Made by a program: the position numbers and the translations under genes
Shown here: in pieces, positions 1-34,964 of the stretch
Layout: every line of letters starts with the position of its first letter
Position numbering within the stretch: position 1 is the stretch's first letter
The notes under the pieces: generated by a model
What the model saw: only the letters and a program-made list of their open reading frames with translations
Database searches by the model: none
Told to the model about the DNA's origin: nothing
Source of the DNA: Gemmatimonadota bacterium
Lineage (GTDB): Bacteria; Gemmatimonadota; Gemmatimonadetes; Longimicrobiales; RSA9
Direction of reading: 5' to 3'
DNA: 34,964 nt
Assembly: GCA_017881445.1 (NCBI GenBank)
Contig: JADGQX010000016.1
Location: forward strand, 1 to 34,964

Positions 1-2
1 AG

Positions 3-1310
<1,308 letters not shown>

Positions 1311-2750
1311 ATGACGGGGCAGCCGCTTTCCCCCACCTACGACAACCCGCTCGTCTCGCGCTACGCGTCGGCGGAGATGAGCCGCATCTTCTCGCCCGCC
1401 TTCAAGTTCCCGACCTGGCGCCTGCTCTGGCTGGCGCTGGCGGAGGCCGAGGCGGAGCTGGGGCTGGAGATCCCGGCGGGCGCGCTCGAGGACATGCGGG
1501 CTCACCTGGGCGACATCGACCTGGGTCGCGCCGCGGAGCTGGAAAAGCGGTTCCGCCATGACGTCATGGCGCACGTGCACCACTTCGGCGAGGTGGCGCC
1601 GGCGGCGAAGGGTGTGATCCACCTGGGCGCGACCAGCGCCTATGTCACGGACAACACCGAGCTACTGCAGCACCGGGAGGCGATGAAGCTGGTGCAGCGG
1701 CGGCTGGTGTCGTGCATCTCGGCGCTGGCGGCCTTTGCGCGGCGCTGGAAGGACCTGCCCACGCTGGGCTTCACGCACTTCCAGCCGGCCCAGCCCACGA
1801 CGGTGGGCAAGCGAGCCACGCTCTGGATCCAGGACCTGCTGCTGGACCTGGAGGAGGTGGAGCACCGCCTGGCCACGCTCCGCTTCCGGGGAGCGCGGGG
1901 CACGACGGGCACCGAGGCGTCGTTCATGGAGCTGTTCGCCGGCGACGAGGCGAAAGTGCGTCGCCTGAACGAGCTGGTGTCGGAGAAGATGGGCTTCGGG
2001 CGGCTGTACGCGGTCACGGGGCAGACCTACCCGCGCAAGACCGACTATGCCTTCGTGGCCACGCTGGCCGGCATCGCGGTCTCGGCGTCCAAGTTCGGCT
2101 ACGACCTGAGGCTGCTGGCGCACCTGCGCGAGGTGGAGGAGCCCTTCGAGAGCGAGCAGATCGGCTCCTCGGCCATGGCGTACAAGCGCAATCCTATGCG
2201 CGCCGAGCGCATCGACGCCCTGGCCCGCCACGTGATCACCCTCTCGCTGGACCCGGCGCTCACGGCGGCCACACAGTGGCTGGAGCGTTCGCTGGACGAC
2301 TCCGCCAACCGTCGCATCGCCATCCCGGAAGCCTACCTGGGCACCGACGCCATCCTGCTGCTGGTGCACAACGTGGGGGGCGGGCTGGTGGTGCACCCGG
2401 AGGTGGTGCGTCGCCACCTGCAGGACGAGCTGCCCTTCATGGCGACGGAGGCGATCCTGATGCAGGCGGTGAAGCGCGGCGGCGACCGGCAGGCGCTGCA
2501 CGAGCGGCTGCGCGGGCATTCCATGGCCGCGGCCGAGCGGCTCAAGTCGGGCGAGGACAACGACCTGGTGCAGCGGATCGAGGCGGACGATGCCTTCGGC
2601 CTCACGCGCGCACAGGTCGAGGACACACTGGACCCGGCCCGGCACGTGGGCCGGGCGCCGGCGCAGGTCGAGGAGTTCCTGGCCACACAGGTCGAGCCGC
2701 TGCTCGCGCTCTACGGCGCGGGCGAGGACGCTCCCGAGCTGAGGGCGTGA
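1311..2750 (+). CDS. purB: Adenylosuccinate lyase
   Basis: Fumarase/aspartase-superfamily lyase that acts twice in purine synthesis: SAICAR to AICAR plus fumarate, and adenylosuccinate to AMP plus fumarate. It is cytoplasmic and active as a tetramer. The 479-residue protein resembles the longer, eukaryote-like ADSL type, whose N terminus also reads PLxSRYAS-EM followed by a KF-TWR stretch; this supports the ATG at 1311. Visible motifs are TSAYVTDN near residue 110, GFTHFQPAQPTT near 155 (catalytic His region) and the signature SSAMAYKRNPMRAE near 286-299. The start directly follows the htrA stop without a recognisable Shine-Dalgarno, suggesting coupled translation. purC begins two bases after its stop. 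Confidence 0.96.
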   Translation: MTGQPLSPTYDNPLVSRYASAEMSRIFSPAFKFPTWRLLWLALAEAEAELGLEIPAGALEDMRAHLGDIDLGRAAELEKRFRHDVMAHVHHFGEVAPAAKGVIHLGATSAYVTDNTELLQHREAMKLVQRRLVSCISALAAFARRWKDLPTLGFTHFQPAQPTTVGKRATLWIQDLLLDLEEVEHRLATLRFRGARGTTGTEASFMELFAGDEAKVRRLNELVSEKMGFGRLYAVTGQTYPRKTDYAFVATLAGIAVSASKFGYDLRLLAHLREVEEPFESEQIGSSAMAYKRNPMRAERIDALARHVITLSLDPALTAATQWLERSLDDSANRRIAIPEAYLGTDAILLLVHNVGGGLVVHPEVVRRHLQDELPFMATEAILMQAVKRGGDRQALHERLRGHSMAAAERLKSGEDNDLVQRIEADDAFGLTRAQVEDTLDPARHVGRAPAQVEEFLATQVEPLLALYGAGEDAPELRA

Positions 2751-2752
2751 CC

Positions 2753-3703
2753 ATGGCACGAGAGGCGATCACGACGACGTCGCTGCCCTTCCCGCTGCTG
2801 GCCCGGGGCAAGGTGCGCGACGTCTACGACGTGGGCGGCGACCGGCTGCTGATCGTGGCCACCGACCGGCTGAGCGCCTTCGACGTCGTCATGGCCGAGC
2901 CGATCCCGTGGAAGGGCGAGGTGCTCACACAGGCCACGGCCTGGTGGCTGGCGCGTCTGGCCGACGTGACGGCGGACCACATGCTGGCCGTGGACCCCGA
3001 CGCCATCGTGGCCGCGGTGCCGGGCCTGGCCGCCACGCGCGACGTCTGGGCGCGCCGCTCCATGCTGGTGCGACGCACCACGCCTTTCCCCATCGAGTGC
3101 GTGGTGCGCGGCTACCTGACGGGCTCCGCCTGGAAGGAGTACCGCCAGTCGGGCACGCTGGCGGGGGAGCCGCTCCCGGGCGGGCTGGTGGAAAGCGCGC
3201 GCCTGGACCCGCCGATCTTCTCGCCCGCCACCAAGGCCGAGACCGGCCACGACGAGAACATCACCTACGCCGAGGTCGAGCGTCGCCTGGGCGCCGACAC
3301 CGCCGCGGAGCTGCGCCGACGCAGTCTGGCCATCTACGGCCGGGGGCGCGAGATCGCCGAGCAGGCGGGCATCATCATGGCCGATACCAAGTTCGAGTTC
3401 GGCCGCCTGCCCGACGGCACCGTCCTGCTCATCGACGAGGTGCTCACGCCGGACTCCTCCCGCTTCTGGCCGCGCGAGAGCTACGCGCCGGGCGGGCCCC
3501 AGCCCTCGCTGGACAAGCAGCCGGTGCGCGACTTCCTGGACGCGCTCACCGCCCGCGGCGCCTGGGACAAGGCGCCGCCGCCGCCGCCACTGCCGCCGGA
3601 CGTGGTGCAGGCGACGTCGCTCCGCTACCGCGATCTGTTCCGCCGGCTGGCCGGCGTGGACGTGGATCGCTTCGCCGCGGGTGTTCCCGCCCCCACCTCG
3701 TGA
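2753..3703 (+). CDS. purC: Phosphoribosylaminoimidazole-succinocarboxamide (SAICAR) synthase
   Basis: ATP-dependent ligase joining CAIR and aspartate to give SAICAR, the substrate of the upstream purB product. The 316-residue protein starts with the typical LLARGKVRDVYDVG nucleotide-binding segment. It carries both family signatures: PIECVVRGYLTGSAWKEY near 120-140 and IMADTKFEFG near 205. LIDEVLTPDSSRFW follows. A proline-rich stretch (PPPPPPLPPD) near residue 280 is a small oddity in a conserved enzyme. The ATG lies two bases after the purB stop. The stop codon overlaps the GTG of the next small gene as GTGA, so this is a tightly coupled operon. Confidence 0.97.
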   Translation: MAREAITTTSLPFPLLARGKVRDVYDVGGDRLLIVATDRLSAFDVVMAEPIPWKGEVLTQATAWWLARLADVTADHMLAVDPDAIVAAVPGLAATRDVWARRSMLVRRTTPFPIECVVRGYLTGSAWKEYRQSGTLAGEPLPGGLVESARLDPPIFSPATKAETGHDENITYAEVERRLGADTAAELRRRSLAIYGRGREIAEQAGIIMADTKFEFGRLPDGTVLLIDEVLTPDSSRFWPRESYAPGGPQPSLDKQPVRDFLDALTARGAWDKAPPPPPLPPDVVQATSLRYRDLFRRLAGVDVDRFAAGVPAPTS

Positions 3704-3936
3704 CCGCCCTGGCGCTGCACCCGGCGCTGGTCGTCCTGGTGCTGCTGGTGCTGGCCGCCGCGGCCTGCTTCGGGCTGGGCACTATGCGCGGAAGCTGGCG
3801 CGTGTGGCTGGTCGGCTACGTCCTCTTCGCGGCGGCGCTGGGGGTGGCTTTCGCCGGTCAGCGCGCCGCCCGGCGCGCCGCGGCCGTTCCCGCCGCCCCG
3901 CCAGCGAGCACGCCCGTGCCGGAGGCTCACCCATGA
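3700..3936 (+). CDS. Small two-helix membrane protein, unknown function
   Basis: A 78-residue frame starting with GTG that overlaps the purC stop by GTGA and ends in ATGA overlapping the pssA start. It has two hydrophobic segments, about residues 6-28 (LHPALVVLVLLVLAAAACFG) and 34-52 (WLVGYVLFAAALGVAFAG). A basic stretch (QRAARRAA) and an Ala/Pro-rich tail follow. I do not recognise a family. The exact stop/start overlaps on both sides and the hydrophobic pattern argue that it is real and translated with its neighbours. A role near phosphatidylserine synthase in the membrane is only a guess from position. Confidence 0.65.
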   Translation: MTALALHPALVVLVLLVLAAAACFGLGTMRGSWRVWLVGYVLFAAALGVAFAGQRAARRAAAVPAAPPASTPVPEAHP

Positions 3937-4844
3937 ACGTGCCGCTCTCTCGCCGCGGCCTGCAGCGCGGCGTGATCATCATCCCCAACGCCTTCACGCT
4001 GGGGAACCTGTTCCTGGGCATCTGGGCCATCGTGGCGGCGTCGCGAGGGGCGTTCGAGCTGGCGGCCTGGCTGATCGTCTTCGCCGGCATCGCGGACACC
4101 ATGGACGGGCGCGTGGCCCGGGCCACCAAGACCGGCAGCAAGTTCGGCGAGGAGCTGGATTCGCTGGTCGACGCCATCTCCTTCGGCGTCGCGCCCGCGC
4201 TGGTGATCTACCACCTCTACCTCTCCGCCGAGCACTGGGCCTGGATCGCCGCCTTCTTCTACATCATGGGCGCCGTGATCCGGCTGGCCCGCTTCAACGT
4301 GGAGCAGGCGGGGCACGCCAAGGTCTCCTTCCACGGTCTGCCCTCGCCTTCCGCCGGCATGACGCTGGCCACGTTCTATCCGTTCAGCCAGACGCCCTTC
4401 TTCCAGCAGCACCTGGCCGCCTGGCCCTGGCCCACCATCATCACCATGCTCATGTTCGCGCTGTCGGTGCTGATGATCAGCCACGTGCTCTACCCCGTGG
4501 TGCCCAAGGCCGGAATCCGCAGTGTCCGCCTGGTCATCAACTCGGTCTTCCTTCTCAGCTGCATCGTGGCTGCGATCCTCATCCCCAGCCTCTTCTTCTT
4601 CCCCGCCCTCATCGGCTACATCGCCTGGGGGCTGGGCAAGTCGCTCTTCCTCGGCTTCATGGAGCGGCTCCCGGACGAGGACCTGCTGCTGGACGTGGAG
4701 CCCGGCGACGAGGCCGGCGCCGAGCTGCGCGACATCGACTACGCCGACCTGGGCGGCCGACCCCGCCGCCGCCTCAAGCGGCGCCGGCGCCGGCCGATTC
4801 CGGACGAGCCCCCCCCCCACAACCAGGGAGAGCACGCGCCGTGA
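3933..4844 (+). CDS. pssA: CDP-diacylglycerol--serine O-phosphatidyltransferase
   Basis: Integral membrane enzyme of the CDP-alcohol phosphatidyltransferase family that makes phosphatidylserine, the precursor of phosphatidylethanolamine. The 303-residue protein carries the family motif as [19 protein letters not shown] with SLVD following (residues about 54-76), that is D-G-x2-A-R-x8-G-x3-D-x3-D, after a first helix beginning [13 protein letters not shown]. Further hydrophobic helices fill residues 85-235. The C terminus is an unusually long soluble tail with an acidic part ([17 protein letters not shown]) and then a polybasic run ([11 protein letters not shown]). Its start overlaps the upstream small membrane gene (ATGA) and its stop overlaps purS (GTGA), so a phospholipid gene is embedded in a purine operon. 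Confidence 0.93.
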
Positions 4845-5127
4845 GCGACTTCGAGGTGGAGGTCCGGATCACTCCCCGTCCCGGGCTGCTCGACCCCCAG
4901 GGCAACGCAGTGGCCAACGCGTTGCGCTCATTGGACTTCCCCGGCATAGGCGAGGTCAGCGTCGGCCGGCTGGTGCGGCTGCGCCTGCGCGCCCAGAGCG
5001 CCGACGCCGCCCGCGAGCAGACCGACCGCATGTGTCGGAAGCTGCTGGCGAACCCCGTCATCGAGGACTTCGACATCCTCGTTCGCCCCGATCGCCCCGA
5101 TCGCCCCGATCGCCCCGTGGGGAGCTG

Positions 5128-5128
<1 letters not shown>
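4841..5128 (+). CDS. purS: Phosphoribosylformylglycinamidine synthase, PurS subunit
   Basis: Small structural subunit that bridges PurQ and PurL in the three-part FGAM synthase. The 95-residue protein starts with GTG (overlapping the pssA stop) and has the typical [18 protein letters not shown] and [11 protein letters not shown] segments. The usual PurS core ends near FDILV at about residue 81. The remainder, [14 protein letters not shown], is a tail encoded by a 9-bp tandem repeat and is not a family feature. The stop overlaps the purQ ATG (TGATG). Confidence 0.93.
5084..5117 (+). repeat. In-frame 9-bp tandem repeat, 3 copies plus a partial of CGCCCCGAT
   Basis: Three perfect CGCCCCGAT units and a 7-bp partial unit encode the C-terminal [10 protein letters not shown] of PurS. 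The reverse complement is a circular permutation of GGGGCGATC, the same unit family as at 436-462. Confidence 0.9.
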
Positions 5129-5835
<707 letters not shown>

Positions 5836-5865
5836 ACCGACAGCTCGCGGCCGGGCAAGGCTCGA

Positions 5866-6282
5866 CTACTCACCACAGAGGTCAGAGAGCGATGGGAGGG
5901 ATCGGGGCGGCCGCAGGACCACGCGGCGCAACCCATGCTTCAGGAACTGGACGTTGAAGTTGATCAACAGCCCGACCGGGCAGTCCGTCAAGTTGATGTA
6001 GGTCAGCATCTGGGCGAGGTGGATCGGAAGCAGACGCGAAACGGACTTCAGCTCGACGATCACCTGGTCTTCGACTACGAAATCGAGGCGGTAGCCACAG
6101 TCGACCGTCTGGCCACGGTAGCTGAAGTTCAGCGGGTACTGCCGCTGAAACCGCAGCCCCCGCTCCGCCAGTTCGAGCACCATGCACGTTTCATAGGCCG
6201 ATTCGAGCAGTCCGGGCCCGAGCCGGCGGTGGACTGCCATGGCCGAGCCGATGACCAGCCCGGTGATGTCGTTGATGTTCAT
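5866..6282 (-). CDS. GxxExxY protein, PD-(D/E)xK nuclease-like
   Basis: A 138-residue protein of the GxxExxY family (predicted PDDEXK-fold, function not established). The name-giving motif is GLLESAY (Gly24, Glu27, Tyr30) and the nuclease-like core is RLDFVVEDQVIVELKS, with Asp67, Glu77 and Lys79. Conserved LAQMLTYI and GLLINFN follow. I chose the ATG at 6282 because the family starts right there (NDITGLVIGSAMAVHRRLGP). No good Shine-Dalgarno precedes it. It runs opposite to the pur genes and its stop lies at the left terminal repeat. A degenerate second copy of its two ends sits at 21809-21988. Confidence 0.9.
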   Translation of the reverse strand: MNINDITGLVIGSAMAVHRRLGPGLLESAYETCMVLELAERGLRFQRQYPLNFSYRGQTVDCGYRLDFVVEDQVIVELKSVSRLLPIHLAQMLTYINLTDCPVGLLINFNVQFLKHGLRRVVLRPPRSLPSLSDLCGE

Positions 6283-6347
6283 ACGAATAGCTGGTTGATG
6301 ACGCCCGGTGAGCCTGTTGGATGTACCTCTGAGCCCTCTGTGGTGAA
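5870..6347 (-). mobile_element. 478-bp GxxExxY element with terminal inverted repeats
   Basis: The left end reads TCACCACAGAGGTCAGAG from 5870 and the right end, read from the other strand at 6347, TTCACCACAGAGGGCTCAGAG minus its last base. The ends are an 11-bp perfect inverted repeat extending imperfectly inward. The only gene inside is the antisense GxxExxY frame, whose last codons (DLCGE) lie in the left repeat. The insertion separates purQ from purL. No clean target-site duplication is visible, so the outer limits are uncertain. No transposase is encoded; any mobility would need to be provided in trans. Confidence 0.7.
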
Positions 6348-6436
6348 TGATGGACGTTGGGATGTCCGCAAGGTCAGAGGAATAGCCGGATGAGCCATAG
6401 CCCCGCGTACACGATGCCAGAACCGACCGGAGATCG

Positions 6437-8761
6437 ATGACGCACTCTCCTGCCACGTCGAAGGCCCGCCCCCGCCCCGGTGACCCCGAGATCACCCCCG
6501 AGCTGGTCCAGCTCCATGGGCTGAGCGACGAGGAGTACGGGCAGATCCTGGAGATCCTGGGGCGGACGCCCACGTACACGGAGCTGGGGCTGTTCAGCGC
6601 GCTCTGGTCGGAGCACTGCGGCTACAAGAACTCGAAGCCCCTGCTGAAGAAGCTGCCCACCAAGGCGCCCTGGGTGCTGCAGGGACCGGGTGAGAACGCG
6701 GGCGTCATCGACATCGGGGACGGGCTGGCCATTGCCTTCAAGATCGAGTCGCACAACCACCCCTCGGCGGTGGAGCCGTACCAGGGCGCGGCCACGGGAG
6801 TAGGCGGCATCCTGCGCGACGTCTTCACTATGGGCGCCCGGCCCATCGCCGTGCTGGACTCGCTGCGCTTCGGCTCGCTGACCAGCCCGCGCGTGCGCTA
6901 CCTGTTCGCGGGCGTGGTCAAGGGCGTGGGCGACTACGGCAACTGCGTGGGCATCCCCAACATCGGCGGGGAGGCCTACTTCGACGACGCCTACGAGGGC
7001 AACCCGCTGCTGAACGCCATGGCCATCGGCCTGGTGAAGCGCGACGAGCTGATCCGCGCCGAGGCCGAGGGCGTGGGCAACCCGATCATGGCCGTGGGCG
7101 CGCGCACGGGGCGCGACGGCATCCACGGCGCCACCTTCGCCAGCGTGGAGCTGAGCGAGAAGAGCCACGAGCGCCGGCCGCAGGTGCAGGTGGGCGACCC
7201 CTTCACCGAGAAGCTCTTGCTGGAGGCGTCACTGGAGCTGATCCGCAGCGGCCACATCGAGGGCATCCAGGACATGGGCGCCGCGGGGCTGGCCTCGTCC
7301 TCCACGGAGATGGCGGCACGCTCGGGCACGGGCGTGGACATCGACATCACGAAGATGCCGGTGCGCGAGACGGGCATGACGCCCTACGAGATCCTGCTGT
7401 CCGAGTCCCAGGAACGCATGCTGGTCGTGGCCAGGAAGGGGCACGAGGACGACGTCATCGCCATCCTGCGCAAATGGGAGCTGGAGGCCGCGACCATCGG
7501 CGTGGTCACGGACGACGGGCTGTACCGGGTGCGGGAGGGCGACGCCGTCGTCTGCGAGGTGCCCGGCTACCCCCTGGTGACCGGCTGCCCCACGTACGTG
7601 CGGGAGGGCCGGGAGGCGGAGGAGCCGCGTCGCCTGAGGGCGTGGGATCCGATGAGCCTGGAGAGCGAGGGCGGGCCGGCCCACCCCACCCGGGTGCTGG
7701 CGCGCCTGCTCGGCTCGCCCAACATCGCCAGCAAGGCCTGGATCTACCGCCAGTACGACTCCACCGTGCGGACGAACACAGTGGAGGCTCCGGGGGGCGA
7801 CGCGGGCGTGCTGCGGTTGCGGGGCACGCGCAAGGGCATCGCCGCGACCGTGGACTGCAATGGGCGGTACTGCTACCTGAACCCGCGCCGCGGCGGCATG
7901 ATCGCCGTGGCCGAGGCGGCTCGCAACCTGGCCTGCGTGGGGGCGCGCCCCCGGGCGGTGACGGACAACCTGAACTTCGGCAACCCGCTCAAGCCGGAAG
8001 TCTACTTCCAGCTGAGCGAGGCGGTGGACGGGATCGCGGAGGCGTGCCGCCGGCTGGACACGCCCGTGGTGAGCGGCAACGTGTCGCTTTACAACGAGAA
8101 CCCGCAGGGCGCGATCTATCCCACGCCCGTGATCGGCATGGTGGGCGTGCTGGAGGACGTCTCACGCCGCATGGTGCTGGGCTTCCGGGAGCCGGGGGAC
8201 GCCATCGTGCTCCTGGGCCGGAACACGGGGGAGCTGGGCGGCTCCGAGTACCTGAAGGTGGTGCACGGCCGGGTGGGCGGGGACGCGCCCGCCGTGGACC
8301 TGGACGCCGAGCGCGCCCTCATCGAATGCTTGCTGGAGCTGGCGGATGCGCGCCTGCTGGCCAGCGCCCACGACTGCGCCGAGGGCGGGCTGGCGGTCTG
8401 CCTGGCCGAGAGCGCCATGGCGGACCCGCTGCGGCCGCTGGGCGTGGCCGTGGAGCTGGAGGACGCGCTGCCCGGCGCGCCGCTCTTGTTCGGGGAGGCG
8501 CAGGGCCGGGCGGTGGTCTCCTGCGGGCCCGCGGAGCTGGAGCGGGTGCTGGAGGCGGCGCGCCGCCACGGCGTCCCCGCCGCGCGCATCGGCAGCGTGG
8601 GAGAGCCGGATGGCCGGTTCGTGGTCCGCAGCCGCAGCGCCGCCGCCATCGACGCGGCCGTGGGGGAGCTGCACGAGGTCTGGTCCACGGCGATCCCGCG
8701 CATGATGGACCGGTCGGCCGCGGCGTCGGACGTCGCGCTCGAGCCCACGCCGACCGCCTGA
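6437..8761 (+). CDS. purL: Phosphoribosylformylglycinamidine synthase, PurL subunit
   Basis: Synthetase subunit of FGAM synthase: converts FGAR, ATP and PurQ-derived ammonia to FGAM. The 774-residue length fits the small PurL type that needs PurS and PurQ. Visible motifs are [19 protein letters not shown] near residue 55-73, [19 protein letters not shown] followed by [16 protein letters not shown] near 100-135, and [17 protein letters not shown] near 640. The ATG has GGAG about five bases upstream. The gene is cut off from purQ by the GxxExxY element, so it depends on read-through or on a promoter at 6348-6436, where I see no clear one. Confidence 0.96.
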
Positions 8762-8772
8762 GGGGGGGGACC

Positions 8773-9141
8773 ATGCGACTCCGCCTGTTCGCGCCCTTCG
8801 CACTCGCCGCGCTGGCCGCGTGCTCGGGGACCCCGCCGCCGGCGCTGCCGCAGGCGCAGCCGGACGTGGAGGGCCGGGTAACGGCCATCCAGGGGAGCTT
8901 CGCGGGCGGAGGCACGGTGTCGGTGCGGCGCGCGGACGCGGCCGCGGCTGCGCCGGCGGACCGGGTCGAGCTCCGGCCGGGGCTGCGGCTGCTGGAGTGG
9001 TACCAGGGCAGGCTGGGCTGGTCGAACCTCTCCAGGCTCAAAGTCGGTGACCGGGTCAAGGCCTGGTGGGATGGGCCGCCCCCGGCGACCGCGCCTCCCC
9101 GGGAGGGACCGGTCCGCATCTTCCTGATCGAACGAACCTGA
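8773..9141 (+). CDS. Small lipoprotein, unknown function
   Basis: A 122-residue protein starting MRLRLFAPFALAALAACSG: a short basic N terminus, hydrophobic stretch and lipobox LAAC, so probably lipidated at Cys17. A proline/alanine spacer follows, then a compact domain beginning VEGRVTAIQGSFAGGGTVSV and including SRLKVGDRVKAWWDGPP, which looks like a small beta-barrel (OB-like) fold. I do not recognise a named family. It starts 11 bases after the purL stop, preceded by a G-rich ribosome-binding run, and ends 17 bases before purF, so it is in the same transcript. A link to purine synthesis is not implied by its sequence. Confidence 0.75.
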   Translation: MRLRLFAPFALAALAACSGTPPPALPQAQPDVEGRVTAIQGSFAGGGTVSVRRADAAAAAPADRVELRPGLRLLEWYQGRLGWSNLSRLKVGDRVKAWWDGPPPATAPPREGPVRIFLIERT

Positions 9142-9158
9142 AGCGGGTATAGCAGAGC

Positions 9159-10541
9159 ATGTGTGGCATCGTCGGGGTCATGGGAGCCGAGCACGCCGCC
9201 GAGCTGGCGTTCCTCGGCCTGTACGCGCTGCAGCACCGCGGGCAGGAAGCGGCCGGCATCTGCACCGTCGAAGGTGGCGAAGTCCACCTGGTCAAGGCGG
9301 CCGGGCTGGTCATGGACGGCTTCGACGACCAGGTGCTGAAGGGGCTGCCCGGCACCCTGGCGCTGGGCCACACCCGCTATTCCACGGCGGGTGGAGCGGG
9401 GCTGGTCAACTCGCAGCCGATCGTGGCGCGCTACCACCAGGGCGAGCTGGCGCTGGTCCACAACGGCAACATCACCAACGCCCAGCAGCTGCGGCGTGGG
9501 CTGGTGGCGGAGGGCGCGCTCTTCCAGGGGACCGTGGACACCGAGGTGATCGTCCACCTGATCGCCCGCTCCCGCGCGCCCAACATCGATGGCCAGATCC
9601 GGCACGCGCTCTCGCAGCTGACGGGCGCGTTTTCCGTGCTGATCACCGGCGGCGATGCCCTATACGCGGCGCGCGACCCGTGGGGCTACCGCCCCCTCGT
9701 CCTGGGCCGCCTCGACGCCGGCGGCTGGGTGCTGGCCAGCGAGACCTGCGCCCTGGACCTCATGCACGCGCACTACGTCCGCGAGATCGAGCCCGGCGAG
9801 ATCGTCAAGATCCAGGACGGCGAGATGACCTCGCTGCCCGCGCTCGGCCGGGCCGAGCGCATCGCCCCCTGCATCTTCGAGCTGATCTACTTCGCCCGCC
9901 CCGACTCCGTGGTCTGGGGCCAGACCGTGGACCGCACCCGGCGCCAGTTCGGCCGGCAGCTCGCCCGCGAGCACCCGGTCGAGGCCGACTGCGTCTTCAG
10001 CGTCCCCGACTCCTCCAACTCGGCCGCCCTCGGCTACAGCGAGGAGAGCGGCATCCCCCTGGAGCTGGCGCTCATCCGAAACCATTACGTCGGCCGCACC
10101 TTCATCCATCCCACGCAGGTCGGCCGCGATTTCCGCGTCCGCATCAAGTACAACCCCGTGCGCGAGGTCATCGAGGGCAAGCGCGTCATCGTGGTGGACG
10201 ACTCCCTGGTCCGCGGCACCACCAGCCAGGGGCTGGTCCAGCTCATCCGCGACGCCGGTGCCCGCGAGGTGCACCTGCGCGTCGCCAGCCCGCCGGTCCG
10301 CTTCCCGTGCTTCTACGGCATCGACATGCCCAATCCCAAGGAGCTGATCGCCGCCAACCTCTCCGTGGAGCAGATCCGGGAGAAGCTCGCCGTGGACTCC
10401 CTGGGCTACCTCTCCCTCGAGGGCATGCTCGACACCGTCCGGGGCAACGGCGCATCCTTCTGCCACGCCTGCTTCTCCGGCGACTACACCGCGCCGCTGG
10501 TCGACCTGGAGGAGGGGCTGTCCGTCTCGAGTCACTGCTGA
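9159..10541 (+). CDS. purF: Amidophosphoribosyltransferase
   Basis: First committed enzyme of purine synthesis: PRPP plus glutamine to 5-phosphoribosylamine. The 460-residue protein begins MCGIVGVMG, so Cys2 is the N-terminal nucleophile after Met removal and there is no propeptide. The class II glutaminase domain covers about residues 2-230, with LQHRGQEAAGI and GHTRYST. The PRPP site is VIVVDDSLVRGTTSQG near 345-360. Cysteines in IAPCIFE, FPCFYG and CHACFSG match the four ligands of the [4Fe-4S] cluster in the Bacillus-type enzyme. It is the last gene of the purine run and is followed by a large hairpin. Confidence 0.97.
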   Translation: MCGIVGVMGAEHAAELAFLGLYALQHRGQEAAGICTVEGGEVHLVKAAGLVMDGFDDQVLKGLPGTLALGHTRYSTAGGAGLVNSQPIVARYHQGELALVHNGNITNAQQLRRGLVAEGALFQGTVDTEVIVHLIARSRAPNIDGQIRHALSQLTGAFSVLITGGDALYAARDPWGYRPLVLGRLDAGGWVLASETCALDLMHAHYVREIEPGEIVKIQDGEMTSLPALGRAERIAPCIFELIYFARPDSVVWGQTVDRTRRQFGRQLAREHPVEADCVFSVPDSSNSAALGYSEESGIPLELALIRNHYVGRTFIHPTQVGRDFRVRIKYNPVREVIEGKRVIVVDDSLVRGTTSQGLVQLIRDAGAREVHLRVASPPVRFPCFYGIDMPNPKELIAANLSVEQIREKLAVDSLGYLSLEGMLDTVRGNGASFCHACFSGDYTAPLVDLEEGLSVSSHC

Positions 10542-10560
10542 AAAGGCGAGAGACCCAAAG

Positions 10561-10632
10561 GCCGCAGGCGCAGGCGCAGGCGTTCACGTGGACGAACCCG
10601 TGGACGCCTGCGCCTGCGCCTGCGCCTGCGGC
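10561..10632 (+). terminator. Large hairpin built of GGCGCA hexamer repeats, probable purF terminator
   Basis: Positions 10561-10582 and 10611-10632 are perfect reverse complements (22-bp stem) around a 28-base loop. The arms consist of GCAGGC / GCCTGC hexamer units. The right side has one extra unit, so the stem can also pair shifted by six bases. The downstream T run is short (GGTTTC), so it may act as a transcript-end stabiliser or a slipped structure as well as a terminator. Confidence 0.6.
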
Positions 10633-11055
10633 GGTTTCATCCGGCCATCTCATCGGCGATCTCGCCTGCGCGCCGGGGTGCACGCCTGCACCCAGGCAGG
10701 GTGCACGGTGGCCGCGACGTCAGCGGTCGCGCTCACGGCCGCGGAACTCCAGGCCGTGCCAGGCCGCCGGACCTGTCCCCCGCTCCGCCCCTTGCCGGGC
10801 GCGACCCGCGGGCCCAAGATCGATGGCGTTCCGCACGATCGCCGCACGGCTCGTAAGTCGATTCCCTACCGCGGATGCAGCCGCTCCCTACAGCGAGAGC
10901 CGGCCCGGTCGGGCAAGATGAGGCGAACGTCGAATTCCGTTCTGGGGCCGGGTGCGGGCAGCGCCGGCCCGGGTATGGACCGCCCCGCGGGTGCCGTGGG
11001 TCGATCCGTGCCGGTAGATACTGGTCATTCCACGCGATTGGAGATCGAGAGCGAT
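10633..11055. other. Gene-free stretch before ppdK
   Basis: I see no supported gene in these 423 bases. A second small hairpin lies at 10679-10706 (GTGCAC arms around CCTG-CACC-CAGG). The 11000-11055 stretch is the ppdK leader, with a distant GGAG (11040-11043). No tRNA, clear promoter or riboswitch was recognised. Confidence 0.5.
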
Positions 11056-13755
11056 ATGCCCAAGTCCCTGGTTTACTACTTCGGCGGCGGTCATGCCGAC
11101 GGCGGCAAGGACGACAAGCTGCTGCTCGGCGGCAAGGGCGCGAACCTGGCCGAGATGACGCGCATCGGGATCCCGGTCCCCCCTGGGTTCACTATCACGA
11201 CCGAGAACTGCAAGCTCTACCTGAGCCAGGGCGGCTACGCCCAGGGACTCAAGGAGCAGGTCGCGGACGCGATCAAGCGGCTGGAAAAGGACACCGGCAA
11301 GGTGTTCGGCGGCTCCGAGAACCCGCTGCTCGTTTCGGTGCGCAGCGGCGCGCCGGCGTCGATGCCCGGGATGATGGACACCATCCTGAACCTGGGGCTG
11401 AACGACCGCACCGTGCAGGTGCTGGCGAAGAACTCGGGCAACGAGCGCTTTGCCTGGGACTCGTATCGCCGCTTCGCGCAGATGTATGGCGACGTGGTGC
11501 TGCTGGTGCCGCCGACCAAGCACGAGAAGCTGCTGGACGAGTGCAAGGAGAAGCGGGGCGTCGCCGCCGACACGGGGCTGACCACCGAGGACCTGAAGGA
11601 GCTGGTGCGCGAGTTCAAGGCGCTGGCCCAGGCCAACACGGGCAAGCCCTTCCCCGAGGAGCCGGTCGAGCAGCTCTGGGGCGCCGTCGAGGCCGTGTTC
11701 CGCTCCTGGAACAACGAGCGCGCCATTGCCTACCGGCGGGTGAACCGCATTCCCGAGAGCTGGGGCACGGCGGTGAACGTCCAGGCCATGGCGTACGGCA
11801 ACATGGGCGACGACTCCGGCACGGGCGTGGCTTTCACGCGCAATCCGGCCACGGGCGAGAACAAGTTCTTCGGCGAGTTCCTGGTCAATGCCCAGGGCGA
11901 GGACGTGGTGGCCGGGATCCGCACGCCGCTGCACATCGACGAGATGGCCGGCGCGCTGCCCGCCGCCTACCAGGAGCTGCTCAAGCAGCAGAACGTGCTG
12001 GAGCGGCACTATCGCGACATGCAGGACCTGGAGTTCACGGTCGAGCGCGGTCGCCTCTACATCCTGCAGACCCGCAACGGCAAGCGCACGGCGCAGGCCA
12101 GTGTCCGCATCGCGGCCGAGATGGTGGACGAGGGGCTGATCACCGAGCAGGAAGCGGTGCTGCGCGTCGATCCCAAGCAGGTCGACCAGCTGCTGCACCC
12201 GCGGCTCGATCCCAACGCCAAGGCGACGGTGATCGGCAAGGGGCTTCCGGCCTCCCCCGGCGCGGCCGCGGGCAAGGTCGTCTTCGACCCGGCCAAGGCC
12301 GTGGCGATGTCGGAGCTGGGCGAGGCGGTGATCCTGGTGCGCCGTGAGACGTCGCCTGACGACTTCAGCGGCATGGTGGCGGCCAAGGCGATCGTCACCG
12401 CGCGCGGCGGCATGACCTCCCACGCGGCCGTGGTGGCCCGCGGCATGGGCAAGTGCTGCGTGGCGGGCGCGACCGACCTGGTCGTGGAGGAGGACGAGGG
12501 CGTCGTCCGCTACGAGGGCGGCGAGCTGCATGAGGGCGACTGGATCACGGTGGACGGCGGCGCGGGCGTGGTCTACGCCGGCAAGGTCGCGACCGTGGCA
12601 CCCGAGCTCTCCACGCAGTTCAAGCGCATCATGGACTGGGCGGACAAGTTCCGGCAGCTGGGCGTGCGCACCAACGCCGACACGCCTGCGGACGCGGCCA
12701 AGGCGCGCGAGTTCGGCGCCGAGGGCATCGGCCTGACCCGCACCGAGCACATGTTCTTCGAGGGCAACCGCATCCAGGCGATGCGCGAGATGATCCTCGC
12801 CGAGAACGTGGAGGAGCGGAAGGTCGCGCTGGCCAAGCTGCTGCCCATGCAGCGCGCCGACTTCCTCGGCATCTTCAAGGCGATGGACGGGCTGCCCGTC
12901 ACCATCCGCCTGCTGGATCCGCCGCTGCACGAGTTCCTGCCCCACCCCGACGAGGTGGACTCCTACTCGAAGGCGGCCGGCGTGGACCCCGTGCTCGTGC
13001 GCCGGGCCATCGACAAGCACCACGAGGCCAACCCCATGCTCGGCCACCGTGGCTGCCGGCTGGGCATGACCTTCCCCGAGATCACCGAGATGCAGGCGCA
13101 GGCGATCTTCGAGGCCGCTATCGAGGCCACCAAGGAGGGCGCCACCGTCTTCCCCGAGGTCATGGTCCCGCTCATCGCGGACATCCGTGAGCTGGAGCGC
13201 CAGACCGCGCTCATCCACAAGGTCGCGGACACGGTGCAGAAGAAGGCCGGCCGCAAGCTCGACTACAAGGTCGGCACCATGATCGAGCTGCCGCGCGCCG
13301 CGCTGACCGCCGGGCAGATCGCCAAGGAGGCACAGTTCTTCTCCTTCGGCACCAACGACCTGACACAGACCACTTACGGGCTGTCCCGCGACGACGCCGG
13401 CAAGTTCCTGCCCTTCTACGTCGAGCAGGGCATCTTCCCGGACGACCCGTTCCAGACGCTGGATCCGATCGGCGTCGGCCGGCTCATCGAGATCGCCACC
13501 CGCGAGGGCCGCGCCACCCGGCCGGACCTCAAGGTGGGCATCTGCGGCGAGCACGGTGGGGACCCGCGCTCGGTCGAGTTCTGCCACGAGGTGGGACTCA
13601 ACTACGTGTCCTGCTCGCCCTTCCGCGTACCCATCGCCCGGTTGGCGGCGGCCCAGGCCGCCCTCAAGGGGCCCAAGGGCGCGCGCCTGGCCGTCGCGTC
13701 CGAGACGCCGGAAGTCGCCACCGCCGGCGCCGCCGGCATCCCGCTCGGCGAATAA
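11056..13755 (+). CDS. ppdK: Pyruvate, phosphate dikinase
   Basis: Interconverts pyruvate, ATP and phosphate with phosphoenolpyruvate, AMP and pyrophosphate; in the PEP-forming direction it feeds gluconeogenesis. The 899-residue protein starts at MPKSLVYYFGGGHADGG. It has the N-terminal ATP-grasp domain (GGKGANLAEMTRIGIPVPPG near 25-45), the swivelling phosphohistidine domain with His456 in GGMTSHAAVVARGMGKC, and the TIM-barrel with Cys830 in GICGEHGGDP. These positions match the well-studied clostridial enzyme closely. About 25 extra low-complexity residues end the protein. It stands alone as a single-gene unit ending in a strong terminator. Together with fbp at 33372 it suggests an active gluconeogenic route. 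Confidence 0.97.
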   Translation: MPKSLVYYFGGGHADGGKDDKLLLGGKGANLAEMTRIGIPVPPGFTITTENCKLYLSQGGYAQGLKEQVADAIKRLEKDTGKVFGGSENPLLVSVRSGAPASMPGMMDTILNLGLNDRTVQVLAKNSGNERFAWDSYRRFAQMYGDVVLLVPPTKHEKLLDECKEKRGVAADTGLTTEDLKELVREFKALAQANTGKPFPEEPVEQLWGAVEAVFRSWNNERAIAYRRVNRIPESWGTAVNVQAMAYGNMGDDSGTGVAFTRNPATGENKFFGEFLVNAQGEDVVAGIRTPLHIDEMAGALPAAYQELLKQQNVLERHYRDMQDLEFTVERGRLYILQTRNGKRTAQASVRIAAEMVDEGLITEQEAVLRVDPKQVDQLLHPRLDPNAKATVIGKGLPASPGAAAGKVVFDPAKAVAMSELGEAVILVRRETSPDDFSGMVAAKAIVTARGGMTSHAAVVARGMGKCCVAGATDLVVEEDEGVVRYEGGELHEGDWITVDGGAGVVYAGKVATVAPELSTQFKRIMDWADKFRQLGVRTNADTPADAAKAREFGAEGIGLTRTEHMFFEGNRIQAMREMILAENVEERKVALAKLLPMQRADFLGIFKAMDGLPVTIRLLDPPLHEFLPHPDEVDSYSKAAGVDPVLVRRAIDKHHEANPMLGHRGCRLGMTFPEITEMQAQAIFEAAIEATKEGATVFPEVMVPLIADIRELERQTALIHKVADTVQKKAGRKLDYKVGTMIELPRAALTAGQIAKEAQFFSFGTNDLTQTTYGLSRDDAGKFLPFYVEQGIFPDDPFQTLDPIGVGRLIEIATREGRATRPDLKVGICGEHGGDPRSVEFCHEVGLNYVSCSPFRVPIARLAAAQAALKGPKGARLAVASETPEVATAGAAGIPLGE

Positions 13756-13783
13756 GCGAGTAGTCGCTCGGCAGGTGTGAGAA

Positions 13784-13818
13784 GGGGCCCGGCGCCAACG
13801 CGCCGGGCCCCTCGTTTT
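13784..13818 (+). terminator. Rho-independent terminator of ppdK
   Basis: A perfect 12-bp stem (GGGGCCCGGCGC at 13784-13795, complement at 13800-13811) with loop CAAC is followed by TCGTTTT. It sits about 30 bases after the ppdK stop. Confidence 0.9.
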
Positions 13819-13819
13819 G

Positions 13820-13945
13820 TTCACCGCAGAGCCACAGAGGTCACAGAGAACAGATCTGTTGTAGTTAACCACAACATCCAGTCACCGTTACGCCAGGTAA
13901 CTGGCGGACTGGCCGGCTCTGTGTCCTCCGTGCCTCTGCGGTGAA
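13820..13945. mobile_element. 126-bp MITE-like element with 29-bp inverted repeats
   Basis: The ends at 13820-13848 and 13917-13945 are inverted repeats matching at 26 of 29 positions, beginning TTCACCGCAGAG and containing two more CACRGAG units. Inside lie a near-palindrome centred on GTTAAC (13858-13875, 16 of 18 symmetric) and a perfect 6-bp hairpin with GTAA loop (13891-13906). It encodes nothing. It sits between the ppdK terminator and the 3' end of the convergent acyltransferase gene. The end sequence is related to, but distinct from, that of the GxxExxY element. Confidence 0.7.
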
Positions 13946-13985
13946 ACTGGTGTTGATGGCGGCGGACGCCCTTGAATCCCGCCAA

Positions 13986-14732
13986 TCAGCCGGCGCCCAG
14001 CTCCCGCTGCAGCTCGCGGCGGGCCTCGTCGATCAGGCGGCGGACGCGGTCGCGCAGCTCGGGGACGTCGCTCACGGAGAGCCCGGTGGTCTCGATCGGC
14101 TCCAGCACGCGCACCTCGGCGTGGGCGGGCGCCATGATGAACGTGCCCTTGGCCAGCGCCCCGCTCGTGCCCGCCAGCGCCAGCGGCAGGATGGGCAGTC
14201 CCAGGTCCACCGCCACGCGGAAGGCGCCGTTCTGGAAGGGCAGCAGGTCGCCGGTCCGGGAGCGCGTCCCCTCGGGGAAGATCATGACCGACACGCGCTT
14301 CGCCAGCCGGTCCCGGATTCCCTGCACCGCGTCGGAGCGGCTTTCGCTGCGGCCCCGGTGCACCTCGATGTCGCCCGCCAAGCGCATCATCCAGCCCAGG
14401 ACCGGGATGCGGAAGAAAGCATGCTTGCTCAGCCACTTCATCTCCCAGGGCAGGTGGCTGATCAGCAGGATGTCGGCAAACGACTCGTGGTTGGAGACGA
14501 CGATGTAGGGCCGGCGCGGGTCGCGGATGCGCACGCCGCTCGTGCGGAAGCGCCAGAGCGGGTTCACGCCCACGATCGCCACCGCCGCCAGACGGAACCA
14601 GCGGCCGGCGTGGTAGCGGCCGGCGTCGAACGGTGCCGTGGCGACGAAGATCAACGCCAGGATCGGCAGCCACACCGCCACGATCACGCCCAGCAGGCCC
14701 CACTGCACGAACGATAGAATCCGCCGAGCCAT
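13986..14732 (-). CDS. plsC: 1-acyl-sn-glycerol-3-phosphate acyltransferase (PlsC-like)
   Basis: Membrane-associated acyltransferase that forms phosphatidic acid from lysophosphatidic acid in phospholipid synthesis. The 248-residue protein has an N-terminal hydrophobic helix (about 8-32), the catalytic NHESFAD motif (His82-x4-Asp87) and the substrate-binding FPEGTRS motif (152-158). The region from DIEVHRGRSES on also fits the family. The ATG at 14732 gives MARRILSFVQ just before the helix. It is transcribed divergently from the fatty-acid gene at 15007 and converges on ppdK. Family members also acylate other lysolipids, so the exact acceptor is inferred. Confidence 0.9.
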   Translation of the reverse strand: MARRILSFVQWGLLGVIVAVWLPILALIFVATAPFDAGRYHAGRWFRLAAVAIVGVNPLWRFRTSGVRIRDPRRPYIVVSNHESFADILLISHLPWEMKWLSKHAFFRIPVLGWMMRLAGDIEVHRGRSESRSDAVQGIRDRLAKRVSVMIFPEGTRSRTGDLLPFQNGAFRVAVDLGLPILPLALAGTSGALAKGTFIMAPAHAEVRVLEPIETTGLSVSDVPELRDRVRRLIDEARRELQRELGAG

Positions 14733-15006
14733 CGCACTCACCGACAGGGTGAAGCCGGGCCAGCCCGGCGGTGAAGCGGTGCAACTTATGCTCGCCTCGC
14801 CCCCGCCGCACGCCCCCCGGGGCGACCGAACGCCTTCCTGCGCCCGCGTCAACCGTTGCCTTTCCCCCGCCTCTGCACTTAGCGTTAAGGATTGCGCCGC
14901 CGACCAGCGAGCATCGCAGGCCGTCGGCCTGAGCCTTTGGACGTTTGCCTTTCGCCCTTGCCCGTGCCTTTCGCTGTTCCCACGAACGCACACACGAGGA
15001 GCCGTC

Positions 15007-15780
15007 ATGCCCGAGCGCTGGGCCCTGATCCTGGGAGCATCGAGCGGTTTCGGAGAGGCCACGTCCCGCGCCCTGGCGGCGGAGGGGTATTCCATCGCCG
15101 GCGTGCACCTGGACCGGCGGGCGACGCTGCCCCATGTGCAGGAGGTGGTGAGCGCGATCGAGGCGGCGGGCCGGCAGGCGCGCTTCTTCAACGTCAACGC
15201 GGCGGACGTGGAGAAGCGCGACGCGGTGCTGGACGAGCTGGGACCCGTCGTCGGCCAGGGCGGCGTGCAGGTCATGCTGCATTCCCTGGCCTTCGGCACG
15301 CTGGGTCCGTTCTTGGGCGAGGGCGCGCTGACGCCCGCGCAGATGGACATGACCGTGCGGGTCATGGGGCACTCGCTGGTGGACTGGGCGCAGGCGCTGG
15401 TGGCGCGGGGGCTGATGCAGCGGGGTGGGCGCATCTTCGCCATGACGTCCTCCGGGTCGAAGCGCGTGATCCCGAACTACGGCGCCGTAGGCGCGGCCAA
15501 GGCCGCGCTCGAGGCCCATATTCGCCAGCTTGCAGCCGAGCTGGCACAGCGGGGTATTACCGCAAACGCGCTGCGCGGCGGCGTGACCGATACGCCGGCG
15601 CTGCGCAAGATTCCGGGCCACGACCGCATCCTGGCGGGCGCATTGGATCGCAATCCGTCGGGACGGCTGACGCGGCCGGAGGACGTGGCGGGCGCCGTCG
15701 TCGCCCTATCGCGCCCCGAGTCGTACTGGATCACCGGCAACGTCATCAACGTCGATGGCGGCGAAGAGGTCATGGCATGA
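15007..15780 (+). CDS. fabL: Enoyl-ACP reductase, FabL-type short-chain dehydrogenase
   Basis: NAD(P)H-dependent SDR predicted to reduce the enoyl-ACP double bond in fatty-acid elongation. The 257-residue protein has the Rossmann motif ILGASSGFGEAT (residues 8-19) and the wide-spaced catalytic pair Tyr158-x6-Lys165 (PNYGAVGAAKAALEA). That spacing marks enoyl reductases rather than ordinary Y-x3-K SDRs. The Ser-Gly-Ser stretch before RVIPNY resembles FabL of Bacillus more than FabI. The ATG has a good GAGGAG six bases upstream. Its stop overlaps the next start as ATGA, so the two proteins are coupled. The FabL rather than FabI call is my judgement from motifs. Confidence 0.82.
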   Translation: MPERWALILGASSGFGEATSRALAAEGYSIAGVHLDRRATLPHVQEVVSAIEAAGRQARFFNVNAADVEKRDAVLDELGPVVGQGGVQVMLHSLAFGTLGPFLGEGALTPAQMDMTVRVMGHSLVDWAQALVARGLMQRGGRIFAMTSSGSKRVIPNYGAVGAAKAALEAHIRQLAAELAQRGITANALRGGVTDTPALRKIPGHDRILAGALDRNPSGRLTRPEDVAGAVVALSRPESYWITGNVINVDGGEEVMA

Positions 15781-17270
15781 GTGCAACGCTCGCGTTGGGG
15801 CTGCCCCTGATCATCCAGGGTGGAATGGGGATCGGGGTCTCGGATTGGAAGCTGGCCCGGGCCGTGTCGCTGCGGGGCCAGCTGGGCGTGGTATCGGGCA
15901 CCTGCATTGACAGCGTGTTCATCCGGCGGCTGCAGGACGGCGACATTGGCGGCCACCTCCGCCGGGCCATGGAGCACTTCCCCATCCCGGACGTGTCCGC
16001 GGACGCGTTGAAGAAGTACTTCCTGCCCGAGGGTCGGATCGACGGTGCGCCCTACAAGCTGCTGCCCGTCTGGAAGCAGAAGGTCGGGCGCGCCCGCGAG
16101 CAGCTGGCCGTACTGTCCAGCTTCGTGGAGGTGTACCTGGCCAAGGCCGGCCACGGCGGACCCGTGGGCATGAACCTGCTCACCAAGGTCCAGATGCCCA
16201 ACCTGGCGACGCTGTACGGCGCCATGCTCGCGGGCGTGGACTACGTGCTCATGGGCGCGGGCATTCCCCGCGAGATCCCGGGCGTGCTGGACGCTTTCGC
16301 CGAGGGCCACACGGCCACCATGCACCTGGATGTCGATGGCCTGGAGCGGGCGGATACGGCCGAGCTGACCTTCGAGCCGGCGGAGCACTTCGAGGGGAGC
16401 GCGCCGCAACTGCGCCGCCCGCGCTTCCTGCCCATCATCTCGGCCCACTCGCTGGCGATGATGCTCACCCGCAAGGCGACCGGCCGCGTCGATGGCTTCG
16501 TCATCGAGGGGCCGACGGCGGGAGGCCACAACGCGCCGCCGCGCGGCAGGCTGGAGCTGGATGGGCGGGGCGAGCCGGTCTATGGCGAGCGCGACCTGGC
16601 CGACCTGGGCACCATGCGCGAGCTGGGGCTTCCCTTCTGGCTGGCGGGCGGGACCGGCTCGCCCGACGCGGTCGTGCGCGCGCTGGGCGCCGGCGCCGCC
16701 GGCGTCCAGGTCGGGACGCTCTTCGCCTGGTCGAACGAGAGCGGCATCGACGCGGGCCTCAAGCAGCGGGTGCTCGCCGGCGTGGGCGGCGAGGCGCTGC
16801 GTGTGAAAACCGACATGCGCGCCTCCCCCACCGGATTCCCCTTCAAGGTGGTCGAGCTCAAGGGCACCAACGCCTCGGCCGCGAATTACGAGCGGCGCGA
16901 GCGCGTCTGCGACCTGGGCTACCTGCGCCAGGCCTACCGGCGCGAGGACGGGCGGATCGACTACCGCTGCGCCGCCGAGCCGGTGGACACCTACCTGAAG
17001 AAGGGCGGCAAGCTCGAGGACACTGTCGGTCGCAAGTGCCTGTGCAACGGGCTCATGGCCGATATCGGGCTGCCGCAGATGCGCGAGGACGGTCCCGAGC
17101 TGGCCATTCTCACCAGCGGCGACGACCTCGTCCTCATGGAGCAGTTCCTCGCCGGGCGCGACTCCTACTCGGCCGGCGACGTCCTCGACTACCTCCTCTC
17201 CGGCATGGCCCTCGCCGGCGCGGGCGCGATGGCCGGGATGGGTGTCGCCGGGGAGGGCGGCATCGCCTAG
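15777..17270 (+). CDS. Nitronate monooxygenase / FabK-PfaD-like FMN TIM-barrel protein
   Basis: A 497-residue FMN-dependent barrel of the 2-nitropropane dioxygenase superfamily. It starts with LPLIIQGGMGIGVSDWKLA, has the catalytic-loop motif FVIEGPTAGGHNAPP (His251) and the phosphate-binding part FWLAGGTGSPDAV near 295 with GVQVGTLFAWSNESG after it. It is much longer than FabK (about 320) or simple nitronate monooxygenases. The extra C-terminal part has a cysteine pair in GRKCLCNGLMADIGLPQ and a Gly/Ala/Met-rich end. The start overlaps the fabL-type gene by ATGA. The company of an enoyl reductase makes a role in enoyl reduction or fatty-acid modification plausible, but nitronate oxidation cannot be excluded from sequence. 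Confidence 0.8.
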   Translation: MSATLALGLPLIIQGGMGIGVSDWKLARAVSLRGQLGVVSGTCIDSVFIRRLQDGDIGGHLRRAMEHFPIPDVSADALKKYFLPEGRIDGAPYKLLPVWKQKVGRAREQLAVLSSFVEVYLAKAGHGGPVGMNLLTKVQMPNLATLYGAMLAGVDYVLMGAGIPREIPGVLDAFAEGHTATMHLDVDGLERADTAELTFEPAEHFEGSAPQLRRPRFLPIISAHSLAMMLTRKATGRVDGFVIEGPTAGGHNAPPRGRLELDGRGEPVYGERDLADLGTMRELGLPFWLAGGTGSPDAVVRALGAGAAGVQVGTLFAWSNESGIDAGLKQRVLAGVGGEALRVKTDMRASPTGFPFKVVELKGTNASAANYERRERVCDLGYLRQAYRREDGRIDYRCAAEPVDTYLKKGGKLEDTVGRKCLCNGLMADIGLPQMREDGPELAILTSGDDLVLMEQFLAGRDSYSAGDVLDYLLSGMALAGAGAMAGMGVAGEGGIA

Positions 17271-17303
17271 CCGCGCCTACCGCCGCGGTCTAGATTCCGC
17301 TAC

Positions 17304-20300
17304 ATGAACCGCCCGAATCGCTTCTATGCGCATTCCCTGCGAGCGGCCTCACGGCCGCTCGTGTGCATCCTGCCCCTGGCGTCGCTGGCGACGGTGCTGG
17401 CCTGCGCGACCGCGGTCCCGCCCGCGCCCCGCCCCGCCCTCGCCCCGGCGCCGGCGCAGGCGCAGGCCGCGCCCCTGGCTCCGGCGGACAGCACGGTCAC
17501 GCTATACCTGCTGGGCACGACCGACGTCCACGGGCATGTCTACCCGTACGACTACTACAACGGCCGGGCGACCGGGCAGGGCCTGGCGCTGCTGGCCCCG
17601 CTGGTGGACAGCGTGCGCGCCGCCCACCCGGGCGCCACGTACCTCTTCGACTCCGGCGACCTGCTGCAGGGCACGCCCCTGACCTACCTGGCTGCCCGCC
17701 CCGGCGCCGCCCCGCCCGGGCTGCGCCCGGCGCCGGGAGCACCGCGGGAGCCCCACCCGGTCATGGTGGCCATGAACCTGATGCGCTACGACGCCAGCGC
17801 TATCGGGAATCACGAGTACAACTATGGCATCGGCACGCTGGACAGCACGCTGGCGCAGGCGCACTTCCCCTTCGTCGCCGCCAACGTGTTCCGCCACGGT
17901 ACGGACCAGCCGGCCTACCGGCCGTACGTGCTGCTGGCGCACGTCGTCGCCCCGGGCGACACCGTGCTGGTGGGCGTGACGGGCGTGACGCCGCCGGGCG
18001 TGCTGATCTGGGACCGGGGCAACGTGTTGGACCGGCTCGACTTCCGTGAACCGGTCGCCTCCCTGAAGCCGGTGGTGGCAGAGATGAAGGCCCGCGGCGC
18101 CGACGTCGTCGTCGTGCTGAACCACGGCGGGCTCGAGGGCACCAGCTACGACACCACCTCGGGCGTGCCCCCGGAGAACGCCGGCGCCCGCATCGCCCGG
18201 GAGGTCGCGGGCGTGGACGTCGTCTTCCTGGGGCACACGCACCGCGAGCTCGCCGACAGCGCCATCAACGGCGTGCTGCTGACGCAGGCCGGCGCCCAGG
18301 CGCGCAGCCTGGCCCAGGCCACGGTGACGCTGGTCCGGCGCGGGCCCTCCGACTGGGCCGTGAGCGCCCGCCGGGCCATGCTGCTACGGCCCGACCCGCG
18401 CCACGCCGACCAGGCGCTGCTGGACTCGCTGCGCTGGGCCCACGAGCGCGCCCTGGCTTACGTGCGCTCGGTCGTCGGCCGCGCCACCGAGCCCATGGAG
18501 GCCGCCCGCGCCCGTGCCGAGGATACGCCCCTCGTGGACTTCGTGAACGAGGTCCAGCGCCGCGCCGCGGGCACGGAGCTGTCCGCCGCCTCGTCCTTCG
18601 CGCCCGAGGCAAGTATCCCGGCGGGGCCGGTCAGCATTGGCCAGATCGCCGCGATCTACCCCTACGAGAACACGCTGGCGGCCGTACGTCTCACGGGCGC
18701 GCAGCTCCGGGGCTACCTGGAGAAATCGGCCGAGTACTTCCGGACGTGGCCCGTGCCCGCCGGCCAGAGCCTCGTGAACCCGGGCGTGGTCGGCTACAAC
18801 TTCGACATGGTGAGCGGCGTCGACTACACCATCGACCTGTCCAGACCCGTCGGGCAGCGAATCACCGCCCTCACCTTCCGGGGCAAGCCGGTCCGCCCCG
18901 ACCAGAGCTTCACCATGGCGCTGAACAGCTACCGCCGGGGCGGCGGTGGCGGCTACTCCATGGTGGCGGCAGCGCCGGCCGTCTACGAGAAGGACCAGGA
19001 CATCCGGGACCTGCTGGTGGACGAGGTCCGCCGCAAGGGTGTTTTGCGCCCGGCCGACTACTTCCGGCGCAACTGGGTGATCGTCCCCGCCGCCGCCGCG
19101 CAGCAGGCCGCCCGCGAGCTGCCAGACTACGGCCGGCGCCCGGGCGCCCCCTCCGCCGGTGCCGCGGCGTCAGGCGGCGCACGCCCCGCGCCCCTGCGCC
19201 TGCGCGTCCTCACCACCAACGACTTCCACGGACACCTGCTCCCCGAGACCTACGCCTGGTCGGGCGGGCGTCCCGTGGGCGGCGCGGCCACCCTGGCCGC
19301 CTACTTCCGCGCCGAGCGCGAGGGCTTCGGCGGGCCGGTCGTGCTGCTCGATGCCGGCGACGAGATGCAGGGAACACCCATCTCCAACCTCACGCGCGGC
19401 GCCTCCACCGTGTCCTTCTTCGACGCCGTGACCGACCGAGCCGCCGCCATCGGCAACCACGAGTTCGACTGGGGCGTCGCGGCGCTGCGCGCCCGCATGG
19501 CCCAGGCGCGCTACCCCTGGCTCGCCGCCAACGTGTTCGTCGCCGGCGCGGATACCGCCCCCTCCTGGGTCCACGCCACCACCATGCTCGTCGTGGGCGG
19601 CGTGCGCGTGGGCGTCATCGGCCTGGCCACGCGCGAGACGCCCAACACCACCAAGGCGGAGAACGTGCGCGGGCTCGAGTTCCGCGACGGCGCCGCCGCC
19701 ATCGACCGCTGGGTCCCGCAGCTGCGCCGCCAGGGCGCCGACTTCGTCGTGGTGGTGGCCCACAGCGGCGCCGCCTGCGACGCCTCCGGCGGAGCCGACT
19801 GCCGGGGCGAGGTCGTGGACTGGGCCCGCGCCGTGCACGAGCGGCCCGACCTCATCGTCGCCGGCCACACCCACACCCTCATGCGGGTCGTGGTCAACGG
19901 CATCCCCATCGTGCAGGCCGCGTCCTACGGCCAGCGCTACGGCGTGGTGGACCTGGAACGGGGCGATCGGGCGACGCCGGCGCCCTCGGCGGGCGGTTCG
20001 GCCTCCGTGACCTCCGTGGCAGTTCGAGATCTGCCGGTTGCCTGGGCCGACCGGCTGCCTCCCGACAGCGGCGTCGCCGCCCTCGTCGCCCGCTACCAGC
20101 GGGAGATCGGGCCCCGCGTGAACGCCGTCGTCGCCACGCTGGCCGGCCCCATCTCCCGGGGCATGGGCGACTTCCCCCTGGGCCGCCTGCTCGCCGACGC
20201 CTGGCGCGCGCAGACCGGCGCCCAGGTCGCCTTCATCAACAACGGCGGGATTCGAGCCGAGCTGAAGGCCGGGCCCGTCACCTGGGGCGCGCTCTACGAG

Positions 20301-20720
20301 CTGCAACCCTTCAACAACCGGCTCGCCGTGCTGACCATCACCGGGGCGAAGCTGCGCCAGGCCGTCGAGACCGCCGTGCGCGGCACCAGCCCCGACGCCA
20401 ACGTCAGCGGCATCCGCGCCAGCTACGACCGGTCCCGGCCGCCCGGCGCCCGCCTGACCGCCCTCACCCTCGCCGATGGCACCCCCATCCGCGACGACGC
20501 CCACTACACGGTGGCCATGCCCGACTTCCTGGCCGGTGGCGGCGACCGCTACTCCGCCTTTACCGCGCCGCTGGCCCGCACCGACTCGCCGCTGGTGGAC
20601 CTGGACGCGCTCATCGCCTACCTGCGCGGGCGTCCCCAGCCTGTTCAGGCACCCGCGGACCCGCGGCTGGTTCCCTTCGGGCCCGAGCCCGGGCCCGGGC
20701 CCGAAAGGAACCGGCCGTGA
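17304..20720 (+). CDS. yfkN: YfkN-like tandem nucleotide phosphoesterase lipoprotein
   Basis: A 1138-residue fusion of two complete metallophosphoesterase/5'-nucleotidase modules. The N terminus is a lipoprotein signal (lipobox VLAC, Cys34). Module 1 (about 65-605) has TTDVHGH (Asp74, His76), IGNHEYNYG and GHTHRE, and a C-domain with SIGQIAAIYPYENTLAAVRL and SYRRGGGGGYSM, features of CpdB-type 2',3'-cyclic-nucleotide phosphodiesterases. Module 2 (about 630-1120) has TTNDFHGH (Asp640), IGNHEFDWG, VAGHTHT, NNGGIRAEL and LQPFNNRL, as in UshA-type 5'-nucleotidases. This order matches Bacillus YfkN. It would turn extracellular cyclic and 5' nucleotides into nucleosides. The stop overlaps the adenosine deaminase GTG. 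The linker near residue 885-910 holds two repeat fragments. Confidence 0.9.
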   Translation: MNRPNRFYAHSLRAASRPLVCILPLASLATVLACATAVPPAPRPALAPAPAQAQAAPLAPADSTVTLYLLGTTDVHGHVYPYDYYNGRATGQGLALLAPLVDSVRAAHPGATYLFDSGDLLQGTPLTYLAARPGAAPPGLRPAPGAPREPHPVMVAMNLMRYDASAIGNHEYNYGIGTLDSTLAQAHFPFVAANVFRHGTDQPAYRPYVLLAHVVAPGDTVLVGVTGVTPPGVLIWDRGNVLDRLDFREPVASLKPVVAEMKARGADVVVVLNHGGLEGTSYDTTSGVPPENAGARIAREVAGVDVVFLGHTHRELADSAINGVLLTQAGAQARSLAQATVTLVRRGPSDWAVSARRAMLLRPDPRHADQALLDSLRWAHERALAYVRSVVGRATEPMEAARARAEDTPLVDFVNEVQRRAAGTELSAASSFAPEASIPAGPVSIGQIAAIYPYENTLAAVRLTGAQLRGYLEKSAEYFRTWPVPAGQSLVNPGVVGYNFDMVSGVDYTIDLSRPVGQRITALTFRGKPVRPDQSFTMALNSYRRGGGGGYSMVAAAPAVYEKDQDIRDLLVDEVRRKGVLRPADYFRRNWVIVPAAAAQQAARELPDYGRRPGAPSAGAAASGGARPAPLRLRVLTTNDFHGHLLPETYAWSGGRPVGGAATLAAYFRAEREGFGGPVVLLDAGDEMQGTPISNLTRGASTVSFFDAVTDRAAAIGNHEFDWGVAALRARMAQARYPWLAANVFVAGADTAPSWVHATTMLVVGGVRVGVIGLATRETPNTTKAENVRGLEFRDGAAAIDRWVPQLRRQGADFVVVVAHSGAACDASGGADCRGEVVDWARAVHERPDLIVAGHTHTLMRVVVNGIPIVQAASYGQRYGVVDLERGDRATPAPSAGGSASVTSVAVRDLPVAWADRLPPDSGVAALVARYQREIGPRVNAVVATLAGPISRGMGDFPLGRLLADAWRAQTGAQVAFINNGGIRAELKAGPVTWGALYELQPFNNRLAVLTITGAKLRQAVETAVRGTSPDANVSGIRASYDRSRPPGARLTALTLADGTPIRDDAHYTVAMPDFLAGGGDRYSAFTAPLARTDSPLVDLDALIAYLRGRPQPVQAPADPRLVPFGPEPGPGPERNRP
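19960..19976 (+). repeat. GGGGCGAYC unit pair inside the phosphoesterase gene
   Basis: One GGGGCGATC unit (19960-19968) followed by a near-copy GGGCGACG, encoding part of ERGDRAT. It matches the 9-bp repeats in the htrA-like gene and purS. Confidence 0.5.
20002..20019 (-). repeat. Lone CACGGAG repeat unit in coding sequence
   Basis: Read on the minus strand this is CCACGGAGGTCACGGAGG. It matches the left arm of the 126-bp element (CCACAGAGGTCACAGAG) at 15 of 17 positions. It lies in the linker of the second module of the phosphoesterase and keeps the frame (SVTSVA). Confidence 0.45.
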
Positions 20721-21760
20721 GCGTCACGGTGACCCGGGAGCTGCTGGAGCGCCTCCCCAAGACCGACCTGCACGTCCACCTCGATGGCTGCCTCCGGCCC
20801 GAGACGCTCATCGAGCTGGCCCGCGAGCGCTCCCGGGAGCTGCCCTCCTGGGACCCCGACGAGCTGCGCGATTTCATGCACGTCCAGGACGCCACCGACC
20901 TGGTCGACTACCTGGACCGCTTCGACATCACCCTGCGCGTCATGCAGGACGCCGGCGCGCTCGAGCGCATCGCCTACGAGCTGGCCGAGGATGCCGCCCG
21001 CGAGAATGTCCGCTACATGGAAGTGCGCTACTCCCCCATCCTCAACGCCCGAGAGGGACTGACGCTCCCCCAGACCGTCGAGGCGCCGCTGCGCGGACTC
21101 CAGCGCGCCGAGCAGGAGTTCGGCATCAGGACCGGCATCATCATCTGCGGCATCCGCAACATGAACCCGCTCACCTCTTTGGACCTGGCCGACCTCACGG
21201 TCGAGTTCCGCGAGCGCGGCGTCGTCGCCTTCGACCTGGCCGGCGCCGAGTACAACTATCCCCCCAAGAAGCACCGCGACGCCTTCTACCGCGTCATCAA
21301 CGCCAACATCGCCGCCACCATCCACGCAGGCGAGGCCTACGGCCCGGAGTCCATCCACCAGGCGCTCCACTACTGCAACGCCAACCGCATCGGCCACGGC
21401 ACCCGACTCTGGGAAGACCCGACGCTCATGGCCTACGTCAACGATTTCCGCATCCCCCTGGAAATCTGCCTCACCTCCAACGTCCAGACCCGCGCCGTCG
21501 CCAGCTTCGAGGCCCACCCGCTCCGCCTCTACTACGACGAGGGCCTGGTCGTCACCATCAACACCGACAACCGCCTCATGAGCGCCACCACCGTCACCGA
21601 CGAGTACTGGCGCGCCCACCAGCACCTGGCCTTCACCTGGGACGAGCTCTGCGCCTGCGCCCTCATGGGCTTCGAGAGCGCGTTCCTGCCCTTCCGTGAG
21701 AAGCAGGAGCTGGTCGAGCAGATGCGCCTGGAGATCGAGGCGCTCACCGACTCCGCCTGA
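20717..21760 (+). CDS. add: Adenosine deaminase
   Basis: Zinc hydrolase of the amidohydrolase superfamily converting adenosine to inosine. The 347-residue protein carries the metal ligands in TDLHVHLDG (His19, His21), the HAGEAYG segment near 200 (His and catalytic Glu), RIGHGTR near 225 and NTDNR near 280, where the usual second Asp of the DD pair is Asn. To my knowledge some bacterial family members share that Asn. The start is a GTG overlapping the phosphoesterase stop (GTGA), so the cytoplasmic deaminase is coupled to the surface enzyme that produces its nucleoside. A related substrate such as a modified adenosine is possible. Confidence 0.9.
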   Translation: MSVTVTRELLERLPKTDLHVHLDGCLRPETLIELARERSRELPSWDPDELRDFMHVQDATDLVDYLDRFDITLRVMQDAGALERIAYELAEDAARENVRYMEVRYSPILNAREGLTLPQTVEAPLRGLQRAEQEFGIRTGIIICGIRNMNPLTSLDLADLTVEFRERGVVAFDLAGAEYNYPPKKHRDAFYRVINANIAATIHAGEAYGPESIHQALHYCNANRIGHGTRLWEDPTLMAYVNDFRIPLEICLTSNVQTRAVASFEAHPLRLYYDEGLVVTINTDNRLMSATTVTDEYWRAHQHLAFTWDELCACALMGFESAFLPFREKQELVEQMRLEIEALTDSA

Positions 21761-21808
21761 GCCAGCCCTTGCGCCTGCCGACAGTGCATCGCGCGGCAAG
21801 CCTCATGA

Positions 21809-21988
21809 TTCACCACAGAGTTCATAGAGGTACGGGAGAGATCCCCGGCACCGCAGCACCCGGCCTGCGAACCCCTGGCTCCATCGTTCATCCCGGCTAT
21901 GTCGTTGGTTTTAGCTGGTTTGAACAAACAACTGCCTGATGACGCCCGGGAAGCGTGTTGGATGTACCTCTGAGCCCTCCGTGGTGAA
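21809..21988 (-). mobile_element. 180-bp internally deleted relic of the GxxExxY element
   Basis: Both ends begin TTCACCACRGAG as inverted repeats. The last 52 bases (21937-21988) match the right end of the intact element (6296-6347) at 48 of 52 positions. Inward of both ends traces of the two coding ends remain, but about 300 bp of the middle are missing. It sits between the adenosine deaminase gene and the toxin-antitoxin promoter. Confidence 0.8.
21813..21915 (-). pseudogene. Remnant of a GxxExxY coding sequence
   Basis: On the minus strand, 21892-21906 reads AACGACATAGCCGGG, against AACGACATCACCGGG in the intact gene's first codons, but the ATG is lost. The stretch from about 21880 down to 21813 matches the last codons (GGGTTCGCAGG..., against GGGTTGCGCCG...) out of frame. 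The nuclease core is gone. Confidence 0.6.
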
Positions 21989-22035
21989 CATTCCGTCGTC
22001 GAAGACGCCCCTCGAATCGTGGTGACCACCGGGGC

Positions 22036-22064
22036 TTGTCCCGAGTCCATACTTGCACTACAAT
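22036..22064 (+). promoter_or_regulatory. Sigma70-type promoter of the toxin-antitoxin operon
   Basis: TTGTCC (22036-22041) and TACAAT (22059-22064) are separated by 17 bases, about 30 bases before the antitoxin ATG, in an unusually AT-rich patch. GGAG (22084-22087) six bases before the ATG is the ribosome-binding site. Confidence 0.65.
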
Positions 22065-22080
22065 ATCACTTGAGTCCATA
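22043..22080 (+). promoter_or_regulatory. Paired GAGTCCATA direct repeats, probable antitoxin operator
   Basis: GAGTCCATA occurs at 22043-22051, inside the promoter spacer, and again at 22072-22080, downstream of the -10 box, 29 bp apart. The placement suits repression by the adjacent Xre-type antitoxin; this is inferred. Confidence 0.5.
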
Positions 22081-22093
22081 ACTGGAGCAGATT

Positions 22094-22492
22094 ATGGCAT
22101 TGCCTCAGAAGCGACGAGGGCCGATCCCGCACGCGGAGCTGGCCGGCGCCGGGCTGCGCGCCTTCTTTCGCATCGCCGAGGCCTGGGGGCTGGGCATCGA
22201 GGAGCAGGTGACGCTGCTGGGGAGTCCCGGGCGCTCGACGTACTTCAAGTGGAAGCGGGACGGGGCGACGTCGCTCCCCCGGGACGTGCTGGAGCGGATC
22301 TCCTACATCCTGGGGATCTACAAGGCGCTGCAGATCCTGCTGCCGGACCTGGCCGCGGCGGACGGCTGGGTGCGGCGGCCGAATTCGGCACCGCTCTTCG
22401 GCGGTCGGAGTGCGCTGGAGCGGATGCTGTCGGGGAACGTGGCGGACCTTTACCTGGTGCGGCAGTATCTGGATGCCGAGCGGGGCGCGTAG
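22094..22492 (+). CDS. MbcA/ParS/Xre-type antitoxin
   Basis: A 132-residue antitoxin of the Xre-RES class: it binds and neutralises the RES toxin and usually represses its own operon. The N-terminal half is a helical Xre-like DNA-binding region (STYFKWKRDGATSLP, then VLERISYILGIYKALQILLP). The C-terminal half is the toxin-binding domain, seen as FGGRSALERMLSGNVADLYL with VRQYLDAERG at the end. The start is set by GGAG six bases upstream. The last 20 bases overlap the best toxin start. A promoter and two direct repeats lie directly upstream. Confidence 0.88.
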   Translation: MALPQKRRGPIPHAELAGAGLRAFFRIAEAWGLGIEEQVTLLGSPGRSTYFKWKRDGATSLPRDVLERISYILGIYKALQILLPDLAAADGWVRRPNSAPLFGGRSALERMLSGNVADLYLVRQYLDAERGA

Positions 22493-23234
22493 CGCGGCCG
22501 CGGCCGGCGGAGGTGGGGCGCCGGAGGGGCGAGGTGGCCCGGAGCCGCCCGTTCGGGCGCTGGGCTGGGGCCCGGCCTATAGGATCTTGCCCTCGCGCTT
22601 CCCGCCCATCGACCTGTTCGAGCGCGTGGCGTCGCCCGCGGACTGGGAGGCGCTGATCGAGCTGGAGTCGCTGACCAACGACCGGCTGCGGGACGAGGTG
22701 GGGCGGATCCAGCTGGTGCCGCCGGAGGAGCGCGTGTCCGGGCCGGGCGCGGGCTACGTCATGGCGGCCTTCACGCACATCGCGCCGGAGGGCGGGCGCT
22801 TCAACGACCCGAGCTTCGGCGCCTATTACGCCGCCCGCGCCCTGGAGACGGCGGTGGCGGAGACGAGCTACCACCGGGCGCGCTTCCTGTCCGCCACACA
22901 GGAGCCAGCCATGCAGCTGGACATGCGCGTGCTGGAGGCGGAGCTCGCGGGAGAGTTCCACGACCTGCGCGGGCTGCGCGCAGAGTGGCCGGCGGTGTAC
23001 GAGCCCGCCGACTACTCCGCGGGCCAGGCGCTGGCGCGACGGCTGAGGGCGGGTGGCTCGGACGGCGTCGCCTTCGAGAGCGTGCGGCACGCCGGCGGCG
23101 AGTGCGCCGCGGTGTTCCGCCCGCGCCTGGTCCTGCGCTGCCGCGAAACGCGGACGCTCACCTACATCTGGGACGGTCAGTCGATCTCGGGCGTGTACGA
23201 GAAGAAGCCGTTCCGCCCCCGCCACACGCGCTGA
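22473..23234 (+). CDS. RES-domain toxin (MbcT-like)
   Basis: Toxin of the RES family; characterised members destroy cellular NAD+. The RES core is visible as GGRFNDPSFGAYYAARALET (Arg109 in GRFN, then paired Tyr) followed by AVAETSYHR with the conserved Glu. The later FESVRHAGG supplies the family's conserved Ser. I placed the start at the ATG at 22473, which overlaps the antitoxin by 20 bases and gives 253 residues; a GTG further in would remove the low-complexity N terminus of about 35 residues. All named RES residues are present, so the toxin is probably functional. Confidence 0.87.
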   Translation: MPSGARSAAAAGGGGAPEGRGGPEPPVRALGWGPAYRILPSRFPPIDLFERVASPADWEALIELESLTNDRLRDEVGRIQLVPPEERVSGPGAGYVMAAFTHIAPEGGRFNDPSFGAYYAARALETAVAETSYHRARFLSATQEPAMQLDMRVLEAELAGEFHDLRGLRAEWPAVYEPADYSAGQALARRLRAGGSDGVAFESVRHAGGECAAVFRPRLVLRCRETRTLTYIWDGQSISGVYEKKPFRPRHTR

Positions 23235-23442
23235 GCGGACGTCGAGACGCGTGAGCCCGCTTGCCGCACGAATGCGCTGACACCTGCCGCCTTGACCGGC
23301 GTCCCAGACTGCGCCGATGGTCTAACGTGCAAAGCGCTTGGTCTTCCCATCCCTTCCGCAAAGCGGTCCTTCTCGCCGCCCCCCACGTAGCGTTGAAGCC
23401 AGGCGCCGGCGGGCGTCAGCGCGTCCGCATCGGTGCCGTCGC
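23235..23442. other. Intergenic stretch between the RES toxin and TolB/TPR genes
   Basis: No gene is supported here. A TTGACC at 23292-23297 has no good -10 partner at normal spacing (TAACGT is 25 bases away), so the promoter of the following gene is not located. Confidence 0.4.
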
Positions 23443-25230
23443 ATGAGAGAACCCCTGTCCGATCCGGGTCCGCGCGGATTGCAGACGCTTCTCGCCGAAC
23501 TGAAGCGGCGGAAGGTGTTCCAGCTCGCCGCCGTATACGGCGCGACCGCGTTCGTCGTGCTCCAGGTCGCCGACCTGTCCTTCCCGCGCCTCGGGCTGCC
23601 CGACTGGACGGTGACCTTCGTGCTCGTGCTGGAGCTGGCCGGCTTCCCCTTCGCGCTCGTGCTCGCCTGGGCCTACGAGACGGGACCGGGCGGGCTGCGC
23701 CGCACGGAGCCCGCGGCGCCGGGCGAGCTCGAGGCGATCGTCGCGGAGCCCCGCGCACGCCGGTGGCCGGCCGGTATCGCCGCCGTCGTCGGCGTGCTGC
23801 TGCTAGGGGCCGCCGCCGCGTGGGGCTTCGGCCTGGTGGGCCACCGGCACGCGCGCTACGACTCGATCGCGGTGCTGCCCTTCACGAACATGAGCGGCGA
23901 CCCCGCCAACGAGTACTTCGGCGACGGGCTCGCCGAGGAGCTGCTGAACTCGCTGGCCAACATCCCGGGCTTGAAGGTAGCGGCGCGCACGTCCGCGTTC
24001 GCGCTGAAGAACTCGAAGCTGGGCGTGCGCGCCATCGGCGACACGCTCGGTGTCGCGGCCGTGCTGGAGGGCAGCGTGCGCCGTTCCGAGGGGCGCGTCC
24101 GCATCGTCGCGGAGCTGAGCGACGCGCGCACCGGCTACGACCTGTGGTCGCATACGTACGACCGGCCTATGACCGAGCTGTTCGCGGTGCAGTCGGCCAT
24201 CGCGTCGGAGATCGTGGACGCGCTCGCGATCCGGCTGTCGGGCGGCGCCGCCAGCCTGGCCCGCGGCGGCACCTCGAACGTCGCGGCTTACGACATCTAT
24301 CTCGAGGGCCGGCAGAAATGGGCGACGCGGCGGGTGCCGGAGCTGCGCGCCGCGGTCGACGACTTCGAGGTGGCGCTCTCGCGAGATTCATCCTTCGCGC
24401 TCGCGTGGAGCGGCCTCGCCGACGCCATCGACGCGCTCGCCTTCCGCGACGGCTCGTCGCGGCGACTCGTGCCGCGCGGGAAGTACGCGGCGCAACGCGC
24501 GCTGATCCTCGACCCGGAGCTGGCCGAGGCGTGGGCGTCGCTCGGCCAGCTCTACTGCGACTTCGACCGCGACTGGGTCATGGCCGAGCTGGCGCTACGC
24601 CGCGCCCTGGCGCTCAAGCCTTCGTACGCCTCGGCCGCGCGCTGGCTCTCCGATATTCTCCGCTACACGGGGCGGCCGGCGGAAGCGCTGGAGTTCGGCC
24701 GTCGAGCGGTGGAGCTGGATCCGCTCTCCCCCCACATGGCCGACGGCGTCGCCCAGACGCTGCTCGTGCTCGAGCGATGGGGCGACGCCCGCGCCGCGTA
24801 CGACCACCTGCTCCTCGACACCAACTACGATATCTCGATCCCCCCCCTCGTCGCCGTGCCTCGCCTCCGCTACGGGGCGGACCAGGCGGCAGTCGTCGCG
24901 CGACGTTGGGCACGCTTCAGCGGCGCCGACACGTCCACGGCCGGCATCCTGGGCCGTGCCCTGGTCGTGCCGGCATTGCGCGACTCCGCCCGTACCATCC
25001 TGGCGCGCATGAAGTTCAATGCCATCCGCCATCGCGACCTGGCCGCCCTCCAGAGCGCCTTCGGCGACACCGCCGCCGCGCTCGCGACCCTCGAGCGCGC
25101 GCTGACCGAAGGCGACCCGCAGCTTGTCACGATCGGCACCTATCCCGCGTACGAGCCGCTGCGGGGGTCCCCTCGCTTCCAGCGCATCGTGCACGCGTAC
25201 GGTCTCCCCATCGGCTATCGCTCCCATTGA
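23443..25230 (+). CDS. Membrane-anchored TolB-like / TPR protein
   Basis: A 595-residue protein of the type widespread in Gemmatimonadota and Acidobacteriota, often annotated as a TPR or adenylate-cyclase-like protein. Residues about 18-85 (LKRRKVFQLAAVYGATAFVV, then LPDWTVTFVLVLELAGF) form two membrane helices, and a third lies near 107-130. Residues about 140-255 are a FlgO/TolB-like N-domain (SIAVLPFTNMSGDPANEYF, then LAEELLNSLANIPGLKVAAR). The rest is tetratricopeptide repeats. No cyclase, kinase or DNA-binding domain is present, so it is probably a scaffold or sensor. The ATG at 23443 was chosen because family similarity begins within 20 residues of it. Confidence 0.82.
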   Translation: MREPLSDPGPRGLQTLLAELKRRKVFQLAAVYGATAFVVLQVADLSFPRLGLPDWTVTFVLVLELAGFPFALVLAWAYETGPGGLRRTEPAAPGELEAIVAEPRARRWPAGIAAVVGVLLLGAAAAWGFGLVGHRHARYDSIAVLPFTNMSGDPANEYFGDGLAEELLNSLANIPGLKVAARTSAFALKNSKLGVRAIGDTLGVAAVLEGSVRRSEGRVRIVAELSDARTGYDLWSHTYDRPMTELFAVQSAIASEIVDALAIRLSGGAASLARGGTSNVAAYDIYLEGRQKWATRRVPELRAAVDDFEVALSRDSSFALAWSGLADAIDALAFRDGSSRRLVPRGKYAAQRALILDPELAEAWASLGQLYCDFDRDWVMAELALRRALALKPSYASAARWLSDILRYTGRPAEALEFGRRAVELDPLSPHMADGVAQTLLVLERWGDARAAYDHLLLDTNYDISIPPLVAVPRLRYGADQAAVVARRWARFSGADTSTAGILGRALVVPALRDSARTILARMKFNAIRHRDLAALQSAFGDTAAALATLERALTEGDPQLVTIGTYPAYEPLRGSPRFQRIVHAYGLPIGYRSH

Positions 25231-25288
25231 CGCTCGGCTTGCCGTTGGGCGTCGCCTTCGTCATGCGCCCTCGTGCGCCCGGACCCGA

Positions 25289-25310
25289 CGGGGCGCTGGC
25301 GCCCGCCCCG
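25289..25310 (+). terminator. Possible terminator hairpin after the TolB/TPR gene
   Basis: CGGGGCG and CGCCCCG form a perfect 7-bp stem around an 8-base loop, 58 bases after the stop. There is no T tract, so this is a weak call. Confidence 0.35.
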
Positions 25311-25440
25311 CCGAGTGGCGCCCCGGGAACTGTAGCCCGCCCCGCCCGTGTTCCCATGAATCGACCTGTTGGCGGCCGGGTGCGACCGGGCGCCGGCCGC
25401 GTCCCGCGAGCGCTCGCCGCAATCGCCGAACGGAGAGCTC

Positions 25441-26094
25441 ATGATCTGCATCGTGGCACGAGGCCGCTGGACCGTGCTCTATGCCTGGCTGGCCGTGGTC
25501 GCCGCCGCTCCCATGACGGGCTGTGCCAGCGGGGGCCGGGCCGGGGGCGGGGGTGTGGGCCCGTCCATGAGCATGCAGTTCAGCGGCTCGCCCGAGCTGG
25601 CGGGCACGGCCAGCCTGCCGGCCGATGCCGGCGGGCCGCCCGCAGCCGTCGTGGCCGCGACGGTGCTGGAGGTGCTGCAGTGGCCGGTGTTGAGCGTGGA
25701 TACGGCCCAGGGCGGGCTGGTCAGCGACTGGCAGTACTTCGAGCCGGCGATCCGGGGCTCCTCACGCCAGACCTTCTGCCAGAATCCCATGGCGCTCCGA
25801 TTCACGGTGCGCAAGACGCCGAAGGGCTGGACGGAGCTGATCGCCGAGGCGTACGTCCCGCGCTCCGCCGGAGGCGGCGGAGCCATGAGGAGCGGATGGG
25901 ACGACTCGCTCGTGCCCCGCAACGAGCCCGATCGGGGCAACGCCCTGGGCCAGGCGCGCGGGGCGCTCGCCTCCTTCAGGAAGGCCATTGTCGCGGCCAC
26001 CGTGGACGCGGCGACGGCCAGTCGCGCAATCACCGACCTCGATCAGCAGCTGGACAACGGCGGCTTCCGCCGCTGCGCCGCCCAGGGCGGCTGA
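25441..26094 (+). CDS. Lipoprotein, unknown function
   Basis: A 217-residue protein with a signal peptide ending at a probable lipobox (PMTGC, Cys near residue 26), followed by a Gly-rich linker. The body has a mixed alpha/beta look, with VVAATVLEVLQWPVLSVDTA and WQYFEPAIRG, then TVRKTPKGWTELIAEAYVPR and a C-terminal helix. The pattern recalls lipoproteins whose soluble domain matures from a conserved beta-hairpin, but I recognise no named family. The ATG is preceded by CGGAGAGCTC. The gene ends in front of a strong bidirectional terminator shared with the convergent receptor gene. Confidence 0.75.
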   Translation: MICIVARGRWTVLYAWLAVVAAAPMTGCASGGRAGGGGVGPSMSMQFSGSPELAGTASLPADAGGPPAAVVAATVLEVLQWPVLSVDTAQGGLVSDWQYFEPAIRGSSRQTFCQNPMALRFTVRKTPKGWTELIAEAYVPRSAGGGGAMRSGWDDSLVPRNEPDRGNALGQARGALASFRKAIVAATVDAATASRAITDLDQQLDNGGFRRCAAQGG

Positions 26095-26123
26095 GCCCGT
26101 CGAGCGACCCGGCACGAAAAGGA

Positions 26124-26158
26124 CAGCGCCCCGGGGCCAGTAGCGGCCCGGGGCGCTG
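26124..26158. terminator. Bidirectional terminator hairpin
   Basis: A stem of CAGCGCCCCGGGGCC with its complement (one bulged G) encloses AGTAGC. It lies between the 3' ends of the lipoprotein gene and the minus-strand receptor gene. AAAA precedes it at 26117-26120 and gives the minus transcript a short U run. Confidence 0.8.
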
Positions 26159-26181
26159 CTTCATGCAGCGGGACGGCTTCG

Positions 26182-29100
26182 TTAGAAGTTGTACCGCACC
26201 ATCAACTGCATCTGATAGTTCGAGTTCAGGTTGTTGTAGTCGACCGTCGTGATGCTGGAGTCGAAGTTCAGGATCGGGTGGCTGTCACCGGCGTACAGGG
26301 TGCTGGTGCTCCCCTTCGACAGCGAGCGGTAGGTGAGCAGCGTCACGTCGCTGTACGGCGTCCCCTGGTGGCCCCAGTTCTTGTTCAACAGGTTGCCGAA
26401 ATTGAAGATATCGAGCTGGAGCGACACGTTCTGCATGCCGATCGTCTTCAGCGACTGGCGCGCGCTTACGTCCAGCTTGTGCATGAACGGCGCGGTGCAG
26501 CTATTGCGCGCCATGATCTGGCCGCGCTGGTTCTTCAGGCAGTCCCAGGAGTTGATGAACTTCTCGAAGGCGGTGGCCTGGTCGGCGGCCGAGACCGTCG
26601 GCTTGCCGCTCGCCGTCAGCGTGGTGAACTCGATCTCGTTCGGGTCGGTGACGTTCTTGGGAACGTAGATCGGGTCGTCGCCGCTGGAGCCGTTGCCGTT
26701 CAGGTCGCTGCTGTAGACGAAGGCGAAGGGCGAGCCCGACGCGCCCTGGTAGATCGCCGAGATCGTGGTCTGCGTCGGCAGGGTGTAGCTGCCCTGGGCG
26801 ACGATGCGGTGCCGCTGCTCGAAGAGCGAGCGGGTGGCGGTCATGTCCGTCTGGTCGCCGGCCCAGACGCGGCCGTAGCGCCAGTTGGAGATGGCCGTGC
26901 TGGAGCTGAGGCTCTGCACGTCCCAGCCGCGGTTGTAGGTGTAGGCCACGCTGCCCTGCCAGTGGTCGGCGTAGCGGCGATTCAGCATGGCGGTCAGGTT
27001 GTAGTAGTGGTCCTTGTTCTCGTTGCCCACATCGATGACCGTGTTGCGCGTCGAGACCACGAGCACCGGCTTGCTCGGCTGCGGTCCGTACATGACGCGG
27101 CCGTGCGCGTCCACGCCCTGGGGGCCCTTGAGGGCGATGTTCGTGTAGAAGGGCGAGTAGAGCGACTTCGTGTACAGCCCCTCCACCGTCGCGATCAGGT
27201 TGTGCCCCAGGTCGCGGTCGTAGCCGAGAGTGCCGCGCGCCGTCTGCGGCATGCGCGTGCCCGGCTGGACCAGGTCCACCTCACCGCCCGCGGCCGCCGT
27301 CGTGCCGTTCGAGCATGCGGTGGGCGGGCTGGCGATCGCCGCCTTGCTGAACGTCGGCGCGGTTCGCGTGCAGGTCAGCAGGTTGACGCCCGTCTTGCCC
27401 GAGTTCTGGAAGGCGTTGCTCAGCCAGACGTACGCGGGGTGGCCCGTGAAGGCGCCGACGCCGCCGCGCAGCTGGTTGACCTGGTCACCCGTCATGTCCC
27501 AGTTGAAGCCCACGCGCGGCGACCACTGCAGGTTGCCCGACGGGATGTCGGCCGTATTGCGACCGAAGTTCGTCAGGATGTCCGGGTTCGTCGGCGGCGT
27601 GCTGGAGAACGTCGGCAGGTCGAGGCGCAGACCCATGTTGAAGGTCAGGTTGCGCGCGGCGCTCCACTGGTCCTGGATGTAGGCCGCGTAGCTCGATGTC
27701 GTGAACTGCACGTGCCCATCGCCCGTCCCGGGTGCCGGCACGCCCACGATGTAGGAGTACGCCAGCCCCCTGGAGAGCGAGTCGGGTGTGTCGAACGACC
27801 ACACGCCGTGCGACGCCTGGGCGTACAGGTTCAGCGCCTTGAAGATCTGGTCCTCGACGCCGATCACCACCGTGTGCGAGCCGAACGGCAGCGTGATGTT
27901 GTCGGTGAGGTCCAGGATGTCCTGCTCGACGTTGTTGCCCTGCGAGTAGCGCTCCGTGCCGGCGACCACGTAGGCCCCCGGGATGGTCACGCCCACCTGC
28001 GGCGTTACGTCACCGCTGACGGAGACGCGCGGATCACGGATACGCGTGTAGGCCGCACGGAACTCGTTGAACATGCCGCTCTGGAAGTTCGTGCGCAGCT
28101 CGAACGCCGGCGAGTGCTTGCTCGAGGCATACTGGTACTGGTTCGACGTCAGCGACAGCTGCGGCGCCGCGCCGCTGCTCCCGCGCGTGAGCGCCTGGCT
28201 CGTCGCGTTGCTGTAGTTGTAGCGGAGCACGGCCGAACTGTTGAAGGGCAGGTCCGCGAAGTCGAGGCGCGCGAACAGGTTGGTCAACGGGTTCTTCAGC
28301 GGAATCTGGCCCGCATCGCCCGTGGGCATCCCGTAGCTCGCCAGGATCGACTTGGCGTTGGCCACGTCCGTTGCCGAGACGGGGAACGCCTTCGAGCCCA
28401 GGTAGATCCCGGTGTTCGGAGTGCTGTACGCCTGCCACTCGGCGTTGGCGAAGAACATGATCTTGTTCTTCACCACCGGGCCGCCCAGCGTGGCGCCGTA
28501 TTGGTACTGCGAGAAGTTGTTGATGTAGCTCTGCGAGCGCGCGAAGCTCTGGTTGCGCCCGTTCCCGTAGATCGACCCGTGCAGCGTGTTGGTGCCGCTC
28601 TTCGTCACCGCGTTGATCAGCAGCCCGGCGAAGTTGCCCTGGCGCACGTCGAACGGCGTCAGCAGCACCTGGTATTCCTTCACCGCCTCGATCCCGATCG
28701 ACTTGCCGTTCGCCTGCCCGCCCGGCTGCCCGGTCGAGCCCAGGCCGAACAGATCGGTCTCGGTCGTGCCGTCGATCTGCACCTGGTTGTAGCGGTTGTT
28801 GACGCCGCCGCCGGAGAGGCCGCCGTTCTCGAGCGTCGTGGACACCTGCGGCGTCAGCTTCACGAAGTCCGTGAAGTTCCGGTTCAGCGAGGGCAGCCGG
28901 TTCATCATCGAGTCGGAGACGGTCGTGAACACGCCCGTGCGCGTCGGGCTGATCGCCTCGGTCGACTTCTGGGCCGTGACCTCGATCGCGCTGATCTCCA
29001 CCGCCTGCTGCGTGAGCTTGAAGTCGATGCGGGTGGTTTGGCTCAGCGCCAGGTTGACTCCCGTCCGCTGCGACGCCGCGTAACCCAGCCCTTCCACCCG

Positions 29101-29367
29101 GACCGTGTACGGACCGCCCGGGGCGAGCCCCTGGATGTAGAAGCGCCCATCACTATGGGTCAGGGATCCGGTCTGCGCGCCCGTCTGCGTCTGACGGACG
29201 ATCACCTGCATGCCCGGCAGTCCCTGCCCGTTGTCGCCGGCGACCGTCCCGGTCACCGCTGACGTCGTCACGCCCTGGGCCAGCAGGCCGCCTGCGCCCA
29301 TGGCGACCGTGAGCACGAGCATACCCAACTGGGCGAACACTCGACGTGCCCTGCTAATACGCATCAT
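26182..29367 (-). CDS. Oar-like TonB-dependent receptor with carboxypeptidase-regulatory domain
   Basis: A 1061-residue outer-membrane protein. It has a signal peptide (LVLTVAMGAGGLLAQ), a carboxypeptidase-regulatory-like beta-sandwich at about 30-115, a plug domain at about 130-260 with FDVRQGNFAGLLINAVTKSG, and a large beta-barrel ending in aromatic-terminated QLMVRYNF, the usual barrel-assembly signal. This arrangement is that of Oar-type receptors, which import or export undefined ligands using TonB energy. I set the start at the ATG at 29367, with GGGAG seven bases upstream, rather than further upstream in the leader. A promoter with TTGACG-N18-TAACTT lies 77-106 bases before the start. 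Confidence 0.88.
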   Translation of the reverse strand: MMRISRARRVFAQLGMLVLTVAMGAGGLLAQGVTTSAVTGTVAGDNGQGLPGMQVIVRQTQTGAQTGSLTHSDGRFYIQGLAPGGPYTVRVEGLGYAASQRTGVNLALSQTTRIDFKLTQQAVEISAIEVTAQKSTEAISPTRTGVFTTVSDSMMNRLPSLNRNFTDFVKLTPQVSTTLENGGLSGGGVNNRYNQVQIDGTTETDLFGLGSTGQPGGQANGKSIGIEAVKEYQVLLTPFDVRQGNFAGLLINAVTKSGTNTLHGSIYGNGRNQSFARSQSYINNFSQYQYGATLGGPVVKNKIMFFANAEWQAYSTPNTGIYLGSKAFPVSATDVANAKSILASYGMPTGDAGQIPLKNPLTNLFARLDFADLPFNSSAVLRYNYSNATSQALTRGSSGAAPQLSLTSNQYQYASSKHSPAFELRTNFQSGMFNEFRAAYTRIRDPRVSVSGDVTPQVGVTIPGAYVVAGTERYSQGNNVEQDILDLTDNITLPFGSHTVVIGVEDQIFKALNLYAQASHGVWSFDTPDSLSRGLAYSYIVGVPAPGTGDGHVQFTTSSYAAYIQDQWSAARNLTFNMGLRLDLPTFSSTPPTNPDILTNFGRNTADIPSGNLQWSPRVGFNWDMTGDQVNQLRGGVGAFTGHPAYVWLSNAFQNSGKTGVNLLTCTRTAPTFSKAAIASPPTACSNGTTAAAGGEVDLVQPGTRMPQTARGTLGYDRDLGHNLIATVEGLYTKSLYSPFYTNIALKGPQGVDAHGRVMYGPQPSKPVLVVSTRNTVIDVGNENKDHYYNLTAMLNRRYADHWQGSVAYTYNRGWDVQSLSSSTAISNWRYGRVWAGDQTDMTATRSLFEQRHRIVAQGSYTLPTQTTISAIYQGASGSPFAFVYSSDLNGNGSSGDDPIYVPKNVTDPNEIEFTTLTASGKPTVSAADQATAFEKFINSWDCLKNQRGQIMARNSCTAPFMHKLDVSARQSLKTIGMQNVSLQLDIFNFGNLLNKNWGHQGTPYSDVTLLTYRSLSKGSTSTLYAGDSHPILNFDSSITTVDYNNLNSNYQMQLMVRYNF

Positions 29368-29443
29368 CGCGCAACTCCCGAGGTGCGGTGAGTGGTGTGT
29401 GGGCGGCCTTCGCCGCCATCGGAAATGGGGGGCTCCGGCTTTC

Positions 29444-29473
29444 AAGTTAGCGGCCCGAAGGGGCCAGCGTCAA
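29444..29473 (-). promoter_or_regulatory. Promoter of the first TonB-dependent receptor
   Basis: On the minus strand TTGACG (29468-29473) is followed after 18 bases by TAACTT (29444-29449). The second receptor gene has the same layout. The -10 part fits the TAnnTT form known from Bacteroidota promoters, relatives in the FCB group. Confidence 0.5.
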
Positions 29474-29653
29474 CGAAAACGTAACTGGCGCCCGGCCAAT
29501 CACTTGGCGCCGGCTCGCGCCGGGGGGCTGACCGGGGTGTTCGGGCGGCCCGGGGACACCCCGCGGGGCCGGGCCGCCGGGCTCAGTGGAGGCCGGGTAC
29601 GGCCCGCGCCGCAGAGTCGTTCTGCGCGCTGGAAATCATGCCCAGGCCAAAGC
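29450..29653. other. Spacer between receptor genes with inner hairpin
   Basis: No gene is supported. A 10-bp stem (GGCGGCCCGG, arms near 29544 and 29578) encloses the palindrome CCCCGCGGGG. Function is unknown. Confidence 0.4.
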
Positions 29654-29687
29654 GGGCGGGGCACCGGGGAGACCCGGTGCCCCGCCC
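29654..29687 (-). terminator. Terminator of the second TonB-dependent receptor
   Basis: A perfect 15-bp stem (GGGCGGGGCACCGGG, complement at 29673-29687) with a 4-base loop lies 15 bases past the stop codon of the minus-strand receptor. The following minus-strand bases contain only TTT. Confidence 0.75.
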
Positions 29688-29701
29688 GGCCGCCCGCGGG
29701 C

Positions 29702-32700
29702 CTACTCGAACGTGTAGCGCAGCATGAACTGGACGCGGTACACGTCGTTCACGCCGGCCGTGGGCTCGAAGGTGTGGTTCATCAGCTCGAACGACGACGG
29801 CCCGGCGATGTTGCGGAGCCGGTACTGCGCCCGGCCCGAGGCATCCACAGGTCCGCCCTGGGTCGAGGAGGGGACGACCAGCGGGGTGTTGTTGACCATA
29901 CGCTGGCCGATGCCCCAGTTCTTGTTCAACATGTTGCCGACGTTGAGGACATCCGCGCGGAACTCGATGGAGTTCCGCTTCCCGACGACGTCGGTGAACA
30001 GCTGCTGCGCGAGGCTGACGTCCACGTTGGTGACGGCCGGGAGGAAGACGGCGCCACGGACAGCGTACTGGCCGCGGTGCTTGCTCAGGTACGAGTCCTG
30101 GCTGATGTAGGCATCCCAGGCCGCGGCCTGCTCGTCCGCGGAGAAGGTGCGGGCCGGAATACTTCCGGACGCAGCCTGCGTATACGCCTGGAAGTTCATC
30201 TCCGACTTGTCCTTCGGGATGTAGATCAGGTCGTTGCTGGTTCCGCCGTCGCCGTTCAGGTCACCTGAGTAGACGTAGCTGGCGTTGCCGAGAGTGAAGT
30301 TCTGAGCGAAGACCGACATGCTGGTGGCGCCGAACTTCAGCCACTGCGCCCGGTAGGTCGCCGCCCCGAAGACGCGGTGGCCGGGCGAGGAGGCCGAGAA
30401 GCCTAGCCCCGGGTTGTTCGGGTCGCCCGGGTTCTGGTTGGCGTTCCAGGAACCGAAGGCGATCGACCCGGCATCCACCGTGTTCTTCGCCTGGCCGTAG
30501 CTATAGCCGGCCTTGAAGTAGAGTGCCTGGGTCATCGGCCGCTCGACCGAGGCGGCGAAGTTCCAGGAGCGGCCCTGGCTCTCGTTCTTCAGCACCACGG
30601 CGTCCTGAACGATCGAGTGGATCTTCGTGTTCGTCCAGCGGACGCGGTTGTCGGGCCCGACGAAGCGCGCTTGGGGCGCGGGCATGTCGGCGTTGATGTA
30701 GTAGACACCGTTCACGTCACGGTTGAAGATGAACTCGCCCGTGCCGATGAACCCGAAAGGCAACCGCTGATCCAGCGCGATGTCGCTACGCCAGACCTGC
30801 GGGAACTTGAAGTTCGGGTCGGTGAGCGCCAGCTCGAAGGTCGACGCGGGCGCACCCGTGACCGTCTTGGGCTTGTAGGTGTCGGGATTCGGGTTGAACG
30901 GATAGGCCTTCGTGTTGCTGACGGAGAGGAAGCCCGTCAGCACGCCCGTGTTGCCGACCTGGTTCGAGATCCAGACGTAGGCCGGCGGGCCGGTGAACAC
31001 GCCCGTGCCGCCGCGGACCTGCGTGCTGCGATCCCCCCGGACGTCCCAGTTGAACCCGACGCGGGGCGACCAGAGCGGCTTCGCGTCCGGCAGCTTGCCG
31101 CTGTTGTACTGTACCGAGTTCCCGTTCTCGTCGCGGAAGTGCATCGTATCCGCGATGGCGTTGTCGTACGCCGTGTTGCCGAACTTCGGCACGTCCATCC
31201 GCACCCCGACGTTCAGCTTGACGTTGTTCGTCGGCCGCCACTCGTCCTGCACGTACGCGCCGCTGTAGAACACGTCCAGCGGCTGGACCGGCTTCACCTG
31301 CCCCGGGATGTTCGACCAGCGCACCTGGAAGGTGCGCAGCGTGATCGGGGAGGTGGTGCGGTTGGGGTTCGCCAGGTAGTCGTTGGCGTCGGTGTAGAAG
31401 TCCGCCAGCGAGTTGTAGACGTAGGCACTCTGCTTGCCGGGGAAGAACACGTTCTCCGAGTGGTACTTCTCCGCGGTCACGCCGAAGCTGAACGTGTGCT
31501 TGTCGGCGAAGATCGAGAAGTTGTCCTGGAACTGGTACGTGCCATAGCGCAGCTCGTTGTTCGGCGTGAACGGCTCGCTGCCGAACGAGGTGTAGACCGA
31601 CCCGGATTCCAGGACATCGACGAAGGGGAAGAGCGTACCGACGTCGCCGCGGCTCTCGTCCTGGTAGGTGTAGCCGGTGATGACGCTGTTGGCCATGTTC
31701 CGGCCCACCATCGCGTTCCACTCACCCACGACCGAGCGGATGTTCTCCAGGATCGTGTAGTTCGAGGCCTGGAAGTTCAGCCCCGTCGTGTTGGAGCGTC
31801 GGGTGCCGAAGCCGAGAGATGAGGAATTCGACAGCAGCACGTCGGTGCTGGAGTTGAGCTGCGTGTAACGGAGGCTGATCTTGTTCCGGTCATTGGCGTT
31901 GTAGTCGAGCTTGCCCAGGAAGCGCGTCGCCGGCGTCTGGAAGCTGTAGTTCTGATAGGGGCCCGTGGTGTAGTTGAACTTCGACCCCAGGAAGCTGCTC
32001 AGCGAGTCCAGGCTGGGCACGCGCACGCGCGTGATGTTGCCGCCGACGGTCTGAGAGCCGGTATTGGCCACGAACGTGGTCGCCGGCTGCGTCAGCGGCT
32101 CGTGCTCCAGGTTGGCGAAGAAGAACAGCTTGTTCGGGATGATCGGCCCGGAGAGCCAGCCGCCGATGTTGTGGTTGTTGAACGTGCCCGGGTTATACGT
32201 GTTCGCGCCCGCCTTCGTGCCCACCAGGCTGTTGTTGCGGAACGAATAGTACATCGACCCCTTCATGGCGTTCGTGCCGCTGCGCGTTACCGTGTTCACG
32301 CCGGCGCCCACGAAGTTGCCCTGCCGCACGTCGAACGGTGCCACGTTGACCTGGATCTGTTCGATGGCCGCGAGCGAGATCGGCGCGACGCCCGTGCGGT
32401 CACCGGGCGTGTTTCCCAGCCCGAACGAGTTGTTGAAGTAGGAGCCGTCCACCGTGATGTTGTTCAGCCGGCTGTCCTGCCCCACGAACGACATGCCCCC
32501 GCCCGACTGCGGCGTGAGCCGCGCCACCGACTCGAGCCGGCCCGTGATCGTCGGGAGGTTGGCCAGCTCCTCGCGGCTGATCTGCGTGGCCGCCCCGGTG
32601 CGCTCGGCGCTCATGATCGAACCGCGCTCAGCCGTGGCCTCCACCGCCGCGATCTCCACCGCCCGCTCCTGCGCCGTGAACGCGACCGACGTCGTGGTCC

Positions 32701-33025
32701 CGAGGTTCACGAACACGTTCTCCTTCGGTGGGCTCGTGTAGCCGATGTGGCTCACGGTCAACCGGTACGGCCCGCCCACCCTCATGTTCGGAATCGAGAA
32801 TCGACCATCGGACCGGGTCAGCGCGCCGTACGTGCTCTTCGAGGGCACGTGCACGGCGAGGACGCTCGCGCCTACCACGGGGTTGTTCTGCGCATCCAGC
32901 ACACGGCCCGCGATCGCTCCTGTCGTCACGCCCTGCCCGAGCACGCCGCCCGCGCCCAACAGCAGCGCGCACCCGACCCCGGCGACGGCGCGCAGGCTGC
33001 TCGCCCACGTACCCACCCACTTCAT
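29702..33025 (-). CDS. Oar-like TonB-dependent receptor with carboxypeptidase-regulatory domain (paralogue)
   Basis: A 1107-residue outer-membrane receptor, paralogous to the gene downstream of it. The order is a signal peptide ending near GGVLGQ, a carboxypeptidase-regulatory-like domain (about 32-115, with AGRVLDAQNNPVVGASV), a plug (about 125-260, with FDVRQGNFVGAGVNTVTRSG) and a barrel ending in QFMLRYTFE. Unlike its neighbour the final residue is Glu after Phe. The start has GGAGG three bases upstream. Divergence between the two proteins is large outside shared motifs, so they probably handle different ligands. No partner lipoprotein of the SusD type is nearby. Confidence 0.88.
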   Translation of the reverse strand: MKWVGTWASSLRAVAGVGCALLLGAGGVLGQGVTTGAIAGRVLDAQNNPVVGASVLAVHVPSKSTYGALTRSDGRFSIPNMRVGGPYRLTVSHIGYTSPPKENVFVNLGTTTSVAFTAQERAVEIAAVEATAERGSIMSAERTGAATQISREELANLPTITGRLESVARLTPQSGGGMSFVGQDSRLNNITVDGSYFNNSFGLGNTPGDRTGVAPISLAAIEQIQVNVAPFDVRQGNFVGAGVNTVTRSGTNAMKGSMYYSFRNNSLVGTKAGANTYNPGTFNNHNIGGWLSGPIIPNKLFFFANLEHEPLTQPATTFVANTGSQTVGGNITRVRVPSLDSLSSFLGSKFNYTTGPYQNYSFQTPATRFLGKLDYNANDRNKISLRYTQLNSSTDVLLSNSSSLGFGTRRSNTTGLNFQASNYTILENIRSVVGEWNAMVGRNMANSVITGYTYQDESRGDVGTLFPFVDVLESGSVYTSFGSEPFTPNNELRYGTYQFQDNFSIFADKHTFSFGVTAEKYHSENVFFPGKQSAYVYNSLADFYTDANDYLANPNRTTSPITLRTFQVRWSNIPGQVKPVQPLDVFYSGAYVQDEWRPTNNVKLNVGVRMDVPKFGNTAYDNAIADTMHFRDENGNSVQYNSGKLPDAKPLWSPRVGFNWDVRGDRSTQVRGGTGVFTGPPAYVWISNQVGNTGVLTGFLSVSNTKAYPFNPNPDTYKPKTVTGAPASTFELALTDPNFKFPQVWRSDIALDQRLPFGFIGTGEFIFNRDVNGVYYINADMPAPQARFVGPDNRVRWTNTKIHSIVQDAVVLKNESQGRSWNFAASVERPMTQALYFKAGYSYGQAKNTVDAGSIAFGSWNANQNPGDPNNPGLGFSASSPGHRVFGAATYRAQWLKFGATSMSVFAQNFTLGNASYVYSGDLNGDGGTSNDLIYIPKDKSEMNFQAYTQAASGSIPARTFSADEQAAAWDAYISQDSYLSKHRGQYAVRGAVFLPAVTNVDVSLAQQLFTDVVGKRNSIEFRADVLNVGNMLNKNWGIGQRMVNNTPLVVPSSTQGGPVDASGRAQYRLRNIAGPSSFELMNHTFEPTAGVNDVYRVQFMLRYTFE

Positions 33026-33129
33026 AGACCTCCGCTCCAGCTATCGGTTGAGGGGATTCCCATCGAAATCAGCTGGGCCCCGCACGGCGGGGTTGTTTCC
33101 GGCTGAATTACTTTGCAGACAGCGGCGCG

Positions 33130-33159
33130 AACCTAGGCGCGGGGCGACTGGGCCGTCAA
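33130..33159 (-). promoter_or_regulatory. Promoter of the second TonB-dependent receptor
   Basis: On the minus strand TTGACG (33154-33159) and TAGGTT (33130-33135) are 18 bases apart, giving a leader of about 100 bases. A small hairpin in that leader (CCCCGC-ACG-GCGGGG, 33078-33092) is of unknown role. Confidence 0.45.
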
Positions 33160-33371
33160 GACGGCGGGGACGGGCTACCGCATTGTTCCGGTTACAGTTG
33201 GGTAACGACCTTCGCCAGGCCTCGCGCCGCCGCCAGGTGGGCGGGGCGGGCGTGCGGGCCAGGGGCGCGATGGGCCAGTCGCCACACGGAATGAGCGACT
33301 GGGTGCCCCGCGCGCGGCCCGGGAAGCTGGAGCGAGCCGGGCGGCCGCGGCCATGCCCTCGGGACCGGCCG
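33160..33371. other. Spacer between the receptor promoter and fbp
   Basis: No gene is supported. A perfect 8-bp inverted repeat (CCAGTCGC / GCGACTGG, 33275-33302, loop 12) lies about 70 bases beyond the fbp stop and may belong to its transcript end. Confidence 0.4.
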
Positions 33372-34403
33372 CTAGGATGTCTGCGCGACTGCCTCGGGCT
33401 CCCCCTCCGCGGCCAGGAACCGCTCCGCCAGCTCCACGAACTCCCGCGAGCCCAGGTAGAGCGGCGTGCGCTGGTGCAGCGACGTCGGCTGGATGTCCAG
33501 GATGTCTTGCTGGCCGTCGGAGCCGCGGCCGCCCGCCTGGGCGGCGATGAAGGCCAGGGGCGCAGCCTCGTAGAGCAGGCGCAGCTTGCCCTGCGGGCTC
33601 TTGCTGTCGGCGGGGTACATGAAGATGCCGCCGTAGAGGAGCGTGCGGTGGAAGTCGGCGACCAGGGAGCCGATGTAGCGGGAGCTGAAGGGCGCCGGGT
33701 TGGCGCCGTCGATGCCCTTCATATGGTCCACCAGGCGGCGCTGCCCCGGGCTCCAGCGCGAGTAGTGGCCGTCGTTGACGGAGCAGATCCGCTGCGGCGG
33801 CGTGGGGATGCGGATGTCCTCGTGCGAGAGCAGGAACTCGCCGATGGAGGGGTCGAGGGTGAAGCCGTGCACGCCCGCGCCGGTGGTGTAGACCAGCATG
33901 GTGGAGGAGCCGTAGACGACGTAGCCGGCGGCGACCTGGCGGCTCCCCGGCTGCAGGCAGTCCTCCAGGCAGCCCCGGGGCTGCTCGGAGATCTTGCGGT
34001 GAATGGAGAAGATGGTGCCGATGGAGACGTTGACGTCGATGTTGGAGCTGCCGTCCAGCGGGTCGTAGAGCAGGGCGTACTTGCCCGAGGGGAATTGGGA
34101 CGGAATCTGGATGACGTCCTCCTCCTCCTCCGAGGCGATGCAGCAGAGCATACCGCCGTGGTCCACGGCCTTGAAGATCACGTCGTGGGCGTACAGGTCC
34201 AGCTTGCGCACCGCCTCGCCGTGCACGTTGGTGGTGCCGGTCTCGCCCAGGATGTCCACCAGGCCGGCCTTGTTGACCTCGCGCACGATCATCTTCGCGG
34301 CCAGGGCGATCTCGTAGAGGATGTTGCTGAGAGCGCCCGTCGCGGCGGGGAACCTGCGCTCCTGCTCGATGATGTGGCGTTCGATCGTGATGACCGACGT
34401 CAT
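33372..34403 (-). CDS. fbp: Fructose-1,6-bisphosphatase, class I
   Basis: Mg-dependent phosphatase converting fructose 1,6-bisphosphate to fructose 6-phosphate in gluconeogenesis. The 343-residue length is typical. Visible features are the metal-binding segment YDPLDGSSNIDVNVSIGT near 112-130, ASEEEEDV with the acidic ligands, and the active-site signature GKLRLLYEAAPLAFIAAQAG near 275-295. The ATG at 34403 has a perfect AGGAGG seven bases upstream. A hairpin separates it from the small gene upstream, so it may have its own promoter in that short gap, which I cannot place. Confidence 0.96.
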   Translation of the reverse strand: MTSVITIERHIIEQERRFPAATGALSNILYEIALAAKMIVREVNKAGLVDILGETGTTNVHGEAVRKLDLYAHDVIFKAVDHGGMLCCIASEEEEDVIQIPSQFPSGKYALLYDPLDGSSNIDVNVSIGTIFSIHRKISEQPRGCLEDCLQPGSRQVAAGYVVYGSSTMLVYTTGAGVHGFTLDPSIGEFLLSHEDIRIPTPPQRICSVNDGHYSRWSPGQRRLVDHMKGIDGANPAPFSSRYIGSLVADFHRTLLYGGIFMYPADSKSPQGKLRLLYEAAPLAFIAAQAGGRGSDGQQDILDIQPTSLHQRTPLYLGSREFVELAERFLAAEGEPEAVAQTS

Positions 34404-34430
34404 GTGTCAGCCTCCTGGCCGATCGTGTGC

Positions 34431-34459
34431 CGGCGGCGCCGATCGGGGGGGCGCCGCCG
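34431..34459 (-). terminator. Hairpin between the small upstream gene and fbp
   Basis: CGGCGGCGCC (34431-34440) and GGCGCCGCCG (34450-34459) form a perfect 10-bp stem with a 9-base loop, just past the stop of the minus-strand gene at 34468. There is no T run. Confidence 0.5.
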
Positions 34460-34467
34460 TCTCCGGG

Positions 34468-34902
34468 CTACCTCTCCTCTTCCGCCGCCCGAGCCTCCAC
34501 TTCGTACGGGTTCGCCGCGTAGCCGTGGCGCACGAAGTTCCAGGCGTAGCTCGCCGGGAACGTGAAGGGGTGCGCCTGCCACTGGCGCACGTGCGTCAGC
34601 TCGTGCTTCAGCAGCCGGCTCGTGAGCGGCACGTCGGAGGTCTTGCCCGATGCGATCGTGTTCAGATTCGGGACGGTGTTCAGAAGTTGCGCATCAACCG
34701 CCCTCAGAACCCCTTGGCGCTGAACCAGATACGAGGCGACACCCGATGCCGCGAGCCCGAGCCCGGCAACCGCAAGAATGGAGACCACGATCCGGGATCT
34801 CACCGAGAGAATGCGCCGCCGTCTGATGCGAACCACACGTCCGCGCCATCGAGGTTTGCGCATGTGGGTCATGGTGCCAGTATCCGTGAGCACCTCGGCC
34901 AT
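34468..34902 (-). CDS. Chimeric frame: histidine-kinase-like N terminus joined to a HExxH metallopeptidase-like C terminus
   Basis: A 144-residue frame in two parts. Residues 1-85 have a basic start, one membrane helix (about 38-60, RIVVSILAVAGLGLAASGVA) and YLVQRQGVLRAVDAQLLNTV, which look like the N terminus of a sensor histidine kinase of actinobacterial type. Residues 86-144 hold LLKHELTHVRQWQ (His100-Glu101, His104) and resemble the C-terminal part of DUF4157-like zinc-binding proteins. No kinase domain follows. In the first part 26 of 85 codons end in A or T, in the second only 3 of 59. A recent fusion or an assembly join near 34640-34650 would explain this. Confidence 0.5.
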   Translation of the reverse strand: MAEVLTDTGTMTHMRKPRWRGRVVRIRRRRILSVRSRIVVSILAVAGLGLAASGVASYLVQRQGVLRAVDAQLLNTVPNLNTIASGKTSDVPLTSRLLKHELTHVRQWQAHPFTFPASYAWNFVRHGYAANPYEVEARAAEEER

Positions 34903-34931
34903 CAGGTCCAGGCCGCGTGGTTTCCCAATGT

Positions 34932-34947
34932 ATACCCCAGGGGGTAT
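34932..34947. promoter_or_regulatory. CsoR-like operator palindrome
   Basis: ATACCCCAGGGGGTAT is a perfect palindrome with 7-base arms and a 2-base centre. This is the G-tract form (TACCC...GGGTA) bound by CsoR-family copper or sulfur sensors. It lies 30 bases upstream of the chimeric frame and at the window edge, so the gene it controls may be outside. Confidence 0.5.
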
Positions 34948-34964
34948 GCTGTGGATGACGAACG

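Follow-up and report, generated by a model that had tools for sequence, protein, structure and literature searches.

The window is the whole 34,964-nt stretch of a Gemmatimonadota contig that was analysed, and it carries three units with inverted ends, all three of them intergenic. The full-length element (5869-6347, minus strand) is 479 bp long and is located between purQ, which ends at 5835, and purL, which starts at 6437. It starts at 5869, and its arms (5870-5889 and 6327-6346) are 85% complementary. Its gene (5866-6282, minus strand) encodes a GxxExxY protein of 138 aa from the PD-(D/E)XK nuclease family, and the final codons overlap the terminal repeat of the element. The protein matches the profiles PF13366 (PDDEXK_3; E = 4e-42, 143.9 bits, cut-off 22) and TIGR04256 (E = 7e-43, 145.7 bits, cut-off 35). 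The nuclease motif is intact (D67, E77-x-K79, Q91-x3-Y95); in an alignment of 27 sequences D67, E77, K79 and Y95 are invariant and Q91 is present in at least 90%. The predicted structure is a confident fold (pLDDT 94), to which the nearest PDB structures, SSO0001 and lambda exonuclease, are weak matches (best E = 7e-3), and the PDB contains no sequence relatives of the protein. Genes of other phyla resemble the window gene just as closely (62%) as its own paralogues do. A mainly plasmid or phage gene was ruled out, GxxExxY being found in 8 of 72,556 plasmid records and in no phage. The open-access papers that were searched contain no description of the function, repeat association or mobility of GxxExxY proteins and nothing relevant on the repeat words described below.

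The 180-bp relic (21809-21988, minus strand) is bounded by a terminal inverted repeat (TIR) of 25 nt (21809-21833 and 21964-21988, 80% complementary), and the full element is its second-best match in the whole genome (E = 3.6e-15). Its right end together with the 5' non-coding region (21924-21988, minus strand) forms an ungapped repeat of 65 nt with 6283-6347, in which 56 bases are identical (86%). An earlier note on this DNA had counted 48 of 52 end bases as conserved, and exactly this number is shared by 21937-21988 and 6296-6347; over the final 30 bases of the right end, 29 match. Positions 21888-21923 (minus strand) align to the beginning of the GxxExxY coding sequence in the full element. 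The start codon itself is gone, there is an 8-nt insertion, and the trace of the first codons reads ACCAACGACATAGCCGGG in the relic versus ATCAACGACATCACCGGG in the full element. At the opposite side, 21795-21843 (minus strand) covers what is left of the 3' coding end, together with the left terminus; this stretch of approximately 50 nt is 78% identical to the full element and extends 14 bp beyond the TIR. Approximately 300 bp of the nuclease coding core are missing when the relic is aligned to the full element. In both copies the TIR follows the pattern TTCACCACRGAG.../...CTCYGTGGTGAA, from which the full element departs by a single mismatch at its left tip. The alignment agrees with the earlier description of two termini and two coding ends around an absent nuclease core, except for the lost start codon, and supports the reading of the 180-bp sequence as an internally deleted derivative of the GxxExxY element. 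Directly adjoining the relic are a gene for an Xre/MbcA/ParS-type antitoxin and then one for a RES-domain toxin (22094-23234).

The third unit (13820-13945, no strand assigned) has the ends only, with arms of 29 nt (13820-13848 and 13917-13945) that are 90% complementary. It is located between a gene for a PEP-utilising enzyme and a convergent acyltransferase gene, and an ordinary terminator-like hairpin (13783-13812) directly precedes it. Elsewhere in the window, 17304-20720 is a single reading frame of 1138 aa with two 5'-nucleotidase/metallophosphatase halves; the 71% repeat between 17793-17905 and 19440-19552 suggests an internal duplication in this frame.

Derivatives and gene-less units in the genome

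The two copies on which the earlier note was based are too few. Four further deleted derivatives (C237, C70, C160 and C50) are similar to the full element outside the arrays as well, which bears out the internal deletion and brings to five, relic included, the derivatives with internal resemblance; dozens of other units share the ends only. Coding ends are kept in the relic, C237, C70 and C160, and C70 still translates into N-terminal and then C-terminal fragments, with stops. The relic and C237 appear alike across the deletion joint, whereas C70, C160 and C50 have other joints. The similarity among C237, the full copy and the relic continues for some bases past the TIR on one side. The C198 gene of the same genome has the ends TTCACCGCAGAG...CTCTGCGGTGAA, a further case of ends shared with a gene-bearing element. 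The recent spread proposed earlier is not supported, since identity between the copies is only about 75-88% where they match.

In pattern searches, on which the genome counts of arrays rest, CACRGAGN{1,3}CACRGAG gave 169 matches in the 4.75-Mb genome versus 0 for the reversed pattern. Forty loci were fetched, most of them covering the first 100 of the 169 matches, and in 27 of these 40 both terminal motifs occur, inverted, at a spacing of 100-300 bp. A 52-base end restricted to two places is thus contradicted by many units genome-wide. Of 38 extracted units, 33 span 101-215 bp, and in these the mean pairwise identity is about 81% for the ends and 44-48% (near the shuffled or chance level) for the interiors. 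The anticipated contrast between conserved ends and free interiors was found, although it is partly circular, the ends having been used to find the units; the sounder argument is the nearby inverted partner end, which was absent from the first search criteria. The units with TIR lack coding capacity, and many that show no trace of the gene have a different common interior (CTGTTGTTGTTAACAACAACA). Arm complementarity is 0.818 within a unit and 0.808 between units. Since arms match about as well between as within units, recognition of the arrays by duplex sequence rather than by hairpin is suggested. Two units of about 295 bp, L320 (C279) and L317 (C263), appear to be nested insertions in which a CACGGAG-type unit houses all or part of a CGAAG-type unit; in L320 the CGAAG-type unit lies between the arms of the other.

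Gain and loss between relatives

In one genus, two genomes each have about 40 or more copies of a 169-bp unit that was undetected in four sister species. Two genomes that are approximately 91% identical over 169 kb differ by two tandem units at a shared GxxExxY gene and by one unit that is present or absent between two genes. At L116 and L117, with the same GxxExxY gene and flanks of about 95% identity, one species has three tandem units of approximately 135 bp and its sister has one. Of 23 relatives, 18 have a purQ-purL gap of 2-207 bp and four have one of 825-1261 bp without GxxExxY. The remaining relative has, in this gap, a GxxExxY gene 46% identical to the window protein, with other repeat words, and this element is best read as an independent insertion.

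Target-site duplications showed no excess for k = 3-9 at unit ends or for k = 5-9 within 40-nt flanks (loose boundaries), and a base-exact empty site was found in none of the related-genome comparisons, purQ-purL included. The comparison with a MITE made in the earlier note stands as regards the TIR, the internal deletion and the shared ends. Movement of the units is at most plausible.

Arrays around GxxExxY and TIGR02436 genes

Eighty GxxExxY loci were taken from public genomes in a sample biased towards relatives of the six window proteins, and 75 of them, spanning approximately 15 phyla plus archaea, had enough flank. The repeats lie in inverted arrays and are 8-10 nt long. An inverted-repeat score of at least 15 was reached by the flanks of 71% of the 75 genes versus 1 of 254 shifted controls (0.4%), which were displaced by 1.5-2.2 kb. 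The mean score was 19.3 for own flanks and 9.3 for shifted positions; non-cognate flanks, in which the motif is also present, averaged 10.8. The array words vary among loci (CACAGAG, CGCAGAG, CGCAAAG, CACGAAG, CGCGGAG) and vary in step with protein identity (Mantel r = 0.335; maximum of 1000 permutations 0.209), a covariation that shared ancestry or base composition may have caused. Arrays on both sides are lacking at several genes (e.g. L093, L118), and in L092, L094, L096 and L103 the gene is located between two complete units. GxxExxY elements with inverted arrays are also located between fabD and fabG in Sphingomonas parapaucimobilis (L244) and next to radA in Bacteroides finegoldii (L243).

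Within the phylum, 121 genomes were compared; they are related, hence the counts are not independent, and the array-count thresholds were picked after the counts were seen. TIGR04256 is encoded in 17 of the 18 genomes with at least 8 CACRGAG matches versus 21 of the 103 others (Fisher P = 1.9e-9). For a second word, CRCGAAG, all six genomes with at least 20 matches encode GxxExxY. Genome G083 has 109 CACRGAG array matches and clear gene-less units (L367, L368, L369), and the GxxExxY gene was not found in this draft (97% complete).

Genes for TIGR02436 four-helix-bundle proteins, used as a comparison set, likewise lie in inverted arrays, with other words. At 30 such loci in genomes of the phylum (L335-L364; words GTCAGGA, CAGGTAT, GGCGAGG) the own score is 27.9 versus 9.2 for non-cognate flanks, and 26 of 30 reach at least 15. 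The genome studied here has such a locus itself (C127:5900-6208, L366), with the ends GGGGATGGGGAGATGGGG...CCCCATCTCCCCATCTCCCC. GxxExxY as the sole gene in such arrays was rejected by this control. The TIGR02436 genes encode no nuclease yet have arrays, so arrays do not require GxxExxY. Given the same architecture around TIGR02436/S23p genes, we can only infer that GxxExxY is a mobiliser, and the nuclease may be cargo.

Interpretation and known systems

The best reading is that gene-less and gene-bearing units form one REP/RAYT-like or MITE-like system, with GxxExxY as its likely trans-acting enzyme. We put at roughly one half the probability that the relic is a non-autonomous derivative of the GxxExxY element and that the nuclease cuts at the arrays and helps units to copy or insert, much as RAYT does for REP. 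In this proposal the element is one small gene for a PD-(D/E)XK nuclease with an array of CACRGAGG-like direct repeats, each 8-10 nt long, on either side, the two arrays being inverted relative to each other; units with these ends but no gene are dispersed through the genome. The arrays would be double-stranded sites recognised by sequence. Cutting there by GxxExxY would aid the copying or insertion of units with or without the gene, so that units would be mobilised in trans, and insertion would proceed via cutting and repair-linked copying, with no target-site duplication.

The wider claim is that prokaryotic mobile DNA includes a widespread, undescribed class (inverted 8-10-nt arrays with tens of gene-less derivatives) whose enzymes are the GxxExxY nucleases and which TIGR02436/S23p links to the intervening sequences of 23S rRNA; it is put forward tentatively, at less than an even chance. 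The combination of GxxExxY with mirrored arrays of short repeats across many bacterial phyla suggests selfish or mobile DNA of a kind that has received little attention. GxxExxY proteins occur in many phyla, and inverted arrays that track the protein sequence offer a testable candidate substrate. If correct, the proposal would account for the common 'CACAGAG...' intergenic repeats of environmental genomes and could set the S23p intervening sequences within a broader class of tiny selfish elements.

Another system, so far unrecognised, might instead move the inverted-array units, with GxxExxY and TIGR02436 as cargo genes. The architecture that TIGR02436 genes share at 26 of 30 loci, with other words, fits this explanation, as do the GACAGAT heptamers before the S23p gene in the intervening sequence (IVS) of Coxiella, a selfish element of the 23S rRNA (PMC4990558). 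It is nevertheless considered unlikely: abundant CACRGAG arrays are absent from 30 of the 31 genomes that have TIGR02436 without GxxExxY, G083 being the exception; the array words track GxxExxY similarity; and a non-systematic search found no third common gene. Slightly less probable is a series of separate horizontal transfers of full elements, each followed by decay in situ, the short copies never having moved themselves. The differing deletion joints of C70, C160 and C50, the equal similarity of the gene to paralogues and to genes of other phyla, and the occupation of the purQ-purL site by two dissimilar elements in different genomes are all in its favour; against it stand the resemblance of the relic to C237 over the joint and the tens of copies in which uniform short units are found. 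Still less is to be said for homing, by which a GxxExxY gene behaving like a homing endonuclease would insert in the middle of older inverted-repeat units, the gene-less units being unoccupied sites. It would suit the many units with their own common interior and the genes found between two complete units in several genomes; however, the coding ends in the relic, C237, C70 and C160 indicate that at least these lost the gene, and a homing gene alone leaves dozens of dispersed units unexplained. That the units are immobile, selected intergenic terminators or mRNA-stability hairpins is very improbable, for although all window units lie between genes and inverted repeats could fold in RNA, the unit at 13820 comes right after a terminator-like hairpin, the arms have no special complementarity within a unit, most relatives lack a unit in the purQ-purL gap, and sister species differ.

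Among known families, the window protein is by profile a clear member of GxxExxY (TIGR04256 / PF13366). Bacterial MITEs have lost internal sequence, carry terminal inverted repeats, and combine conserved ends with free interiors. The deleted derivatives described here likewise share the TIR and conserved ends with a gene-bearing element and have free interiors, but the full copy has no DDE transposase as partner, and no target-site duplication was found. The Coxiella IVS is similar in being a selfish element of approximately 430 nt with one small ORF, internally deleted in one strain, and short direct repeats before the gene; it differs in lying inside the 23S rRNA and in encoding a four-helix-bundle protein instead of a nuclease (PMC4990558). 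REP/REPIN sequences and RAYT (TnpA-REP) resemble the present system in their tens of short inverted-repeat units outside genes, in a single-gene nuclease flanked by its own repeats, and in a repeat type that follows the enzyme type (PMC3116915, PMC8266576). RAYT belongs to the HUH tyrosine enzymes, with REP hairpins as the structures it recognises (PMC3116915, PMC8266576), whereas the flanked gene here encodes a PD-(D/E)XK protein and not an HUH tyrosine (Y1) transposase, and the ends, unlike those of REP, are arrays of 8-10-nt direct repeats with no excess of complementarity within a unit. The system works most like REP/RAYT, yet its enzyme is not the one that defines that family.

Follow-up and report, generated by a model that had tools for sequence, protein, structure and literature searches.

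At most orthologue loci in the relatives of the genome studied here (L004 to L030), a small gene for an HExxH protein lies between a comEC-type gene and fbp, which encodes a class I type fructose-1,6-bisphosphatase. fbp follows the HExxH gene on the same strand at 26 of 27 orthologue loci, L020 being the sole locus without it downstream. An upstream ORF that is similar from locus to locus is present at 26 of the 27, and the remaining locus (L029) has only ~240 bases upstream of the match to the HExxH gene. Pfam detected Competence and Lactamase_B domains in the upstream ORF of L010, which marks it as comEC-type; the upstream ORFs at the other loci were assigned to this type by similarity only. 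All 27 orthologue loci have a native N-terminal part before the HExxH stretch with the pattern P-GV--R-GR-VP-IGG-L-GM--PAAAVTLGRTIVVHP, and two of the fuller orthologue pieces score just over the 22-bit cut-off of PF13699 (eCIS_core), at 23.7 and 24.3 bits.

The second type of protein relevant to this locus is an actinobacterial sensor histidine kinase. In six of the best kinase loci, which we aligned, the reading frames extend over 521 to 621 residues from stop to stop, and L153 has HAMP, HisKA, and HATPase_c domains. Of the 20 loci of the first, order-level set, 19 contain the phospho-acceptor motif of kinases.

The window analyzed here, i.e., the whole stretch of DNA under study, is the entire 34,964-nucleotide contig JADGQX010000016.1 (C78) of a Gemmatimonadota bacterium, and its last base, 34964, is the contig end. 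The source genome amounts to 4.75 Mb in 420 contigs, with an estimated completeness of 99.56% and an estimated contamination of 3.98%. An earlier note on this DNA, for which this contig end was not visible, had pointed to an abrupt break in family and codon usage inside one reading frame, and had left a natural domain swap and a misassembly as the two explanations.

Results

The ORF in question (34468-34902, minus strand) has 144 codons for amino acids and is open, and its reading frame continues open to the contig edge. It comprises ~87 residues of the start of an actinobacterial sensor histidine kinase, here referred to as the head, followed in frame by ~55 residues of the native HExxH protein, here referred to as the tail (Table 1). 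The kinase part stands in place of the native N-terminal part of the HExxH protein and runs into the HExxH stretch and C-terminal part of that protein.

Table 1. Features at the right-hand end of the window
Feature	Coordinates	Strand	Basis
fbp, class I type fructose-1,6-bisphosphatase, conserved downstream neighbor	33372..34403	-	PF00316 and PF18913 above cut-off
Native C-terminal part of the small HExxH protein gene	34468..34620	-	Orthologues; codon usage z +0.2
Zone containing the join	34618..34648	.	Kinase similarity ends; orthologue similarity starts; codon split score nearly flat
Foreign head, the N-terminal end of an actinobacterial sensor histidine kinase (one membrane helix after a cytoplasmic start)	34649..34902	-	Homology; codon usage z
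Contig tip upstream of the ATG of the head	34903..34964	-	Contig stops at 34964; frame open to the edge

Using a codon table made from fbp and the beta-barrel gene at 29702-33025, we obtained z = −9.0 for the 87 codons of the head (GC3, 0.70) and z = +0.2 for the 57 codons of the tail (GC3, 0.95). For reference, GC3 is 0.94 in native genes and 0.80 in six kinases of the donor type. All 69 control windows of 87 codons from fbp and the gene at 29702-33025 scored above the head (minimum, −2.0), although this control is flattered because the windows were drawn from the same two genes that made the table. With a table based on three native genes, the best two-part codon split scored 50.8 bits at position 34666, a score that was reached by 3 of 5,000 shuffles of the codon order. 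The two-part ORF gave nothing above the curated cut-offs of Pfam and NCBIfam, against which the ORF and its halves were compared, and neither HisKA nor HATPase_c was found in it by Pfam. For PF13699, the whole ORF and the tail alone remained below the cut-off, with 14.6 and 15.9 bits, respectively.

The two halves have their relatives in different lineages. Among the 61 genomes comprising the window's own and 60 relatives, the tail has matches in 28, the own genome included, with the best other match at 73% identity. For the head, a threshold of E ≤ 1e-4 gave matches in 46 of the 396 genomes sampled from the order to which a named Arthrobacter locus belongs, and in 99 of 398 genomes of a single actinobacterial family within the order of Arthrobacter sp. 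PsM3, with the best match at 65% identity over residues 6 to 86. This donor family may be the Microbacteriaceae. Among eight named Micrococcales genomes, three gave weak matches at E ≤ 0.01. Applied to the 60 relatives of the window's genome, the threshold of E ≤ 1e-4 left no match to the head; the best hits in the own lineage were weak (E of 2.2e-4 and 2.9e-4, in G033 and G050), and the next best match in the own genome had an E of 0.03. In a tblastn cross-comparison (threshold, E ≤ 0.01), 40 of 49 kinase loci and none of the 27 orthologue loci matched the head, and all 27 orthologue loci and none of the 49 kinase loci matched the tail. Searching the halves separately, as the earlier note had proposed, thus placed the tail in the window's own lineage and the head in the actinobacterial family. 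These results bear out the break in family and codon usage as well as the description of the two parts, i.e., a kinase-like membrane N terminus with foreign codon usage and a tail with native codon usage.

We also looked for the origin of the head in other places. A search of the window's genome did not recover the missing part of the kinase, the best of 49 kinase matches having 31% identity. A comparison of the head with plasmids, by DNA and by protein, gave no matches; comparison with solved structures gave a single match with an E of 1.1; and a pattern search of genome contigs returned 595 stretches, none of which was confirmed. These searches did not turn up the fragment a second time, and donor matches top out at 65% identity.

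To place the join, we compared where each similarity ends. The alignment of the kinase relatives reaches ~34642-34650, and agreement with the native orthologues runs leftwards from ~34630-34618, with the window ORF matching from about DVPLT on. Together, these limits place the join at ~34618-34650. Between 34666 and 34624, the codon split score hardly changes, so that codon usage does not place the join more finely. The position of 34640-34650 given previously therefore falls at the upper edge of the supported range.

Orthologues with the same two-part structure, which the earlier note had named as counterevidence, were not found when the whole ORF was compared with 395 genomes from the phylum. 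This search gave matches in 75 genomes at E ≤ 0.001, the own genome included. Sixty-five of the 74 other matches align from residue 88 or later only; most of these were counted by alignment span rather than by reading the loci individually. Six matches begin earlier (at residues 9, 17, 35, 41, 48, and 81), all of them at loci with the native N terminus, and tblastn detected the head in none of these six. Two matches are confined to the head region (G1010 and G050; E of 7e-4 and 9e-4), and one, in G850, covers residues 59 to 138 with three stops.

In the window, fbp adjoins the tail gene, and the upstream side of the locus is lost at the contig end. In the own genome, a comEC gene on the minus strand of another contig, C367, breaks off at the contig edge (bases 2-394; 61% identity). 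The Competence domain of this gene extends to 258 of the 270 positions, and no lactamase part remains. A second comEC match, on C251 with 30% identity, was taken as a paralogue. Using a profile built from nine orthologue pieces, we searched the window's genome for the native N terminus of the HExxH protein and found no convincing copy; the profile returned the tail described here and four weak matches. One of these, on C141 (E of 0.002), was read as an aldose-epimerase-like gene and set aside, and the other three had E values of 0.7 to 2.3. With L010 as a ruler, the distance from the C367 edge to the join in C78 is ~1.1 kb. Because the native N terminus was not found and comEC is cut at the C367 edge, there appears to be a native gap of ~1.1 kb where the foreign piece sits, and the gene order suggests that C367 and C78 are neighbors.

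Since the window is the whole contig, only ~320-345 bases lie to the right of the join. This contig tip, presumably also donor DNA between 34903 and 34964, contains a near-perfect palindrome at 34932-34947 (ATACCCC-AGGGGGTAT) upstream of the kinase-like head, which may resemble the operators of copper-sensing CsoR-type regulators. On the left side of the join, the conserved native order of the tail gene and fbp is retained. Chimerism on this side was assessed by comparing the order of these two genes and otherwise by a Pfam scan of nine ORFs. Further to the left, two adjoining large genes on the minus strand (26182-33025) each have CarboxypepD_reg and OMP_b-brl_4 domains and are probably a tandem pair.

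Discussion

The two-part reading frame is most readily explained as a chimeric contig end produced in the library or during assembly, and we put the probability of this reading at roughly 0.93. The chromosome would most likely have the order comEC, small HExxH gene, and fbp, and ~1.1 kb, spanning the last part of comEC and the first part of the HExxH gene, would be absent from the assembly. To the broken native end, ~320-345 bases from the front of an unrelated actinobacterial sensor histidine kinase gene would have become attached, and the open frame across the join would be a coincidence with no need for a special cause. Features expected of a chimeric end are present, in that the relatives of the two sides belong to different lineages, the join is close to the contig end, and the native continuation is missing or at another contig edge. 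We infer that the join is a product of library preparation or of assembly rather than of an event in a cell. Several considerations count against a chimera. An in-frame join on the same strand should arise by chance in about 1 of 6 cases, the donor was matched to 65% identity at most and the searches gave no further copy of the fragment, and the native gap would also be expected if the foreign insert were real and the assembly had come to an end within it.

The latter situation corresponds to a real, recent insertion or rearrangement, in which actinobacterial DNA between comEC and fbp broke the HExxH gene, the frame stayed open by chance, and the contig ends inside the insert. The ORF is intact and in frame, in agreement with such an event; however, the foreign codon usage of the head is wholly unadjusted, the genome lacks a detectable remainder of the kinase, the head is confined to this genome among the relatives at the threshold used, and comEC is separately broken at a contig edge, as in an ordinary assembly gap. 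We therefore regard an insertion as very unlikely. It is more improbable still that the first part of a kinase operon from an actinobacterium was captured very recently into the comEC-fbp interval in a real event that created a membrane-anchored HExxH fragment under a foreign promoter. Least probable of all is a functional fusion of a kinase membrane anchor to an HExxH peptidase-like tail. The hydrophobic stretch in the head could anchor the tail and the join is in frame, but this join drops the conserved front that the HExxH protein has at every orthologue locus, everything of the kinase beyond its N terminus is gone, including the HAMP, HisKA, and HATPase_c domains seen in L153, and a fusion of this structure was not found in the other genomes of the phylum that were searched or in the kinase and orthologue loci. 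Of the two explanations previously offered, misassembly is thus favored, in that neither a two-part orthologue in the genomes searched nor the native half in this assembly was found, comEC is cut at another contig edge, and the foreign piece is a contig tip. We found no support for a domain swap.

The concern about trusting everything to the right of the join covers only ~320-345 bases, because the contig ends there. We suggest that C78 be trimmed to the right of ~34617, i.e., by the last 350 or so bases, so that databases do not take up a spurious fusion protein or a spurious gene transfer. More generally, cases of this kind can be judged without reads from the full structure of the orthologues combined with a search of the other contig edges for the half that is missing.

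Compared with the small HExxH protein encoded in the comEC-fbp interval of relatives, the window ORF has a tail of up to 73% identity and fbp downstream, but it lacks the native N-terminal part and scores below the PF13699 cut-off. Compared with actinobacterial sensor histidine kinases of the L153-L158 type, it has an N terminus of up to 65% identity over residues 6 to 86 but carries this N terminus only, without the HAMP, HisKA, and HATPase_c domains of L153. From chimeric contig ends in fragmented draft or binned genomes, the locus differs in that an open frame was kept, by chance; it shares with them the presence of two lineages on one contig, a join within ~350 bases of the contig end, and a missing native continuation.
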